Of a stretch of DNA of 64,000 nucleotides, positions 1 to 64,000 are shown in pieces (positions within the stretch are counted from its first letter, which is position 1; each line of letters begins with the position of its first letter). The translations under genes and the position numbers were made by a program. Source of the DNA: Vibrio tubiashii (GTDB taxonomy: Bacteria; Pseudomonadota; Gammaproteobacteria; Enterobacterales; Vibrionaceae); assembly GCF_028551255.1 (NCBI RefSeq), contig NZ_CP117030.1, positions 1,302,001-1,366,000 of the forward strand, given 5' to 3'. The notes below the pieces were generated by a model that saw nothing but the letters and a program-made list of their open reading frames with translations, was not told where the DNA came from and ran no database searches.

Positions 1-1641
1 GATAAACCGACACTAAAACATATCAATCTAAGGATAGAGAAAGGAGAGAAAATCGTCATTATCGGGCCAAGTGGTAGTGGTAAATCTACCCTTGGTCAAT
101 GCTTAAACGGGCTGATTCCTCACGCTATCAAAGGCGAAATTTCAGGGCAATTAACTCTAAACAGTCAAAGTATCTCAGAGCTAGACCTACACCATTACAC
201 CGAGCAGATTGGCACCGTATTACAAGATACTGACAGCCAGTTTGTTGGGCTCAGTGTGGGCGAAGACATAGCCTTTGCACTGGAAAACCAGCTTGCTTCA
301 AACCTTGACATGTACCCGCTGGTCCAGTCCACTGCAAAAATGGTTGAGCTAGAACATATGCTTGACCGCTCACCGCATGATTTGTCTGGTGGTCAAAAAC
401 AAAGAGTATCTTTAGCGGGCATTTTAGTTGACGACGTAGATACCTTACTGTTTGATGAGCCTCTCGCCGCTCTTGACCCTAAAACGGGGCGCAAGACAAT
501 CGAGATCATTGATCAACTGCATCAAGAGACAGGCAAAACCATCATCATCATCGAGCATCGCCTTGAAGATGTGTTGCATCGTCACGTTGACCGAGTGATC
601 TTGATGGAGCAAGGTGAAATCGTCGCCGATATGTCACCAAACGAAATCCTCTCATCTTCTCTATTGAACAATCATGGCATTCGTGAGCCTCTGTATTTAT
701 CTGCGCTTAAAGCGGCTCAATGCCCAGTGGATGCAAACCATTGTGCCTCCCTCAGCGCGATGCCCGTTGAATCGTACAAACCCTTATTTGCTCAGTGGCA
801 AGCTCACCCTATCAACACAAATTTGAACAGCGACACTCTGCTGTCCATTAAGGGGTTAACCTATTCTTACGACGGCGAAAAAAATGCGCTTGAAGATGTC
901 TCATTTGATATCAAGCAAGGTGAGTTCGTTTCTATTTTAGGTAAGAATGGCTCAGGTAAGTCAACCATTACTAAACTCATCATGGGCGTACTGAGTCCAG
1001 ACTCAGGCTCTATCTCTTTTCAAGGCCAAGACATTGCCACGTTATCCATTTTCGAACGCAGTCAGAAGATGGGTGTCGTGATGCAAAACCCGAATCATAT
1101 GATCTCTCATCATATGATTTTTGACGAAGTGGCATTTGGTCTGCGTAACCAAGGCTTAACAGAGCAAGAAATAGAAAAGAAAGTTCTTGATACTCTAGAG
1201 TTATGTGGTCTAAGCAAGTACAGAAACTGGCCAATCGAAGCTCTCAGCTACGGGCAGAAAAAGCGAGTTACGATTGCTTCAATTCTCGCGTTAGAACCGC
1301 AATTATTGATACTGGATGAGCCTACGGCGGGTCAAGATTACCGAAACTACACCTCGATGTTGGATTTCATCGGCAAGCTCAACCAAAGATTGGGTATTAC
1401 CGTCATCATCATTTCTCATGATATGCATTTAGTACTGGAGTATACCCACCGTTCGATTGTCATTTCAGACAGCAAGCTCGTGGCGGATGCTCCAATGACC
1501 GATGTGTTTACCCAACCAGAGCTATTGGATAAGGCTAACCTGACTACCACCAGCCTTTACGATTTGGCCGAAAGTTTAGAGGTGGAAAACAAAAACGCCT
1601 TTATGCAGTACTTTATCCAACAAGAGAAGAATGTCGCATGA
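1..1641 (+). CDS. ECF transporter fused ATPase (EcfA1-EcfA2 type), 5' end missing
   Basis: Energises an energy-coupling-factor importer for a vitamin or metal at the inner membrane. The reading frame is open from base 1, so the start lies outside the window; 546 residues are visible. Two ABC ATPase domains lie in one chain: the first has Walker [10 protein letters not shown] near visible residue 22, signature LSGGQKQR and Walker B LLFDEP; the second has GKNGSGKST, a variant signature LSYGQKKR and LLILDEPTAG. This tandem layout is that of YkoD-type proteins. The next gene, an EcfT-type transmembrane subunit, overlaps it by 4 bases, so they are co-translated. The substrate-binding S component is not in the window and is probably upstream, so the substrate cannot be stated. 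Confidence 0.9.
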   Translation, partial: DKPTLKHINLRIEKGEKIVIIGPSGSGKSTLGQCLNGLIPHAIKGEISGQLTLNSQSISELDLHHYTEQIGTVLQDTDSQFVGLSVGEDIAFALENQLASNLDMYPLVQSTAKMVELEHMLDRSPHDLSGGQKQRVSLAGILVDDVDTLLFDEPLAALDPKTGRKTIEIIDQLHQETGKTIIIIEHRLEDVLHRHVDRVILMEQGEIVADMSPNEILSSSLLNNHGIREPLYLSALKAAQCPVDANHCASLSAMPVESYKPLFAQWQAHPINTNLNSDTLLSIKGLTYSYDGEKNALEDVSFDIKQGEFVSILGKNGSGKSTITKLIMGVLSPDSGSISFQGQDIATLSIFERSQKMGVVMQNPNHMISHHMIFDEVAFGLRNQGLTEQEIEKKVLDTLELCGLSKYRNWPIEALSYGQKKRVTIASILALEPQLLILDEPTAGQDYRNYTSMLDFIGKLNQRLGITVIIISHDMHLVLEYTHRSIVISDSKLVADAPMTDVFTQPELLDKANLTTTSLYDLAESLEVENKNAFMQYFIQQEKNVA

Positions 1642-2477
1642 ATGCCTCTAAAATGAAGTTTGGCATTAGCTATGTCGATACCAAGTCTCCGCTGCACGCA
1701 TTAAACGGAATCACCAAGTTTGCTCTATTCATGGCTTGGGTCACGGTTGTGCTTACTACCTTTGATCTGCGCATGATCAGTGTGTTGATTTTAGCTGGTC
1801 TTTATCTGCTTAAACTCACTCAAGTGCCTTTTAAGGTGTATAAACCTTTATTGATCGGAACGGCGAGTGTTCTACTCCTTAACGCCCTGTTTATGTTTTT
1901 GCTTGCTCCACAGCAAGGCTCAGAGTTCATCGGCAGCCATAACGTTTTGTTCGCCCTACCCGGTGGTTACTCGCTTACCCAAGAGACATTGTTTTATTTA
2001 GTCACAGTAACACTCAAGTACTTCAGTATGTTCCCGATTGCTTTGGTGTTTGTTTTTACTACCCATCCAACCGAGTTTGCTGCCAGCTTAAACAGAATTG
2101 GTGTGCCATATAAGATTGCCTATGCGGTGAGTTTGACCCTGCGATACTTACCAGAAGTGAAAAATGATTTCGTCAACATCATGCATGCTCAGCAGGCTCG
2201 CGGACTCGATATATCTAAAAGCACACCTCTTTTCCAGCGTATGCAGAATGTCGCAAAAATCCTCGGACCGTTGATTTTTTCAAGCCTTGACCGCGCCGAT
2301 CAGATTTCGAATGCAATGACGTTACGAGGGTTTGGTCGACATAAAGCGCGTAGCTGGTATAGCGCTAGACCCCTGCAAAGCTCAGACAAGCTATGTCTAG
2401 TCGCAGTGGTGTTGATCGTCTTACTCGCAATCGTGAAACGTTATTTGGAAACAGAGCTTTTTTGGTATCCATTCTAA
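1638..2477 (+). CDS. ECF transporter transmembrane protein EcfT (CbiQ family)
   Basis: Transmembrane scaffold linking the ATPase dimer to the substrate-binding subunit of an ECF importer. The 279 residues have several hydrophobic segments in the first 130 residues and two Ala/Arg-Gly coupling motifs in the cytoplasmic part (QQARGLD near 190 and AMTLRGFG near 230), which in this family touch the ATPases. The ATG overlaps the stop of the ATPase gene. A terminator follows directly, so this is the last gene of the operon. Confidence 0.9.
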   Translation: MNASKMKFGISYVDTKSPLHALNGITKFALFMAWVTVVLTTFDLRMISVLILAGLYLLKLTQVPFKVYKPLLIGTASVLLLNALFMFLLAPQQGSEFIGSHNVLFALPGGYSLTQETLFYLVTVTLKYFSMFPIALVFVFTTHPTEFAASLNRIGVPYKIAYAVSLTLRYLPEVKNDFVNIMHAQQARGLDISKSTPLFQRMQNVAKILGPLIFSSLDRADQISNAMTLRGFGRHKARSWYSARPLQSSDKLCLVAVVLIVLLAIVKRYLETELFWYPF

Positions 2478-2486
2478 GACAGTAAC

Positions 2487-2515
2487 AAAGCCTAGGGGCC
2501 GCTCTAGGCTTTTGT
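2487..2515. terminator. Rho-independent terminator after the ECF operon
   Basis: A 9-bp stem, AAAGCCTAG with CTAGGCTTT, and an 8-nt loop, followed by T-rich sequence. It lies between convergent genes and can serve the + strand operon and the minus strand GlpM-family gene. Confidence 0.75.
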
Positions 2516-2863
2516 TTAACTCAGAGCTAATGCTTTGGTCCAAATAAGCAGCAATACCATCGAAGAGGTAAGCCACACCGCTGTCGCCATCGATAAGGTA
2601 TGCACGAGCGAAAAGGTATAGCTGAAATAATAAACCGCGAGCAAATAACTTGCGTACGGTAGCAGCGAATAGAGCCCAAACAGAGCAGTAACACGCAAGT
2701 CCTCCATGCTTCGCTCACTTCCCACCACATAGTGTGCAATCAATGCAAAGGTAGGAAATAGCGGTACTAATCCCGCAATATAGAAACTCTTCGACTTAGA
2801 CAGCAATGCGATCATCATGACCGCAGCGGCGCCGAGCAAACACTTTAAAAATAACGTTATCAT
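2516..2863 (-). CDS. GlpM/YdgC family inner-membrane protein
   Basis: Small integral membrane protein of 115 residues with about four hydrophobic segments. The core (FYIAGLVPLFPTFALIAHY) is the hallmark of the GlpM family, which includes E. coli YdgC; GlpM was linked to alginate production in Pseudomonas, but the molecular role is unknown. I start it at the ATG at 2863 because AGGGG lies 5 bases upstream; an in-frame GTG two codons earlier would overlap that ribosome site. It follows the next gene at short spacing and is probably co-transcribed with it. Confidence 0.85.
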   Translation of the reverse strand: MITLFLKCLLGAAAVMMIALLSKSKSFYIAGLVPLFPTFALIAHYVVGSERSMEDLRVTALFGLYSLLPYASYLLAVYYFSYTFSLVHTLSMATAVWLTSSMVLLLIWTKALALS

Positions 2864-2871
2864 GTCCACCC

Positions 2872-3228
2872 CTAGGCCAGATTCAGAAACAATTCATCGT
2901 CCGTCATGTATTTATGTTTAGTGCCTAAGTTTCTTAGGTGCATAAACATAAAGTCAGGAAAGCCAGGGGCAAGCAGGTCATTGGGTTGCCAAACGACGCC
3001 ACCAACAAAGACATATCGACCTTGCTTCTCATCACTGTGTAGCGCGTTGTTAATCTCGGTCGAAAGCTCAGGGCGAACACCTTCAATCACGCAGACAATC
3101 TGCCCGCGAGCAACACCAATAACACGCTTCACTAAATTGGCTTTCATCCCACACTTCCATGCTTGTCGCGTGGCCATTTCAAACCCGTGCTTTCGAATAC
3201 CTTTGTGTACATTAACGATCAAGTTCAT
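2872..3228 (-). CDS. Conserved hypothetical protein
   Basis: I do not recognise this 118-residue protein. It is soluble, rich in Lys, His and Met at the N-terminus, with no signal peptide or membrane segment. Its stop is a few bases upstream of the GlpM-family gene on the same strand, so the two probably form an operon. I chose the ATG at 3228; an in-frame TTG at 3255 would add nine residues and neither has a strong ribosome site. Codon use is like its neighbours, supporting a real gene. Confidence 0.6.
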   Translation of the reverse strand: MNLIVNVHKGIRKHGFEMATRQAWKCGMKANLVKRVIGVARGQIVCVIEGVRPELSTEINNALHSDEKQGRYVFVGGVVWQPNDLLAPGFPDFMFMHLRNLGTKHKYMTDDELFLNLA

Positions 3229-3442
3229 AACGTGATGTGCTTCAGTTAGGGTCAACAGACTCTAGATAGATATGTTCTAGATTAGTAGTACTGCATAGTG
3301 ATGACGATGCCTTAGATTGAGCGCTTTCTCATCAGATGAAAAAACGCGCAATATAGCCACTTCCGGAAATCTAATCCTTTCTACTATTGCCTATTACGTC
3401 AATTTGCTTCACATTGGCGTAACAAATAAGAAGGGAATAATA

Positions 3443-4339
3443 ATGAGTACAGCAAGCTTTCTTCGCTTAATCTGCCTAGCCGCTATATGGGGTGGCTCGT
3501 TTCTATTTATGCGTATCGCCGCGAATACCTTCGGCCCTGCTTTTTTGATTGAGTTTAGGGTTGGGTTCGCTGCGATCAGTTTGCTTCTTGTTTCACTGTA
3601 TTTAAAACGTAAGCTCGCATTTCGCAGTAATTTCAAACACTTTATGATCATCGGGCTGTTCAACACCGCATTACCCTTTATGCTGTTTGCCTATGCAGCG
3701 CAAACACTAAACGCCTCGACCTTATCGGTATTAAATTCAACTGCAGCTATATGGGGTGCGCTGATTGGTATCTTTTGGCACAAAGCGATTCTTACTGCGA
3801 AGGCCAGTCTAGGCATGTTGATCGGGGTTGCTGGGGTGATCACCTTAGTCGGTGTCGATGCAATCAACATCGGCCTTGATGCTGCCCTACCAATATTTGC
3901 AGGTGTAATGGCAGCGTTCAGTTATGGCATCGCAACAAACTATACGAAGACGGCACCGAAAATTGCGGCGTTCGATAACGCCCACGGTAATATGTGGGCA
4001 GCCGTGTTAATTATATTGCCCCTACTGCCTTTCATGCCTATGAGAGGTGAACCTAGCCAACAAGAGATGCTGTCGGTTATTGCGCTTGGAGTCTTGTGTA
4101 CTGGCGCAGCCTATTTACTTTACTTCAAGTTGGTTGCTGATGAAGGTGCCGCTTCGGCTCTATCTGTCACTTTCTTGATTCCTGTATTTGGTATTTTGTG
4201 GGGAACACTGATCTTAGATGAGCCGATAGGCTGGAACACTATCGTTGGCACCACTTTGGTGCTAAGTGGCACCATGATGGTGACCGGGTTTTCACCTCGA
4301 CAGATGTTCCAACGCCCAAAAACGGTTGAACAGAGTTAG
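3443..4339 (+). CDS. DMT/EamA family transporter
   Basis: Inner-membrane drug/metabolite transporter, probably exporting an amino acid, metabolite or toxic compound; the substrate cannot be read from the sequence. The 298 residues form about ten transmembrane helices as two EamA repeats, beginning with LICLAAIWGGSFLFMRIA, the typical first helix with its W-G-x-x-F motif. The second repeat ends GILWGTLILDEPIGW. The open frame extends upstream to 3317, but the ATG at 3443 has AAGGGA about six bases ahead and starts right before the first helix. It stands alone, convergent with the GNAT gene. Confidence 0.88.
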   Translation: MSTASFLRLICLAAIWGGSFLFMRIAANTFGPAFLIEFRVGFAAISLLLVSLYLKRKLAFRSNFKHFMIIGLFNTALPFMLFAYAAQTLNASTLSVLNSTAAIWGALIGIFWHKAILTAKASLGMLIGVAGVITLVGVDAINIGLDAALPIFAGVMAAFSYGIATNYTKTAPKIAAFDNAHGNMWAAVLIILPLLPFMPMRGEPSQQEMLSVIALGVLCTGAAYLLYFKLVADEGAASALSVTFLIPVFGILWGTLILDEPIGWNTIVGTTLVLSGTMMVTGFSPRQMFQRPKTVEQS

Positions 4340-4349
4340 TGGGCTTGCG

Positions 4350-4811
4350 CTAACTATGAAGTTCTAACGTCATAAATTGACTGTTTGGATCTAACGTGTA
4401 GTCACCAAATGGCTCACAGTAGTGAAAGCCGTACTTCTCATAAAGGGCTCTTGCGGGAGCAAAAAATCCCATTGAGCCCGTTTCCAGACTGACTCTAGTA
4501 AAGCCCTCATGCCGCGCAAAGTCCAATGCGTGCTGAAGCAAAAACGAAGCAACACCCTGATTTCTCGCAGCACTTGAAGTGCGCATTGACTTGATTTCAA
4601 CATGATTAGCGTCTAAACGTTTAATCGCGGCACAACCCATAAGCTTATCTGCTTTCCATCCACTCCAAAATGTTACGCTCTCATCTTGCAGCGAGCTCAC
4701 ATCCAACGCATGCACACTTTCAGGAGGAGATGTCGCATTCATATCGGCAAGGTGCTCTTCTAACAACTTAAGAATTGCTGGGTGGTCTAACTGACCGGTT
4801 TTTATTTCCAT
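4350..4811 (-). CDS. GNAT family N-acetyltransferase
   Basis: Acetyl-CoA-dependent acetyltransferase of 153 residues, target unknown. The C-terminal half has the GNAT core: VEIKSMRTSSAARNQGVASFLL carries the R-x-x-G-x-A acetyl-CoA loop, followed by LETGSMGFFAPARALYEKYGF, the conserved final helix seen in YsnE-like members. I start at the ATG at 4811 because GGAG lies five bases upstream; ATGs at 4826-4829 would overlap that site. It is single and convergent with the DMT transporter. Confidence 0.85.
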   Translation of the reverse strand: MEIKTGQLDHPAILKLLEEHLADMNATSPPESVHALDVSSLQDESVTFWSGWKADKLMGCAAIKRLDANHVEIKSMRTSSAARNQGVASFLLQHALDFARHEGFTRVSLETGSMGFFAPARALYEKYGFHYCEPFGDYTLDPNSQFMTLELHS

Positions 4812-5095
4812 GATTACTCCACTCATCATCGTTGCTAGTCGCTACAGCAAGAATCAAGCCCACATAAAAACACTCTCGAAACTCGACTCACTCATCAGTG
4901 AGTCTATTGTTTGATTGGGATAATTACCCAGCAAAAATCGATCATCATCACATAACTGGAATAAACACAAATTATGATTACAAATTAGTGCGACAAGAGA
5001 CTCATAATTCTTCACCTCAGACCGATAAATTTATAAACATACTTTTACAAAATGACAGATAAGCCATTTGGTATTGACGGTGTAGGAATCCTGAT

Positions 5096-6529
5096 ATGAA
5101 AGAAGTTGAATTTCGAACGATAGACCGCTTGTTTATCAAGATGTCCATCAATGACAAGATGTGGGTATTATTTGCCTTGTTCCTAATTGCAGTAGCAGCG
5201 ATTGCGGGTGGCAGATATTACCAAGAGACAAATGCATTAGAGCAGCAAACAATTCAGGCGGCAGAGCACCAACTTAAAGGGATATTAAGCGTTGGCTCTG
5301 CAGAGAGTATTTTGCAACTGCCAAACGTCTCAGCGACGAGTTCGATAAACAAACCTCAATACAATGATGGTATCGCAACAGTGACCGCGCAGGCTCCAAG
5401 CGGTCAAGCCTATCAACTTGTGCTCAACAACAAGAGCCTAGTACAAGCAGCGAAGTCACAAGCACTAACCAGTTTTGCATTAAGCTTCCTTTGGGTGATT
5501 CCGTTTGCCATTTTCTGTTATTGGGTGGCCACTTTCCTCGGTGGTGCGCTTTGGGTGCTATACACGACAACGCAACGTATTGGTGAAGGGGATTTAACCT
5601 CACGCTTAGGTTTCCATCCTGGGCGAGACGAATTCGGTACGATAGGCTGCGCGCTTGATAAAGCGATGGATACTCTAACCGAACTGGTTGTTACTGTGAA
5701 AGAGAATGCGACGACCTTAAGTGAGACTTCATCCTCTTTTGAACAAGAGATGAAACTAAGTGAAACCCAAATTAGCCAGCAATACGCGTCATTAGATTCC
5801 GTTGCCACAGCGATGGAAGAGATGACGGCGTCCGCTAAAGAGGTGTCTAACATTTCTCAGCAAGCCACTTCGCAAACAGAGAACGATGCCCAGCATATCG
5901 AACAGAGTCACACTCGTGTTCAGTCAGCGATCAGCGAAATCTCTCGACTCTCCGATTACATTGGTAAAGCTTCTGAGTCAGTGGCAAGCCTGACGGAAAA
6001 TACCACTCAGATTAATGAGGTGATTACCACCATTAACGCGATTTCTGAGCAGACCAACCTTCTAGCACTTAATGCAGCAATTGAAGCGGCACGTGCGGGT
6101 GAGCAAGGTCGCGGGTTTGCGGTTGTGGCCGACGAAGTTCGCACCCTGGCTAGCCGTACCCAATCTGCAACAGTTGAAATTCAATCCATGATTGAAAAGC
6201 TGCAATCTGAGACTCGCAGTATTGCGTCTATTACGGAACAAACTGTTAGCCAAGCGCAAACCAGCAGTGACTTAGTCGCGGATATCGGCAATGACGTACA
6301 GTCTATTTCTGAATCGGCGCGCTCTCTGATGGATATGAGCATTCAAATCTCAACCTCGGCGGAAGAACAAAGCGCTGTAGCAAACGATATAGCGACAGAG
6401 CTGAGTGATATACGCACACAATCCAACACCATCCGAAATGTAGCTGAGCAATCCTCTGCAGGTGTCGCTAACCTAACGCAGGCTTCGGTTTCGCTCGCCG
6501 ACATATTGAAAAGCTATCGAACCCAATAA
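5096..6529 (+). CDS. Methyl-accepting chemotaxis protein
   Basis: Chemoreceptor of 477 residues at the inner membrane that signals to CheA/CheW. It has a transmembrane helix at about 21-42, a short periplasmic region of some 80 residues, a second helix at about 125-155, a HAMP segment to about 208, and a long cytoplasmic signalling helix pair. The hairpin tip ([18 protein letters not shown], about 318-335) is the universal MCP signature. The sensor region is too small for a double dCache domain and I cannot name its ligand. The C-terminus (SYRTQ) lacks a CheR/CheB-tethering pentapeptide. It is monocistronic with its own terminator. Confidence 0.95.
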
Positions 6530-6544
6530 TCGGTGTTCAATAAT

Positions 6545-6574
6545 AAATAAAGGGCTTCAATGCCCTTTATTTTT
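6545..6574 (+). terminator. Terminator after the chemoreceptor gene
   Basis: An inverted repeat of about 10 bp around AAAGGGC/GCCCTTT with a 6-nt loop, then TATTTTTG. It lies 16 bases after the stop codon of the chemoreceptor gene. Confidence 0.75.
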
Positions 6575-6653
6575 GCCTCAATAAAACTCTCAGCTAACTT
6601 CGACTCCCTTACCTATACTTAACTTAACTTTTTGGTGGGATAAGGACGGCGAA

Positions 6654-6989
6654 ATGAGCACTTTATTACTGTATGTGCTGCTGTTGACCAACCCAAGCTC
6701 AGCGCAACACTCTTCATCACTTCCTCTAAAATGTAAGCTACTACATACCGAAGACTCTTTTTGGTTCTATAAGGAGCAACTCGTTTACGAAAGCGAACAA
6801 TTTATCTTGTTGCAAAACTTCAAAGGTAGAACCGTCACTCAAGTGGACATGAAAACAGGCGAACTCATACGGACAACCTACATCGGAGAGCCGTACGACC
6901 CTAAATACCAGATTTTGCTCGGAAAGTGCCTAGATGTCAGTCATACCCTAAAAATGTGGCGACTTGATGATGTGCCATATGATAACTAG
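6654..6989 (+). CDS. Hypothetical secreted protein
   Basis: Unrecognised protein of 111 residues. The first 17 residues (STLLLYVLLLTNPSSAQH) look like a signal peptide ending at Ala-Gln, so the mature form of about 94 residues is probably periplasmic, with two cysteines that could pair. AAGGA lies eight bases before the ATG, a good ribosome site. Four bases after its stop codon an 8-bp tandem repeat begins. No neighbour suggests a role. Confidence 0.65.
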   Translation: MSTLLLYVLLLTNPSSAQHSSSLPLKCKLLHTEDSFWFYKEQLVYESEQFILLQNFKGRTVTQVDMKTGELIRTTYIGEPYDPKYQILLGKCLDVSHTLKMWRLDDVPYDN

Positions 6990-6993
6990 AGAG

Positions 6994-7065
6994 CTGGAGA
7001 ACTGGAGAACTGGAGAACTGGAGAACTGGAGAACTGGAGAACTGGAGAACTGGAGAACTGGAGAT
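6994..7065. repeat. 8-bp tandem repeat, unit CTGGAGAA, 8 perfect copies plus a partial ninth
   Basis: Starting at 6994 the unit CTGGAGAA is repeated eight times without error to 7057, with a ninth copy matching 7 of 8 bases. The array begins right after the stop codon at 6989 and lies about 130 bases upstream of the thioesterase gene. Such perfect short arrays usually change copy number by slippage. Each unit contains GGAG. Confidence 0.95.
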
Positions 7066-7197
7066 TTGCATCATTTGACTTAAATGAGTCAAGTATATTT
7101 GGTGTAAAATCTTTTCCGATCACAATTTGATAACATCAGTAACACTTTATTCTCTGTTCGATTTAGACTATTTGCTCGACATCAATGGAGAATGAAG

Positions 7198-7626
7198 ATG
7201 GAAGATCTACTGGCCGACTACCCTATCGTCACTGAAGTACCAGTTGCTTGGGGTGAAATGGATGCCCTTCAACACGTTAATAACGCGGTTTATTTTCGCT
7301 ACTTCGAAACAGCACGTCTGGACTATTTCAAAAAAATCGAACTACTGGTCGATCTCAAGACACATCATATTGGACCTGTACTAGGGCACACCGACTGTCG
7401 CTATAAAATACCTGTGACCTACCCTGATACCTTGCTGATTGGCTCAAGAGTATCAGAGCTAAAAGATGACCGTTTTACAATGGAATACCTTGTCGTAAGC
7501 AAAAAAGTCGGCAAAGTAACCACCGTTGGAACCGCCACTTGCGTTATGTTCGATTTTAAGAACCAGACCAAAGCGACAATTCCAGAGCACATCAAGCAAG
7601 CGATTGTTGCCACGGAAGAGAAATAA
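7198..7626 (+). CDS. Acyl-CoA thioesterase, 4-hydroxybenzoyl-CoA thioesterase family
   Basis: Hot-dog-fold thioesterase of 142 residues that hydrolyses acyl-CoA thioesters in the cytoplasm. The N-terminal stretch V-x-W-G-E-M-D-A-L-x-H-V-N-N-A-x-Y is the 4HBT signature, with the likely catalytic Asp inside it, followed by the helix FRYFETARLDYF. The frame also has an ATG at 7192, but GGAG ends at 7190, one base from it and seven from 7198, so I use 7198. The exact acyl substrate is unknown. The 8-bp repeat lies upstream, between this gene and its upstream neighbour. Confidence 0.88.
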   Translation: MEDLLADYPIVTEVPVAWGEMDALQHVNNAVYFRYFETARLDYFKKIELLVDLKTHHIGPVLGHTDCRYKIPVTYPDTLLIGSRVSELKDDRFTMEYLVVSKKVGKVTTVGTATCVMFDFKNQTKATIPEHIKQAIVATEEK

Positions 7627-7728
7627 CACTGAATTTAGCGGGTCGTTTATCTTGGCAAATCAGTGTCACTCAAGGATCGAGTTGTTATATACTGCGCTCC
7701 ATTGTCAGTTAATCACCCAATTTTCTCC

Positions 7729-8433
7729 ATGAACAAAAGTTTACTTACCAACATCATCGCGCTCGCACTCCTAGCCGGAGGCCATCAGGCGGGTAATCAA
7801 GTCGCTTTTTATGCCGGTTTATTCGCTTTCTCAGGCGCTATCACCAACTGGTTAGCCATTCACATGTTGTTCGAGAAAGTGCCCGGCTTGTATGGCTCCG
7901 GTGTGATTCCTGCTCGTTTCGAAGAGTTTAAAGCAGCGATTAAGAACCTGATGATGGAACAGTTTTTCACTCAGGAAAACATCGATAAATTTTTGAGCAA
8001 AGAATTAGCTGGAGGTAAGTCGCTTAACCTTGAGCCAGTGATCGAAAAGATCGACTTTAACCCGACATTCGACTCACTGGTTGACGTCATTGCGAACTCT
8101 CAGTTTGGCGGGATGCTGGCGATGTTTGGCGGTACAGAAGCCCTTCAGCCAATGAAGCAGCCGTTTGTCGATAAGATGAAAGAAGCCATTGTGGATATGA
8201 GCCAAAGTGACACCATCAAAGAGGCTTTGAAAGAGCAGTTTGAAGCGCCTGCAATGATGGATGAAATACGAACCAACGTGGAAAACATTATCGATCAGCG
8301 CCTAAGCGAGCTAACGCCTAAACTCGTCAAAGAGATGGTGCAAAAGATGATTAAAGAGCACTTAGGCTGGCTGGTTGTCTGGGGCGGTGTCTTTGGTGGA
8401 CTGATTGGTGTGGCGTCATCATTTGTCGCGTAA
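7729..8433 (+). CDS. DUF445 family membrane protein
   Basis: Membrane-anchored protein of 235 residues. It begins with a hydrophobic helix, then GALITNWLAIHMLFEK-like sequence (here GAITNWLAIHMLFEKVPGLYGSG), the DUF445 hallmark, and ends with a second hydrophobic segment (WLVVWGGVFGGLIGVASSF). The middle is amphipathic and charged. Function in this family is unknown. I start at the ATG at 7729 because it opens the first helix; a GTG at 7663 in the same frame would add 22 residues unlike a family start. No clear ribosome site is seen at either. Confidence 0.85.
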   Translation: MNKSLLTNIIALALLAGGHQAGNQVAFYAGLFAFSGAITNWLAIHMLFEKVPGLYGSGVIPARFEEFKAAIKNLMMEQFFTQENIDKFLSKELAGGKSLNLEPVIEKIDFNPTFDSLVDVIANSQFGGMLAMFGGTEALQPMKQPFVDKMKEAIVDMSQSDTIKEALKEQFEAPAMMDEIRTNVENIIDQRLSELTPKLVKEMVQKMIKEHLGWLVVWGGVFGGLIGVASSFVA

Positions 8434-8451
8434 GACACAGTTAGATTCAAT

Positions 8452-8476
8452 AAGGGAAGCGTCGCTTCCCTTTTTT
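8452..8476. terminator. Bidirectional terminator
   Basis: AAGGGAAGC-gtc-GCTTCCCTT followed by TTTT lies between two convergent genes and overlaps the stop codon of the Lrp-type gene. Confidence 0.85.
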
Positions 8477-8951
8477 ATAGCTTAGAAATCAGATCTGCAT
8501 TGACGCCGAAACTTGTCTTATGCTCTTCAATCACCACTTCACTGCGGGTTTGGATCACACCAGGTAACGTGCCAAGTTTCGTCGACATAAAGTTTTGATA
8601 AGCCTTCATATCTTTAACTCTCACCTTAATCATGGTGTCAAAATCCCCAGATAGAGAGTAACACTCCTCAATCTCAGGCATATCGGCAACGGCTTGGGCG
8701 AATTTTTCAAATATAGAGAAGCTCGTTTGATCCAATCTGATATGAATAAAGACCTGAACGTCCAAACCCAGTTTTTCAGGGTTTAATTCGGCGTGATAGC
8801 CAGTGATATAACCTTCTTTTTCTAAACGTTTTACACGGTCGGAGCAGGGAGAAGTAGTGAGGTTTACTTGCTTAGCAAGTTCAACAATAGGTAGCCGACC
8901 TTTGAGGTTCAAGGCGCGAAGAATTTCTCGGTCGATTCGATCTAAATCCAT
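8475..8951 (-). CDS. Lrp/AsnC family transcriptional regulator
   Basis: Amino-acid-responsive DNA-binding protein of 158 residues. The N-terminal third is an AsnC-type helix-turn-helix (LDRIDREILRALNLKGRLPI followed by LAKQVNLTTSPCSDRVKRLEKEGYI), and the rest is the RAM effector domain (FDTMIKVRVKDMKAYQNFM). Length and order match the family. It is closer to the local Lrp paralogues that control single amino-acid genes than to global Lrp. It is a single gene; its target is not evident here. Confidence 0.92.
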   Translation of the reverse strand: MDLDRIDREILRALNLKGRLPIVELAKQVNLTTSPCSDRVKRLEKEGYITGYHAELNPEKLGLDVQVFIHIRLDQTSFSIFEKFAQAVADMPEIEECYSLSGDFDTMIKVRVKDMKAYQNFMSTKLGTLPGVIQTRSEVVIEEHKTSFGVNADLISKL

Positions 8952-9050
8952 TTATCGCTCATAGTAAGTGACAACAACGTACCGCTATTTTAAGCCAAAA
9001 GCGTTACGGCACTGATACCTAGGCGAAGTTGGGATAAAGTTTTTGTGAAG

Positions 9051-9284
9051 TTATGCGATTTTCACATCTGAAAAAGTTTCTTGCGAGGTAATCACTTCAG
9101 ACTGGCTGTTACAAACTCGGCAAAAAGCCTGTTTTTCCATTTTGACATAGTGCGCACCTTGGAACAGAGTCGAAAAGAAACACGCCATACTTTTTACTAC
9201 CGAATCATGTTGAACTTCGCAACGTTTCATCACGATCTTATGTGCTGTGCTTTTTCCGCAGCAGTGGCAGTGCATATGTGGCAT
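9051..9284 (-). CDS. Small Cys/His-rich protein, putative zinc-ribbon
   Basis: Unrecognised protein of 77 residues with clustered metal-ligand residues: MPHMHCHCCGK at the start and C-R-V-C near residue 54-57, plus Cys 22 and Cys 35. This pattern suggests a zinc-binding fold. AAGGAGAG lies about seven bases before the ATG, a very strong ribosome site, which supports translation. It lies between the Lrp-type gene and putP, on the same strand as both, with gaps on either side that argue for its own promoter. Confidence 0.7.
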   Translation of the reverse strand: MPHMHCHCCGKSTAHKIVMKRCEVQHDSVVKSMACFFSTLFQGAHYVKMEKQAFCRVCNSQSEVITSQETFSDVKIA

Positions 9285-9419
9285 TTTCTTCTCTCCTTAA
9301 AAATGTTCGCGCTATTGATAATCGACACATTGTGGAAGCGAGAGTTCATTTAATTCAAACATTAGTTTAGAAAACGTGAGGCAAGTTCAATAAATAGCCA
9401 AATAAACTGCTTCTATACG

Positions 9420-9443
9420 AAAAAAGCCCCGAACTTCGGGGCT
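9420..9443 (-). terminator. Terminator of the put operon
   Basis: On the minus strand GCCCCGAA and TTCGGGGC form an 8-bp stem with a one-base centre, followed by a run of six T. It lies about 20 bases after the putP stop codon. Confidence 0.85.
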
Positions 9444-9464
9444 TATTGTCAAAAGAAGCGCGAA

Positions 9465-10952
9465 CTAGTCAAGTTCAGTCAGCTGCTTCTTAAATTTAGC
9501 GTGCTGTGCTTTCACCGACTCTTCTGGTTCACCTGTCATTAGGCTAATAGCGATAATCGCGATAGCAGAGAAGATAATTCCCGGTACGATTTCGTACACA
9601 TCGAACCAACCGCCTGATAGCTGTTTCCATACTACGATGGTAATACCACCAACAAGAATACCTGCTAGCGCGCCATTGCGGTTCATGCGTTCCCAGTACA
9701 AGCTAAGTACAAGAGCAGGACCAAATGCAGCACCAAAACCAGCCCAAGCGTAAGAAACCAAACCAAGTACAGAGCTGTCAGGTGTCATAGCAAGAACAAG
9801 TGCTACAACCGAGATACCGATTACAGCAACACGGCCAACCATGACGATTTCTTCAGAGCTCGCATCTTTCTTAAATACTTGCTTGTAGAAGTCTTCCGCT
9901 AGAGCAGACGACGAAACCAGTAGTTGTGAATCCGCGGTACTCATTACAGCCGCGAGAATCGCAGCAAGTAAGATACCTGCAATCACAGGGTGGAATAGCG
10001 AGTTAACCAGCAACATGAAGATTTTCTCGCCGTCATCAACACTCACACCAGAGTTAGTGACATACACAAGACCAACTAGACCAACGAGCATTGCACCAAC
10101 CATAGATAGCGCGGTCCAAATTACTGCAATTCGACGTGCAGTTGTTAGATCTTTATTTGAGCGAGATGCTTTGAAACGCGCAAGGATATGAGGCTGACCA
10201 AAGTAACCTAAACCCCAAGCAACAAGCGAGATAATCGCGATTGCTGAAAGTGGCTCACCTTTTGAATCACCCCACAGTGTCAGCAGTTCAGGGTTGATCG
10301 CAGCTAAGTCGCTACCTAACTGACCAAAACCACCGTCCATCGCTGCAATTGGTACAATTAATAGCGCCGCTGCCATCAGTAGACCTTGAACCAAGTCAGT
10401 CCAAGATACCGCAAGGAAACCACCAAATAGCGTGTAAGAAACAACACACACTGTGCCGATGATAACTGCCGTTGTGTAATCTAAACCAAATACTGTCTCA
10501 AACAATTTACCGCCAGCTACCAAGCCTGAGCTTGTGTAGAAAAGGAAGAATAAAAGAATGAAGAAAGCAGAAATTACCTGAATCAGTTTTGAATTATCGT
10601 TGAAACGACGAGATAGGAATTCTGGTAGTGTTAGCGCATCGGTCGTAATACTGTACGTACGTAGACGTTTTGCGTTAATTAGCCAGTTCAACCAAGTACC
10701 TACAAGTAGACCACCTGCTAGCCAGAACGCTTCGATACCCGCTGCATAAGCATAGCCTGGCAGACCAAGTAGAAGCCAACCACTCATATCAGAAGCACCT
10801 GCTGACAATGCCGCTGGCCAAGGGCCTAGTGAGCGGCCACCCAAGAAGTAATCGCTTGAGCTTTTCGTTCGCTGGTAAGCGATAACACCAATGGCCAGCA
10901 TTAGTATCAGATACGCAATAAACGTGGTTGTAATAGCAAAGCTATTTTCCAT
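9465..10952 (-). CDS. putP: Sodium/proline symporter PutP
   Basis: Imports proline with Na+ across the inner membrane to feed PutA. The 495 residues form about 13 transmembrane helices of the SSS family. Features include SSDYFLGGRSLGPWPAALSAGASDMSGW early on, the Na+-site helix, and DFYKQ(V)FKKDAS-type loop in the second half. The length matches E. coli PutP (about 502). AGAGGA lies nine bases upstream of the ATG. It is the last gene of the putA - C-terminal-domain gene - putP operon, ahead of a clear terminator. Confidence 0.96.
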   Translation of the reverse strand: MENSFAITTTFIAYLILMLAIGVIAYQRTKSSSDYFLGGRSLGPWPAALSAGASDMSGWLLLGLPGYAYAAGIEAFWLAGGLLVGTWLNWLINAKRLRTYSITTDALTLPEFLSRRFNDNSKLIQVISAFFILLFFLFYTSSGLVAGGKLFETVFGLDYTTAVIIGTVCVVSYTLFGGFLAVSWTDLVQGLLMAAALLIVPIAAMDGGFGQLGSDLAAINPELLTLWGDSKGEPLSAIAIISLVAWGLGYFGQPHILARFKASRSNKDLTTARRIAVIWTALSMVGAMLVGLVGLVYVTNSGVSVDDGEKIFMLLVNSLFHPVIAGILLAAILAAVMSTADSQLLVSSSALAEDFYKQVFKKDASSEEIVMVGRVAVIGISVVALVLAMTPDSSVLGLVSYAWAGFGAAFGPALVLSLYWERMNRNGALAGILVGGITIVVWKQLSGGWFDVYEIVPGIIFSAIAIIAISLMTGEPEESVKAQHAKFKKQLTELD

Positions 10953-11022
10953 GTGATTTGTCCTCTTTTAAAAGATCGCCTTCCCTGAATGCCCCCGCTA
11001 AACGAGGGCAAATCAATGAAGA

Positions 11023-11721
11023 TTAGTGGGTTTCGCTTCCTAGTTCGAGCAAGGTCGCGTTACCACCCACTGCTGTTATATTTATTGTTCTAGTGCGCTC
11101 AGTAATAAAACGAAGCGCTAGATGGGGATCGTGTGCCACCGATAGGCTCACAAAATCCGTTTCAGACGTCAGGCTTACAATCGCACCTGAACGTTTGGCG
11201 AGTTGTCGGTTGATTGTCCTTTCAACCTCAGTGTTGCCAACATAACCAATACTGCGTACATCCGATTCCAGCAGTTGATGATAGGCATCAAGCGCAGCAA
11301 ACTGTACTAGGTTAGTCGGCAACGAAGACTGCAGGTAAGCAGCTTCTAATGATTGGCATAGTTCAGCATCATCACTGCATAAGATGATGCTGTTACCGGC
11401 GATAAGTGCTGCGCTGATTTGCGCTACTACCGCTAGCTTTGCCTCCTCTCGTGTATCGTCCTGAATCACAAGAGCTACACCACGACCTGCGGTGTACAAT
11501 TCGTTGGTTTCACCTGTTGGACCAACCAACTGATGCGTCTCAGCAAGCAGTGCTGAAGCCTGTTCAATATGGTAAGAAACAACAGAAGCCAACTCAGGCT
11601 GAACTTGTTGTAAAGCCTGTTTAAAAGCGAGCAAACACTCACTCTTAGAATCAAAATTAGTTAAGTTCCAGTTTTCCCATGCAGAGAAAGCGTCAGAAAA
11701 ACGAGTTACTTGATGAACCAT
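11023..11721 (-). CDS. Free-standing PutA C-terminal (ALDH-superfamily) domain protein
   Basis: Cytoplasmic protein of 232 residues, usually annotated as 1-pyrroline-5-carboxylate dehydrogenase. It resembles the Rossmann-like half of an aldehyde dehydrogenase (VALVIQDDTREEAKLAVVAQIS, then a G-N-S-I-I-L-C stretch) but has no visible catalytic Cys-Glu pair, so it is unlikely to be a dehydrogenase on its own. Long PutA proteins carry such an extra C-terminal domain that closes the substrate tunnel; here it appears as its own gene 23 bases after putA, with AAGGAG eight bases before its ATG. I infer a structural partner of PutA. Confidence 0.75.
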   Translation of the reverse strand: MVHQVTRFSDAFSAWENWNLTNFDSKSECLLAFKQALQQVQPELASVVSYHIEQASALLAETHQLVGPTGETNELYTAGRGVALVIQDDTREEAKLAVVAQISAALIAGNSIILCSDDAELCQSLEAAYLQSSLPTNLVQFAALDAYHQLLESDVRSIGYVGNTEVERTINRQLAKRSGAIVSLTSETDFVSLSVAHDPHLALRFITERTRTINITAVGGNATLLELGSETH

Positions 11722-11744
11722 GATTATTCTCCTTGCTCACTCAA

Positions 11745-14700
11745 TTAAGAAAATTGTGTTTGGGTAAAACGGTACAGGTAGTGTGGACCGCCAGCTTTCG
11801 GACCCGTACCAGATAAACCTTGACCGCCAAACGGCTGAACACCAACCACAGCACCAACTTGATCTCGGTTGATGTAACAGTTACCTACGCGAGCGTGCTT
11901 TTCGATCCAGCGATAGGTCGTTTCGTTACGGCTATGAATGCCCATCGTCAAGCCAAACCCAGTGGTATTGATCTGGTCAACAACCTGGTGCAACTCACTC
12001 GCTTTGAAGCGAACGATATGCAAGATAGGACCAAACTGCTCTTCTTCAAGACAAGAGATATCACCAATTTCAAAAGCAGTAGGAGCAACAAAGTCTCCGT
12101 GTTCATGCTCTTCAGACAACGCAAGTTGAGCGACTTTCTTTTCACTGCTGCTCATTCGCTCAATGTGCTGAAGCAGTTTCGTTTTAGCCGTCTTATCAAT
12201 CACTGGGCCAACATCAGTCGAATGCAGATAAGGCTTACCTACGCTCAGTTCTTGCATCGCACCTTGAATAAGGGCGACGATTCGATCGGCGATATCTTCC
12301 TGAACATAGAGAACGCGCAATGCACTACAGCGCTGACCCGCAGAAGCGAAAGCAGAACGAATAACATCACGAACCACTTGCTCTGGTAGCGCTGTACTAT
12401 CGACGATCATCGCATTTTGACCGCCAGTTTCAGCGATAAATGGTACTGGCGCTGCATCACGTTCTGCCAGGGTTTGGTTGATTCGCTGCGCGGTCGCGGT
12501 TGAGCCTGTAAACGCGACACCTGCGATTGCAGAGTGCGAGGTCAATGCTGAGCCAATTTCTGCGCCACGGCCAGGAAGGAGTTGGATTGTGCCTGCCGGG
12601 AAACCTGCATCTAACATGAGTTCTACAGCGCGAGCTGCGATTAGGCTAGTTTGCTCCGCAGGCTTAGCAACCACTGTGTTCCCAGAAACAAGCGCTGCGG
12701 TAATTTGTCCAAGGAAAATCGCCAACGGGAAGTTCCAAGGGCTAATACAAACAAAGACACCACGTCCTTGACGAGTAACAACGCGACTTTGACCATCAAA
12801 GCCTTTCACTGCGAGTTCGCCAAGTGCATCGACTTGTTTAGCGTAGTAACGACAGAAGTCTACCGCTTCACGAACTTCATCAATGCTGTCATGAATCGTC
12901 TTACCTGCCTCTTGATGACAGATAGCAACCAGTTCTGCTAAGTGCTCTTCAAGTAGGTCGGCTAAAGTATCCAGTTTTTCAGCACGTAGAGATTTTGGAC
13001 TCGATTGCCATGCACTAAATGCTTGCTCTGCACCTTCAATGGCAGCGGAAACATGATCAAGGGTAGCAAAAGCCACCTGACCGACATGGATACGTCTGTC
13101 GTAAGGCGCTGTTACTGATTCAGTGTTGATGTTTTCCTTGATCATGCTTTCGGCAAGGAACTCGCCATTAATGATCGGCCCAGCCGTCCAGTTTTTGTTC
13201 AAGAAGCTTTCTACTTCATGCTCAAACGGCTTAGCTTCACTTTCAATATCAACGTTGACGCCAAGTGAGTTCTTGCGCTCAGGGAACACGTCAGTTGGCA
13301 GTGGAATACTGGTATTATTTAGCGTTTCAAACGCATTTAGCATATCAACTGGATGCTGGGTCAACGTCTCTACAGGACAGCGTGCATCGACCAATCTATG
13401 TACGAAAGAGCTATTAGCGCCGTTTTCTAGTAATCGACGTACCAAGTAAGGAAGCAGATCTTTATGGCTACCAACGGGCGCATAAATACGAACTGACTGT
13501 TGGTAGGCTTCCATCGCGTGGTTGTATAGAGAATCTCCCATACCGTGCAGACGTTGGAATTCAAAATCTTTATGCTCTGCCATGACGGCAATTGAAGTCA
13601 CAGTCTGAGCATTGTGGCTAGCAAACTGTGGGAAAATATTGCCACGCACATTGTCGCTCAGTAGGAAGCGCGCGCAAGCTAGATAAGCTACGTCTGTCGC
13701 TTCTTTACGAGTATAAACTGGATAGTTAGTGTAACCCGCTTGTTGTGACCACTTGATTTCACTATCCCAGTAAGCACCTTTTACAAGGCGAAGTGGAATC
13801 AAGTCACCCTGTTCTTTTGCTAGACCATTGATCCAAACTAGCACAGGCAAAGCACGTTTCGAGTAGGCTTGAATCACCAGGCCAAACTTACCCCAACCTT
13901 TAACAAGTTCGCTGCGATACACTTTTTCAAACAGTTTTAGAGAGAGCTCAAGTCGGTCTGCTTCTTCCGCATCAATGGTAATTGCAACATCAAGCTCAAC
14001 CGCACGGCGAAGTAACTGCTGCAGCGTGTCATAGAGTTCAGTCAGTACGCGCTCTTCATTGGCAACTTCGTATCTTGGATGAAGGGCAGATAACTTGATC
14101 GATACCGATGGCGCTGGGCTAGTATCCAATCCGTAATTGTCACGCCCTACGGCTTCAATCGCCATGAGGTAATCTTTAAAGTACTTGTTAGCGTCAGCGG
14201 TTGTTAGTGCCGCCTCACCTAACATGTCATAAGAATAGGTGAAGCCTTTGTCGCGCATTGGGCGACCATTTTTTTGCGCCTCTGCAATGCTGCGTCCAAG
14301 TACAAATTGGTGCCCCATCACTTTCATCGCCTGATGCATCGCTTTACGGATCACAGGCTCTGACATTTTGTTCACTAGACGGTTAACCGCACTCACTGGG
14401 CTCTGAGATTCGTTTTCAGAAAGACCAACTACTTTGCCTGTCAACATTAATCCCCATGTCGAGGCGTTAACAAACACAGAGTCTGAATTCTTAAGGTGAG
14501 ATTTCCAATCCGCAACAGTCAATTTGTCTCGAATCAGTGCGTCAGCCGTTGCTGAATCTGGGATACGCATCAACGCTTCTGCCAAACACATCAGCAAGAT
14601 ACCTTCTTGCGTATCAAGGCTGTATTCAAGCAGTAGAGCATCGATCATCTGAATCGACTTTTTATCCGCTCGTATCGCTTCAATAAGTTGGGTCGTCTTA

Positions 14701-14864
14701 ACCGCAGTTTGTTCTTTTTCGCCATCGCTTGGCATTGCTAATGGCAACAATTGATTAAGCCATTGTGATTCATCCACCATGTATAGTGGAGAGATCAACG
14801 ACCAAAGCTTGTTAAGCGGTTGCTCAACAAACTCAGCATTTAACACGTCAGTCGCTGTAAACAT
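11745..14864 (-). CDS. putA: Bifunctional proline dehydrogenase / L-glutamate gamma-semialdehyde dehydrogenase PutA
   Basis: Oxidises proline to glutamate in two steps, passing electrons to quinone through FAD and then reducing NAD+. The 1039 residues hold a proline dehydrogenase barrel at about 150-480 (SIKLSALHPRYE; RLVKGAYWDSE; FEFQRLHGMGD) and an aldehyde dehydrogenase at about 560-1035 (ETGGQNAMI with the general base Glu, SAGQRCSALR with the catalytic Cys). It lacks the N-terminal ribbon-helix-helix of E. coli PutA, so it cannot autorepress by that route; an AraC-type regulator lies just upstream. GAGGA precedes the ATG. The extra C-terminal domain is supplied by the next gene. Confidence 0.97.
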   Translation of the reverse strand: MFTATDVLNAEFVEQPLNKLWSLISPLYMVDESQWLNQLLPLAMPSDGEKEQTAVKTTQLIEAIRADKKSIQMIDALLLEYSLDTQEGILLMCLAEALMRIPDSATADALIRDKLTVADWKSHLKNSDSVFVNASTWGLMLTGKVVGLSENESQSPVSAVNRLVNKMSEPVIRKAMHQAMKVMGHQFVLGRSIAEAQKNGRPMRDKGFTYSYDMLGEAALTTADANKYFKDYLMAIEAVGRDNYGLDTSPAPSVSIKLSALHPRYEVANEERVLTELYDTLQQLLRRAVELDVAITIDAEEADRLELSLKLFEKVYRSELVKGWGKFGLVIQAYSKRALPVLVWINGLAKEQGDLIPLRLVKGAYWDSEIKWSQQAGYTNYPVYTRKEATDVAYLACARFLLSDNVRGNIFPQFASHNAQTVTSIAVMAEHKDFEFQRLHGMGDSLYNHAMEAYQQSVRIYAPVGSHKDLLPYLVRRLLENGANSSFVHRLVDARCPVETLTQHPVDMLNAFETLNNTSIPLPTDVFPERKNSLGVNVDIESEAKPFEHEVESFLNKNWTAGPIINGEFLAESMIKENINTESVTAPYDRRIHVGQVAFATLDHVSAAIEGAEQAFSAWQSSPKSLRAEKLDTLADLLEEHLAELVAICHQEAGKTIHDSIDEVREAVDFCRYYAKQVDALGELAVKGFDGQSRVVTRQGRGVFVCISPWNFPLAIFLGQITAALVSGNTVVAKPAEQTSLIAARAVELMLDAGFPAGTIQLLPGRGAEIGSALTSHSAIAGVAFTGSTATAQRINQTLAERDAAPVPFIAETGGQNAMIVDSTALPEQVVRDVIRSAFASAGQRCSALRVLYVQEDIADRIVALIQGAMQELSVGKPYLHSTDVGPVIDKTAKTKLLQHIERMSSSEKKVAQLALSEEHEHGDFVAPTAFEIGDISCLEEEQFGPILHIVRFKASELHQVVDQINTTGFGLTMGIHSRNETTYRWIEKHARVGNCYINRDQVGAVVGVQPFGGQGLSGTGPKAGGPHYLYRFTQTQFS

Positions 14865-14951
14865 GCGTTTTCCTCAATCTCACACCTGAAATCAGTTCAG
14901 GTTTCCTACAATGGCTTGCAGTGTATTTTGAGCCCGAGAAGATTACTTGTC

Positions 14952-14983
14952 AAAAACTCCGAGTTTTTTGCTAAAAACTCTGA
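14952..14983 (-). promoter_or_regulatory. Candidate AraC-type operator upstream of putA
   Basis: Read on the + strand, AAAAACTCCGA at 14952 and AAAAACTCTGA at 14973 match in 10 of 11 positions and start exactly 21 bases apart, two helical turns, as for AraC-family direct repeats. The pair lies about 90-120 bases upstream of the putA start and downstream of the AraC-type gene. The first copy also forms a small inverted repeat with the following GAGTTTTT. Binding is an inference. Confidence 0.45.
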
Positions 14984-15051
14984 TTATTAACAAAACAAAT
15001 ACAGAGTCACATGCAAATAAGCAAAATAATATATGGTTAAAGTTATCTTAT

Positions 15052-15867
15052 TTAACCAAATTGTTTCTTGTACAGAGACGGCGACATGCCTTGTAGGCGA
15101 GAAAAAGTGTGTGTGAAGGCACTTTGGCCGGAGAATCCGGTAAATTCGGCCACTTGACCTAGAGTGAGATGACCCTGCTCTATCAACTGCTTAGCCATAT
15201 CGATGCGTTTGCCCAATACGTATTGATGGGGAGTGATGCCCATTTGCTCTTTAAACAACGAATGAAACTGGCTCTCGCCAAGGAACACACTGCCAGCAAG
15301 CTGCGTGACGGAGATTTTTTGACTTAGGTGTTGCTCGATATAACGGTCGATCGCCTCTAAATCAAAACGCGAATCTCGTCGAACACTGGCAAACGCAGAC
15401 ATGTGACGCTGCAACAGCGCAACAACCGTATCGTTACAGGCTCGGCTTAGCAGAAGGTCATCTGGGCTAGACTGCATTTCCGCCACCAGCATCTGAATCA
15501 ACTTTTGAATCTGGCTATCGAGCTGAAAGTAGGTATCCTTTTGATTGAGGTCGTTCAGCCTTTGTAACAACAAAGGATCATCGTCTTTAGGCAACGGCAT
15601 ATTGAGCACTAAGATATCCGATTGCTCCAATACGCTACCAAAAGCATGACCCGTCCCGGAAGTCACCACACAGCCTTGGCCGGGCCCCACCAAATTACCG
15701 TAGCCACTGACTTCGAACTCCGCTTTTCCTTTCAATCCAATCACCACTTGCGTGTAATTATGGTCATGACATTCCATGTAAGATGGCAAAGTGACCAATT
15801 GCGCAGGCAAAGGCGACAAATCTTTGGCAGCTGATGGTTTGTTTTCTGACTTAAAGGGTGAAGACAT
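15052..15867 (-). CDS. AraC family transcriptional regulator, probable regulator of put genes
   Basis: DNA-binding regulator of 271 residues. The N-terminal half is a cupin-like sensing domain (MECHDHNYTQVVIGLKGKAEFEV, GPGQGCVVTSGTGHAF), the C-terminal 100 residues are an AraC double helix-turn-helix (ITVTQLAGSVFLGESQFHSLFKEQMGITP-like, ending FSRLQGMSPSLYKKQFG). It lies directly upstream of putA on the same strand, with a 187-base gap holding a 21-bp-spaced direct repeat. Because PutA here has no DNA-binding domain, this protein is the natural candidate for proline-dependent control. No strong ribosome site is seen; a perfect 12-bp palindrome, TACACTAGTGTA, lies just upstream of its start. 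Confidence 0.88.
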   Translation of the reverse strand: MSSPFKSENKPSAAKDLSPLPAQLVTLPSYMECHDHNYTQVVIGLKGKAEFEVSGYGNLVGPGQGCVVTSGTGHAFGSVLEQSDILVLNMPLPKDDDPLLLQRLNDLNQKDTYFQLDSQIQKLIQMLVAEMQSSPDDLLLSRACNDTVVALLQRHMSAFASVRRDSRFDLEAIDRYIEQHLSQKISVTQLAGSVFLGESQFHSLFKEQMGITPHQYVLGKRIDMAKQLIEQGHLTLGQVAEFTGFSGQSAFTHTFSRLQGMSPSLYKKQFG

Positions 15868-16362
15868 AGCAGTACACTAGTGTATTTGGTGGCGGAATCT
15901 TCATGGTATACCAAAAGTGATTCAACTCGAAATTCCTATTGATAATTTATCAAATAGGTTGCATTTTGCTCAGTTAGACTCGTCTCTGACTCGGTTTCCA
16001 GTTGTTGAAAAAATCGTCATTCATCCTACTGGAAGAATGATCAAGTGCACATAAATTACGGCTTATGTCACTTCTATCCATTTTACCTCTAATCGATCAA
16101 GATTCTTTACTTGCATATTTCTTCAATGCGCCCAAAATGGATTAGGTAATGGATAAGTTTATCTCGATTTATGATAAGCTTAGGTCAGGCTCTCTAGAAA
16201 TGGAGAGGAATAAATGGAAGAAATAGACCTTTGCAAGGCACCTTAGCAATGGACTGTCAAAAGTTTGTCTTTTTCCTATTTTAAGGTACATATCGATTCG
16301 AACATGTACTGGGTTTAAATATTTTACTTTGGTAATTTAAACGTTAATTGTTGCAGGGACTT
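15868..16362. other. Intergenic region without a recognised gene
   Basis: About 495 bases between the AraC-type gene and the first PEGA protein gene, which are divergent. It is AT-rich, contains the 12-bp palindrome TACACTAGTGTA at 15873-15884 and presumably the promoters of both genes. A 10-codon ORF at 16214 with an upstream GAGAGG is too short to support. I see no tRNA or riboswitch. Confidence 0.5.
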
Positions 16363-17460
16363 ATGATCATACGTCGCATCCCAGCGCTTTTGCTTGCGCT
16401 AAGCCCTCTTTGGGTTTCGACTTCGATTTTTGCAGATGAAAATGTACAGGCTGATCCTGTCGCTGAAATCGAGAGTAAATTAGAAAATAAAGAAGCGGAA
16501 ATGGGTACTATGGCTACAGAGTTCGACTCTGAAGCTGAACGCCTCCAACAACTTCAGAATGATAAGAGTAAACTTAAGCGTAGCGAGCAAGAGCTCAACG
16601 CTAAGCGTAATCGAACCAAGTCGGCACTGGACAAACAGTATAACCGTCTTTTAGATGATCCAGACATCGACTTAGTTTCTTTCCAGAAGGCCTATCAGGA
16701 CGCATGGTCTGAAGTGAAAGAAAACCAGTCTTCATTGCTTGAGAACCAGCAAGCTATCACAGAAAGTGAAATGCGCCTTTCGCAAATTAAGCAGAAACAG
16801 GCTCGACTCAACTCTGAGCTTTCTTATCTGCAAGAGCAGAAAGTGGAAGCACGTGTGAAGCGTATTGCCGCAGAACTACGTGAAAGTGATGTGCTAGAAA
16901 CGAGCTTCAAAACGACCTGTTCTTCGACCATGACATTGGGTGAATGTACTAGCCAAGGCCAATACCTAACTAAGCAAAAAGCGGTAAAAGCGTTTAAAGC
17001 GAAGTTAATGGATCGCTTAACTGAATCGAACCTAGCCAAGCAAAATGCCAAAGGTGTTCAGCTAAACGTCCACGTTCAGGAAAGCCAAATCATCCGTTCT
17101 GGTTTCGAGGGTAACAACAGTTACTTCACGCAAATGCAGTCTCAACTTCAAGCTCGACCAGAAGCTTCAGCGGCATGTAAGCTGCTCAATGTTTCTTCTC
17201 GCTACTGCTTGAAAGGCGAGCAAGCAGCAAAAACCAAAAAGAACGATAAGAACTGGGTAAACGTAACCGTCCGTTCTGATCAGTACGATGATGCAGTTGT
17301 TATCAACGGTATCAATTACGGTAGCACTCCAGTAGAAGTGGTTCTTCCACGTGGTCAGCACCAAGTCACCGTATCGAAAAGTGGGTACGAAACCTACAAC
17401 CGCGAAATCAGTGTGAATGCAAATGACACGGTTTGGGTTAAGCTACGTCCGAGTGGATAA
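16363..17460 (+). CDS. Secreted coiled-coil protein with C-terminal PEGA domain
   Basis: Exported protein of 365 residues, role unknown. A signal peptide (RRIPALLLALSPLWVSTSIFA) ends near residue 24. Residues about 30-175 are a charged, heptad-rich coiled coil; about 180-295 form a domain with four cysteines (T-C-S-S-T, G-E-C-T-S, A-A-C-K-L-L, S-R-Y-C); and about 300-365 are a PEGA repeat (INGINYGSTPVEVVLPRGQH). The start is ATG at 16363 with AGGGA five bases upstream; a TTG at 16348 is less likely. The next gene has the same layout plus an extra domain, so the two are tandem paralogues. Confidence 0.8.
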   Translation: MIIRRIPALLLALSPLWVSTSIFADENVQADPVAEIESKLENKEAEMGTMATEFDSEAERLQQLQNDKSKLKRSEQELNAKRNRTKSALDKQYNRLLDDPDIDLVSFQKAYQDAWSEVKENQSSLLENQQAITESEMRLSQIKQKQARLNSELSYLQEQKVEARVKRIAAELRESDVLETSFKTTCSSTMTLGECTSQGQYLTKQKAVKAFKAKLMDRLTESNLAKQNAKGVQLNVHVQESQIIRSGFEGNNSYFTQMQSQLQARPEASAACKLLNVSSRYCLKGEQAAKTKKNDKNWVNVTVRSDQYDDAVVINGINYGSTPVEVVLPRGQHQVTVSKSGYETYNREISVNANDTVWVKLRPSG

Positions 17461-17496
17461 CGCTTGAAATTCATACTGAATTCACAAGATTGAGCT

Positions 17497-17555
17497 AAAA
17501 ACGCCATTTTGATCCTAAGTTATTAAAGGATAACTTAAGACAAAGTGGCGTTTTC
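17497..17555. terminator. Long hairpin terminator between the two PEGA genes
   Basis: AAAACGCCA pairs with TGGCGTTTT, and inside lies a second stem around CTAAGTTA/TAACTTAAG. It is followed by T-rich sequence and separates the two paralogous genes into different transcription units or allows partial readthrough. Confidence 0.7.
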
Positions 17556-17602
17556 GTTTAAAATAAGCCAATTAATCAATAATTAGATGTAGAAGAAAGA
17601 CA

Positions 17603-19423
17603 ATGCGCCCAGGTTTACCAGCCCTTTTGTTAGCATTATCTCCGTGTTTGCTTCTCTCTCCTGTGGTAGCAGAAGAAGCGCCGAAGACATTGGTTCAGAT
17701 TGATGACCAACTCTTCACTACACACGATGAGTTAAAAGCTGCGCTACAAGCGAAAGAACAGCAGCAAGCGCTGCTAGATAGCAAGAAATCAGAATTGGAC
17801 TCTCTTGAACTAAAGGCTAAGTCTTTGGATAACGCGTTCTCTAACGCCAAAAGTAAACTAGAGAATGCTTACCAACGCATGATTGACGATCCAAACATTG
17901 ATCTTGCTGCATCACAAACAGCTTACCAAGATGCGTGGTCGGCGGTTAAACAGAACCAAAAAGCACGTTTGTCGACAGAGCAAGAGCTGGTAGAAATACG
18001 TAATGTCTTTGCAACTCGCCAAACTGAGCTTGAAGCCATTGAACAAAAGATCGCTAGTTTAGACGAAGATAAAATCCGCGCGAGAGTCGAGCAGCTTAGG
18101 ACTGAACTGAAACAACCACAGCAGATTTCCGTTAGCTTTACTAATCGATGCCAACCTTCGCTCACGCTTTCACAATGTGATCAGCAAACTAAAGAGCTTG
18201 CTCTGCAAAAAGCGGTAAAACAATTCAGATCTGAAATTGCCGAACAAACCAGCGAAAGCGCTCTGGTCAAGCGCAATATCAATGACACACCTCTTAACAT
18301 CCATGTGATTAAGCACGTGACGAAACAAGCGGGTTTCTACGATGGTGTTCGTTATCGCACTATCATGGATGTAGAACTGGAATCACGCCCTAAAGCGAAA
18401 GCAGCATGTGATTTGCTACAAGTAGGCACTCAGTACTGTTTCGCACCTGGCACGTCACGAGAGCTACAAGCCGACCAAGAAATGGCATGGGTAACACTTG
18501 CAGTACGTTCTAATCAGTTCAACGACAGTGTGTATATCGATGGCGTTTCCTACGGTAGTACACCCGTTGAGATTATGCTGCCTATCGGTCTTCACGACAT
18601 TACCGTACAAAAAGAAGGCTACAAAGCCTTTACCCAGCAAGTCTCAGTGAAGTCTGACACTGCCATTCGAGCGGTTCTGAAAGAAAAGTCGAACCCACTT
18701 CGAGCAGGCAGTAAGTTTGCTGACGGTATGGCAAATGATGGTCAAGCACCTGAGATGATTGCTGTTTTACAAGGAAAATACTTCACGGGAGAAAACGCCT
18801 CGAAACAAGTATTCCTTGATCATGCTTTCGGCATTGGCGCGACTCCTGTAACGGTCAGTCAGTTTGCTACCTTTGTTGAGCACACCAATTACCAAACAGA
18901 TGCAGAGCTTAAAAACACCTGTACTGCACTTGTGAATGGGGAAGTCACTCCCGTATCTAAAGCTAGCTGGCGTGATCCTGGCTTTAAGCAGTATCCGAAC
19001 TCCCCTGTGGTTTGTGTTAGCCAGAACGATGCTAAGTCGTATGCAAATTGGCTACGCAAGCAGACAGGCGCTGCTTATCGTCTACCGACAGAAGAAGAGT
19101 GGGAAGTCGCTGCTCGCGCTGGTAGCCAAGATAAATATTGGTGGGGCGACGCCTTCGTATCAGGTGAAGCCAATACCGGTTGGAGTGGTACTCCGTGGTC
19201 TAATACGAGCACATCGCCAGTCAGTGCCTTTAAACCAAACCAACTTGGTCTCTATGATGTAGTGGGCAACGTTTGGCAATGGACAAGCAGCCCTAAAGGT
19301 ATCGCAAAAGGTGGCGCTTGGAACTTCTCCCCAGAAATGGCGGCTTCTGATAAGCAACTATTCTTATCTACCTTTGAAGCGGCAAACTACCTTGGGTTCC
19401 GTGTCGTCCGAGACATAAACTAA
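17603..19423 (+). CDS. Secreted coiled-coil/PEGA protein fused to formylglycine-generating-enzyme-like (SUMF1) domain
   Basis: Exported protein of 606 residues. The N-terminal 365 residues repeat the layout of the preceding gene: signal peptide ending near AEE, coiled coil, four-cysteine domain, PEGA repeat (VYIDGVSYGSTPVEIMLPIG). Residues about 385-606 are a SUMF1/EgtB-type domain: VTVSQFATFVEHTNY, YRLPTEEEWEVAARAG, YDVVGNVWQWTSS, GGAWNF and a final LGFRVVRD. The cysteines used by true formylglycine-generating enzymes after the R-G-G-S/A-W motif are not seen (the text runs GGAWNFSPEMAAS), so it may be non-enzymatic or use another chemistry. A strong terminator follows. Confidence 0.85.
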   Translation: MRPGLPALLLALSPCLLLSPVVAEEAPKTLVQIDDQLFTTHDELKAALQAKEQQQALLDSKKSELDSLELKAKSLDNAFSNAKSKLENAYQRMIDDPNIDLAASQTAYQDAWSAVKQNQKARLSTEQELVEIRNVFATRQTELEAIEQKIASLDEDKIRARVEQLRTELKQPQQISVSFTNRCQPSLTLSQCDQQTKELALQKAVKQFRSEIAEQTSESALVKRNINDTPLNIHVIKHVTKQAGFYDGVRYRTIMDVELESRPKAKAACDLLQVGTQYCFAPGTSRELQADQEMAWVTLAVRSNQFNDSVYIDGVSYGSTPVEIMLPIGLHDITVQKEGYKAFTQQVSVKSDTAIRAVLKEKSNPLRAGSKFADGMANDGQAPEMIAVLQGKYFTGENASKQVFLDHAFGIGATPVTVSQFATFVEHTNYQTDAELKNTCTALVNGEVTPVSKASWRDPGFKQYPNSPVVCVSQNDAKSYANWLRKQTGAAYRLPTEEEWEVAARAGSQDKYWWGDAFVSGEANTGWSGTPWSNTSTSPVSAFKPNQLGLYDVVGNVWQWTSSPKGIAKGGAWNFSPEMAASDKQLFLSTFEAANYLGFRVVRDIN

Positions 19424-19430
19424 CCAGTCG

Positions 19431-19456
19431 AAAAGGGGGGATTTCCCCCCTTTTTT
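19431..19456 (+). terminator. Terminator after the PEGA/SUMF1 gene
   Basis: GGGGGG-attt-CCCCCC followed by six T, eight bases after the stop codon. A very strong rho-independent terminator. Confidence 0.92.
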
Positions 19457-19481
19457 ATTACTATCAAAGAGATATGATAAC

Positions 19482-19626
19482 TAACGAGTCAGGTTGTATT
19501 ACCTAACTTAGTATCTATTGATACGTCTATACTCAGTGAACCACTGAGTTCATAGAACCTCTTCTACACGTCGACAAGATTATTTCTTGTGTTTGCCAGT
19601 CATCGTACGATGCCTGGCATTTTTTA
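19482..19626 (+). ncRNA. Candidate small RNA with several hairpins and its own terminator
   Basis: Between two strong terminators lies a stretch with no ORF but dense inverted repeats: GTATC-tatt-GATAC at 19511, ACTCAGTG-aac-CACTGAGT at 19531-19549, ACAAGA-ttatt-TCTTGT at 19574-19590, and a terminator stem TGCCAG...CTGGCA with an inner CATCG/CGATG stem at 19594, then TTTTTT. A possible -10 (TATGAT) lies near 19472. The upstream gene already has its own terminator, so this second one implies a separate transcript of up to about 145 nt. Start uncertain; family not recognised. Confidence 0.45.
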
Positions 19627-19688
19627 TCGTACAGAATATTCAAATCTGATATGATATTCGTTCTGTTTTATAAGATTTATATTGATAA

Positions 19689-20402
19689 GTGAACGAACAA
19701 CAAGCCTCTCTATTCAATCAACTCCCCGGCTTTTGGGGCTGTAAAGACCTCAATTCTGTTTTTGTTTACGCCAACGATGCCTACGCTAAGCTTATCGGCT
19801 TTACACAGTCGAGTCAGTGTATTGGTTTGTCGGATAGCCAAATGCCAAGCCCAACCTCCCGCTGTGCTGCTGATTTCGTACGCCAAGACCGATATGTCAT
19901 AGAGAACAAGGCACAGCTTAAGATCTTAGATATCCACCCCTACCCCGATGGTAGCTGGCGTGCGCACATATTCACTAAGACTCCTTGGCTAGATGACAGT
20001 GGGCAAGTACAAGGCACCATATTTTATGGGCAAGAGTTGTCGAACACAGCAATTTTAGAAGTTAGCCACTGGATATGTCGGGCGACTGGGCTAACATCGA
20101 ATGAAACGTTAGCTGGTGATACCCCGCCAACCAGTACCTTAAGCAGTAAATTGACTTCAAGAGAATCTGAAGCACTGTTTCTTTTGTTGTATGGTAAAAA
20201 GCCAAGCTATATCGCTAAAATAATGAAGATCTCAATCAAGACATTAGAAAGCTATGTCGTTAGGCTTAGACACAAATTTGGCGCTCACTCTAAGGCTCAC
20301 CTGATCGATCTAGCGCTTGAGCAAGGCTACGGGTCTTACATCCCAGAAACCTTGTTAAAAACTCAGATTTCCGTTGCTCTTAATGCAGAAAACGCCGCGT
20401 AA
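19689..20402 (+). CDS. PAS-domain LuxR/FixJ-type transcriptional regulator
   Basis: Transcription factor of 237 residues. The N-terminal 120 residues look like a PAS sensor (NQLPGFWGCKDLNSVFVYANDAYAKLIGF), and residues about 154-215 form a LuxR-type helix-turn-helix (LTSRESEALFLLLYGKKPSYIAKIM-like, then SIKTLESYVVRLRHKFG). It starts with GTG; no ATG fits better. There is no receiver Asp pattern. The stop codon lies inside a terminator hairpin shared with pdxH. Ligand and targets are unknown. Confidence 0.85.
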   Translation: MNEQQASLFNQLPGFWGCKDLNSVFVYANDAYAKLIGFTQSSQCIGLSDSQMPSPTSRCAADFVRQDRYVIENKAQLKILDIHPYPDGSWRAHIFTKTPWLDDSGQVQGTIFYGQELSNTAILEVSHWICRATGLTSNETLAGDTPPTSTLSSKLTSRESEALFLLLYGKKPSYIAKIMKISIKTLESYVVRLRHKFGAHSKAHLIDLALEQGYGSYIPETLLKTQISVALNAENAA

Positions 20403-20413
20403 TGCGGCGTTTT
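20389..20413. terminator. Bidirectional terminator between the LuxR-type gene and pdxH
   Basis: AAAACGCCGC and GCGGCGTTTT form the stem; the stop codon of the LuxR-type gene is in the loop. T runs flank both sides. Confidence 0.85.
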
Positions 20414-20415
20414 GA

Positions 20416-21051
20416 CTATGGAGCAAGGCGATCAATATGCCACGCTTCGTGATCTTTAGAGAATAAGAAACGGTCATGAAGTCGATGCTCGCCTCCTTGC
20501 CAGAACTCGATGCTTTCTGGCCTAATGCGATAACCTCCCCAGAAACTTGGTACTGGGATTTCACCTGCTTCAAACTTCTTTTTAAGCTCTAGGAACTTAC
20601 CTTCTAAAACCCCACGTGCTGAAATGCGGCTGCTTTGTTTGCTGGCAATCGCGGCAAGCTGGCTGGATTTAGGTCTTGAAGAGAAGTACTTCATATTTTC
20701 GACCGCACTGAGTTTTTCGGCAACGCCAGTAATATGGACTTGTCTTTCTAGCGGGTGCCAAGGGAAATGTAAGCTGACCTTAGCATTGTGCTCGATTTGT
20801 TGCGCCTTGCGACTACCTAGGTTGGTATAGAATATAAATCCTTGCTCATCGACGTTCTTTAGCAAGACGATTCGTTGGAACGGCTGACCTGTTTCATCCA
20901 CCGTCGCCACTGTCATTGCTGTTGGATCTGTTAGCTTGGCATCAATCGCTTGTTTCAACCACAAATTGAATTGAGCAACAGGGTCTGACAACAAGTCTTT
21001 TCTTCGCAAACCACCTTTTGTGTATTCGCGACGAATATCATCAAGTTCCAT
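20416..21051 (-). CDS. pdxH: Pyridoxamine/pyridoxine 5'-phosphate oxidase PdxH
   Basis: FMN enzyme making pyridoxal 5'-phosphate, the final step of vitamin B6 synthesis and salvage. The 211 residues match the usual length. The family's N-terminal [14 protein letters not shown], the FMN-binding [18 protein letters not shown] and [10 protein letters not shown], and the C-terminal ending with R-L-A-P are present; [14 protein letters not shown] is the substrate/FMN signature. GAGGAG lies five bases before the ATG. It is monocistronic. Confidence 0.96.
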
Positions 21052-21262
21052 CTTTTCTCCTCGGCGAAATTTTTTTGTCGATTGTGCGCTCTTAATGATA
21101 AGAACTCAAGCCCAAGGCAACGGATAACGCTACACTCTATAAAAACCATCGATTAAATCTAAGTTAACTATTTTACTAGGATAAATCTGACAGCAAATCC
21201 TTAACATTTCGGGTCATGAGTAATAAAATCAATAGAATAACTCTATATAATAAGGACTACCC

Positions 21263-22654
21263 ATGAGTAAGAGCGGTTATGACAAGCTTACTCCAAACGA
21301 ACTGGACTATGTCGACGACAAAACAGCGGCACTGCTACTAAACACACCGAATAGTGCGCGTGTGATGCTGTGGGTCATGGTGCTGTTTTTTGTGCTCGCC
21401 GCTTTATGGGCATCTTGGGCCGAAATCGACAAGGTCACGGTCGGTCAGGGCAAGGTCGTTCCTTCTTCTCAAATTCAAGTGGTACAAAACTTAGAAGGTG
21501 GTCTGGTCAAAGAGATCCTTGTCCGTGAAGGTCAAAAGGTTGAGAAAGGCCAGCAACTATTGCTAATTGACGATACGCGTTTCCGTTCCGATTACCGTGA
21601 GCGTGAACAACAGGTCGCTAACTTAACGGCGAGTGTTTTACAGCTCTCGGCTTCCATTACTAGTGTGGAGCTAAACGAAGATTTTGATGAAACCAACTGG
21701 CAAAAGAGTGTACTACTCAACTTTAATAAGTTGGCTTTCCCGCCAATTCTCGAAGAAACGCAACCTAATCTAGTCGCTCGTCAACGCGCTGAGTATCGTC
21801 AAGATTTAAATAATCTTCGTAACCAGATCTCGCTACTTGATCAACAGGTAAAGCAGAAACAACAAGATCTGGTTGAGATCCAAGCTCGTGTTAGAAACTT
21901 ACGTGAGAGCTACCGCTTTGCAAATAAAGAGCTAGAGATTACTAAGCCGCTTGCTGAAGAAGGTGTCGTACCGAGAATCGAACTGCTCAAACTTCAGCGT
22001 CAGGTTAACGATACTCGCCGCGAAATGACTTCCAGCGAACTCAAGGTTCCTGTCCTTAAATCTGCCATTCGCGAAGCTATGCTCAGCCGCATTGATGCCG
22101 CGCAAAAGTTCCGCTCAGAGCAACAAGAGAAGCTAAACCAAGCACAGGACAAACTCTCTTCGCTTACAGAATCAACCGTGGGTTTAGAAGACCGAGTTAA
22201 CAGAACCGTCGTTACCTCTCCTGTGACAGGAACGGTCAAAACTCTCAACGTCAATACGGTTGGTGGTGTTATCCAACCAGGTATGGATATTGTTGAGATT
22301 GTACCAAGCGAAGACACACTACTCGTTGAAGCCAAAATCGCGCCGCAAGATATCGCGTTTCTGCGCCCAGACCTTCACACTATCGTTAAATTTAGTGCTT
22401 ATGACTTTACTAAATACGGTGGCTTAGAGGGTACGCTCGAACACATAAGTGCCGATACAACCACCGATGAAGAGGGTAATAGCTACTATCTTGTGCGAGT
22501 ACGGACTAAAGAGACAAGTCTAGACAAAGACAACTCGCTACCGATTATTCCGGGGATGACCGCATCGGTCGATATCATTACCGGTAAGCGCACTATTTTA
22601 GAATATCTGCTTAAGCCAATTCTTAGCGCGCAGAACAATGCTCTAAAGGAATAG
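21263..22654 (+). CDS. lapC: Type I secretion membrane-fusion protein LapC (HlyD family)
   Basis: Periplasmic adaptor joining the ABC exporter to an outer-membrane TolC-like channel. The 463 residues have one transmembrane helix at about 33-51 (VMLWVMVLFFVLAALWASWAEI), a biotinyl/lipoyl-like half motif (VVQNLEGGLVKEILVREGQKVEKGQ), a long coiled coil at about 170-320 and the HlyD C-terminal barrel (SPVTGTVKTL, IVPSEDTLLVEAKI). It opens a four-gene cluster with lapG, lapD and lapB; AAGGA precedes the ATG. Confidence 0.92.
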   Translation: MSKSGYDKLTPNELDYVDDKTAALLLNTPNSARVMLWVMVLFFVLAALWASWAEIDKVTVGQGKVVPSSQIQVVQNLEGGLVKEILVREGQKVEKGQQLLLIDDTRFRSDYREREQQVANLTASVLQLSASITSVELNEDFDETNWQKSVLLNFNKLAFPPILEETQPNLVARQRAEYRQDLNNLRNQISLLDQQVKQKQQDLVEIQARVRNLRESYRFANKELEITKPLAEEGVVPRIELLKLQRQVNDTRREMTSSELKVPVLKSAIREAMLSRIDAAQKFRSEQQEKLNQAQDKLSSLTESTVGLEDRVNRTVVTSPVTGTVKTLNVNTVGGVIQPGMDIVEIVPSEDTLLVEAKIAPQDIAFLRPDLHTIVKFSAYDFTKYGGLEGTLEHISADTTTDEEGNSYYLVRVRTKETSLDKDNSLPIIPGMTASVDIITGKRTILEYLLKPILSAQNNALKE

Positions 22655-22688
22655 ACTGCATGATCAATAAAGAGTCAGAGAAAACAAT

Positions 22689-23369
22689 TTGAAAGTTCGC
22701 ATGTTTGCCAACGGCCTGATTGCTTTTGCTGTACTGCTGTTAGCCACAACCACATCGTTTGCTCTTAACACCCAAGAGCAACGTTGGGTCGATGCTGTGC
22801 GAAAAACCTACGGCGATCGCGCCGGCCGCCGTGTCGAAACGTGGCGCAAGGAGATGGCGCAGTATAAATCGATCCCTGAACGGGATAAGCTGACCAAGGT
22901 AAATAACTTCTTCAATCAACTCAATTTCGTCAACGATATTCACCTATGGGGCAAAAACGATTACTGGGCGACGCCTTTGGAGTTCCTTGGCAGTAATGCA
23001 GGGGACTGTGAAGACTTCACCATCGCCAAGTATTTTTCCCTTCTTGAACTAGGTGTATCAGATAAAAAACTCCGCTTGGTGTATGTTAAAGCCATTGAAT
23101 TAAATCAATTTCATATGGTTTTGGCCTATTACTCCAAGCCAAGTGCAGAACCGATTCTGCTCGACAACATCAACCCACAAATTAAACGTGCATCTAAACG
23201 CCGAGATTTACTACCTATCTACAGTTTTAACGGTAAGAATCTATGGCTGATGAAGTCGAAACAGGGACAACTTGCAGGGAAGTCTTCAAGGCTCAGCCTA
23301 TGGAATGACCTCCGTGCGCGCGAGAAATCGCTCAAGCTAAATAAACCAGTAGTCAATTATGATGAGTAG
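22689..23369 (+). CDS. lapG: LapG-type periplasmic cysteine protease
   Basis: Bacterial transglutaminase-like protease that clips LapA-type adhesins off the cell surface when c-di-GMP is low. The 226 residues have a signal peptide to about residue 25 (AVLLLATTTSFA), then the family's Cys-His-Asp triad: GDCEDFTIAKYFSLLELG (Cys), FHMVLAYY (His) and LLDNINPQI (Asp). The start is TTG at 22689; an ATG four codons later is possible. It lies 34 bases after lapC and 5 bases before lapD, its expected inhibitor. Confidence 0.92.
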   Translation: MKVRMFANGLIAFAVLLLATTTSFALNTQEQRWVDAVRKTYGDRAGRRVETWRKEMAQYKSIPERDKLTKVNNFFNQLNFVNDIHLWGKNDYWATPLEFLGSNAGDCEDFTIAKYFSLLELGVSDKKLRLVYVKAIELNQFHMVLAYYSKPSAEPILLDNINPQIKRASKRRDLLPIYSFNGKNLWLMKSKQGQLAGKSSRLSLWNDLRAREKSLKLNKPVVNYDE

Positions 23370-23374
23370 GCAAT

Positions 23375-25285
23375 ATGACTTTATATAAACAACTTGTCGC
23401 AGGTATGATTGCGGTCATTTTGATGCTGTTAATCTCGGTGTTTATCATCGAATTTAACACCACTCGAAGTAACCTCATTCAACAGCAGCGCTCTGAGGTG
23501 AATAACACCATCAATACGGTCGGTCTCGCATTGGCCCCGTATCTAGAAAACAAGGACCAAGTTGCCGTGGAATCGGTCATCAATGCCTTGTTTGATGGCA
23601 GTAGCTATTCAGTGGTGCGTTTGATCTTCTTAGATACCGGAGACGAGATCCTACGCTCGTATCCAGTCAAGCCAAACAATGTGCCAAAATGGTTCACTCG
23701 CCTCAACCTGTTTGAAAAGATCCACGACCGACGCGTCGTGACGAGCGGATGGATGCAATTAGCCGAAGTCGAGATTGTCAGCCACCCTGGGGATGCCTAC
23801 ACCCAGCTATGGCTTGCATTTGAACGCTTAGTGATTGCTTTTTGTATTATCATGCTGCTTGGTTTGTTCTCTATCTCTTTCATCCTAAGACGCGCGCTTC
23901 GTCCTTTGCAGCTTATCGTAAACAAAATGGAGCAAGTCGCGAACAATCAGTTTGGCGAACCACTTCCACGACCGGCAACGCAAGACCTAATCTATGTTGT
24001 TGATGGCATTAACAGCATGTCCGCCCAACTTGAGAAATCCTTTAAAGCACAAGCAAAAGAAGCTCAGCAACTTCGTGAACGTGCCTACATTGATCCAGTG
24101 TCGCAACTTGGTAACCGTGCTTACTACATGAGTCAGCTTAACTCGTGGATTGGCGAAGGTGGTATTGGCGGCGTTGCAATACTCGAAGCAAGCTTCATTC
24201 GCGAACTCTATGAAGAAAAAGGTTATGAAGCGGGTGATGGTATGGTTCGAGAGCTCGCAGATCACTTGAAGGTGTCTATGTCATCGCCAGATGTCACTCT
24301 AGCGCGTATCTCTACAGAGGAATTTGGTTTTATCTTACCGAATGTCGATGATTCTGAGCTTAAGTTGATTGCCGAGAGCATTGTTACCTATGTGCAAGAT
24401 ATCAACGCCGATCCAACAGGAATGGCGACGGCAAACCTATCCCTAGGTGTGGTGTACAACAAGGCTTCGACAAGCTCGACAGAGCTGCTCACTATGCTTG
24501 ATAACGCTTTGGCTAATGCCAAGTCGAACCCAGAACTTAACTACGGTTATGTGACTGGAGAAGACACTGACAACCTAATGGGTAAACAGCAGTGGAAAAC
24601 CTTGGTGGAAGAAGCGATCAGTAATGATTGGTTTAGCTTCCGCTTTCAGGCTGCCAATAACAGTTGGGGGCAAGCTTATCATCGCGAAGTTTTCTCTGCG
24701 ATTGAGAAAGATGGCGAACGCTACAGCGCAAATCAATACTTGTTTGCTCTAGAACAGCTTAATGCTAGCCACCTATTCGACGAATATGTGATTAAAGCGA
24801 TTGTCGATCGACTAGAAGCAGGCGAATTTAGTGAGCCTGTTGCGATCAACATTGCGCAGAGCAGTATCTCTCAGCCAAGCTTTATCCGCTGGGTGACACA
24901 ATTGCTAAACAAACATTCATCGGTTGCCTCACTGTTGCATTTTGAGATTCCTGAAAACTGCTTTATCAATTCACCACACCACACTGCCCTATTCTGTAAT
25001 GCGGTACGCGGGGCAGGTGCAGATTTTGGTGTCGATAACTATGGGCGTAACTTCCAGTCTTTGGATTACATCAACGAGTTCCGTCCTGCTTATGTGAAGC
25101 TAGATTATCTCTACACTCACCACTTGGATGATGAGAAGCAGAAATTTACTCTGACCTCTATTTCGAGAACAGCGCATAACTTGGGTATCAAGACTATCGC
25201 TTCACGTGTCGAAACTCAAACTCAGTTAGATTTCTTATCTGAGCACTTTATTGAAGTCTTCCAAGGCTTCATCGTAGATAAATAA
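23375..25285 (+). CDS. lapD: LapD-type c-di-GMP receptor (degenerate GGDEF and EAL domains)
   Basis: Inner-membrane receptor that binds c-di-GMP and sequesters LapG in the periplasm. The 636 residues have helices at about 8-28 and 151-172 flanking a LapD/MoxY-type periplasmic domain, a HAMP segment, a GGDEF-like domain at about 228-390 whose active motif is replaced by RISTEEF, and an EAL-like domain at about 405-636 with REV in place of EAL and DNYG in place of DDFG. These changes mean neither synthesis nor hydrolysis is expected, as in known LapD. It overlaps nothing but is tightly spaced with lapG. Confidence 0.92.
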   Translation: MTLYKQLVAGMIAVILMLLISVFIIEFNTTRSNLIQQQRSEVNNTINTVGLALAPYLENKDQVAVESVINALFDGSSYSVVRLIFLDTGDEILRSYPVKPNNVPKWFTRLNLFEKIHDRRVVTSGWMQLAEVEIVSHPGDAYTQLWLAFERLVIAFCIIMLLGLFSISFILRRALRPLQLIVNKMEQVANNQFGEPLPRPATQDLIYVVDGINSMSAQLEKSFKAQAKEAQQLRERAYIDPVSQLGNRAYYMSQLNSWIGEGGIGGVAILEASFIRELYEEKGYEAGDGMVRELADHLKVSMSSPDVTLARISTEEFGFILPNVDDSELKLIAESIVTYVQDINADPTGMATANLSLGVVYNKASTSSTELLTMLDNALANAKSNPELNYGYVTGEDTDNLMGKQQWKTLVEEAISNDWFSFRFQAANNSWGQAYHREVFSAIEKDGERYSANQYLFALEQLNASHLFDEYVIKAIVDRLEAGEFSEPVAINIAQSSISQPSFIRWVTQLLNKHSSVASLLHFEIPENCFINSPHHTALFCNAVRGAGADFGVDNYGRNFQSLDYINEFRPAYVKLDYLYTHHLDDEKQKFTLTSISRTAHNLGIKTIASRVETQTQLDFLSEHFIEVFQGFIVDK

Positions 25286-25302
25286 TAAACAAAAGGTATA
25301 GC

Positions 25303-27417
25303 ATGCAGGATCCGCTATTAAATTCACTTATCTACGTCAGTCGATACTACGGGTTAGCGAACTCTCCAGAGGCGCTAATTAATGGCTTGCCTCTGTCAGA
25401 CGGTAAGCTGACACCCTTTCTCTTTCCACGTTCGGCAGAACGTGCGGGGTTGGTAGCAAAAGAGAACCGTTCTGCTCTCACTGAGATTTCACAGCTTGTA
25501 TTACCCGTTGTGTTGATCTTAAAAAGCGGCGATGCCTGTGTTCTCAACAGCATTAATGACGACAAAACCGAAGCAGAAATCGTTACTGGCGAGTCAGGTT
25601 TAGTACCGATTTCACTCCCGATCGCCGAACTAGAGCAACTGTATATCGGTCGCTACTTCTTAGTAAAGAAACAGTTCCGCTACGATGAGCGCTCTCCGGA
25701 GGTACTTAAAACTCGTGAAGGGCACTGGTTCTGGGGTACGATTTGGCAATCGAAAAAGATCTACCGTGATGTTCTTATCGCTTCGATCTTAATCAACCTA
25801 TTTGCCGTTGCTGCGCCGATGTTTACCCGCTTAGTGTATGACAAGGTTGTACCTAACTTGGCGTTTGAGACCTTGTGGGTATTAGCAAGCGGTATTTTCG
25901 TAATCTTCCTCTTCGACCTGACTCTCAAGCTGTTGCGTAGCTACTTTATTGATGTGGCGGGTAAGAAGTCAGACATACTGATTTCATCTAAGCTGTTTAG
26001 TAAAGTCATGGGGATTCGTATGGAAGCTCGCCCGGCTTCTGTCGGCGCATTTGCACGCCATCTTCAGGAATTTGAATCTATCCGCGAGTTCTTTACCTCT
26101 GCAACCATCGGCTCATTGATCGATTTGCCTTTTGCAATTCTGTTCTTAGTGCTGATTTGGTTAATGGCAGGTAACTTAGTCATCGTCCCTATCGTCGGTG
26201 TTTTGATTTTGGTGATTTACTCTGCCTTGATCCAAGGACCACTAAGACACACCATCGAAGAGGGTTCGCGTCTAGCGTCTCAGAAATACGCCAACCTTAT
26301 TGAGAGTCTTTCAGGCCTTGAGACGGTCAAGCTTTTTGGCGCGCAAAGTCAGTTCCAATTCCGTTGGGAAGAAGCGGTTGCTCATATGGCGAACTGGAAT
26401 ATTAAGAGCCGCCGTATCACTGATGGTATCCAAAACACCGCGGGATTTGTTCAGCAAGCTTCTAACGTGGGTATGATTATTCTCGGTGTTTATCTGATTT
26501 CCGAAGGTGAACTGACCATGGGTGGACTTATCGCCGCAACAATGCTTAGTGGTCGTGCAATAGGCCCTATGGTTCAGCTCTCATTGCTTTCAACTCGCTA
26601 CAACCAAGCAAAATCATCGATGACCATCATTGAACAAGTGATGTCGATGCCAGACGAACAAGAGGAAGGTAAACGCTATATTCACCGCCCAATTGTTCAC
26701 GGTAAGATCGAGCTAGATAAGGTCACATTCCACTACCCTGACTCTCCGATTGCCTCTATTCGAGATTTAAGCCTGACGATTAACCCAGGTGAAAAAGTGG
26801 CTATTATTGGTCGTATTGGTTCAGGTAAAACAACCCTTGAGCGCTTGATCATGGGTTTATATAAGCCAACTGAGGGCCATGTCCGAATCGATGATACCGA
26901 TATCGACCAATTGCATCATATTGATATCCGCAGAAATATCGGTTGTGTGCCGCAAGATAGTCAGCTCTTTTATGGCAGCATACGTGACAACATCACGCTA
27001 GGTCGTCCTCTTGCTGACGACAGAGACGTACTCGATGCAGCTAACCGAGCGGGTGTTACCGTGTTTACGCAGCAAGATCCTGCTGGATTGGAGCGCCAAG
27101 TGGGTGAAGGCGGTATGTTGCTCTCTGGTGGTCAACGTCAGGCGGTGGCTATTGCTCGCTCTTTACTGGGTCGTCCGCCCGTCTTACTTATGGATGAGCC
27201 AACCAGTGCGATGGATAACCGCTCTGAAATGCACATTAAGCAGCAGCTTTCGCAATTGAAGTCGAGTGAGACGCTTATTCTAATCACTCATAAAACATCA
27301 ATGCTCGATGTGGTAGACCGCGTCATTGTGATGGAAAAAGGATGTGTGATTGCCGATGGTCCTAAGTCTGAAGTACTGACGAACCTCAAACAAGGCAAGG
27401 TTAGAGCAGTTAATTAG
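25303..27417 (+). CDS. lapB: Type I secretion ABC exporter LapB
   Basis: ATP-driven exporter for a large adhesin. The 704 residues have an N-terminal C39-peptidase-like domain (about 1-130) without an obvious catalytic cysteine in the expected place, five or six membrane helices at about 150-440, and an ATPase domain at about 470-704 with Walker A GRIGSGKTT, signature LLSGGQRQAVAIAR and Walker B VLLMDEPTS. A peptidase-like domain lacking the Cys fits exporters of non-processed RTX adhesins. It is the last gene of the cluster. Confidence 0.93.
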   Translation: MQDPLLNSLIYVSRYYGLANSPEALINGLPLSDGKLTPFLFPRSAERAGLVAKENRSALTEISQLVLPVVLILKSGDACVLNSINDDKTEAEIVTGESGLVPISLPIAELEQLYIGRYFLVKKQFRYDERSPEVLKTREGHWFWGTIWQSKKIYRDVLIASILINLFAVAAPMFTRLVYDKVVPNLAFETLWVLASGIFVIFLFDLTLKLLRSYFIDVAGKKSDILISSKLFSKVMGIRMEARPASVGAFARHLQEFESIREFFTSATIGSLIDLPFAILFLVLIWLMAGNLVIVPIVGVLILVIYSALIQGPLRHTIEEGSRLASQKYANLIESLSGLETVKLFGAQSQFQFRWEEAVAHMANWNIKSRRITDGIQNTAGFVQQASNVGMIILGVYLISEGELTMGGLIAATMLSGRAIGPMVQLSLLSTRYNQAKSSMTIIEQVMSMPDEQEEGKRYIHRPIVHGKIELDKVTFHYPDSPIASIRDLSLTINPGEKVAIIGRIGSGKTTLERLIMGLYKPTEGHVRIDDTDIDQLHHIDIRRNIGCVPQDSQLFYGSIRDNITLGRPLADDRDVLDAANRAGVTVFTQQDPAGLERQVGEGGMLLSGGQRQAVAIARSLLGRPPVLLMDEPTSAMDNRSEMHIKQQLSQLKSSETLILITHKTSMLDVVDRVIVMEKGCVIADGPKSEVLTNLKQGKVRAVN

Positions 27418-27439
27418 TTACTCAGTTCAAACCAATAAG

Positions 27440-27472
27440 AAAAGCCATTCGGAGAACCCGAATGGCTTTTTG
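27440..27472. terminator. Terminator after lapB
   Basis: AAAAGCCATTCGG pairs with CCGAATGGCTTTT, 4-8 nt loop, followed by T residues. Lies between convergent lapB and the chitinase gene and can serve both. Confidence 0.88.
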
Positions 27473-27500
27473 TTAGAGTTTTACATTGTAGTGAATGGCA

Positions 27501-30038
27501 TTAGTTAGTTGGGCAATTCGCCGCACCGACTTCTTTCCACACGCCCCATTGTCCAGACTGTGATGGATTATCACCTTGAGTCCACCATTTCGCTTCCCAA
27601 ACTTTACCTGCCCAAGAAACTTGCTCACCGCCATTGTATACCGCTGTATCAACCCATAGATTGCTACATAGCTCTCCACCTGTTGACTTCTTAGCCACGA
27701 CAACGGTCGCAGAAGCCGTTGACGTTGCTTTTCCATCACTCACGGTAACTGTGAAAGTTAGAGACGTATCGGCAGTGTACTCTGCTGCAGTAAAGCTCAA
27801 GTTAGAGCCATTGACTGTTGCCGTAAGACCTGCAGGCAGTGCCCAAGTGTATGTAAGTGGATCGTTGTCAGCATCCGTTGAAGCAGAGGCATCAACCACA
27901 ACAACATCACCCGCATTAACATTTGCTGGCGCTGTTACCGCAGCTACCGGCGCTTGATTCACTGGCGGAACGTCTTTCGAGTTAACGGTAACCACAACCG
28001 TATCTGAAGCTGACGCACCTTCATTGTCTGTCACTGTAAGCTTGAAGCTAAGCGTTTCTGTCTGCGTGACTTCAGCCACAGCAAAGCTAGCGCTCGCCGT
28101 ATTGGCTCCAGTAAGTGTCACAGGCGTTCCAGACACTTGTGTCCATTGATAGCTCGCAATCGTACCATCTGAGTCCGCTGAAGCACTGCCATCTAAAGTA
28201 ACACTTGCAGGGCCAACAACAGTCACATCCGCACCAGCACTTGCTTGAGGCGCACGGTTTACTGGTGGACCACCAGCTAAACCTTCATGCATTGCATTAA
28301 GGATATCGCCGTTATCTGCATCAATCTCCCAAGAGAACAAGCCTGCAAGACCTAGATTACGAACATAAGCCCCTTTGGCTTTTACAGAACGGTCATCATC
28401 GAATGTGATCAGCTGACCTGTAGTACGGTTCCAAACCCAAGCGGCTTCAGCTTGTGCATCATAGCCATACTCAAAACCGTTAATGCCTGTGTTATTTGCC
28501 CCCAACATGTTCGCTTTCACACCTTTGTAGTCAATAACACCGTCTTCCCACACACCTTGAGCAGTTGAACCTTTAAGTTTGCCGTTACCGACACCTGTCA
28601 TAGGATCGGTTGGATCCGATAGCGTATCAGGCGTTACACCTTCCCAGCCTCGACCATACATTGCTGCACCGAGTACTAGTTTGCTCGCAGGTACACCTTG
28701 TGCCAATAGAAGCTGAATACCATTGTCAGAGGTGTAAGCAGGGCCTTTATACGCTTCGCCGTTTTCGTCGACACCAGTGCCATCACATTGGCCCGGACGC
28801 ATGAAGCTACCACAGTAAAGCGCAGTTTGGTGACCGACAACGTTATTCCAACCACCGTAGAAGTCGTAAGTCATTGCGAAAATGTAGTCCATGTACTGAA
28901 CCGCATCTGCATAGTTCACATCTTCAATTTTGTCGTAACCAACACCAATGGCAGAGGTCAGTTCATAAGTTCTGCCTGTTGCGACTTCTAGCTCATCAAG
29001 CATTGCTCTGAGTTCTTGCATCAAGGCAACATAAGCTGGGCCATCATTTACTGGGTCGCCCAAGTTTGCCGCCGCACCGCCGCCACCTGGGAATTCCCAG
29101 TCAATATCAACACCATCATAGAACTTCCATGTGTTTAGGAATCGCTTAACAGAAGCGACAAAGGTGTCTCGGTTGGCTTTAGTGGTGAAGTCGAAAAATG
29201 GGTCAGATAATGTCCAGCCACCAATTGACGGAATAATTTTTAGGTTGGGATTATTTTTCTTAAGCGCCATCATCATCGCATAGTTCCCTTTTATCGGAGT
29301 GCTATGCTCATGGCCTGCTTGAAGAAAACTCTTCTGGTAGGCAGCCCACGGATCATGGATAACCACTTCATAATCAGGTACACCCTGACAAGCAGTCATC
29401 AATGCATTGTAGCTATTGCCGCCCACTGACTTAACCGACTCATTCGGTCCACAAATTGGGATAAAGCCGTATAGGATGTGAGTCAGATTATCGACCGGTA
29501 AGTTGTCGACCGTGTAATCGCGCCCATAAATACCCCACTCAACAAAGTAAGTACCCACAACCGTGTTTGGATCGGTGTTGTAGGATTTATTGTTCGGATC
29601 GATGTTCATCGCTAGCGGCCCTAGATGCGAGCCATCGGTATCTGCAACGGTCACCTCAACAGGGGCACTCGTGCTACAGCCGGTCGCATCACAAGCTTCA
29701 ATGGTCATTTGATAAAGGCCGCCTTGACCATGTTTGAAGTTTGCTGTGGTTTGACTGCCAGTAATTGGGCCAGTTGCGACTTGCACACCATCAAAATAAA
29801 CCTTGTAAGTGTCACCTGATGTGCCACTCCACTGGTTGAACTTAATGGTGATATCCGCCTCGTCGAAATACTTAACCATCTGGTTGTAACCAGACGTTGT
29901 CTCCATCGCCAACTGAATCTTAGAAAACTGAAGATTGTTGGAGCCATAAACATCAACACTTGGAGCCGTTGGTGCCGCTATTGTCGTGCCTGAGATCGCT
30001 AATACGATGCCCGCCGCGCACAATGTAATACGATTCAT
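27501..30038 (-). CDS. chiA: Chitinase, GH18 with PKD domains and chitin-binding module
   Basis: Secreted endochitinase that breaks chitin into oligomers. The 845 residues have a signal peptide to about 21, a ChiA-type N-terminal domain to about 135, a GH18 barrel at about 160-590 with the catalytic D-G-V-D-I-D-W-E motif near 307-314, two PKD-type domains at about 597-690 and 695-790, and a CBM5/12 chitin-binding module at the C-terminus (EQVSWAGKVWEAKWWTQG). Length and order match ChiA of V. parahaemolyticus and V. harveyi. The open frame extends to 30122, but the ATG at 30038 opens the signal peptide. Confidence 0.95.
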   Translation of the reverse strand: MNRITLCAAGIVLAISGTTIAAPTAPSVDVYGSNNLQFSKIQLAMETTSGYNQMVKYFDEADITIKFNQWSGTSGDTYKVYFDGVQVATGPITGSQTTANFKHGQGGLYQMTIEACDATGCSTSAPVEVTVADTDGSHLGPLAMNIDPNNKSYNTDPNTVVGTYFVEWGIYGRDYTVDNLPVDNLTHILYGFIPICGPNESVKSVGGNSYNALMTACQGVPDYEVVIHDPWAAYQKSFLQAGHEHSTPIKGNYAMMMALKKNNPNLKIIPSIGGWTLSDPFFDFTTKANRDTFVASVKRFLNTWKFYDGVDIDWEFPGGGGAAANLGDPVNDGPAYVALMQELRAMLDELEVATGRTYELTSAIGVGYDKIEDVNYADAVQYMDYIFAMTYDFYGGWNNVVGHQTALYCGSFMRPGQCDGTGVDENGEAYKGPAYTSDNGIQLLLAQGVPASKLVLGAAMYGRGWEGVTPDTLSDPTDPMTGVGNGKLKGSTAQGVWEDGVIDYKGVKANMLGANNTGINGFEYGYDAQAEAAWVWNRTTGQLITFDDDRSVKAKGAYVRNLGLAGLFSWEIDADNGDILNAMHEGLAGGPPVNRAPQASAGADVTVVGPASVTLDGSASADSDGTIASYQWTQVSGTPVTLTGANTASASFAVAEVTQTETLSFKLTVTDNEGASASDTVVVTVNSKDVPPVNQAPVAAVTAPANVNAGDVVVVDASASTDADNDPLTYTWALPAGLTATVNGSNLSFTAAEYTADTSLTFTVTVSDGKATSTASATVVVAKKSTGGELCSNLWVDTAVYNGGEQVSWAGKVWEAKWWTQGDNPSQSGQWGVWKEVGAANCPTN

Positions 30039-30327
30039 ACCTATTTCTCTCATTCCTTGTATGTTCACTCTAAAATCAGAGCTAAATCTGCTCTTTAACG
30101 AATCAAAGAACATCACAACCAAGTATTTAAGAGACTTTTTTTTAGGAGAAAAAAATAAAAGCTATTTACGAGTGACGATAAGAAATCATTTTGTTGTTGC
30201 TAAGTTGTTACATTCCAAAGTGGATATCGAGCCAAAATTTATAAATTCAATTCGTGTTAGCATAAATAATATATCAATCAACAATTTACAGAAATCAGTG
30301 CTATAAAATTATTGATAATCAACATAG

Positions 30328-30362
30328 AAAACTGCCACAACTTGATGAAGCTGTGGCAGTTT
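30328..30362. terminator. Terminator of tnaA
   Basis: An 11-bp stem, AAACTGCCACA with TGTGGCAGTTT, and a 12-nt loop; four T follow on the minus strand. It lies about 30 bases after the tnaA stop codon. Confidence 0.8.
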
Positions 30363-30393
30363 GAATGACATTTGTTAAATCAGATAAAGCCGA

Positions 30394-31794
30394 TTATTTG
30401 GACTTAAAACGCGCCGTGAAATGACGAAGTACCGGCGGCTCGTAATCAAATGTCAGCCCTTTTAGCTCGTGCGCACGCTCTTTCAAAGCGATGATCGCAT
30501 CAGCAATATAGTCCATGTGATCATTGGTATAGACACGTCTTGGGATGGTCAGACGCATCAACTCTAGCTCAGATGCTTTCTGTTCGCCTGTTTCAGGGTC
30601 TCTACCAAGAAGCAGTGAACCTATCTCGACCGCGCGAATACCCGCTTCTAGATACAAGGCATTACACAGAACCTGCGCAGGGAACTCATCAGCTGGGATA
30701 TGGGGAAGTATTTTAGCCGCATCAACAAACACTGCGTGTCCACCTGTTGGGTATTGGATTGGAATTCCACCTTCTCTTAGGCGCTCACCGAGATACTCCA
30801 CCTGGCTGATTCGGTAATGTAAGTAGTCTTCATCCGCACCTTCATACAAACCACGAGCAAGCGCTTCCATATCACGCCCTGCCATACCACCATAGGTGAC
30901 AAACCCCTCCATGGGTACGCAGCGAGTCTGAACGGCTTGAAACAGCTCTTCATGATCGCGAATACAACAAAGGCCACCGATATTAACCATAGGGTCTTTC
31001 TTCGCTGACATAGTCAGCATGTCACCGTATTGGTACATCTCACGAATAATTTCTAAGATGGACTTATCTTGATAGCCCTCTTCGCGCTGTTTGATGAAAT
31101 AAGCATTTTCACAGTAACGCGCAGAATCAATCACAACCGGAATATCGTTTTTGGTTGCAATTTCATACACGGCACGCATGTTCTCCATCGAAACTGGCTG
31201 ACCACCAGAACTATTACACGTCACGGTAGTGATAATTGCGCAGATGTTTTCTGAGCCGTGCGCCTCAATCGTCGATTGCAACTTGTCTAAATCAAAGTTG
31301 CCCTTCCAGTCGTAAGGTGTCGTCGTGTCAAAAGCGTGTTTATCCACCACATTAATAGCCTTACCACCGTTGAGCTCAATGTGACCAGCCGTCGTGTCAA
31401 AGTGATAGTTGGAAATGAACACTGGCTCCGTTCCCCCCCGGACGGCTTTCATCCGCTCAATCAATGCAGGAAATAGAATTTGTTCAGCGCCACGTCCTTG
31501 GTGCGCTGGCACGGTGAGTTTATAACCAAAGAAATGTTCTACCGCTGCGCATAAGTTGTAGTAGTTTCGGCTACCCGCATAAGACTCATCCCCCATCATT
31601 AAGCCAGCCCACTGGTTATCACTCATCGCGCCGGTGCCTGAATCGGTCAACAGATCAATGTAGACGTCGTCACTTCTGAGTAGAAACGGGTTTAATCCTG
31701 CTTCATTTAACGCGTCAACTCGATCGTCATACGTCGTCATTTTGATAGGCTCAACCATTTTGATACGGAAAGGTTCTGGGATACGTTTCATCAT
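30394..31794 (-). CDS. tnaA: Tryptophanase TnaA
   Basis: PLP enzyme splitting tryptophan into indole, pyruvate and ammonia. The 466 residues match the tryptophanase/tyrosine phenol-lyase family throughout: [24 protein letters not shown], the PLP lysine in [12 protein letters not shown] near 265, and the C-terminal RHFTARF. Parts of the chain ([14 protein letters not shown]) look like tyrosine phenol-lyase, but at the position of that enzyme's substrate-binding Arg this protein has Ile ([12 protein letters not shown]), as tryptophanase does. AAGGA precedes the ATG. A TnaC-like leader lies upstream. No tnaB permease gene follows. Confidence 0.93.
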
Positions 31795-31893
31795 TAATTT
31801 CCTTTAAATAGATCTAGTCACCCGCTGCAATTAATCGCGGGTAATGTTGATTTTGAATAAGATTTTTTCGGTGCGGAAAGCACCTCAAGGTCA

Positions 31894-31995
31894 TTAACGA
31901 AGAGTCGTTTCTTTGTTTAGTAGGGAAAGGGTGTAGTCAACGTTATACCATGGCGACAACACTAGTCTGCTGTCTAACATATCGGTATATGCCAT
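31894..31995 (-). CDS. tnaC: TnaC-like tryptophanase leader peptide
   Basis: An ORF of 33 codons, 99 bases upstream of tnaA, with a near-perfect ribosome site AGGAGGAT eight bases before its ATG. Its core reads S-P-W-Y-N-V-D, matching the W-F-N-I-D core of E. coli TnaC, where Trp 12 and Asp 16 are needed for tryptophan-induced ribosome arrest. It differs after the Asp: 13 more residues ending in L-R and a TAA, without the Pro before the stop used in E. coli. The leader between its stop and tnaA contains two hairpins (GGTGC/GCACC and ACCCGC/GCGGGT). Confidence 0.75.
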   Translation of the reverse strand: MAYTDMLDSRLVLSPWYNVDYTLSLLNKETTLR

Positions 31996-32057
31996 AGCGT
32001 TATCCTCCTGATTCATTGTACACCTAGTTAATATAGTCTAGTTATTATCCAGATTAC

Positions 32058-32073
32058 CGTGAAAGATAGCTCA
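32058..32073. promoter_or_regulatory. Weak candidate CRP site upstream of tnaC
   Basis: CGTGA-aagata-GCTCA resembles TGTGA-N6-TCACA in 7 of 10 key positions and lies 63 bases or more upstream of the tnaC start, near possible -10 elements at 32015 and 32029. The E. coli tna operon is CRP-activated. The match is modest. Confidence 0.3.
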
Positions 32074-32219
32074 AATTTATAAACTGACGTGCCACATTAA
32101 CGTGAGCACTAATTAAGATTTGATGAATTTTTCAAACTTCTTACATTCGCATCTTGAAATCATGCGGCGAGCTAGGCACTCTCTTTGCAGTTTAAGTGCC
32201 TGTTTATTAGGAACCAAAA

Positions 32220-32858
32220 ATGAAAATAAAAACAACATTACTTGCTGCAATCGCTTTAGGTACCAGTGGTCTCGCTGCTGCTGACGTAACTATCTCGATT
32301 CCAGACACTATCGACGTCTTAGTGGTGAACGATGCAAAACCTGAGCTATCAGGCAGCTTCTTTTCATCCAAAACGCTTACGCTACCTAACGGTGAAAACC
32401 AAATCTTATTTACTTACCAGCCATACTTCGACCAAGGTAAAGATCGCGTGATCCTTGAAAGTGATCCAATTATCGGAACCTTCAATGTCGCTGACCAAGA
32501 ACTGGAATTTGAATTACCTAAGTACCGCAACGAAAGCGAAGGTTCGAAGAAAATTCGTGACTTAGAATGGTCTTTAAAAGATGAAAGCGGTCAAGCGATC
32601 GAAATGAAGCAAGACAAGCTGGTGAAGGAAGGGATGCAAATCGGCCGAAACCACAAAATTGAACTGGCTGAATACAACCGTCGTGGTGGCATTGCAGCAG
32701 TTTCAACAGCAGCTGTGGTTCCAGTAACCTTGCCAGCACAAATTGACGGCAAACCTGTGAAAGCTGGCGATAACACTGCAGAAGAAATGCTGCATTTCTG
32801 GTACAGCAAAGCAGATGCAGAAACCCAAGCTCGCTTTAAAGCATTTGTAAACCAGTAA
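32220..32858 (+). CDS. DUF2057 (UPF0319, YccT-like) exported protein
   Basis: Periplasmic protein of 212 residues with a signal peptide ending near LAAA at residue 20. The conserved family start of the mature chain, IDVLVVND then N-G-E-N-Q-I-L-F-T-Y, is clear. E. coli YccT (CsgI) of this family was reported to affect curli assembly, but that role cannot be assumed here. AGGAAC lies about six bases before the ATG. It is divergent from tnaA and ends before a bidirectional terminator. Confidence 0.87.
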   Translation: MKIKTTLLAAIALGTSGLAAADVTISIPDTIDVLVVNDAKPELSGSFFSSKTLTLPNGENQILFTYQPYFDQGKDRVILESDPIIGTFNVADQELEFELPKYRNESEGSKKIRDLEWSLKDESGQAIEMKQDKLVKEGMQIGRNHKIELAEYNRRGGIAAVSTAAVVPVTLPAQIDGKPVKAGDNTAEEMLHFWYSKADAETQARFKAFVNQ

Positions 32859-32922
32859 TGATCTTAAGGCCCGCTGACCTTTTGAGCTAATTTTTGCAGT
32901 AGAAAGGCGCGCAAACCCTAAT

Positions 32923-32952
32923 AAGCCAGTACTAAACGAGTACTGGCTTTTT
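32923..32952. terminator. Bidirectional terminator
   Basis: AAGCCAGTACT-aaacg-AGTACTGGCTT followed by TTT, between convergent genes; the stop codon of the HD-GYP gene lies within it. Confidence 0.85.
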
Positions 32953-34203
32953 ACTTTCTTGGCCTGTCGAGATCCGGTAACACTCCTGTGCATTCTCTAC
33001 CAAGCAATCAAATACCTTGCGATCAAGCTGATTGTGATTAACCATCTGTTCAATGATGTCAATCGCTTCCTCTAAAGGAAGACCTTCTCGATAAGGACGA
33101 GATTGTGTGAGCGCTTGAAAGACATCCGTCACTGCAATCAATCGGCTTGGCTGGTCAAGCTGGCTAGCGGACAACCCTAATGGATAACCTGACCCATCAA
33201 GCCGCTCATGGTGATTAGATGCCCATTCTACAATTTGCTGATTGGTAAACATTCGTTGAATGGCATGACGAGAATCTGTTGCGTGACGGCGAATACACGC
33301 ATACTCTTCATCCGACAGCTGATCAGGCTTATGCAATATCGCACTCGGCGTTTTAAGTTTGCCAATATCGTGAATTAATCCCGCTAGATAGAGCATTTTT
33401 CTTGCTCGTTCAGAGTAACCCAATTTATGGGCAAAAAATTCAGCGAGCTGGGCAACGTGTAATGAGTGTTGATAGGTGAACGAACTTTTCGCGTCGACGA
33501 TTTGAGCAAAGAGCTCTGCCACTTCAATCGACTCGTCTAAGCCAATAGGATCTCGATAAAGTGGAGTGAAAGTATAAGACAGGCTCTCTATATATCTCGC
33601 TTCCATCGAAAACCAGAAATCATCGCACTGAACCAACTCACTCATCACTCGGACTTGAGTCGGTTCAAACATAGTACCTGAGTTTGCTTGTAGCTCACCG
33701 ATAATACTCTTCTTACTTACTTCGGTGATATTGCCATACGAATCTAACGCATAATTGCCGTGTAGATAATCAAGACGATCAGCTAAAAACAGCAAGGTCG
33801 CATACTGCTTAACATCATCACTCACAGCATGAATGCCTTTTAACTCTTGCCACCAAGTATGATGGAGTAAAACAGGCATGGCAAGCTCTGACAAAGGTCG
33901 ACAAGCTTTAAGCAGCTCATAACCTTTGACACAGTGTTTGCGAGTATTCCTTGGCGCGAGTGCAGCCAGCAGTTCACCCACTTCAGCACTCTCAGATACT
34001 CCACAATCATGAATCAAACCCAGTGAGAAGACGGTTTGACATCGGTCTTCATCCCAGCCCATCCGCTGAGCACAGCGATAGGCGATATACGCGACTCTGT
34101 GTCCATGATAGATATCATCAACACCTACCGCGTCCAGAGCATAGGCTATTTCAAATAATACGCGACGTAGATCGACACTAACTTCGTCTTGAGGCACTTC
34201 CAT
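32932..34203 (-). CDS. Tandem HD / HD-GYP cyclic dinucleotide phosphodiesterase
   Basis: Cytoplasmic enzyme of 423 residues expected to hydrolyse c-di-GMP or 3'3'-cGAMP. The C-terminal domain has the full set: LIHDIGKLKTP near 273, then R-R-H, and SNHHERLDGSGYP near 325 followed by RLIAVTDVFQALTQSRPYR. The N-terminal half is a second, degenerate HD domain (GLIHDCGVSESAEVGELL near 62, LLHHTWW near 108) lacking the GYP part. No membrane segment or receiver domain. This two-domain layout resembles, from memory, V. cholerae VCA0681, one of its cGAMP phosphodiesterases. Confidence 0.88.
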   Translation of the reverse strand: MEVPQDEVSVDLRRVLFEIAYALDAVGVDDIYHGHRVAYIAYRCAQRMGWDEDRCQTVFSLGLIHDCGVSESAEVGELLAALAPRNTRKHCVKGYELLKACRPLSELAMPVLLHHTWWQELKGIHAVSDDVKQYATLLFLADRLDYLHGNYALDSYGNITEVSKKSIIGELQANSGTMFEPTQVRVMSELVQCDDFWFSMEARYIESLSYTFTPLYRDPIGLDESIEVAELFAQIVDAKSSFTYQHSLHVAQLAEFFAHKLGYSERARKMLYLAGLIHDIGKLKTPSAILHKPDQLSDEEYACIRRHATDSRHAIQRMFTNQQIVEWASNHHERLDGSGYPLGLSASQLDQPSRLIAVTDVFQALTQSRPYREGLPLEEAIDIIEQMVNHNQLDRKVFDCLVENAQECYRISTGQESKKPVLV

Positions 34204-34428
34204 ACTAACGCTTTTATCATTTATAAATAATTATTATGCGAGGCAGGGTATACGAAAGTGGTATCTATAAACCATAAATAGTGAATGGTTATTGTGAGAA
34301 ATGTGACCCCTGCTACGCAGTGCATATTTTTCGTGCTAGAAATCAAATTACTATTACATGATATTGTCCTAGCCATCACCTTTGTAGTTTGTTAGGTTAG
34401 TTTAATTAACATATGCAAGGAATAGACT

Positions 34429-34962
34429 ATGTTTACACAGAAAGTGGATGACGATATTTCCATCGCACTGGTTCAAGAATCCTTTGCCGTCAAATACAGT
34501 AAACTGGTCACTGACCAAATTGACTATTTATCCCAATGGCTTGCTTGGCCACCTCATTGCACGAGTGAACAAGATTTTCGTCTGTTTGTACAACGCGTGC
34601 TGCATGAATACGCAGAAGGAAAAACCATTACTTGTGCCATTGTGTATCGTGGAGAAATCGTTGGAAACTGTAGCTGTTTCAATATTGACTATGACACTAA
34701 ATGCCTAGAAATAGGCTATTGGTTATCAAAGCACCACCAAGGCAATGGAATTGTCACTCGCGTTGTCAAACATCTAATCGATTTTGCCTTTAACGAGTTA
34801 AACATTGAAAAAGTCCAACTTTCAGCAGCGGTAGAAAACCGAGCAAGTCGGAGTGTTGCTGAACGGTCAGGGATGACTCTGGAAGGTGTGATCACCAATC
34901 AAGAAAAAATCGGTGAACGTATTCTCGACCACGCTATCTATGGCATTCACAGAAATCGTTAG
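34429..34962 (+). CDS. GNAT acetyltransferase, RimL/YdaF-like
   Basis: Acetyl-CoA-dependent N-acetyltransferase of 177 residues, similar in layout to ribosomal-protein-serine/alanine acetyltransferases of the RimL/RimJ/YdaF group. The core shows EIGYWLSKHHQGNGIVTRVV, the acetyl-CoA loop, and the helix VENRASRSVAERSGMTLEG. AAGGA lies seven bases before the ATG. Single gene; the substrate (ribosomal protein, antibiotic or metabolite) cannot be determined here. Confidence 0.87.
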   Translation: MFTQKVDDDISIALVQESFAVKYSKLVTDQIDYLSQWLAWPPHCTSEQDFRLFVQRVLHEYAEGKTITCAIVYRGEIVGNCSCFNIDYDTKCLEIGYWLSKHHQGNGIVTRVVKHLIDFAFNELNIEKVQLSAAVENRASRSVAERSGMTLEGVITNQEKIGERILDHAIYGIHRNR

Positions 34963-35062
34963 TGTTGAGTTGACGCTGAGCACAATTTTACTCGTTATCT
35001 CATAGATATAGAGTGCTATATGCTAGGATTGCGCTCGTTTTTAAACTCTCGGGATAGATGTT

Positions 35063-35491
35063 ATGCCCAGCTATGCAAAGTTTCTTCTTATTGCCGTTGC
35101 GTTAGGTGCCGGTTTCTTTGCCAGTGATATTGTTAAGTGGTATCAATCGACAAATCAACAGGTATCTCTAGACGACTACTGCCTGCTTACGACTAGCCAG
35201 TGTCAGCAAGACTCTATCTCTGTTCAAGCGAATAAAGACATCACTCACCCACTCGTCCCCACCCAAGTGACGGTCAACTGGGAAAGCGCCAACAGCGATA
35301 GTCTGATGATGACTTTAGAAGGGTATGAGATGGATATGGGCACTGTTGTGTTTAAGATCGACAAATCTGACTCGGGAACTTTTACTGGTGAAGTTGTGTT
35401 ACCTGTGTGCACAGAAGACGCGATGACTTGGTATGGCACCATCACTGACGGCAAACAATCAATCAATACATCAATAAGGATGGAACGATGA
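35063..35491 (+). CDS. Membrane-anchored hypothetical protein of a copper-delivery operon
   Basis: Protein of 142 residues with one N-terminal transmembrane helix (FLLIAVALGAGFFASDIVKW) and a periplasmic domain predicted to be beta-rich. It has three cysteines (C-L-L-T-T-S-Q-C near 43-50 and C near 120) and a Met-rich patch (M-M-T-L-E-G-Y-E-M-D-M-G near 85-96) that could bind Cu(I). Its stop overlaps the start of the Sco gene by four bases, so the two are co-translated, and a PCuAC gene follows. I infer a part in copper insertion into cytochrome oxidase or in copper tolerance; I do not recognise the family. Confidence 0.75.
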   Translation: MPSYAKFLLIAVALGAGFFASDIVKWYQSTNQQVSLDDYCLLTTSQCQQDSISVQANKDITHPLVPTQVTVNWESANSDSLMMTLEGYEMDMGTVVFKIDKSDSGTFTGEVVLPVCTEDAMTWYGTITDGKQSINTSIRMER

Positions 35492-36081
35492 GTAAGAACT
35501 GGTCATTAATCCTAGTCGCCGCCTTTGTTCTTGGCTTTGGACTGAAAAGCTATCTCGATCATCAAAATAGTGATGCACCTCTCGCTCAAGATACATCTAG
35601 CATTACGCTGTTTGGTGAAGACAACAAAGCGGTGTCACTTTTCGATCCTCAAGATACACGAATTAGAGTCGTTTACTTTGGCTTTACTCGTTGTCCAGAT
35701 GTATGCCCAACGTCTTTGGCCATGCTGGCAGGCGCGCTGAACCAAATTGATCAAGAAACGAAAGAACACTTCCGCCCAGTGTTTATCTCGCTGGATCCGG
35801 AGCGTGATGCGGCTGCTGACTCATACAAATACGCTCAATACTTTCACCCAATGATTGAGGGGCTTTCAGCGCCTTTAGAGGTCACTACCCCACTTGCTCA
35901 TCAGTATGGTGTGATTTTCCGTAAAACCGAATTAGAAAACTCTGAATTGAAATATACGCTGGATCACAGCTCCTATTTCTATTTCCTCAAACCAGATGGC
36001 ACATTAATCACAAAAGTGCCACACACGCTCACGCCAGCACCGCTGGTTGAAGCCTTTAAAACGATTACATCAAAAGGATAG
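35488..36081 (+). CDS. Sco1/SenC family copper chaperone
   Basis: Membrane-anchored thioredoxin-like protein of 197 residues that helps load the CuA site of cytochrome c oxidase. An N-terminal helix (WSLILVAAFVLGFGLKSYL) is followed by the copper motif FTRCPDVCPTSLAM (CxxxC) near 70 and the third ligand His in TLDHSSYFYFL near 155, all canonical. It lies between the Met/Cys membrane protein and the PCuAC gene. The oxidase genes lie 20 kb away on the same window. Confidence 0.94.
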   Translation: MSKNWSLILVAAFVLGFGLKSYLDHQNSDAPLAQDTSSITLFGEDNKAVSLFDPQDTRIRVVYFGFTRCPDVCPTSLAMLAGALNQIDQETKEHFRPVFISLDPERDAAADSYKYAQYFHPMIEGLSAPLEVTTPLAHQYGVIFRKTELENSELKYTLDHSSYFYFLKPDGTLITKVPHTLTPAPLVEAFKTITSKG

Positions 36082-36086
36082 TCAGG

Positions 36087-36536
36087 ATGAAACTTCAAGC
36101 CCTTCTCTTAGCCTCTTTGGCATTAAGCCCTTTTGCTTATGCAGATTCAGATATCATGGCTCATCACACCTACGCACGTGCTACGCCACCCAATGCAGCA
36201 ACCAGTGCCGTGTTTGGTGAGTTTATGAATCATAGTGATAAAGACCGTTATATCGTCTCCGCTACCACAGATGCGGCAGGTAAAGTTGAATTGCACGATG
36301 TGATCAAAGAGGGCGATGTGATGAAAATGCGCCAAGTTGAGCAAATTACCATCCCAGCAAATGGGACTGCGGTTCTAAAACCTGGCAGCCTACATATTAT
36401 GCTATTCAACCTAACGAAACCTTTTGCTGAAGGCGATAGCATTGATGTTCAGCTCACCTTTGCCAATGGCGACCAACAAACCATCAAAGCTCCGATTAAG
36501 AAAGTGATGAGTGGTATGAAACATCACCACCACTAA
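36087..36536 (+). CDS. PCuAC-family periplasmic copper chaperone
   Basis: Periplasmic Cu(I) chaperone of 149 residues that supplies copper to Sco/CuA. A signal peptide ends near ALSPFAYA (about residue 19). The family motif H-x10-M-x21-H-x-M is seen as E-L-H-D-V-I-K-E-G-D-V-M-K-M and P-G-S-L-H-I-M-L-F. The chain ends in four histidines, an extra metal-binding tail. It starts five bases after the Sco stop codon and ends at a terminator, closing the operon. Confidence 0.94.
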   Translation: MKLQALLLASLALSPFAYADSDIMAHHTYARATPPNAATSAVFGEFMNHSDKDRYIVSATTDAAGKVELHDVIKEGDVMKMRQVEQITIPANGTAVLKPGSLHIMLFNLTKPFAEGDSIDVQLTFANGDQQTIKAPIKKVMSGMKHHHH

Positions 36537-36552
36537 GCAATGATTTTAATAT

Positions 36553-36581
36553 AAGAGGTGGGCAAATGTTCACCTCTTTTG
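36553..36581 (+). terminator. Terminator of the copper operon
   Basis: AAGAGGTG and CACCTCTT form an 8-bp stem with a 10-nt loop followed by TTGC; 17 bases after the PCuAC stop codon. Confidence 0.75.
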
Positions 36582-36626
36582 CTATGATAGCTGGCGTAAA
36601 CACAAGTAAGTCCATAGGAGGATACG

Positions 36627-36674
36627 ATGATTGTACTTAAAACCCACCCGGCAAAATTGGTGAAGTCACTTTAA
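36627..36674 (+). CDS. Possible 15-codon leader ORF upstream of rsgA
   Basis: A short ORF, M-I-V-L-K-T-H-P-A-K-L-V-K-S-L, has a perfect AGGAGG-type ribosome site (TAGGAGGATACG) ahead of it and lies about 100 bases upstream of rsgA. Between them are an imperfect repeat CCGGCAAA/TTTGCCCGG and a perfect 14-bp palindrome GGGTCTTAAGACCC at about 36718. A -10-like TATGAT occurs at 36583. It may be a translated leader controlling rsgA; no family is recognised. Confidence 0.4.
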   Translation: MIVLKTHPAKLVKSL

Positions 36675-36776
36675 TAACCCACTTCTACCCTTCCTTTGCC
36701 CGGTGTTATCTAAACCGGGGTCTTAAGACCCTAGCAAATTTATATAGATACAGATATCTGTATGCTTGGGGCAACT

Positions 36777-37841
36777 ATGAATACCAAAGCAAATACACCA
36801 ATGTCTTTAGCGACACTTGGTTGGAACAACCTATTTCAACAACAACTTACACTAGAAGATTTAGAGCAAGAGTTCACAGCCGCTCGTATCACTGAGCACC
36901 ACCGCAGTGGCTATAAGCTATTGAGCGAATCTGGTGAGTTACCATTAGAGATCCATAAATCACTACCCTCTATGACAGTGGGTGACTGGATTTTGATTGA
37001 CGGCAATCAGCACTTTGTGAAGCTTTTGGACAGACAATCCTTGTTCCATCGCAAAGCAGCAGGTAGCAAAGTCAACGAGCAGCTCATTGCAGCTAACGTC
37101 ACAACCTTGTTTATTGTTTGCTCACTGAATGAAGATTTTAATCTCAGTCGAATTGAGCGTTACCTCGCGATTGCCCATGAAGCTGATGTTGAACCTGTTA
37201 TTGTTCTCACTAAAGCTGACTTAGCCAGCGATGCTGAAGACAAGAAAAGGCAAGTACAACAGCTAGACCCATTGTTGATGATCGAAACTGTCAATGCGCT
37301 TGATAAAGCACACAGTGAAAAGCTATTGCCTTGGTGTCAAAGCGGGAAAACCGTCGCCTTCATGGGCTCATCAGGTGTGGGCAAATCGACATTGGTGAAC
37401 ACCTTGCTGCAGGACCAAGTCCAGCTCACAGGTGGTATCAGAGAAGACGACAGTAAAGGTCGCCACACAACAACAAGTCGCTCTATGCACTTTATGCCGA
37501 CAGGGGCCGTTTTAATCGACACCCCAGGAATGCGTGAATTGCAATTGATTGACTGTGCAGATGGTGTGGCTGAAACCTTCTCTGACGTGGAGTCACTGGC
37601 TGCACAATGCCGATTTTCGGATTGCCAACATCAGGACGAACCTAACTGTCGTGTGAGAGAGGCCATCGAGTCAGGTGAATTGGAAGAGAGGCGATTAACG
37701 AACTATATGAAACTACTGCGAGAGCAGCGTCGAAACAGTGCAACCATTGCTGAAAAACGTGCCTCGTTTAAAAAGCAGACCAAGTTTTATAAAAAAGTTC
37801 AAAATGCGAGCCGCAATCAGAAGCACAGTAACGGCTATTAG
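36777..37841 (+). CDS. rsgA: Ribosome small-subunit-dependent GTPase RsgA (second-copy type)
   Basis: Circularly permuted GTPase that acts in late 30S maturation. The 354 residues show an N-terminal OB-like domain, then the permuted order: G4 TKAD near 143, P-loop GSSGVGKST near 197, TTTSRSMHF and DTPGMRE, then a zinc site [15 protein letters not shown] start at the ATG at 36777; an ATG five codons earlier lacks a ribosome site. Vibrio species usually carry a second rsgA near the psd gene on chromosome 1, so this is probably the paralogue. Confidence 0.88.
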
Positions 37842-37861
37842 AGTCATTCTCACAACATGGT

Positions 37862-37885
37862 AAAAGGGGCGCCTGCCCCTTTTTT
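37862..37885 (+). terminator. Terminator of rsgA
   Basis: AAAGGGGC-gcct-GCCCCTTT followed by TTT, 20 bases after the rsgA stop codon. Confidence 0.85.
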
Positions 37886-38064
37886 GTTACTCGCAAAACA
37901 CAAGATTAAAACATAAAATTCACAAAAACCGATTGTAGTTAATTTTTAATGCTAATTTTCAATTAATTCTAGACACAATGTTTCAAGTCGCTAGTATGTC
38001 TGTCTCAGTTTGCAATAACTGAAATTACTATAAATTTATAAAACTATTCATTGCAGGGATAACT

Positions 38065-39285
38065 ATGCAACACAACTCTCTTATTGCACGCTTTGCACGT
38101 GGCAATCTGGTTTTGCAGATCCTAGCCGGCATCATTCTTGGTGTGGGTTTAGCGACCGTCTCTCCAGAGCACGCAAAAAGCGTCGGTTTACTTGGAAGTC
38201 TTTTTGTCGGAGCACTAAAAGCAGTAGCGCCTATTCTTGTTTTCATTTTGGTAGCAGCATCGATTGCTAACCAAAAGAAAAACCAGCATACCTACATGCG
38301 CCCAATTGTGGTTCTTTACCTTTTCGGTACCTTTACTGCCGCTTTAACCGCAGTGGTACTTAGCTTCTTATTCCCAACCACGTTGACGCTTGTTTCTGGT
38401 GCTGAAGGGGCAACGCCTCCGCAAGGTATTGCTGAAGTACTTAACACGCTACTGTTTAAACTTGTCGACAACCCAGTCAATGCATTAATGAGTGCGAATT
38501 ACATTGGCATTCTAGCTTGGGCTATCGGTCTAGGTTTAGCGCTGCACCACGCCTCTGGTACAACAAAGGCAGTGTTTGAAGACTTAAGCCACGGCGTTTC
38601 TCAGATCGTACGCTTTATCATCCGTCTAGCACCATTTGGTATCTTTGGCCTTGTTGCTTCAACACTGGCAACGACAGGCTTCGAAGCACTAGCTGGTTAC
38701 GCTCAATTGCTCGTAGTTCTTTTAAGCTCAATGGCGATCATCGCATTGGTTGTTAACCCAATCATTGTATTCGTTAAAACAGGTGAGAACCCTTATCCAC
38801 TTGTTCTGCAGTGTATTCGTGAAAGTGGCGTAACAGCATTCTTTACACGTTCAAGTGCTGCAAACATCCCTGTAAATATGGCGCTGTGTGAGAAGCTAAA
38901 ACTGGACGAAGATACTTACTCAGTATCCATTCCGTTAGGTGCAACCATTAACATGGCAGGTGCTGCAATTACCATCACGACGCTAACACTTGCTGCTGTT
39001 CATACCATGGGTATTGAGGTTGATCTACTCACCGCATTACTGCTCAGTATTGTTGCCGCGGTATCGGCATGTGGTGCATCAGGTGTTGCGGGCGGCTCTC
39101 TACTCTTGATCCCACTTGCTTGTGGACTATTTGGTATTCCAAATGAAATCGCGATGCAGGTAGTTGCTGTTGGCTTCATCATTGGTGTTGTGCAAGATTC
39201 TGCAGAAACCGCACTTAACAGTTCAACTGACGTAGTGTTTACTGCCGCAGTATGTAAAGCGAAGCAAAAGCAAACTAAGCAGTAA
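38065..39285 (+). CDS. sstT: Serine/threonine:Na+ symporter SstT
   Basis: Imports serine and threonine with Na+ across the inner membrane (DAACS family). The 406 residues have about eight membrane helices plus re-entrant loops; the family's transport motifs are seen in [20 protein letters not shown] and in [17 protein letters not shown], with the C-terminal [22 protein letters not shown]. Length equals known SstT. AGGGA precedes the ATG; it is monocistronic. Confidence 0.95.
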
Positions 39286-39304
39286 TTGTTAGATTACATC
39301 CACT

Positions 39305-39338
39305 AAAATGGCCTCGTGAGTAACGAGGCCATTTTTTA
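39305..39338. terminator. Bidirectional terminator after sstT
   Basis: AAAATGGCCTCGT and ACGAGGCCATTTT form a 13-bp stem with T runs on both strands; overlaps the stop codon of the convergent Sel1 gene. Confidence 0.9.
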
Positions 39339-40478
39339 TTGCTTATCCATTGGCGACTGAGAATAGTCTACTGTGCCAGGTGACTCACTGACTTTAATTT
39401 CTTCATCAGGAGGTGGGCTTGCTTCCACTTGCGATGTGTTATCTGCTGTACCCACTCCCAAAGCATCAATATGTTCATCTGTTGGTATAGAGCGCTTGTA
39501 CAGCTTATTCAGAGCTTTAATAATCGAATGTTTACTGACTTTATTGTCGCGGATCCTTTTAACCATAGGTTTCGCTAAGCTTTGCAAGCCAACAACCGTG
39601 TCTACCCCGATATTCAAAGCGACCTGATCTCTTAAGTTTCTCGCTGGTTCATGGCCCAACTGGCCGGCTAAGAATAGCCAAATATACGCCAAAGCATTGC
39701 CATTGGGTTTTTGATCCATCCATGCTTCACCCGCTTTATACATAGCGTCAAGATGGCCTTTTTCAGCGGCTCGCTCAAGCCAGTAGATACCGCGTTCAAA
39801 ATTACTCGCTACACCACGTCCTTGGATATAGTTAAGCCCTAACTTCATGCGCCCTTCATTACTGCGTAGCTCTGCTGCTTTGCGGTAATAGTCTGTTGAT
39901 TTACTAGGACTTTTGTCTGGGTTATTCGCCGCGATATACCAATCGCCGAGGAAAACTAAAGCATTGATATGATCTTGTGCCGCGGCAGACTCCATGACAG
40001 ATAACCCTTTCGGCAAATTCACTTCGGTTCCTCGACCTGTAAACAGTGCCTGGGCCATTTCAAACTGATGAGGTAAGCTGCCCTCTGAAGCTGAGATGCA
40101 CACCTGCCAAAACTTGGCTTGCTCCTTAAGCACAAGATCTTGCTTCATCTTGTTGCTGATCCGAACAACGCCGTACATGCCAGTGACATTGTCGAGTTTT
40201 GCCGCCTTTGTGTACCAATAAACCGCTTCTTGAGGCCTTGTACGCTCTGACTCTTTAGCCAGATAGAGAATCGTTGGTACATGACCACCTTCAGCCTTCA
40301 TAATTCTTTCATCATGCTCTTGCTTACGGTTCTTTTCCATCGCTTTACGATAAGCAATCTCGCGTTCTTTACGCTCCTGTTCAAGACGCTTTTTACGCAA
40401 AGATAGGGCTAGCATCCACAAAAACATGCAGAGAAGCAGCAAACCTGTCGCCCCAATGGCGATCCCCATAATATTCAT
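39336..40478 (-). CDS. Membrane-anchored Sel1-repeat protein
   Basis: Protein of 380 residues with an N-terminal transmembrane helix (IGATGLLLLCMFLWMLALSL), a charged coiled segment, and a series of Sel1-like repeats (EAVYWYTKAAKL, FEMAQALFTGRGTEVNLPKG, GRMKLGLNYIQGRGVASNFERGIYWLERAAEKGHLDAMYKAG). Such repeats are protein-binding scaffolds. The C-terminal 40 residues are acidic and Pro/Ser-rich. The frame is open to 40538, but the ATG at 40478 opens the helix. Role unknown. Confidence 0.8.
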   Translation of the reverse strand: MNIMGIAIGATGLLLLCMFLWMLALSLRKKRLEQERKEREIAYRKAMEKNRKQEHDERIMKAEGGHVPTILYLAKESERTRPQEAVYWYTKAAKLDNVTGMYGVVRISNKMKQDLVLKEQAKFWQVCISASEGSLPHQFEMAQALFTGRGTEVNLPKGLSVMESAAAQDHINALVFLGDWYIAANNPDKSPSKSTDYYRKAAELRSNEGRMKLGLNYIQGRGVASNFERGIYWLERAAEKGHLDAMYKAGEAWMDQKPNGNALAYIWLFLAGQLGHEPARNLRDQVALNIGVDTVVGLQSLAKPMVKRIRDNKVSKHSIIKALNKLYKRSIPTDEHIDALGVGTADNTSQVEASPPPDEEIKVSESPGTVDYSQSPMDKQ

Positions 40479-40538
40479 TTGTTGTTCTTTTACTTCCTTT
40501 AGGCGCTCTACTAATAATAGTATCGGCACAAAAACCAA

Positions 40539-40860
40539 ATGGTTGAGCGCATCATCTTAACTCAGAACACTAATCACCGTTACGTAATCAACATAAGGGT
40601 GGTATCTGCTTCACAACGTCACTGCTAATCCCTGTGGAGATATCTCAAACATCTTATTTTAGTGATTAAAATTTAAGTTTATTTGTCAGCAACACTACTA
40701 CTATTTTAGACAACGCAATCGAATACACCGTACTCAAGCAAGAGACTTTCTCAAGAAATAGAGAAAAATTGACCGAAAACAATAGCAGTTGAAGTTAACT
40801 TATTTTATAATGCGAATTAATGTTTCAGAGCATCATAATTTCCAATACTAGGGGCAAAAA
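40539..40860. other. Intergenic region between the Sel1 gene and nagB
   Basis: About 320 bases with no ORF. Near 40800 the stretch TTATTTTATAATGCGAATTA resembles the A/T-flanked, CG-centred NagC operator, 45-60 bases upstream of nagB, which would fit control by N-acetylglucosamine. The match is only by eye. Confidence 0.35.
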
Positions 40861-41661
40861 ATGAGACTTATCCCGTTAAATCAAGCAGCACAAGTAGGTA
40901 AGTGGGCAGCGGCGCACATTGTTAAACGCATCAACGATTTCAAACCTACTGCAGAGCGTCCTTTTGTTCTAGGTCTACCAACAGGTGGTACACCTCTAGC
41001 GACTTACAAAGCGCTTATCGAACTGCATAAAGCTGGCGAAGTTAGCTTTAAGCACGTAGTCACATTTAACATGGATGAGTACATTGGCATCCCTGCGGAT
41101 CACCCTGAATCGTACCGTTCATTCATGTACAACAACTTCTTCAACCACATTGATATTCAAGAAGAGAACATCAACCTTCTTGACGGCAATGCACAAAACA
41201 ACGAAGAAGAATGTCAGCGTTACGAAGACAAAATTAAGTCTTACGGCAAGATCAACCTATTTATGGGCGGCGTAGGTAACGACGGTCACATCGCGTTTAA
41301 CGAGCCTGCGTCATCTCTATCTTCACGTACTCGTATTAAAACGCTAACGGAAGATACTCGTATCGCAAACTCTCGTTTCTTCGATGGCGATATCAACCAA
41401 GTACCAAAATACGCGCTAACCATCGGTGTAGGTACACTTCTTGATGCTGAAGAGATCATGATCCTAGTAACAGGTCACAACAAAGCACTAGCACTTGAAG
41501 CAGCAGTTGAAGGTAGCGTAAACCACCTATGGACGGTATCTGCACTACAGCTACACCCTAAATCAGTGATCGTATGTGACGAGCCTGCAACTCAAGAATT
41601 GAAAGTGAAGACGGTAAAATACTTTACTGAACTTGAAGCTGAGAACATCAAAGGTTTCTAA
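40861..41661 (+). CDS. nagB: Glucosamine-6-phosphate deaminase NagB
   Basis: Converts glucosamine-6-phosphate into fructose-6-phosphate and ammonia, the last step of amino-sugar use and the point where chitin breakdown products enter glycolysis. The 266 residues match E. coli NagB in length; motifs are [23 protein letters not shown] with catalytic Asp, and [28 protein letters not shown] lies before the ATG. It is alone here, with no nagA next to it, and has its own terminator. Confidence 0.97.
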
Positions 41662-41679
41662 TTCCTTTGCCCAAATTGA

Positions 41680-41708
41680 AAAATCCGAGCTAGGCTCGGA
41701 TTTTTTTT
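41680..41708 (+). terminator. Terminator of nagB
   Basis: AATCCGAGC-tag-GCTCGGATT followed by seven or more T, 20 bases after the nagB stop codon. Confidence 0.92.
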
Positions 41709-41717
41709 GCTTAATGT

Positions 41718-41891
41718 TTAGCTTTCAGGTATTTCTCCACGCCGTTTTTGCTCTGCACTTGCAACCCAATGTTCATTCGGGTCAAACGCTTCATCACAAA
41801 GGTCTATGGAGTACCCCATCTCTAGCACTTCTCTGATGGTGAGATTGTCCGCGACTTGAGTCACTTCACCACGTTGATTACGTAATTCCAT
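41718..41891 (-). CDS. Small conserved-looking protein of 57 residues
   Basis: A short gene (MELRNQRGEVTQVADNLTIR at the start, ending RRGEIPES) with AGAGG nine bases upstream of the ATG. The protein is acidic and soluble; residues DEAFDPNEHWVAS suggest a compact domain. It is convergent with nagB and downstream of the PilZ gene on the minus strand. I do not recognise the family; codon composition and the ribosome site support it. Confidence 0.6.
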   Translation of the reverse strand: MELRNQRGEVTQVADNLTIREVLEMGYSIDLCDEAFDPNEHWVASAEQKRRGEIPES

Positions 41892-41973
41892 ATTCGCATT
41901 CCTCTCAATACTCGCATGTTTGCCTATTAAGTATACTCAAGAATTACCAATTCATGTGACGAACAAAAAGCGA

Positions 41974-42786
41974 CTACAGAGTAAACTTTTGCTGCATTGA
42001 GCAGAAGTTTAAGCTTTCGATCAGATCGCTGACATACTCTAAGCTTTCATCTTCAAACTTAACGCCATACTTTGTGTAGTGAGCGGTTTTGGTAATGTTT
42101 TTAACAACAGCCTTTAACACTTCCTCAATCGCTGGAGTGTTTTCTTCACTATTGTGAATTTTCAGCTCGACCATGCTGCCGACTCGATAATTCGTCTTGC
42201 CTCTATCAACAACAATTAAGCACCCCTGCTGGGAAACGTCTCTAATTTGGCATAAGTACTTACTGTCTTGCGGTGCGAGAATACCTTCAAGGCTAATCTC
42301 TAATCGCGCACTTTCACGCAGACCAAGCACCACTTGAGTCGCTTTAGGTAACGTCACCAGCAGCAATTCATTTTCGCCACCGCTGAGCACGTATTCAATC
42401 TTGCTTTTGAAATAAACTCGGGCACCCTCGCCTTTTGAGGAGATGACACATGCCTTCATCACATAGCCACGTTGCATAAACTGCGATTTCTCCTTGGGAG
42501 AAACCGACGGCATTTCTAGCAAAAGAATACTGTTGGAATGTAAACCAATATACTTAGTGCGACACTTGAGTATTTTTCCCGTTGGGGTAGTGACAATACA
42601 CGCAACCTCACAAAGAGGCATTACATTACTAAAAGCGTCTTCTCCATAATGAATAGAGCCAGAGGGCTCCGACGCCTTCTCTACGCGTTCTTCGCTTTGC
42701 TCTTGAATCGCGTCAGTCTGGTTTTGAGAGGATTCGGACAGTTGTAATTCTTCACTGTTTTCGTTTTTCTTTTCAGCAACGTCCAC
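41974..42786 (-). CDS. PilZ-domain c-di-GMP-binding protein
   Basis: Cytoplasmic c-di-GMP effector of 270 residues. After a 50-residue acidic, Gln/Glu/Ser-rich tail comes a YcgR-N-like barrel (about 55-145) and a PilZ domain (about 150-260) with both ligand motifs intact: RESAR (R-x3-R, near 155) and DVSQQG (D-x-S-x2-G, near 180). The GTG start at 42786 has AGGAG nine bases upstream. Related proteins in V. cholerae (PlzD type) affect motility and biofilm. It is monocistronic or followed only by the 57-residue gene. Confidence 0.88.
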   Translation of the reverse strand: MDVAEKKNENSEELQLSESSQNQTDAIQEQSEERVEKASEPSGSIHYGEDAFSNVMPLCEVACIVTTPTGKILKCRTKYIGLHSNSILLLEMPSVSPKEKSQFMQRGYVMKACVISSKGEGARVYFKSKIEYVLSGGENELLLVTLPKATQVVLGLRESARLEISLEGILAPQDSKYLCQIRDVSQQGCLIVVDRGKTNYRVGSMVELKIHNSEENTPAIEEVLKAVVKNITKTAHYTKYGVKFEDESLEYVSDLIESLNFCSMQQKFTL

Positions 42787-43284
42787 AATCAGTGACTCCT
42801 ATGCAATCTATCACTTATATATTTATAGTCGTTCAAGCGCAAATTGGACAGCCCGTTGAGTTGGCCTTATATGCAACATGAATGCAAGCCTAATCATCCT
42901 ACTACAAAAATCAAATCTGAAACATTATCTTTAACCAAAAACTTAAGAATCAAATATGAAATCAAAGAAGTGGTAAACAAGGCAGTTTTTGTTGACTAAA
43001 GTCTAATATCGCATGCTAAATGAGGAGGGACAGACACGTCCTTTAGTCAAGACTTTAAAATTCACCACTCTCAATAAATCACAAACGACACCATAAAACA
43101 CAAGAAGTCACTTAGTGATGAGAAACCTCCAAAATTCAAATCAAAAATAACACTAGCGTTATTTAGATAATTATAAGTTAATCAGAAAAAACTGACTTAT
43201 CCGACGTTATCATCAGTTTACCTTCCAATAAAAAAGCTCTAGCGGAGGCTAGAGCTTTTTGGTGTTTGAACCAACAATGAAGAA
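42787..43284. other. Intergenic region of about 500 bases without a recognised gene
   Basis: AT-rich stretch between the PilZ gene and the SDR gene, both on the minus strand. It holds short inverted repeats (GGAC...GTCC near 43030, TCACT-t-AGTGA near 43110, AATAAC...GTTATT near 43150) and the SDR terminator at its end. A 42-codon ORF near 42870 has no ribosome site. A small RNA is possible but not supported. Confidence 0.4.
43230..43260. terminator. Terminator of the SDR gene
   Basis: AAGCTCTAGC and GCTAGAGCTT form a 10-bp stem with a 4-nt loop; A/T runs flank both sides. 25 bases beyond the SDR stop codon. Confidence 0.88.
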
Positions 43285-44004
43285 CTATGGTTGCTGCTTA
43301 GTCGGCGCTAAAGCAATTTCGCGAACACAGACGTTTTGCGGTTGGTTGTAGGCAAACTCGACAGCGCGCGCCACATCATCGGCTGCCAGTACACCACCCA
43401 TGTCAACTTTCCAGTCGTCGTAACCATCTTTAATCTCTTGAGACGTTGTGTGCGAAAGCAGCTCAGTTTCCACAGCTCCTGGTGCAATAGTCGTCACGCG
43501 GACATTTGACGCGGCAACTTCTTCGCGAACGTTTTCAGAAATCGCGTGAACGGCAAATTTAGTACCACAATATGCAGCGTGATTAGGGAATGTCTTCTTA
43601 CCTGCGATTGAGCTGATGTTGATAATTGTGCCGCTATTACGCGACATCATTGGCGCTAGCACTGCCTGCATACCGTTCAAAAGACCAATGACATTTACAT
43701 CGAACATACGCTTCCATTCGCTAGCATCTTGAGTATCGATTTGACCAAGTAGCATCACGCCTGCATTGTTCACTAAGCCATCAACTGGGCCAAACTTAGC
43801 CTCTGCTTTAGCAATAGCCGCTTCGAAGGTTGCTTTATCGGTTACATCGACTTGCTCGCACATGGTGTTCGGAAGTTCCAATGCCTCTAGGCGCTCTACA
43901 CGACGAGCCAACAGAAGTAGAGGATGACCTTCGTTGCTTAAACGACGAGCAATCGCTTCACCAATACCTGAACTAGCACCTGTGATTACAATAAGTTTTT
44001 TCAT
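43285..44004 (-). CDS. Short-chain dehydrogenase/reductase (SDR)
   Basis: NAD(P)-dependent oxidoreductase of 239 residues. The nucleotide motif TGASSGIGEAIARRL is at the N-terminus, then NNAGVM, and the catalytic Ser-Tyr-Lys set in INISSIAGKKTFPNHAAYCGTK. A basic residue pair after the glycine loop (LARRVERL) suggests NADP. The layout resembles YdfG-type serine/3-hydroxy acid dehydrogenases. It is divergent from a LysR gene, which is probably its regulator. Confidence 0.92.
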   Translation of the reverse strand: MKKLIVITGASSGIGEAIARRLSNEGHPLLLLARRVERLEALELPNTMCEQVDVTDKATFEAAIAKAEAKFGPVDGLVNNAGVMLLGQIDTQDASEWKRMFDVNVIGLLNGMQAVLAPMMSRNSGTIINISSIAGKKTFPNHAAYCGTKFAVHAISENVREEVAASNVRVTTIAPGAVETELLSHTTSQEIKDGYDDWKVDMGGVLAADDVARAVEFAYNQPQNVCVREIALAPTKQQP

Positions 44005-44145
44005 CTTAATATTTCCTCTGATTTGGATTGAGATACAGCCTGTTTCGCTGCGATGGAGGTATATTAAGAAAAATCACTTTGTTGATATATATCACTTGAG
44101 TTGAAACACTATTGTTATACTGCAACAATATAGATTACTCAATTA

Positions 44146-45057
44146 ATGGACTCTAAGATGTTGAATCAGGTTAACCTCGCAGATGTACGCTCATTTGTTT
44201 TAATTGCTCAGCTGGGCAATTTTACCAAAGCCGCTGAGGCGCTAGATGTGTCTCGCTCGCACGTTTCGCGCCAAATAAGCAACCTAGAGAAGCAGATGAA
44301 GGTAACGTTGCTAATCCGCACTACCCGTAGCTTAAAACTCACCGATGCTGGAAAACAGTTCTATTTACAGTGTGAGAAAGCCCTAGCGGGGATTGACCAA
44401 GCTATCTTGTCTGCAGTCGATGACGTGGAGCAAGTTCAAGGTGAGATTCGCATTAACTGTGTAGGAGGCTATCTAGGGGAAGAACTGATTGCACAGATCA
44501 CCTGCGACTTCATGGAACAGTATCCAAACACTCAGGTTAATCTTGATTTTAGTAGCCATAGGGTCGACTTGCTGGAAGAGGATTTTGATATCGCCTTCCG
44601 CATGGGACGTTTGGAAGACTCAGGCTTTGTTGCGCGCAAGTTGATGACAATTGAAATGAGCACACTGGCGACGCCTCAATATCTCAGTACTCATGGTCAA
44701 CCTTCTCATCCTAAAGAACTCGCGCAGCATCAATGCCTAACTGGTTCAGTAAAGCGTTGGGGGTTCACCCATCAAACCAGTCAAGATAAGGCTGAAATCG
44801 CCATTCATGGACATTTACAGTGTAAAAATGGACGTGTATTGGTGAAAGGCGCGTTGAATCATCAAGGTATTATTCGAGTCCCTGCCATCTACTGTCGAGA
44901 GGAGCTAGAGCGAGAAGAACTAGTCGAGGTGTTCAATGATTGGGCTATCCCTAGTGTCGATTTCTCTGCAATCTACCATCGAGACAGATACCAACCCAAA
45001 CGCTTAAGAGTGTTTATTGATTTCGTAAAACAGCGATTTGATGACCTTGCTATTTAG
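44146..45057 (+). CDS. LysR family transcriptional regulator
   Basis: Regulator of 303 residues with an N-terminal winged helix (VRSFVLIAQLGNFTKAAEAL, then DVSRSHVSRQISNLEKQM) and a C-terminal substrate-binding-type effector domain. It is divergent from the SDR gene with a 141-base shared promoter region, the usual layout for a LysR protein and its target. It belongs to the CrgA/YafC-like group by its length and HRVDLLEEDFDIAFRMG motif. Its last four bases overlap the convergent aldehyde dehydrogenase gene. Confidence 0.93.
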   Translation: MDSKMLNQVNLADVRSFVLIAQLGNFTKAAEALDVSRSHVSRQISNLEKQMKVTLLIRTTRSLKLTDAGKQFYLQCEKALAGIDQAILSAVDDVEQVQGEIRINCVGGYLGEELIAQITCDFMEQYPNTQVNLDFSSHRVDLLEEDFDIAFRMGRLEDSGFVARKLMTIEMSTLATPQYLSTHGQPSHPKELAQHQCLTGSVKRWGFTHQTSQDKAEIAIHGHLQCKNGRVLVKGALNHQGIIRVPAIYCREELEREELVEVFNDWAIPSVDFSAIYHRDRYQPKRLRVFIDFVKQRFDDLAI

Positions 45058-46490
45058 CGTAGAAACAAACGCCCAAGTACCTCCACGGCTAACTTACGGT
45101 ATTTGAGCAGCAAATAATTCCGTGGTAACCAAGCAGGCGAGTAAAGCACTGTTTTCGCTTTAGTGAAGGTACGGAAGCCTTCCTCGCCGTGATACTGCCC
45201 TATCCCAGACTCACCGATTCCACCGAATGGCGCATCCTCTGCAGCGACATGGAGCAAGGTGTCATTGACCACCACGCCACCGCTGTGAGTTTGTTCAATG
45301 ACTTGGTGCTGTAAAATTTTGTCGTTTGACATCAGGTACAAAGCCAATGGTCGTGGCCTAGCGTTAATAAAAGCAAAAACTTCATTCAAGTGACGATAGC
45401 CGATAACTGGCAATATTGGGCCAAAGATCTCTTCTTGCATAAGGAGCATTTTGTCAGAAACACCGGTCACTAAATGTGGCACCATCTGTCTAGGTTCAAG
45501 ATCTAAATAGTCGATGGTGTGAATGGTTCCGCCTAGGCTTTTTGCATCATGTAAGTAGTGCTGCAACCTTTGATATTGTGCTTGATTAACGATGGTTGTT
45601 GATGACGTTAAGCTCCCTTCTTTTACATAGAGCTGGTAGAAGCGTTCCAAATAACGTTCAATGAACTTAAGCTCTTTCCCTTGAGGTACTAAGACGTAAT
45701 CAGGTGCGACACAGATTTGCCCGGCATTAATAGACTTGCCTAGCAAGATAGCATCCACCGCCTTACTAATATCAGCATCGTTGGCAACAATAGCAGGAGA
45801 CTTACCACCAAGCTCTAAAGTCACGGGGGTTAGGTTTTTCGCCGCTTCAGCAGCGACTAATCTTCCTACCTTGGTGGAGCCTGTAAACAGTAGGTGATCA
45901 AAGGGTAGCGCGCTAAAGTACCGAGATATTTCAGCCCCCCCTTCAACTGGGTAAACGTGCTCCCCTACTTCAGAAAATAGGTCACAGAGTACTTGATTGG
46001 TGTTTGGCGTATGTTCACTGAGTTTGACCATTACCCGATTTCCCGCGGCAATCGCCGTCACAATAGGGGCAATACTCAGTACGATAGGGAAGTTCCAAGG
46101 CACCATGACCCCGACAACACCTAAAGGTTGATAATTAACACGGACTTTGGAGGGGAATAGTAATAATCCTGCAGATCGCTTGCTCGGTTTGATCCAGCTT
46201 TTGAGATGTTTGATGGTGTAGTTGATATGGGTAATTGCAGGCAGTAAATCGCAGATCAAACTGTCGAACTCACTGCGGTATCCATAATCTTGGCGCAGCG
46301 CATCGACTAACATTTGTTTGCGTTCTAACAGTTCGTATTTGAGGATGCGAAGCCATTCTAAACGCTGCTCCAACTCCGGATAAGGCAGACTGCTATAGCT
46401 CGCTTTTACTTCAGAAAACAGGTGCTTTAGGTCTTGCTCTGTTTTGACGTGTTCCTTCTGCCAACGATTAAGATCGACCACTTTTTCCAT
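45054..46490 (-). CDS. Aldehyde dehydrogenase, coniferyl-aldehyde dehydrogenase type
   Basis: NAD(P)-dependent aldehyde oxidation, probably of aromatic or long-chain aldehydes. The 478 residues have the ALDH set: PWNFPIVLSIAPIVTAIAAGN, FTGSTKVGR, LELGGKSPAIV with the general-base Glu and NAGQICVAPDYV with the catalytic Cys, then EEIFGPILPVIGY. The short N-terminus and C-terminal membrane-like tail (NYLLLKYRKLAVEVLGRLF) fit class 3/CALDH proteins. It is convergent with the LysR gene and downstream of the candidate sRNA. Confidence 0.92.
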   Translation of the reverse strand: MEKVVDLNRWQKEHVKTEQDLKHLFSEVKASYSSLPYPELEQRLEWLRILKYELLERKQMLVDALRQDYGYRSEFDSLICDLLPAITHINYTIKHLKSWIKPSKRSAGLLLFPSKVRVNYQPLGVVGVMVPWNFPIVLSIAPIVTAIAAGNRVMVKLSEHTPNTNQVLCDLFSEVGEHVYPVEGGAEISRYFSALPFDHLLFTGSTKVGRLVAAEAAKNLTPVTLELGGKSPAIVANDADISKAVDAILLGKSINAGQICVAPDYVLVPQGKELKFIERYLERFYQLYVKEGSLTSSTTIVNQAQYQRLQHYLHDAKSLGGTIHTIDYLDLEPRQMVPHLVTGVSDKMLLMQEEIFGPILPVIGYRHLNEVFAFINARPRPLALYLMSNDKILQHQVIEQTHSGGVVVNDTLLHVAAEDAPFGGIGESGIGQYHGEEGFRTFTKAKTVLYSPAWLPRNYLLLKYRKLAVEVLGRLFLR

Positions 46491-46584
46491 ACGATAGCCA
46501 ACATGTTTTTCTTCAATTCTTGGTTAAGCTTAGCCATATTCGCAGACAAAGTCGCCTTATCCAGCTATGAAAATGAACCTGAAG

Positions 46585-46792
46585 AAAAAAGCAGCACCAG
46601 AAAACCGGTCGTGGGGGTCAGGAGCATGTTGTCAGGTGCTGCTTAGTTTTACCAATTCATCAGTTGCAAAAGGCTAACTAATGCCAGTCGCTCGATGAAA
46701 GAAGAGCCCTCTTCAAGTTTGGAGCGATAGTAAACACTGAGTTGTGATTCCAGTTTTTCTCTTTTCATCATTTCCTCCTCTGTTGCCACCTA
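46585..46792 (-). ncRNA. Candidate SgrS-like regulatory RNA carrying a small ORF
   Basis: On the minus strand TTGACA (46827-46822) and a -10-like TAAAGT (46805-46800) are 16 bases apart, predicting a start near 46792. The transcript would contain the AGGAGG-led small ORF at 46768-46649 and end at a long hairpin: GCAGCACC (46642-46635) pairs with GGTGCTGC (46598-46591), followed by six T. The total of about 208 nt, the small ORF in its 5' half and divergence from an sgrR-like gene match enteric SgrS (227 nt with SgrT). The 36-nt loop holds CTCCTGACCCCC, complementary to Shine-Dalgarno-type sequence. Confidence 0.5.
46649..46768 (-). CDS. Small protein ORF of 39 residues, SgrT-like in position
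   Basis: Sequence begins MKREKLESQL and ends LVSLLQLMNW; two adjacent ATGs exist, and AGGAGG is five bases before the second, which I use. The chain has an amphipathic/hydrophobic C-terminal half with a final Trp. It lies 183 bases from, and divergent to, the SgrR-family gene, the place where enterics have sgrT inside sgrS. From memory E. coli SgrT is 43 residues; similarity beyond a Leu-Met-x-Trp stretch near the end could not be tested. Confidence 0.6.
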   Translation of the reverse strand: MKREKLESQLSVYYRSKLEEGSSFIERLALVSLLQLMNW

Positions 46793-46950
46793 TTTTGCGA
46801 CTTTATAAGGAAGGTAAAAACTGTCAATCTAGGTTAATTTCATTCCCCATAAAGACAGCGATCTGGCAAAAAATGGCAGAAAAGAGTAGCAAAGCGACAA
46901 AACTAGGAACAAAATCAATAAACAGATTTCTGGTTTGATGAGTATTTTTT

Positions 46951-48702
46951 GTGTCTGACTTAAATTTATTGCGTTACTACAGCCGTTTGGTCCCACTTGG
47001 TGTTGGCGTCGAGCATAAAACGACATTGCCAATCGTTGCCGATTCGCTATTTACCACCTCCCGTCACGCACGCAACTTGCTGAATCAAATGCTTGATTTG
47101 TCTTGGTTATCTTGGATTCCAAAAGCTGGGCGCAATCAACGCTCTACGTTGATCCTTCACCTTCATCTAGACGAACTTAAAGCACAGCTGGCTTCAAAAC
47201 GAATCCTAGAAGGTAAATATGAAAAGGCGCTGTCGATACTGGATGACGACGAAGTAGCGTTTGGAAGATTGCTACAAAGCACCTCTGGCGCAACAATACG
47301 TGAAGGTCTGCTGCATATTCAGCTCACCTACAAACGCCCTTTTGAACGCTTGGTGCCACATCAACTCCAGCGTTCTAGCGAGCGCTATCTGCTAAGGCAA
47401 ATCTATTGCTGTTTAGTATCGAGTGCTGCCAACGGAAACCTAGAGCCACAGCTTGCTCACCATTGGCGCTATGATGAATCGAATCTTGAGTGGAGCTTTT
47501 ACCTGCGCCCAGGATTAACCTTTCACAATGGTGAAGCGATCAGTGGTGAGTCGATAGTAAATCTGTTTAAAAAGCTCACAACCTTGGCTGATTATCAGAG
47601 CGAGTTAAACCATCTCATCGACGTCTACACACCTTCGCCAAACAAGATTGTTTTTAAGCTTTCTAAACCTGACCTCGGCTTTGGTGGCTTGATTTCAGGC
47701 GTTAAGTATTCCATTCAGCCCATCTCGCAAATCAGTGAGGCACCAATCAAGCAAGTCATTGGTTGTGGGCCATTTGAAGTGACCGAACACTCTGAGAGCA
47801 AACTCTGTTTACAAGCCTTTGAGCGCTACTACGCTTGCCGCGCGTTAACTGACCAAGTTACGATTTGGCATCTTGACGAATCTGAACTGCAAAACAAGCA
47901 AATTCAGACCAATCAGCCAGGAGCTCAAGCAAGTTCAGACTGTAATTACTACGTTTCTCACGCCGTAAGTAAGCACTTAGACCGCAATGTTCAACAAAGC
48001 CGTACCGAAGATGGCTGTATGTTTGTGCTCTTTAACCAATGCGGAGAAACGGTATTAGATGACAATCAACGCCGCTTTCTGTCTACTTATTTAACACCGC
48101 ACAAGGTGTTTAATTACCTAGAACAGCATAACCTACTTTTCGGCTGTGAAGTTGCACAAAACCTGCTGCCGATGTGGCACAAGATCACCCGCCCTGAGAT
48201 GCCCGAGGCTGCCCTGCCTAAACGGCTGACTATCGCTATCTATGATTACAGCTCGTTGCGAAACTGCGCTTTAGCGGTGAAATACCTGCTGGAGCAATAT
48301 GGTGTGGAAGTGGTGATTAACAGCTATAGCTATCGCCAGCTGACGACTCTGGCTGAATCTGGTCAGCTTCAAGAGTCTGTCATCATTACCAATATCAACC
48401 TTGATGACAATCGACACGCCTCTGCGTTTAACAGCCTTTACCATAATCCTATTATCCAACGCTGTATTGGAGAACAATCGAAGGCATGGCTACTAGATAG
48501 GCTAAATCATCTGCGTTCGGACACAGAACTACCGGATTACCTCGACGCTCTCGAACCTATAGCTTCTGCGTTGATCAATCAGTTTTGGCTCTCTCCCCTG
48601 TTCCACCACAGACAGACATTGCGCTTTCAGGGAGTGCTTAAAGACGTAGCACTCACCAACTGGGGATGGCCGGATATCAAGAATGTCTGGTCTGCCGATT
48701 AG
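46951..48702 (+). CDS. sgrR: SgrR-family transcriptional regulator
   Basis: Regulator of 583 residues with an N-terminal winged helix (about 10-115; TTSRHARNLLNQMLDLSWLSW then R-N-Q-R-S-T-L) joined to a periplasmic-binding-protein-like domain of the peptide-binding (SBP_bac_5) type at about 160-560 (LEPQLAHHWRYDESNLEWSF, YLRPGLTFHNGE). This fusion is the hallmark of SgrR, which in E. coli senses sugar-phosphate stress and activates sgrS. The start is GTG at 46951. Divergently, on the minus strand, lies the candidate SgrS-like unit. Confidence 0.88.
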   Translation: MSDLNLLRYYSRLVPLGVGVEHKTTLPIVADSLFTTSRHARNLLNQMLDLSWLSWIPKAGRNQRSTLILHLHLDELKAQLASKRILEGKYEKALSILDDDEVAFGRLLQSTSGATIREGLLHIQLTYKRPFERLVPHQLQRSSERYLLRQIYCCLVSSAANGNLEPQLAHHWRYDESNLEWSFYLRPGLTFHNGEAISGESIVNLFKKLTTLADYQSELNHLIDVYTPSPNKIVFKLSKPDLGFGGLISGVKYSIQPISQISEAPIKQVIGCGPFEVTEHSESKLCLQAFERYYACRALTDQVTIWHLDESELQNKQIQTNQPGAQASSDCNYYVSHAVSKHLDRNVQQSRTEDGCMFVLFNQCGETVLDDNQRRFLSTYLTPHKVFNYLEQHNLLFGCEVAQNLLPMWHKITRPEMPEAALPKRLTIAIYDYSSLRNCALAVKYLLEQYGVEVVINSYSYRQLTTLAESGQLQESVIITNINLDDNRHASAFNSLYHNPIIQRCIGEQSKAWLLDRLNHLRSDTELPDYLDALEPIASALINQFWLSPLFHHRQTLRFQGVLKDVALTNWGWPDIKNVWSAD

Positions 48703-48929
48703 TGTAGTTTTTATCGCACAGCGTTAATCCTTCGAACTCAAAACATAAGACCCTTCGTTAGCTCCTTCTAGCTATAAATTTCCGTGACAACAGTGCGGTT
48801 TTTTACTGACAAATGTTTTATTTTTGTCACAAAAAACATCAACACTGGTTCACAGAGTCAACATATTAATTTGAACTCTAAATATCATTTCGCTATTTTT
48901 ATAACGTATTCATTAAAAAGGAAATTACA

Positions 48930-49919
48930 ATGAAACTAAAAACGGCTGCATTACTAACCCTAAGCGCAACCGCTTTCCATGCCCAAGCTGAAGAGTGTGG
49001 CAAGGTAACAATCGCTGATATGAACTGGAATTCCGCCACAGTGATTGCCAACGTAGATAAGTTTATTCTTGAGCACGGCTACGGCTGTGATGCTGAATTA
49101 ATCCCGGGCGATACTATGCCAACGGGTACATCAATGATTGAAAAAGGTCAGCCAGACGTAGCACCTGAACTTTGGAGTAATAGCCTGAAAGATGCTTTGG
49201 ACAAGGGCGTTGCAGAAAAGCGTCTTCGTTACGCAGGTAAATCACTCGTCGATGGTGGCGAAGAAGGATTTTGGGTTCCTGCCTATCTCGTTAAGCAATA
49301 TCCTGAAATAGCAACCATTGAAGGTGTTAAGAAGCACGCGAAGTTATTTGAGCACCCTGAAGATCCTGATCACTCAGCCTTCTATAGCTGTCCAGCAGGT
49401 TGGAACTGCCAAATCAGTGCAGGTAACCTGTTTAAAGCTCTAGGTTTAGAAGGCTCTGGCTTTACCATTGTTGACCCAGGCTCAAGTGCTGGTCTATCCG
49501 GTGCAATAGCAAAAGCGTATGAGCGTGAAGAAGCTTGGTTCGGTTACTACTGGGCTCCGACTGCTGTTCTCGGTAAATATGAAATGGTCAAAGTGGACTT
49601 CGGCAGTGGCGTAAACGAAAAAGAGTTCGTCGGCTGTACGACACAGGCTGAATGTGAAGCGCCTAAACCAACCATGTACCCACCTTCACCTGTACACACA
49701 ATTACCACTGAAGAGTTTGCTAGCCGCGCACCACAAGCTTATGACTATTTCACTAAGCGTGGCTTTAGCAACGCAGATATGAACCAACTTCTTGCTTGGA
49801 TGGAAGATAACCAAGCAGATGGCGAAGAGGCGATGTTCCATTTCCTAGAAGAGTACCCACAAATTTGGCAAGCATGGGTACCTCAAGATGTGGCAAACAA
49901 AGTGAAACAAGCACTTTAA
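48930..49919 (+). CDS. proX: Glycine betaine/choline ABC transporter substrate-binding protein ProX
   Basis: Periplasmic binding protein of 329 residues for glycine betaine, choline or related osmoprotectants. A signal peptide ends at HAQA (about residue 20), then the OpuAC-type domain begins (VTIADMNWNSATVIANVDKFIL). Aromatic residues for the betaine cage include W in PELWSN and FGYYWAPT. AAGGA precedes the ATG. It heads a proX-proW-proV operon; osmotic induction is likely from knowledge of the family. Confidence 0.93.
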   Translation: MKLKTAALLTLSATAFHAQAEECGKVTIADMNWNSATVIANVDKFILEHGYGCDAELIPGDTMPTGTSMIEKGQPDVAPELWSNSLKDALDKGVAEKRLRYAGKSLVDGGEEGFWVPAYLVKQYPEIATIEGVKKHAKLFEHPEDPDHSAFYSCPAGWNCQISAGNLFKALGLEGSGFTIVDPGSSAGLSGAIAKAYEREEAWFGYYWAPTAVLGKYEMVKVDFGSGVNEKEFVGCTTQAECEAPKPTMYPPSPVHTITTEEFASRAPQAYDYFTKRGFSNADMNQLLAWMEDNQADGEEAMFHFLEEYPQIWQAWVPQDVANKVKQAL

Positions 49920-50012
49920 GCCGATAAGAAACCTATAGCGCCGTTAGGCACTATGCTTTAGATGTACTCCTTCGCTACAAGGGTGGCGAAGGAGAATAAA
50001 AGGAACTTATTG

Positions 50013-50912
50013 ATGTCTAATGACAGCTGGTTCAACAGCTTTCCCGAAATGGAACGCTCTGATCTAAGAGCAATCCGCAAAACCCTCGATGGTGCATATC
50101 GAGATTTCTCACGAGAATATGGCGACCTTATTGAATCCTTCTTCGACCCTCTACTCTCCTTTCTAATCTGGTTTGAAAAGTTATTAATTTCAACGCCTTG
50201 GATGATTGTCTTAGCAGTATGTACCGGCCTTGTCTACGCTGCTAGTCGTTCATGGAAATTGGCTGTAGGTTGTTTTGTTTCTTTGATTCTTATTGGCTAC
50301 TTTGGCATGTGGGAAGACACAATGCGCACCTTGAGCATTATCACCGTCTGTACCATGCTCTCGATAGTGTTGGGTATTCCGATTGGTATTGCCATGGCGC
50401 GATCGAATCGTGTTCAGTCGGTCGTTACGCCAATGCTCGATGTGATGCAAACCATGCCAGCCTTCGTTTACTTGATTCCGGTCGTGATGCTGCTCGGTAT
50501 TGGTAAAATCCCAGGCCTTATCGCGGTTGTCATTTACGCCATACCGCCTGTCATTCGCTTAACTAATCTAGGCATACGCTTGGTCGATAAAGAAGTGCTC
50601 GAAGCTGCCACCGCTTTTGGCGCTAGCGCTAAGCAACGACTGTTTGGTGTGCAACTTCCGCTCGCCATGCCCACCATTATGGCGGGAATCAACCAAACCA
50701 TTATGATGGCGCTTTCTATGGTAGTTATCGCATCAATGATTGGTGTTAAAGGACTGGGTCAGCCTGTACTTAAATCGATCACTAACCAGTACTTCACGCT
50801 TGGTTTACTCAACGGCTTCGCAATAGTCGCACTAGCGATACTGTTTGATAGAGCTTCTCAAGCTTACGCGAAACGCACACAGGCTCATTTAGGAGATCTA
50901 AAACATGACTAA
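50013..50912 (+). CDS. proW: Glycine betaine/choline ABC transporter permease ProW
   Basis: Inner-membrane permease of 299 residues of the ProW/OpuAB type, with about six helices and the EAA coupling motif EAATAFGASAKQRLFGVQLPLAMP. The frame is open from 49962, but the ATG at 50013 has AAGGAAC eight bases upstream and a matching N-terminus (MSNDSWFNSFPEMERSDLRA). Its last eight bases overlap the start of proV, so the two are co-translated. Confidence 0.94.
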   Translation: MSNDSWFNSFPEMERSDLRAIRKTLDGAYRDFSREYGDLIESFFDPLLSFLIWFEKLLISTPWMIVLAVCTGLVYAASRSWKLAVGCFVSLILIGYFGMWEDTMRTLSIITVCTMLSIVLGIPIGIAMARSNRVQSVVTPMLDVMQTMPAFVYLIPVVMLLGIGKIPGLIAVVIYAIPPVIRLTNLGIRLVDKEVLEAATAFGASAKQRLFGVQLPLAMPTIMAGINQTIMMALSMVVIASMIGVKGLGQPVLKSITNQYFTLGLLNGFAIVALAILFDRASQAYAKRTQAHLGDLKHD

Positions 50913-52134
50913 ACCACTTATTGAGATCAGTGGCTTATATAAGGTTTTTGGTCAAAAGCCTAAGTCAGTGATGGAGCGCGTGAAACAAGGTGACAGTAAG
51001 GATAAAGTCTTAGCTGAAACCGGACATACGGTTGGTCTGAAGGAAATTAACCTGCAGATCAACCAAGGTGAGATTTTTGTCATCATGGGTCTATCTGGGT
51101 CAGGTAAATCAACCTTGATTCGCCACTTCAACCGCCTAATCGATCCCACTGAAGGTCAGATTCTGGTTGAAGGTACAGATGTCATGAAACTGAGCCAAAA
51201 AGAGCTTGAAGAGTTTCGTCGCCACAAGATGTCGATGGTTTTTCAGCGCTTTGGTTTATTGCCTCATCGCACTGTGGTCGACAATGTCGCTTATGGACTG
51301 GAAATTCAGAATATTGAAAAATCTCAACGGCTACAAAAAGCTAACCAATGGCTCGATACAGTCGGCTTGAAAGGCTATGAGAACCAGTACCCTTCACAAC
51401 TTTCCGGTGGCCAACAACAACGTGTCGGATTGGCTCGTGCACTCTGTACTGATGCGGAAATTTTGTTAATGGATGAAGCTTTTTCTGCCCTCGACCCGCT
51501 GATCCGAAGCGAGATGCAAGATCAGTTAATCGAACTGCAAGAGAAGCTACACAAGACCATTATCTTCATTACCCACGACTTAGATGAAGCACTTCGTCTT
51601 GGTGACCGTATCGCCATTCTTAAAGATGGCGAACTTGTCCAGCAAGGCACACCAGATGAAATTTTGCTTCACCCTGCCGACGACTACGTTGAAGCCTTCG
51701 TTAAAGATGTCAACCGAGCGCGAGCCCTAACGGTTGAAACCGTTATGAACCCACCTGCGTACCGAATTACAGCAAACACGATTCAAGAAGCGATTGCTCA
51801 AATGAAGGGCTTTAAGCAGGACTATGCTTACCACGTTACCGAGGATGGCTATCAAGGCGTATTAACCAAAGAAGGCCTGCTCGATGCGGCTAAAGACACG
51901 ACTAAGGAAGAGACCATTAAAGAGGAGTTCTATGAAGAAGTTCCTGCAGTTTCTCCAGATGCCGCGATTGAGGAAGTATTGGTCGATACCATGTCTTGTG
52001 ATTACTCACTACCCGTTGTCGATGAAGACGGTAACTTGCAAGGTGAGTTAGAACGAAGCGCGGTGGCTGAAATATTCTCTGACAGCTCAGAGGAGGAAAC
52101 ATCACCAGCCCCAAAGTTGGATAAGGCCTCTTAG
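50905..52134 (+). CDS. proV: Glycine betaine/choline ABC transporter ATPase ProV
   Basis: ATPase of 409 residues powering the ProXWV importer. Walker A GLSGSGKST near 63, signature [15 protein letters not shown] near 170 and Walker B ILLMDEAFSALDP follow the family. After about residue 270 there are two CBS domains (VMNPPAYRI; then YSLPVVDEDGNLQG), which in OpuA-type ATPases sense ionic strength. A strong terminator follows. Confidence 0.95.
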   Translation: MTKPLIEISGLYKVFGQKPKSVMERVKQGDSKDKVLAETGHTVGLKEINLQINQGEIFVIMGLSGSGKSTLIRHFNRLIDPTEGQILVEGTDVMKLSQKELEEFRRHKMSMVFQRFGLLPHRTVVDNVAYGLEIQNIEKSQRLQKANQWLDTVGLKGYENQYPSQLSGGQQQRVGLARALCTDAEILLMDEAFSALDPLIRSEMQDQLIELQEKLHKTIIFITHDLDEALRLGDRIAILKDGELVQQGTPDEILLHPADDYVEAFVKDVNRARALTVETVMNPPAYRITANTIQEAIAQMKGFKQDYAYHVTEDGYQGVLTKEGLLDAAKDTTKEETIKEEFYEEVPAVSPDAAIEEVLVDTMSCDYSLPVVDEDGNLQGELERSAVAEIFSDSSEEETSPAPKLDKAS

Positions 52135-52147
52135 CTTCGGACAATAC

Positions 52148-52188
52148 AAAAACGCCACTTGCAATCAATATAAGTGGCGTTTTTATTT
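52148..52188 (+). terminator. Terminator of the proXWV operon
   Basis: AAAAACGCCACTT and AAGTGGCGTTTTT form a 13-bp stem with an 11-nt loop, followed by ATTT; 13 bases after the proV stop codon. Confidence 0.92.
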
Positions 52189-52200
52189 CAACTTCTGAGT

Positions 52201-52524
52201 CTACGGCTCGTAATTCGGGTTCATCAAAGAGTAGCGGTATTCTTGGTCAGCCCTACCTTCAGCAAGCATTTGCAGCAGAACCAGTCCGGTAGTACTGACA
52301 CCACATTTGATATCACAAGGCTCGTTGTAATCCAGTTCAACTGGCAATGAAGAGTGACTAGCAACCAAAGGGATATTACTCTCTTCAGGAACCGCTAACA
52401 TATCCGTCTCTTCGGCAGCTGGTAGCGAAAACAGAAACAATTCCTTTTGTGCATCAGCGGCAAACGCCACCTTTGTTGCAGACAGTAGTACAACACCTAG
52501 CAGCGCAAATGTATTCAGTTTCAT
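52201..52524 (-). CDS. Hypothetical exported protein
   Basis: Unrecognised protein of 107 residues with a clear signal peptide (FALLGVVLLSATKVAFA, cut near residue 22). The mature part is acidic with a C-D-I-K-C motif near 73-77 that could form a disulphide or bind metal. It is transcribed toward proV and downstream of aroG on the minus strand but beyond the aroG terminator, so it is probably its own unit. Confidence 0.65.
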   Translation of the reverse strand: MKLNTFALLGVVLLSATKVAFAADAQKELFLFSLPAAEETDMLAVPEESNIPLVASHSSLPVELDYNEPCDIKCGVSTTGLVLLQMLAEGRADQEYRYSLMNPNYEP

Positions 52525-52583
52525 AATTCAGCCAAGTTTATAAATTCAACTGTATTATAGCTTTCGACTATCTATCAGCAACT

Positions 52584-52607
52584 AAAAAAGCTCCCGAAGG
52601 AGCTTTT
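52584..52607 (-). terminator. Terminator of aroG
   Basis: AAAAGCTCC-cgaa-GGAGCTTTT, a 9-bp stem with a 4-nt loop and a T run on the minus strand, 25 bases after the aroG stop codon. Confidence 0.88.
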
Positions 52608-52632
52608 GTGAATGTTTAAAAAGCCGGGCTAG

Positions 52633-53688
52633 TTACTTGTTGTTTCGACGCGCTTCCACAGCATCAGCAAGTTGGTGTAGGACTTTTTCAGTATCGTCCC
52701 AACCAATACACGCATCTGTGATTGACTGGCCGTAAGTTGGAGCTTGGCCATCAACCAGATCTTGACGACCTTCCACTAGATGAGATTCAATCATCACACC
52801 GAAGATAGCCTGTTCGCCACCAGCAAGCTGACCTGCAACATCTTCAGCAACAACCATCTGACGCTGATATTGCTTAGAGCTGTTTGCGTGACTGAAATCG
52901 ATCATAACTTTTTGCGGTAGACCTGATGCTTCTAGCTCTTGCTTGATAGAACCAACATGGTCAGCGCTGTAGTTTGGCTCTTTACCACCACGAAGAATGA
53001 TATGACAGTCTGGGTTACCCGCAGTCTCAATGATTGCAGAGTGACCATATTTAGTTACAGACAAGAAATGGTGCGAAGCACTTGCGCTGCGGATTGCATC
53101 AGACGCAATCTTAATGTTTCCGTCGGTACCATTCTTAAAACCAACTGGGCAAGAAATACCTGAAGCAAGCTCACGGTGAACCTGAGATTCGGTCGTACGC
53201 GCACCAATTGCCCCCCAGCTGATCAAATCTGCCACATACTGTGGGGTGATCATATCTAGGAACTCACTTGCCGTTGGCATACCCATGTCTGTCAGGTCTA
53301 GCAGCAGTTTACGACCCATGCGCAGACCGTCGTTGATCTTAAATGTATCGTTTAGGTATGGGTCATTAATTAGACCTTTCCAACCAACCGTTGTACGTGG
53401 TTTTTCAAAGTAAACACGCATAACAACTTCTAGGCGATCACCCAACTCATCACGCAGTACCTTAAGACGCTTGCCGTATTCGATTGCCGCTTCTGGGTCA
53501 TGAATAGAACAAGGGCCGATGATCACAAGTAGACGATCATCTTCACCTTTTAAAATATTTGAAATGGCTTCACGAGAACGAAACGTAGTCGAAGAAGCAG
53601 ATTCTGTTGCAGGAAACTTCTCTAAAACTGCAACTGGTGGTAATAACTCTTTAGATTTGTTAATTCGTACATCATCTGTTTGAAACAT
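52633..53688 (-). CDS. aroG: 3-deoxy-7-phosphoheptulonate synthase AroG (class I DAHP synthase)
   Basis: First enzyme of aromatic amino-acid synthesis, joining PEP and erythrose-4-phosphate. The 351 residues align along their length with E. coli AroG (DDVRINKSKELLPPVAVLEKF start, GPCSIHDP, YFEKPRTTVGWKGLINDP, GARTTESQVHRELASG, FKNGTDGN, DFSHANSSKQY). The N-terminal feature set fits the Phe-sensitive isozyme rather than AroF or AroH. A TyrR-like box lies about 180 bases upstream. Confidence 0.94.
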   Translation of the reverse strand: MFQTDDVRINKSKELLPPVAVLEKFPATESASSTTFRSREAISNILKGEDDRLLVIIGPCSIHDPEAAIEYGKRLKVLRDELGDRLEVVMRVYFEKPRTTVGWKGLINDPYLNDTFKINDGLRMGRKLLLDLTDMGMPTASEFLDMITPQYVADLISWGAIGARTTESQVHRELASGISCPVGFKNGTDGNIKIASDAIRSASASHHFLSVTKYGHSAIIETAGNPDCHIILRGGKEPNYSADHVGSIKQELEASGLPQKVMIDFSHANSSKQYQRQMVVAEDVAGQLAGGEQAIFGVMIESHLVEGRQDLVDGQAPTYGQSITDACIGWDDTEKVLHQLADAVEARRNNK

Positions 53689-53994
53689 TGCTACTTCTTC
53701 CTATTACTCTTGGTTGAACGCATCACCGAAAGTGAGTGGTGAAAAAACGTTCACGCTTTCTTGTTCCTGTTCTGTGTAACTTATCTATCAAAAACCAAGG
53801 TTGCAACCACTAATTTCAATAAAAGGCAATATTTCTACTATTTTTACATTTTACATGATGTGTAAACAATTAATTACAGCCTTATAAATAGGGGGCTAGA
53901 GAAGATTTTTGTCCTCGTTTTTTATACCACCAGATGCATTATCAGTCTGATATTGCTAAGGTATTAATACAATAACAAAATCAGCAGATCGGGC
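53689..53994. other. Divergent promoter region of aroG and the amino-acid ABC operon
   Basis: About 306 bases without an ORF, AT-rich, containing the TyrR-like box at 53861 and its overlapping palindrome. Promoters of both operons must lie here. Confidence 0.5.
53861..53878. promoter_or_regulatory. Candidate TyrR box
   Basis: TGTAAA-caatta-ATTACA matches the TyrR consensus TGTAAA-N6-TTTACA in 11 of 12 defined positions. It lies between divergent aroG and the polar amino-acid ABC operon. A second palindrome, TTTACA-tgatg-TGTAAA, overlaps its left half (53850-53866). TyrR control of aroG is known in E. coli; here it is inference. Confidence 0.5.
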
Positions 53995-54711
53995 ATGAAC
54001 GCCATAGAATTTACAAATGTCAGCAAGTGGTATGGTCAGTTCCAAGCACTCAAAGAAATAAATCTCAGTGTACGAAAAGGCGAAATTTTAGTCGTTTGTG
54101 GCCCTTCGGGATCCGGTAAATCCACCCTTATTCGAACCATAAACGGGTTAGAAACCCTAGACCAAGGGGAAATAACGGTTTTAGGCCAACTCAATTCAAC
54201 CCTAGCCGCGGGCAAGGTGGGAATGGTGTTTCAACACTTCAACCTTTTTCCGCACCTCACTGTGCTAGAGAACTTAACACTCTCTCCAATACGCACACTC
54301 GGGCTGACTAAAAAAAAGGCAACTCAGCGCGCGCTGCAGTTTTTAAAACGAGTCAATATTGAAGAACAAGCCAATAAATACCCAGTGCAACTCTCTGGAG
54401 GACAACAGCAACGCGTCGCTATCGCCCGCTCACTGTGTATGCAGCCAGAAATATTGCTCTTTGATGAGCCGACTTCTGCCCTCGATCCCGAAACTATTCA
54501 AGAGGTGTTAGATGTCATGGTCGACTTAGCGCAGGATGGCATCACTATGATTTGCGTTACCCATGAAATGGGATTTGCCAAAAAAGTCGCAGACAGGGTG
54601 ATCTTTATGGACCAAGGGCAAGTACTTGAAATGTCGACACCAGAGCAGCTTTTTTCCGCTCCGACACATCCAAGAACGCAGCAGTTCTTAGCACAAATAT
54701 TGAGCCACTAA
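53995..54711 (+). CDS. Polar amino-acid ABC transporter ATPase (GlnQ family)
   Basis: ATPase of 238 residues with Walker [10 protein letters not shown] near 36, signature [15 protein letters not shown] and Walker [15 protein letters not shown], matching GlnQ/GltL/AapP. It is first in a four-gene operon with two permeases and one binding protein. Only two bases separate it from the next gene. Confidence 0.94.
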
Positions 54712-54713
54712 GA

Positions 54714-55508
54714 ATGAAGAAAATAATCCAACCCGTTGCGTCTGCCCTGCTCCAAATCACCTTGCTCATCCTAGCCCTTGCTTGGTTGCTTGATTCTGGT
54801 GCTAAGAGTATGGGGTATCAGTGGCAGTGGGAGCGCGTACCCGATTACATAGCCTTCTATGAAGATGGCGAATGGTGGCCGGCTGAGCTCATTGAAGGTT
54901 TACTCATAACCATCAAGATATCTGCGATTAGCTTAGGATTTACGCTGCTCATTGGGCTGACAACGGCGCTACTTAAGCTGTCTAACTCGTGGGTAGGACG
55001 AGGTATCGCCACAGTGTACATTGAGGCGATTCGCAATACGCCTTTGCTTGTGCAGATATACTTGCTCTACTTTGTCTTTGGCCCAGCGATTGGATTAGAC
55101 CGATTTTCGACGGCCGTTTTGGCACTGTCACTCTTTCAAGGTGCCTATACCGCAGAGATCTTCCGAGGTGGTTTAAACAGCATAGCCAAAGGGCAATTTG
55201 AGGCAGCGAAATCTCTCGGCCTTAGCCCATTTTACACCTACTACGACGTGATATTGCCTCAGTTGATTCAACGTACACTTCCTCCGTTAACCAACGAGGT
55301 GGTGTCTCTGATTAAGAACTCATCCATTGTCAGTGTGATGGCAATTTTCGATCTCACTACCGAGGGACGCAATATCGTCTCGGAAACCGCTATGCCATTT
55401 GAAATCTGGTTTACTGTGGCTGCTATCTACCTCGCCTTGACGCTGACACTGTCAGGGCTTTCTGCTTGGCTAGAACATAAACTCGGCGCTAGTTGGCGCA
55501 CACAATAA
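54714..55508 (+). CDS. Polar amino-acid ABC transporter permease
   Basis: Permease of 264 residues of the His/Glu/Gln/Arg (HEQRo/PAAT) type, with about five helices and the EAA motif EAAKSLGLSPFYTYYDVILPQ. An extended N-terminal part (SGAKSMGYQWQWERVPDYIAF) is periplasmic, as in the GltJ/AapQ group. It pairs with the second permease two genes downstream to make a heterodimer. Confidence 0.93.
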   Translation: MKKIIQPVASALLQITLLILALAWLLDSGAKSMGYQWQWERVPDYIAFYEDGEWWPAELIEGLLITIKISAISLGFTLLIGLTTALLKLSNSWVGRGIATVYIEAIRNTPLLVQIYLLYFVFGPAIGLDRFSTAVLALSLFQGAYTAEIFRGGLNSIAKGQFEAAKSLGLSPFYTYYDVILPQLIQRTLPPLTNEVVSLIKNSSIVSVMAIFDLTTEGRNIVSETAMPFEIWFTVAAIYLALTLTLSGLSAWLEHKLGASWRTQ

Positions 55509-55519
55509 AGGACGTCTCT

Positions 55520-56359
55520 ATGAAAAACATAGGAAGAAAACTCATCTCAAGGAATGGATTCAAGGCTGCAATTACGGCTCTACTAGGTTTAGCGATTAGT
55601 TTGCCTGCATTGGCTTCAGAAACGCCCAACTTAGACAAAATTAATGAGCGCGGAACATTACGCGTTGGTATGTCGACCTTCGTTCCTTGGGCAATGCGGG
55701 ATAAGCAAGGAGAGCTAATTGGTTTTGAAATCGATGTAGCAAAACGCTTGGCGAAAGATTCCGGTTGGCAAGTTGAGTTTGTTCCTACGGCTTGGGATGG
55801 CATTATTCCAGCTCTACTAGCAAAGAAATTTGATGTCATCATCGGCGGTATGAGTATAACTCCCGAACGTTCAAAGAGTGTGCTGTTCTCTGCTCCCTAC
55901 TCTCATTCTGGTGTTCAAGTGGCGGCGAACAAAGAGCTCGCGGAAGGATTCTCTGAATTTAGTGACTTCAACTCTCGACGAGTAAAAATTGCAGCCCGTC
56001 GCGGAGCTTTTACCGTGCAAGTCGCTCGTGAAACCTTCCCTAAAGCTAAAATTCTTCAATTTGATGATGATGCGCAAGCTTTCCAAGAAGTACTGAATGG
56101 CAACGCTCATGCGGTCATCGCGTCGAGCCCAAAACCAGAGCATGAAGCGGTTAAAAATAGCGACAAACTCTTTATTCCATTCACGGAACGTTTGTCTAAA
56201 GGCAACGAAGCGTTTGCTGTTCGTTTAGGCGAGGCCGACAAAGAGGCTTTCTTTAACCAGTGGATTCAAGCTCGTACTCAAGACGGATGGCTGGAACAAC
56301 GTTATGAGTATTGGTTCTCGACTTTAGACTGGCAAGATCAGATCGCATCTGGTCAATAA
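55520..56359 (+). CDS. Polar amino-acid ABC transporter substrate-binding protein
   Basis: Periplasmic binding protein of 279 residues (SBP_bac_3). A signal peptide ends near ALAS (about 33). The mature chain begins LDKINERGTLRVGMSTFVPWAM and has the family's GFEIDVAKRLAKD and AKFDVIIGGMSITPERSK-like motifs (here KKFDVIIGGMSITPERSK). AAGGA lies eight bases before the ATG at 55520; an upstream ATG at 55493 lies inside the permease gene. The substrate is probably Glu, Asp, Gln or a basic amino acid. Confidence 0.92.
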   Translation: MKNIGRKLISRNGFKAAITALLGLAISLPALASETPNLDKINERGTLRVGMSTFVPWAMRDKQGELIGFEIDVAKRLAKDSGWQVEFVPTAWDGIIPALLAKKFDVIIGGMSITPERSKSVLFSAPYSHSGVQVAANKELAEGFSEFSDFNSRRVKIAARRGAFTVQVARETFPKAKILQFDDDAQAFQEVLNGNAHAVIASSPKPEHEAVKNSDKLFIPFTERLSKGNEAFAVRLGEADKEAFFNQWIQARTQDGWLEQRYEYWFSTLDWQDQIASGQ

Positions 56360-56419
56360 CCTGATTGGCTCCAACTTATCAAAGTGAGTTGGGGCCACTT
56401 TTGTGGAATAAACAAGCAC

Positions 56420-57331
56420 GTGACTAAAAGCAACACACTAACTTCAATCGCCCCACCAGTCGTTAAGCGCTCGACTAACAAGCTCGATGTCCTTCTTTTA
56501 CTGATGTTGGCGGGGTTAAGTTACTGGATATACGACCGTTCTTCTGTCGGTATTAACTACACTTGGCGTTGGCAAGAAGCTTTCTCTTTGCTGTTTACGC
56601 CAAGAGCAGATGGCTCTCTGCCCTACTTTTTTCAGGGTTTGATCTCTACTTTGCGCCTGAGTGTTTGGGGAATGGTTCTAGCGTTGAGTTTAGGAACGGC
56701 ACTGGGTGTCGCTCGCCACTCTAAAATCACTCTCTTTTCTGTACCGGCAAACATGTTCGTTCAACTTATACGAAATATCCCTCCTCTGGTGTTTGTCTTT
56801 ATTTTTTACTTTTTCATCTCTAACCAACTGATTCCATTACTGGGTTTAGAAAGTTTGCTACGAGAGCATTCTGGGGAAGTAAACTGGCTACAGTCCACCT
56901 TATTTGGCCCTGCCAACCTTTGGGAAAACCTACTATCGGGTGTGTTATGTGTTGGTCTACTATCAGCGGCGTACGTTGCTGAGGTGGTGCGCTCCGGCTT
57001 ATCGGGCATCCCTAAAGGGCAATGGGAAGCGGCAGATTCGTTAGGTATCAGCGGATGGACTAAATACCGCTATGTGATAGCACCGCAAGTTCTCGCAGCG
57101 ATAACCCCCGCATTAGCAGGACAAGCAATTTCCTTGGTCAAAGACACATCCATCGTGTCGCTGATTTCAATCCAAGAGATGACATTTGTTGGCACTGAGA
57201 TCGCCAACTCTTCAGGTTTGATTTTTGAAATCTGGTTGATAGTTGGACTTTGCTATCTTTTGATCTGTTTATCTTTATCTCTATTGTTCAAAAAACTAGA
57301 GAAACAAAGCTTGAAGCACCTTAATCGCTAA
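56420..57331 (+). CDS. Polar amino-acid ABC transporter permease, second subunit
   Basis: Permease of about 303 residues with the EAA motif EAADSLGISGWTKYRYVIAPQ and a long periplasmic N-terminal loop, typical of the GltK/AapM partner of a heterodimer. The frame is open from a GTG at 56384, and I place the start at a second GTG at 56420 just after GGAATAAAC; both are uncertain. It is the last gene of the operon. Confidence 0.88.
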   Translation: MTKSNTLTSIAPPVVKRSTNKLDVLLLLMLAGLSYWIYDRSSVGINYTWRWQEAFSLLFTPRADGSLPYFFQGLISTLRLSVWGMVLALSLGTALGVARHSKITLFSVPANMFVQLIRNIPPLVFVFIFYFFISNQLIPLLGLESLLREHSGEVNWLQSTLFGPANLWENLLSGVLCVGLLSAAYVAEVVRSGLSGIPKGQWEAADSLGISGWTKYRYVIAPQVLAAITPALAGQAISLVKDTSIVSLISIQEMTFVGTEIANSSGLIFEIWLIVGLCYLLICLSLSLLFKKLEKQSLKHLNR

Positions 57332-57379
57332 GGCATGTTCGGCGCGGTTAGGATGTATTTATTCTGATTGTTCGCAGTA

Positions 57380-57799
57380 CTAGGTAGCCCCTCTGCCAAG
57401 AGGAAATTTAAGTTTTAGGAAGCTGACATAAAGTAAAGCGCCTACGGTCACGCATACAAGATTGATACTCAGATCGAGGAATGAAAACTCGCGTAGAGGA
57501 TTAAACATTTGCAGAAACTCGTCTAAACTGACCAGAGCCAACAAGCCTAATACCCATGGCGACAGCACCAAACGATGATAATGATAGTAAGAGAATGGTG
57601 TTGACCACGCAGCGATAAACCCGAGTGTGGTGGCTACCGTTGCGTGAAGCACCCATGCACCACCCAATAGCACTTCAAGCGCTCTTATTGAGTCGCCATG
57701 AAAGTCAAACGACTTTGCCAACGACGCCCCACCGCCTACAGCCATTAGGCCAAAAAGAACAATCAATCTTTTACTAAAAAGCTGCGTAGCTAGGTACAT
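57380..57799 (-). CDS. VanZ-like membrane protein
   Basis: Integral membrane protein of 139 residues with about four helices. The C-terminal region SLDEFLQMFNPLREFSFLDLSINLVCVTVGALL shows the VanZ pattern of D-E-x-x-Q, R and D-x-x-x-N in helices 3-4. Function of such proteins is unclear outside glycopeptide resistance. It lies downstream of cyoE on the same strand and may be read from the same transcript. Confidence 0.75.
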   Translation of the reverse strand: MYLATQLFSKRLIVLFGLMAVGGGASLAKSFDFHGDSIRALEVLLGGAWVLHATVATTLGFIAAWSTPFSYYHYHRLVLSPWVLGLLALVSLDEFLQMFNPLREFSFLDLSINLVCVTVGALLYVSFLKLKFPLGRGAT

Positions 57800-57885
57800 A
57801 GAGCGCTCTATTCAAAATAAAAACGCTCAGTAGACTAGCCGAAGTTGATAGCAGAAAAAAGACCATCTCGGCTTCGTCTTATAAT

Positions 57886-58782
57886 TTAGACAGTTATGTA
57901 ATGATCCACCAGAAGAAGCAAGAATAGAAACATTAGGTGATAGATAGAAAACTTAAACGTTTCAATCGCAGATTTCTCATCTGGGTTAAATTTAAGTTTC
58001 CAAGCGTGACCAATAAAGCCTAAGCTCAGAATTGTCGAACCAACCCAATACAATGTTCCCGCCATACCGACTAAAGCAGGCAGCAAACAGACTAAAGCAA
58101 GTAACACGGTATAGAGCAAGATAGATGTTTTAGTGTATTCAACACCGTGGGTAACAGGCAGCATTGGAATATCCGCTTTTGCGTAGTCATCTTTACGGTG
58201 AATCGCTAGCGCCCAAAAATGTGGCGGTGTCCAGATGAAGATAATCATCACTAGCAGCCAACCGTTGGCGTGCATCTCTCCAGTCACAGCTGTCCAACCT
58301 AATAGTGGTGGCATGGCACCCGCTATCCCTGCAATAACAATATTCTGCGGTGTCGCACGCTTTAAATACATGGTGTACACCACAGCATAACCAAGCAAAC
58401 TCGCAAAGGTTAACCATGCCGTTAAAGCGTTTACGCCGATATAAAGAACGGCAAATCCCAATGCTCCAATAGCAACCGCGAATGCGAATACATGGCTTGA
58501 GTTTATTTCTCCTGATGGCAGTGGCCTTTTGTAAGTTCGAGCCATAATGGCATCAATGCGCTGGTCTATAAGATGATTAAACGCTGCCGCCGAACCTGCC
58601 ATCAAGCCAATACCTACTAGTCCAAGCACTGTGCCTTGCACGGGTAGCGCGCCAGGAACCGCAAGACACATCCCAACTACCGCGGTCAGTAGCATCAGAG
58701 CGACGACTTTAGGCTTAGTCAGAGCCAAATAGCTACGCCATAGCGCTCTCTCTTGAGCAGTAACAGATAGTGTTTTACTCAT
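57886..58782 (-). CDS. cyoE: Protoheme IX farnesyltransferase CyoE/CtaB (heme O synthase)
   Basis: Adds farnesyl to heme B to make heme O, the precursor of heme A. The 298 residues have about nine helices and the two Asp-rich prenyltransferase motifs ([21 protein letters not shown] and [15 protein letters not shown]). I start at the ATG at 58782 with AAGGAG seven bases upstream; a GTG two codons earlier would overlap that site. It overlaps the end of ctaA, its pathway partner. Confidence 0.94.
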
Positions 58783-59815
58783 GCGCACTCTCCTTATTAA
58801 TCAGAGCAGAATCCATTGCAGACTGATGACTGGTTTGCCAAATGAGATAGTTGGTTCGTAATACGATCAAGAGCAACAAAGCCGCCCCTAAATTGTGTGC
58901 CACTGCGACAACCAAAGGTAAGCTCAATAATACGTTACCGATGCCCAGTGCAATTTGAATAGCGAGCATCAGCAATAACCCTTTCGCCACTTTGATATAC
59001 GCTTGTTTCTTCTCCGCGAGCAGCATAAACACGAGTGCCGAAACAAACAGAGTAACGACAACCGCCCCCACTCGATGCGTAACATGAATCGTCATCCGCG
59101 CGCCATAATCTAACGTGCCAAACTCATAGCTTTCTTGTTTGGGTTGAATCAATTCAAAAGCGCGCCCGAAGTCGAGATAAGAAGTCCAGTTTCCTTCACA
59201 TATCGGCAGTGTCGTACACATCAGCGCAGCATAATTAGAAGATGTCCAACCGCCCAACGCAATTTGCATTACCACGACCACGAACGTCGAAGCGGCTAAT
59301 AACTTCAATCTCTGCCTAGCTTTATTGCCTTCCTTAACCAACGGAGTTTGCCTCGCTTGAAGCCCCCAGTGAGTTAAGGCAAGCAAACTGAACAAGGTAA
59401 AACCTCCCAACAAGTGACCCATTACAATGATTGGCATTAGCATCATGGTCACTGTCCACATTCCCAGCAAGGCTTGAAAAATCACTACGACAGAAATTGC
59501 CCAAGCCATCGGAATCGGTATTTGCCCTGTTCTGATGCCAATAAAAGTAATGGCAAACACCACTAAGCCCAGTGTTCCCGCAAAGTAGCGGTGGATCATT
59601 TCTAGCCAAGCTTTGTCGGCTTCAACGGTAAGAGACGGGTACAGTGATTGAGCCAAAGCGATTTCATGCTGCTCAGTAGGGACGGTTAGTTGACCATAGC
59701 ACCCCGGCCAATCAGGGCAACCAAGTCCTGCATCCGCAAGTCGAGTGTATGCGCCGAGCATGACGACAATGAATGTGAGGATAAGACTGAATCTGACAAG
59801 GTTTATCAACTTCAT
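58775..59815 (-). CDS. ctaA: Heme A synthase CtaA/COX15
   Basis: Converts heme O to heme A for the aa3 oxidase. The 346 residues form eight helices; two periplasmic Cys pairs are visible, [13 protein letters not shown] near 35 and CTTLPICEG near 200, and conserved His ligands in H-R-Y-F-A-G and H-V-T-H-R. AGGAGT precedes the ATG. It sits between the Sco-like gene and cyoE in the oxidase assembly operon. Confidence 0.94.
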
Positions 59816-59833
59816 ATCATGACTCCTAGCGAT

Positions 59834-60376
59834 TTAGCCGACGCGAGATAACTTGAGCAACTTACGTAAATCGGCAAGTAGCCCTTTGCTTTGTGCAACT
59901 AACTCACCTTGTTTGCTCACTTTAGGATAACGCATCACCAACTGGCCCAGCGGATCGACAATTACGTATTCAAATTGATCAACAAGCTGAGAAAAACCAT
60001 CATTTACTTTTATCTGAGCATATTCTGAGTTTGCTAATACCTCGCTACTAGGCGTAGATATCAGCACAGGTTGCACACGTTGTTGGTACTTACCCAGTGC
60101 GATGTGGCTCTGACCAAGTAAATAGATTTGTTGCTGACAGAACTCATCGCATTGCTCCGGAACCACATAACCAAGCTGCCACTGGCTCTGTTGGTAAGGG
60201 TTATCGATACCTAAAGATTCCAATGTCGCCATAGGTTCAATAAGTTCGCCCTTGTTGGTCACACCCGATTGATACCAGTGCTGGCTCAATACTGTTTTGG
60301 CAATAATGGCAGGTAAAGCAAACATCACCACTAAGCTGACAAAAATGATCCTTCCTCTTAAAACTGGGTTACTCAT
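59834..60376 (-). CDS. Sco/thioredoxin-like membrane protein of the oxidase cluster
   Basis: Protein of 180 residues, anchored by one N-terminal helix (IIFVSLVVMFALPAIIAKTVL). The exposed part looks like a distant thioredoxin/Sco fold: a C-D-E-F-C (CxxxC) pair near 75-79 at the place of the Sco copper motif, and F-E-Y-V-I-V-D-P-L-G-Q-L-V near the end, like the Sco product-strand. No third-ligand His is obvious. Its start overlaps the SURF1 stop and ctaA follows, so it probably helps assemble cytochrome c oxidase. Confidence 0.75.
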   Translation of the reverse strand: MSNPVLRGRIIFVSLVVMFALPAIIAKTVLSQHWYQSGVTNKGELIEPMATLESLGIDNPYQQSQWQLGYVVPEQCDEFCQQQIYLLGQSHIALGKYQQRVQPVLISTPSSEVLANSEYAQIKVNDGFSQLVDQFEYVIVDPLGQLVMRYPKVSKQGELVAQSKGLLADLRKLLKLSRVG

Positions 60377-61118
60377 CTTTTACTCCCTGCTTCAAAGCTT
60401 TGACTAGTAAGCCGACACTTAACAGCGCAAGTACTGCCGCCATGGAAAACCACTGCACTGCATAACCTAAGTGCTTATCTGGATTCATCGAGACTGGTTG
60501 CCAAGGCTGAATATAAGGCCAAGGCTCAACCAATGGCTGCACAACAAAAGGTTCTATTTCGATCTGCCAATGTTGCTCTAACTGAGCAAAATTTAGGTTC
60601 TGAACTCTGCTCATCGTGCCTTGCTCCAAGTGCAAATCTTTGCTGAGTGGATTACTCGACTTGCGATAAAGTCTGCCTTCAAGCGCAAGCTCACTATTTA
60701 ACCAATTAACCTGTGGCAGCTGTGAGCGTAAATCAGGCGCTTCAACAAAACCGCGTTCAAGCAGCAGGTGTTGTCCAGATTGTGTTTTCACTAACTGCAA
60801 CGCCAAATAACCTACCTTGCCATCAACACTTTGGTTATCTAGTAACAAGTACTTATCCGTCACTGGGTTCGCGCTAAGCACGACTCTTACACCGGTTGGG
60901 TTACTGATTTGTTCCTCAGTCAACTCAGATAAACCAACAGGTGACATTTGCGCTCTCTGTATAACCTTTTGCTCTATTTGGCTTTTCTCTTCTGCTCTAG
61001 ATAATTGCCATAAACCTAAGTTGATCAATATCGAAAAGACGACCACAGTTATTAGACAAACAACCACAAACCTTGTGGTTTTCAGCGGAGCAAAAAAGGA
61101 ACCACTCATGGTATTCAT
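60369..61118 (-). CDS. SURF1 family cytochrome oxidase assembly protein
   Basis: Helps insert heme A into subunit I of cytochrome c oxidase. The 249 residues have two terminal helices (TTRFVVVCLITVVVFSILINLGLWQLSRAEEK and GYAVQWFSMAAVLALLSVGLL) with a periplasmic domain between, as in SURF1. The open frame runs to 61250, but residues upstream of 61118 lie antisense to a DUF2909 gene; ATGs at 61118 and 61109 are both possible, and AGGAC lies 11 bases upstream of the first. Confidence 0.9.
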   Translation of the reverse strand: MNTMSGSFFAPLKTTRFVVVCLITVVVFSILINLGLWQLSRAEEKSQIEQKVIQRAQMSPVGLSELTEEQISNPTGVRVVLSANPVTDKYLLLDNQSVDGKVGYLALQLVKTQSGQHLLLERGFVEAPDLRSQLPQVNWLNSELALEGRLYRKSSNPLSKDLHLEQGTMSRVQNLNFAQLEQHWQIEIEPFVVQPLVEPWPYIQPWQPVSMNPDKHLGYAVQWFSMAAVLALLSVGLLVKALKQGVKDE

Positions 61119-61356
61119 ATTCAAACTTGTCCTAGTACTGCTGCTACTCTTCATCCTTGTTAACCTCGGTAGAGCGATGTTTGAAATGGTTAAAGGTCCT
61201 GAATCGGAAGATGACTCTGACCAAGATTCCCTCCCAGATGACAAACCCATGAGCTTTTATTTAGGTCGCCGCGTGTTCCTTTCTGCACTCGCTGTTGTGT
61301 TAATGGTGGCCGCCTTATTAAGCGGCCTAATTGAACCGAATATACGCCCTTACTAG
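61108..61356 (+). CDS. DUF2909 twin transmembrane protein
   Basis: Small membrane protein of 82 residues with two helices (FKLVLVLLLLFILVNLG and VFLSALAVVLMVAALLSGL) joined by an acidic loop. Such proteins occur in cytochrome c oxidase clusters. It is transcribed opposite to its neighbours. AAGGA lies seven bases before the ATG at 61108. Its start overlaps the 5' end of the SURF1 gene, and the ATG at 61109 on the minus strand forms CATG with it. It ends 24 bases short of the convergent coxC stop. Confidence 0.85.
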   Translation: MVFIFKLVLVLLLLFILVNLGRAMFEMVKGPESEDDSDQDSLPDDKPMSFYLGRRVFLSALAVVLMVAALLSGLIEPNIRPY

Positions 61357-61379
61357 GGTCTGCGCTGTTTAGCTTAGCG

Positions 61380-62264
61380 CTAAAGCACGTAAACAAAGAC
61401 GAACAAACACAACCACACCACATCAACAAAGTGCCAATACCAGCTGCCTGCCTGAAAGGCAAAATGGTCTTTAGGCGTAAAATGGTCTTTTGCCACTCTA
61501 GCCAGCAATATGATCAAAAATGTGGTTCCTAACAGGACATGCATGCCATGGAATCCGGTCAATAAGAAAAAGGTATTCCCATAAATTCCCGATTGAAGCG
61601 TCAAACCTAAATCTTGGTAGGCATGTGCGTACTCAACCCCTTGGTAATACAAGAAGAAACACGCCAAAACGATGGTAATTTCAAGCCAGACAATCAGAGC
61701 CATACGCTTGTTCTGCTCTAAACTGACATGCGCTAAGTGAAGCGTAATCGAAGAAGTGAGCAGGATAATGGTGTTGATTAATGGCAATCCTTGCCAAGGC
61801 ATGGCATTGGTCGTGTCTCCACCTGGAGTGGTCGTTAAGGGCCATAAGGCTTCAAATGTCGGCCAGATAACCTCATGCGTCATGGCATTGTTTCCTGCCC
61901 CGCCAAGCCAAGGCACAGAAATCATACGTGCGTAGAAAAGAGCACCGAAGAAAGCGCCGAAGAACATGATTTCGGAAAAGATAAACCAGCTCATCCCCTG
62001 TCTATAAGAACGAGACAACTGTGCGGAATTCTTACCACTCATAGATTCTGTAATCACGTTACTAAACCAACCCGCGAACATATAGAGTAGAAAGAGAAAA
62101 CCCGCGAGCAAAATCAGCTTACCAAAGACACTTCCATCCCCGCCTTCAGCCATGTTCTGTACCGTTAGGCCTGCACCAACAGCAATCAAAAACAATGCAA
62201 CTGCGCCAACAATTGGCCAGCTACTTTGTGCGGGCACATAATAGGATTGATGTTTTGAACTCAT
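61380..62264 (-). CDS. coxC: Cytochrome c oxidase subunit III
   Basis: Core subunit of the proton-pumping aa3 oxidase. The 294 residues have seven helices, with motifs SWFIFSEIMFFGAFFGALFYAR, GLTLQSGIYGNTFFLLTGFHGMHV and the closing YWHFVDVVWLCLFVFVYV. AGGAGC precedes the ATG; the ctaG stop overlaps it by four bases. Confidence 0.96.
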   Translation of the reverse strand: MSSKHQSYYVPAQSSWPIVGAVALFLIAVGAGLTVQNMAEGGDGSVFGKLILLAGFLFLLYMFAGWFSNVITESMSGKNSAQLSRSYRQGMSWFIFSEIMFFGAFFGALFYARMISVPWLGGAGNNAMTHEVIWPTFEALWPLTTTPGGDTTNAMPWQGLPLINTIILLTSSITLHLAHVSLEQNKRMALIVWLEITIVLACFFLYYQGVEYAHAYQDLGLTLQSGIYGNTFFLLTGFHGMHVLLGTTFLIILLARVAKDHFTPKDHFAFQAGSWYWHFVDVVWLCLFVFVYVL

Positions 62265-62863
62265 TGTGTTGCTCCTTGCGAAGTCTCATCGGTTACCTTA
62301 GATGAAACGTTAGCTAACTCGGTTGAGATCGTTTTATCCGTGATGTCATAGAGGGTGTATGACAACGTCAGAGTATGAATAGAGTCTGGAATATCAGGCT
62401 CAATATAGAAAATCAGCGGCATTTCTGCTTTTCCATCGGCTTGCAAAGGCTGTTGATTAAAGCAGAAGCATTCAATTTTATTGAAATAGGTAGCCCCTAG
62501 CCCCGGTGAGACCGATGGCACGGCTTGGCCAACAATATCTTTGGAAGAGAGATTCTTGGCAAAGTAAGCGGTTTGAATCACTTCGCCGGGATGCACTTCC
62601 ATTGAAGTTTGTGCAGGGACAAAAGACCAAGGAATCCCTTGATTATTGTGCGCCATAAACTCTACGCGAATAAGACGTGATGTGTCAGGAACCATACCTT
62701 GTGGTTGTAGCGCAGACTCTGTATTGGTTTTTCCGTTGATTCCTAAAGCTTCACACATCACGTCATATAAAGGGACAAGAGCAAAACCAAAACCAAACAT
62801 GGCAACAACCGCAGCGCAAAGCTTCAGCGTAAGCTTTCTATTGGATTTAGCTTGCCCGTCCAT
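62261..62863 (-). CDS. ctaG: Cytochrome c oxidase assembly protein CtaG (Cox11)
   Basis: Membrane-anchored Cu(I) chaperone that delivers copper to the CuB site. The 200 residues have one helix (LKLCAAVVAMFGFGFALVPLYDVMCEALG), a beta domain and the copper motif K-I-E-C-F-C-F near 135. The frame is open further upstream into the 3' end of ctaD, but the ATG at 62863 with AGGGG eight bases ahead is the family start. Located between ctaD and coxC. Confidence 0.95.
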   Translation of the reverse strand: MDGQAKSNRKLTLKLCAAVVAMFGFGFALVPLYDVMCEALGINGKTNTESALQPQGMVPDTSRLIRVEFMAHNNQGIPWSFVPAQTSMEVHPGEVIQTAYFAKNLSSKDIVGQAVPSVSPGLGATYFNKIECFCFNQQPLQADGKAEMPLIFYIEPDIPDSIHTLTLSYTLYDITDKTISTELANVSSKVTDETSQGATQ

Positions 62864-62873
62864 AACAGTGCCC

Positions 62874-64000
62874 CTAATCCACTTTTGGCGGAGTTGAGAA
62901 AGTATGATGAGGAGCAGGGCTTGGCACCGTCCACTCCAGCCCTTCAGCACGATCCCAAGGTTTCGCCGAAGCCTTCTCACCACCTCTGATACATTTGATC
63001 ACCAGCCACAAGAAAATTAACTGTGACAGACCAAAGGCAAAGCCCCCAATTGAGACTATTTGGTTAACGTCTGCAAATTGAATCGCGTAGTCTGGGATAC
63101 GCCTTGGCATGCCTGCTAAGCCCAAAAAGTGCATTGGGAAGAAAAGCACATTGACCGAAATGACCGAGCACCAGAAGTGCCATAAACTCAACCTGTGGTC
63201 ATACATGTTCCCCGTCCATTTAGGCAACCAGTAGTACGCCGCCGCCATAATCGAGAACACGGCGCCCGAGACCAACACATAGTGGAAATGTGCCACCACA
63301 AAATAGGTATCGTGGTACTGAAAATCAGCGGGAACAATCGCGAGCATCAGCCCTGAGAAGCCGCCAATAGTAAATAAGATGATAAACGCAATAGCGAATA
63401 GCATCGGCGTTTCAAAGGTCATCGCCCCTCGCCACATGGTTGCTACCCAGTTAAAGACCTTAACACCCGTCGGCACCGCTATTAACATTGTGCAATACAT
63501 AAAGAAGAGTTCGGCGAAAACCGGCATACCCGTGGTAAACATGTGGTGCGCCCAAACAAGAAAGGACAACAGCGCGATACTACAAGTTGCGTAGACCATC
63601 GAGTGATAACCAAACAGCTTTTTGCCACTAAAGGCTGGAATAATCGCAGAGACAATGCCAAATGAGGGCAAGATCATTATGTACACTTCGGGGTGACCAA
63701 AGAACCAGAAGATATGCTGGAACATCACAGGGTCACCGCCGCCTGCGGCATCAAAGAACGAGGTGCCGAAATACTTATCGGTGAGCACCATGGTGACAGC
63801 CCCCGCGAGTACGGGCATTACGGCTATTAATAGGAAAGCCGTGATCAGCCAAGTCCAAACAAACATTGGCATTTTGAACCATGTCATCCCTGGAGCACGC
63901 ATATTCACAATGGTCACAATCACGTTGATTGCTCCCATGATCGAGCTGATCCCCATAATATGAACCGAGAAGACAAACAACGCGGTACTGTCAGGTCCAT
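62874..64000 (-). CDS. ctaD: Cytochrome c oxidase subunit I, 5' end missing
   Basis: Catalytic subunit with heme a, heme a3 and CuB. About 375 residues are visible; the frame is open to base 64000 and the N-terminal third lies outside the window. Seen are FFGHPEVYI with the CuB His and cross-linked Tyr, WAHHMFTTG with the other CuB His pair, a TFTIGGFSGLM-type proton-channel helix, and HDTYFVVAHFHYVL with the heme ligands. This is an aa3-type (CtaD) rather than a bo3 enzyme, given ctaA, cyoE and ctaG downstream. Confidence 0.96.
   Translation of the reverse strand, partial: GPDSTALFVFSVHIMGISSIMGAINVIVTIVNMRAPGMTWFKMPMFVWTWLITAFLLIAVMPVLAGAVTMVLTDKYFGTSFFDAAGGGDPVMFQHIFWFFGHPEVYIMILPSFGIVSAIIPAFSGKKLFGYHSMVYATCSIALLSFLVWAHHMFTTGMPVFAELFFMYCTMLIAVPTGVKVFNWVATMWRGAMTFETPMLFAIAFIILFTIGGFSGLMLAIVPADFQYHDTYFVVAHFHYVLVSGAVFSIMAAAYYWLPKWTGNMYDHRLSLWHFWCSVISVNVLFFPMHFLGLAGMPRRIPDYAIQFADVNQIVSIGGFAFGLSQLIFLWLVIKCIRGGEKASAKPWDRAEGLEWTVPSPAPHHTFSTPPKVD

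What the first reader, a model, noticed from the sequence alone, without database searches (positions are those of the whole stretch)
46585..46950. SgrS/SgrT-like sRNA with a small ORF, divergent from an SgrR-family gene, in a Vibrio
Opposite the SgrR-family gene lies a compact unit: perfect -35 TTGACA, a -10-like TAAAGT 16 bases on, AGGAGG, a 39-40 codon ORF, and a rho-independent terminator. The predicted length of about 208 nt and ORF placement copy E. coli SgrS/SgrT (227 nt, 43 aa). Unlike SgrS, the pairing-type sequence (CTCCTGACCCCC) is in the loop of the terminator hairpin itself; it complements GGGGGTCAGGAG, a Shine-Dalgarno-type target, and from memory the E. coli ptsG leader has TCAGGAG. 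SgrS is described in enterics; I know of no Vibrio description. The neighbour is an aldehyde dehydrogenase, not setA.
Basis: partly seen in the sequence, partly recalled or inferred. Interest (0 to 1): 0.78.

Follow-up and report, generated by a model that had tools for sequence, protein, structure and literature searches.

The report
SgrS-like dual-function RNA in Vibrio
Next to a sugar-stress regulator gene, many Vibrio bacteria appear to carry a small RNA gene, often with a tiny protein inside it, that looks built to shut off the main glucose importer, a counterpart of a well-known E. coli system thought to be missing from Vibrio cholerae.

Summary
The unit is real and conserved. Divergent from an SgrR-family gene lies a gene of about 200 nt: an activator-type promoter, a 39-codon ORF and a terminator hairpin. 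A promoter matrix built from Vibrio alone finds the E. coli sgrS promoter. The hairpin stem covaries (11 of 12 pairs) while its loop keeps GCUCC(UGA) plus CCCC(C). Of 71 distinct regions beside sgrR 60 have such a hairpin, against 0 of 587 background segments. The ORF evolves as protein (pN/pS 0.29 in frame; 1.07 and 1.40 out of frame) and resembles SgrT weakly. The loop is antisense to the Shine-Dalgarno region of ptsG or a ptsG-type gene in 30 of 30 genomes; in ten that is the only such site in the genome. Rfam SgrS and Pfam SgrT do not match, so it is not filed as a member. V. cholerae encodes the ORF, though a 2026 preprint says SgrS is lacking there. Expression, SgrR control and ptsG repression are untested.

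The parts
46791..46823 (-). sgrS-type promoter element CAGTTTTTACCTTCCTTATAAAGTCGCAAAATA: supposed SgrR box TTCC at the -35 place, then the -10
   Evidence: conserved in Vibrio; matrix from 31 Vibrio sites also finds the E. coli sgrS promoter
46792..46797 (-). -10 element CAAAAT; start of RNA inferred near 46784 by analogy with E. coli sgrS (7 nt after the element)
   Evidence: inference
46899..46912 (-). TTGTTCCTAGTTTT, a second conserved TTCC box nearer sgrR, perhaps another SgrR site
   Evidence: conserved by eye in the alignment; place checked; role inferred
46774..46779 (-). Shine-Dalgarno AGGAGG of the small ORF
46649..46768 (-). 39-aa SgrT-like ORF MKREKLESQLSVYYRSKLEEGSSFIERLALVSLLQLMNW (other start at 46771)
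   Evidence: pN/pS 0.29 in frame; relatives
46585..46642 (-). terminator hairpin (arms 46635-46642 and 46591-46598) and T-tract 46585-46590
   Evidence: covariation
46618..46627 (-). seed block A ATGCTCCTGA in the loop, antisense to the ptsG Shine-Dalgarno region TCAGGAGCAT
46613..46618 (-). seed block B ACCCCC in the loop, antisense to the G-run upstream in the ptsG leader
46951..48702 (+). SgrR-family regulator gene (GTG start), the supposed activator
   Evidence: PF12793 7.2e-28 and SBP_bac_5 2.1e-21; NF010149 259.9 bits, below its cut-off 476

Best explanation
A Vibrionaceae counterpart of sgrST. The divergent SgrR-family protein activates a promoter of the same design as that of E. coli sgrS. 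The RNA, about 200 nt, encodes a 39-aa SgrT-like protein and ends in a terminator hairpin whose loop displays a two-block antisense seed. Block A pairs with the ptsG Shine-Dalgarno region and block B with a G-run about 30 nt upstream, which blocks translation of the glucose transporter; the small protein probably acts on PTS sugar uptake as SgrT does. Shown by sequence: promoter likeness, covarying hairpin, coding selection, complementarity. Inferred: transcription, SgrR dependence, Hfq use, ptsG repression, function of the protein.
For: Stem covariation with invariant loop letters. Model hits in 196 Vibrio genomes: 44 of 62 lie 176-449 nt upstream of sgrR and divergent. Seeded hairpin in 60 of 71 distinct sgrR-divergent regions, 0 of 587 background segments. 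Vibrio promoter matrix finds the E. coli sgrS promoter: 14.4 against at most 9.4 elsewhere in the window. ORF pN/pS 0.29. TCAGGAGCAT-ATG found at ptsG or a ptsG-type gene in 30 of 30 genomes, sole site in 10. Profile likeness to SgrT, 0 of 200 column shuffles as good.
Against: No transcript seen. Duplex energy does not single out ptsG: 207 of 5088 background windows are as good, and 712 of 2000 shuffled loops. The two-block leader also occurs in 25 of 71 Vibrio genomes without an SgrR ortholog, so it has other users. No co-change of seed and target found. No Rfam SgrS or Pfam SgrT match. The ORF is missing in part of the loci that have the hairpin: 13 of the first 31. The unit is lost in L005.
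Confidence: 0.75

Rival explanations
1. An SgrR-controlled small RNA whose main targets are other mRNAs (for example the second glucose-type PTS gene or PTS genes in general), with ptsG minor or incidental because the seed is antisense to a Shine-Dalgarno-like sequence.
For: The seed contains CUCCU, antisense to any AGGAG; energies are not specific; the ptsG leader is kept in 25 of 71 genomes without an SgrR ortholog; the second glucose-type gene has GTCAGGAGG before its start in 9 of 9 loci looked at, 8 nt complementary to the window's seed.
Against: The 10-nt block recurs at the same gene in 30 of 30 genomes, the other 36 matches listed being scattered; two blocks match the same leader.
Confidence: 0.13
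2. A plain small-protein mRNA: the conserved product is the small protein, and the hairpin is only its terminator.
For: The ORF is under purifying selection.
Against: Loop letters are kept while the stem changes, and 13 of the first 31 regions keep the hairpin without the ORF.
Confidence: 0.06
3. No functional RNA: a chance hairpin and a chance ORF in an intergenic region.
For: No transcript seen; single-sequence folding z only -2.36.
Against: Covariation, coding selection, promoter conservation and co-location with sgrR.
Confidence: 0.02

Closest known systems
SgrS/SgrT of E. coli and other enterics (Rfam RF00534, Pfam PF15894)
   Same: Divergent from sgrR; same promoter design; ORF near the 5' end; pairing sequence 3' of the ORF and antisense to the ptsG ribosome-binding region; ORF absent in some species here, as PMC8672173 says of SgrT (passage).
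   Different: Seed differs and sits in the terminator loop, whereas nucleotides 168-187 of E. coli SgrS precede its stem-loops (PMC7870926, passages); aldehyde dehydrogenase gene instead of setA; no RF00534 or PF15894 match.
VcdRP of Vibrio cholerae (PMC8672173)
   Same: Vibrio dual-function RNA with a small ORF and a C-rich seed near the 3' end that represses ptsG and other PTS mRNAs (passages).
   Different: Other locus (between vc2278 and vc2279), repressed by CRP, 306 nt, 29-aa VcdP that acts on citrate synthase; this unit stands beside sgrR and has another peptide.
Listeria LhrC family
   Same: Pairing sequence in a terminator loop (recalled; only a search listing seen).
   Different: Gram-positive host, other regulator and targets; no kinship claimed.

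Membership tests
SgrS RNA (RF00534) | matches the Rfam covariance model | tested here: not met
   No match in the window or in 5 Vibrio and 1 Photobacterium loci; E. coli and three unnamed relatives score 73-229 bits, a fourth 29 (below the gathering score 37), a fifth none
SgrS RNA (RF00534) | gene divergent from and next to sgrR | tested here: met
SgrS RNA (RF00534) | sgrS-type, SgrR-dependent promoter | tested here: inconclusive
   The promoter sequence is of the sgrS type; dependence on SgrR not testable here
SgrS RNA (RF00534) | pairs with the ptsG translation start region | tested here: inconclusive
   10-nt complement at ptsG or a ptsG-type gene in 30 of 30 genomes, but duplex energies are not specific; no reporter test possible
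SgrS RNA (RF00534) | pairing region lies 5' of the terminator stem-loop | tested here: not met
   seed lies in the terminator loop; E. coli layout from PMC7870926 (passages)
SgrS RNA (RF00534) | induced by sugar-phosphate stress, needs Hfq | not testable with these tools
   needs experiments
SgrT protein (PF15894) | Pfam match | tested here: not met
   0 families for 4 Vibrio ORFs while E. coli SgrT gives 3.3e-13; none in G001
SgrT protein (PF15894) | profile likeness to the family | tested here: inconclusive
   hhalign probability 19%, P 0.0012; 0 of 200 column shuffles as good
SgrT protein (PF15894) | inhibits PtsG | not testable with these tools
   needs experiments
SgrR regulator | SgrR_N plus SBP_bac_5 domains | tested here: met
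   PF12793 7.2e-28 and PF00496 2.1e-21
SgrR regulator | NCBIfam equivalog NF010149 over its cut-off | tested here: not met
   259.9 bits against 476
VcdRP | 29-aa VcdP at the vc2278-vc2279 position | tested here: not met
   39-aa ORF beside sgrR; VcdRP place and size from PMC8672173

The most novel reading that the evidence does not exclude
The sgrR-sgrS/sgrT system is older than the split of enterics and vibrios and is present through much of Vibrionaceae, V. cholerae included. The vibrio form has its antisense in the terminator loop as a two-block seed that pairs with two separated parts of the ptsG leader; in one lineage a small hairpin sits between the two blocks of the RNA (L213, L214, L243).
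Probability: 0.55. Interest if true: 0.8.

Novelty: new variant of a known kind. Interest (0 to 1): 0.72.

Why it matters
A 2026 preprint says V. cholerae lacks SgrS upstream of its SgrR homolog, though it cannot exclude an analogous system, and suggests that E. coli usurped the circuit by means of a small RNA (PMC13060122, passages); a 2025 paper says SgrS has not been identified there (PMC12345230, passages). If this locus works as proposed, the small-RNA arm is ancestral and was hidden because seed and peptide diverged beyond Rfam and Pfam. That makes sugar-phosphate stress control in vibrios directly testable, and shows a seed kept under strong constraint inside a terminator loop.

Tried and rejected
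RNAduplex energies of the loop against ptsG do not discriminate and are not used as support. A contiguous GGGGGTCAGGAGCAT target: in G001 the only exact match is the locus itself, the four others have 2 mismatches and none was seen to be a gene start. The 11-bp DsvR box of PMC13060122: its letters are not in the passages read, and no shared 11-mer was found between zapC and sgrR upstream regions in the five pairs compared, so my TTCC box is not tied to it. Naming the peptide by Pfam or NCBIfam failed. No solved structure of SgrT by sequence at E up to 1; for the Vibrio profile only three chance-level hits at E 0.55 or more. The AlphaFold model (two helices, pLDDT 81.8, pTM 0.36, single sequence) was not searched further. 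Co-change of seed and target across clades was looked for and not found. The Rfam hits near the window at E up to 5 were all below their gathering scores.

Full report
What is there. On the minus strand, divergent from an SgrR-family gene (46951-48702; PF12793 at 7.2e-28), lie a promoter element (46791-46823), AGGAGG, a 39-codon ORF (46649-46768), and a hairpin with arms GCAGCACC/GGTGCTGC followed by six T (46585-46642). The neighbour is an aldehyde dehydrogenase gene (45054-46490), not setA.

Conservation. The SgrR protein was sought in 196 Vibrio genomes (30 loci fetched) and in a named collection (40 loci, among them V. europaeus, V. mimicus, V. metoecus, V. anguillarum and Photobacterium ganghwense). 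The divergent side of sgrR carries a hairpin whose stem changes from lineage to lineage while the loop keeps GCTCC(TGA) and CCCC(C). On 21 aligned loci 11 of 12 stem pairs show two-sided changes; covariation is 0.499 against a shuffle mean of 0.249, 0 of 500 shuffles as high. A covariance model from these loci, run over 196 Vibrio genomes, hits 57; of 62 hits, 44 (in 44 genomes) lie 176-449 nt upstream of sgrR and divergent; the other 18 lie elsewhere or without a listed sgrR. In 197 genomes of the family 40 match, in 7 of 13 genera; the hits outside Vibrio are weak and were not followed up. The one Photobacterium locus read matches at 28.3 bits. A rule-based scan finds a seeded hairpin in 62 of 74 rows of sgrR-divergent regions, which are 60 of 71 distinct loci once repeats are merged, and in 0 of 587 background segments of the window. 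The 11 without it are L005, L025, L060, L062, L064, L219, L239, L246, L248, L251 and L252. Of these L025 has the letters in a weak hairpin; L246 has ACTCC instead of GCTCC in an otherwise alike hairpin; L062 and L239 hold similar letters in another order; L060 (V. metoecus) is matched weakly, and on both strands; L219 is G196, whose hairpin lies 5.6 kb away.

The ORF. A motif scan finds the ORF in 33 of 71 upstream sequences, duplicates between the two fetches included, in 9 of 17 further regions, and in 6 of the 15 sgrR-upstream regions. Of the first 31 regions 16 have it, and 13 have the hairpin without it. In one of the 16, L008, no ATG start fits. Within three clades pN/pS is 0.29 in frame and 1.07 and 1.40 in the shifted frames. 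Six residues are invariant in 17 peptides. There is no Pfam or NCBIfam match. Against a 14-sequence alignment of SgrT relatives the profile score is 18.9, probability 19%, P 0.0012, and 0 of 200 column shuffles reach it: suggestive, not proof. A profile search of 5.8 billion proteins returns 22, none with a Pfam domain; the names given are all 'hypothetical protein', including V. cholerae P0043 (97 member sequences) and P0040 (14), and V. vulnificus P0037 (50). I infer, but did not see, the same arrangement in V. cholerae itself. Named V. mimicus shows the ORF and the hairpin.

The promoter. CAGTTTTT-N3-TTCC-NNATT and a following -10 are shared more widely. A weight matrix from 31 Vibrio sites, the window's included, scores 36.2 at its own site in the window and at most 9.4 at the other positions. 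In the E. coli sgrR-sgrS region (400 nt scanned) the best score is 14.4, ending 7 nt before the annotated sgrS start. Eleven more outside loci were scanned over 1000 nt each: 10 of the 17 loci and the Photobacterium. In each the best site is of the same form. Of the 12 outside loci 10 beat every other window position; two (4.2 and 6.3) do not. So the promoter is of the sgrS type, with a supposed activator box in place of a -35. The start of the RNA is inferred.

The target. In 30 of 30 Vibrio genomes a ptsG-type leader holds CGGGGGTGT, a spacer, and TCAGGAGCAT just before the start codon; three of these leaders (L098-L100) stand before another kind of IIBC protein, below the family's cut-off. 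TCAGGAGCAT with an ATG within 9 nt hits this gene in 30 of 30 genomes and nothing else in ten of them. The other 20 have 1-4 further scattered matches each, and the reversed control pattern gives 10 matches in all. The window's loop matches block A over 10 nt and block B over 5-6. In L213, L214 and L243 a small hairpin stands between the two blocks of the RNA, and in L247 a longer linker (read by eye). Against this: duplex energy alone does not single out ptsG (207 of 5088 windows and 712 of 2000 shuffled loops are as good). The two-block leader is found in 107 of 125 genomes with an SgrR ortholog (my line: E under 1e-90) but also in 25 of 71 without (Fisher p 9e-13, not corrected for kinship), so it has other users. 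VcdR, which pairs with ptsG through four cytosines (PMC8672173, passages), is a candidate. Of 17 of the 18 genomes with SgrR but without the exact leader, 14 gave a ptsG gene: all 14 leaders keep TCAGGAGC and 13 keep a run of five or more G, with changed letters after it. In the V. mimicus group the leader reads GGGGGTATG and ATCAGGAGCAT, while the loop reads GCTCCTGATGCTTCCCCC in G063 and G090, with small variants in G035 and V. mimicus: complementary in block A, weaker in block B. No co-change of seed and target was found.

Family. The Rfam SgrS model does not match the window or any of the 5 Vibrio and 1 Photobacterium loci tested, while E. coli and three unnamed relatives score 73-229 bits, one more 29 and one none. 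Pfam SgrT is found in 17 of 295 genomes of the order, none of them in the Vibrio family. In E. coli the pairing nucleotides 168-187 precede the terminator stem-loop (PMC7870926, passages); here the seed is inside it. So it works like SgrS, as far as sequence can say, and shares its place and promoter, but I do not file it as a member of RF00534 or PF15894.

Literature. I searched for SgrS (30 of 123 papers listed), SgrT (15 of 25), SgrR (21 of 21) and glucose-phosphate stress (15 of 30), each with Vibrio; for vca0578 (2 of 2); and more loosely. No listing showed a description of this RNA. I opened five papers: PMC13060122 (passages, and sections 8 and 10), which says V. cholerae lacks SgrS but cannot exclude an analogous system; PMC12345230 (passages), which says SgrS has not been identified there; PMC8672173 (parts 1-2 of 12 and passages); PMC6597380 (passages); PMC7870926 (passages). 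The library holds open-licence papers only, and the 2009 survey of SgrS homologues could not be read, so earlier mention elsewhere is possible.

Verdict. A conserved, very probably functional RNA gene with a translated ORF: well supported. Control by SgrR and repression of ptsG: likely, untested. Homology of the peptide with SgrT: possible.

Noticed in passing
L098, L099, L100 (G096, G139, G033): The ptsG-type leader with both blocks stands before another kind of PTS IIBC protein, as if the gene behind the leader had been replaced.
   Followed up: partly
L071-L079: The second glucose-type PTS gene has GTCAGGAGG before its start in 9 of 9 loci looked at, 8 nt complementary to CTCCTGAC of the window's seed: a possible further target.
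   Followed up: partly
L238 (G196:C2:1566077-1566140): The hairpin lies about 5.6 kb from sgrR instead of beside it, with a sgrS-type promoter score of 16.9 upstream.
   Followed up: partly
L236 (G029:C67:62308-62374): A 36-bit hairpin with GCTCCTGATAACCCCCC in a genome without a clear SgrR ortholog.
   Followed up: no
L060 and L207, just before sgrR: In V. metoecus and G090 the sgrR gene's own upstream stretch holds ACAGGAGCAT, partly complementary to the seed; perhaps feedback on sgrR (by eye).
   Followed up: no
L200, L202, L203 (unnamed family f25): SgrT-like ORFs with the sgrS-type promoter but no obvious terminator hairpin soon after the ORF; L202 matches Rfam SgrS at 73 bits, L200 does not match.
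   Followed up: partly
window 41646-41707 (+): Weak match to the leucine leader family, 31.3 bits against a gathering score of 50.
   Followed up: no
window 48930-52134 (+): Choline/glycine betaine ABC transporter genes follow sgrR: OpuAC domain 3.4e-60; the permease- and ATPase-like ORFs are named by eye.
   Followed up: no
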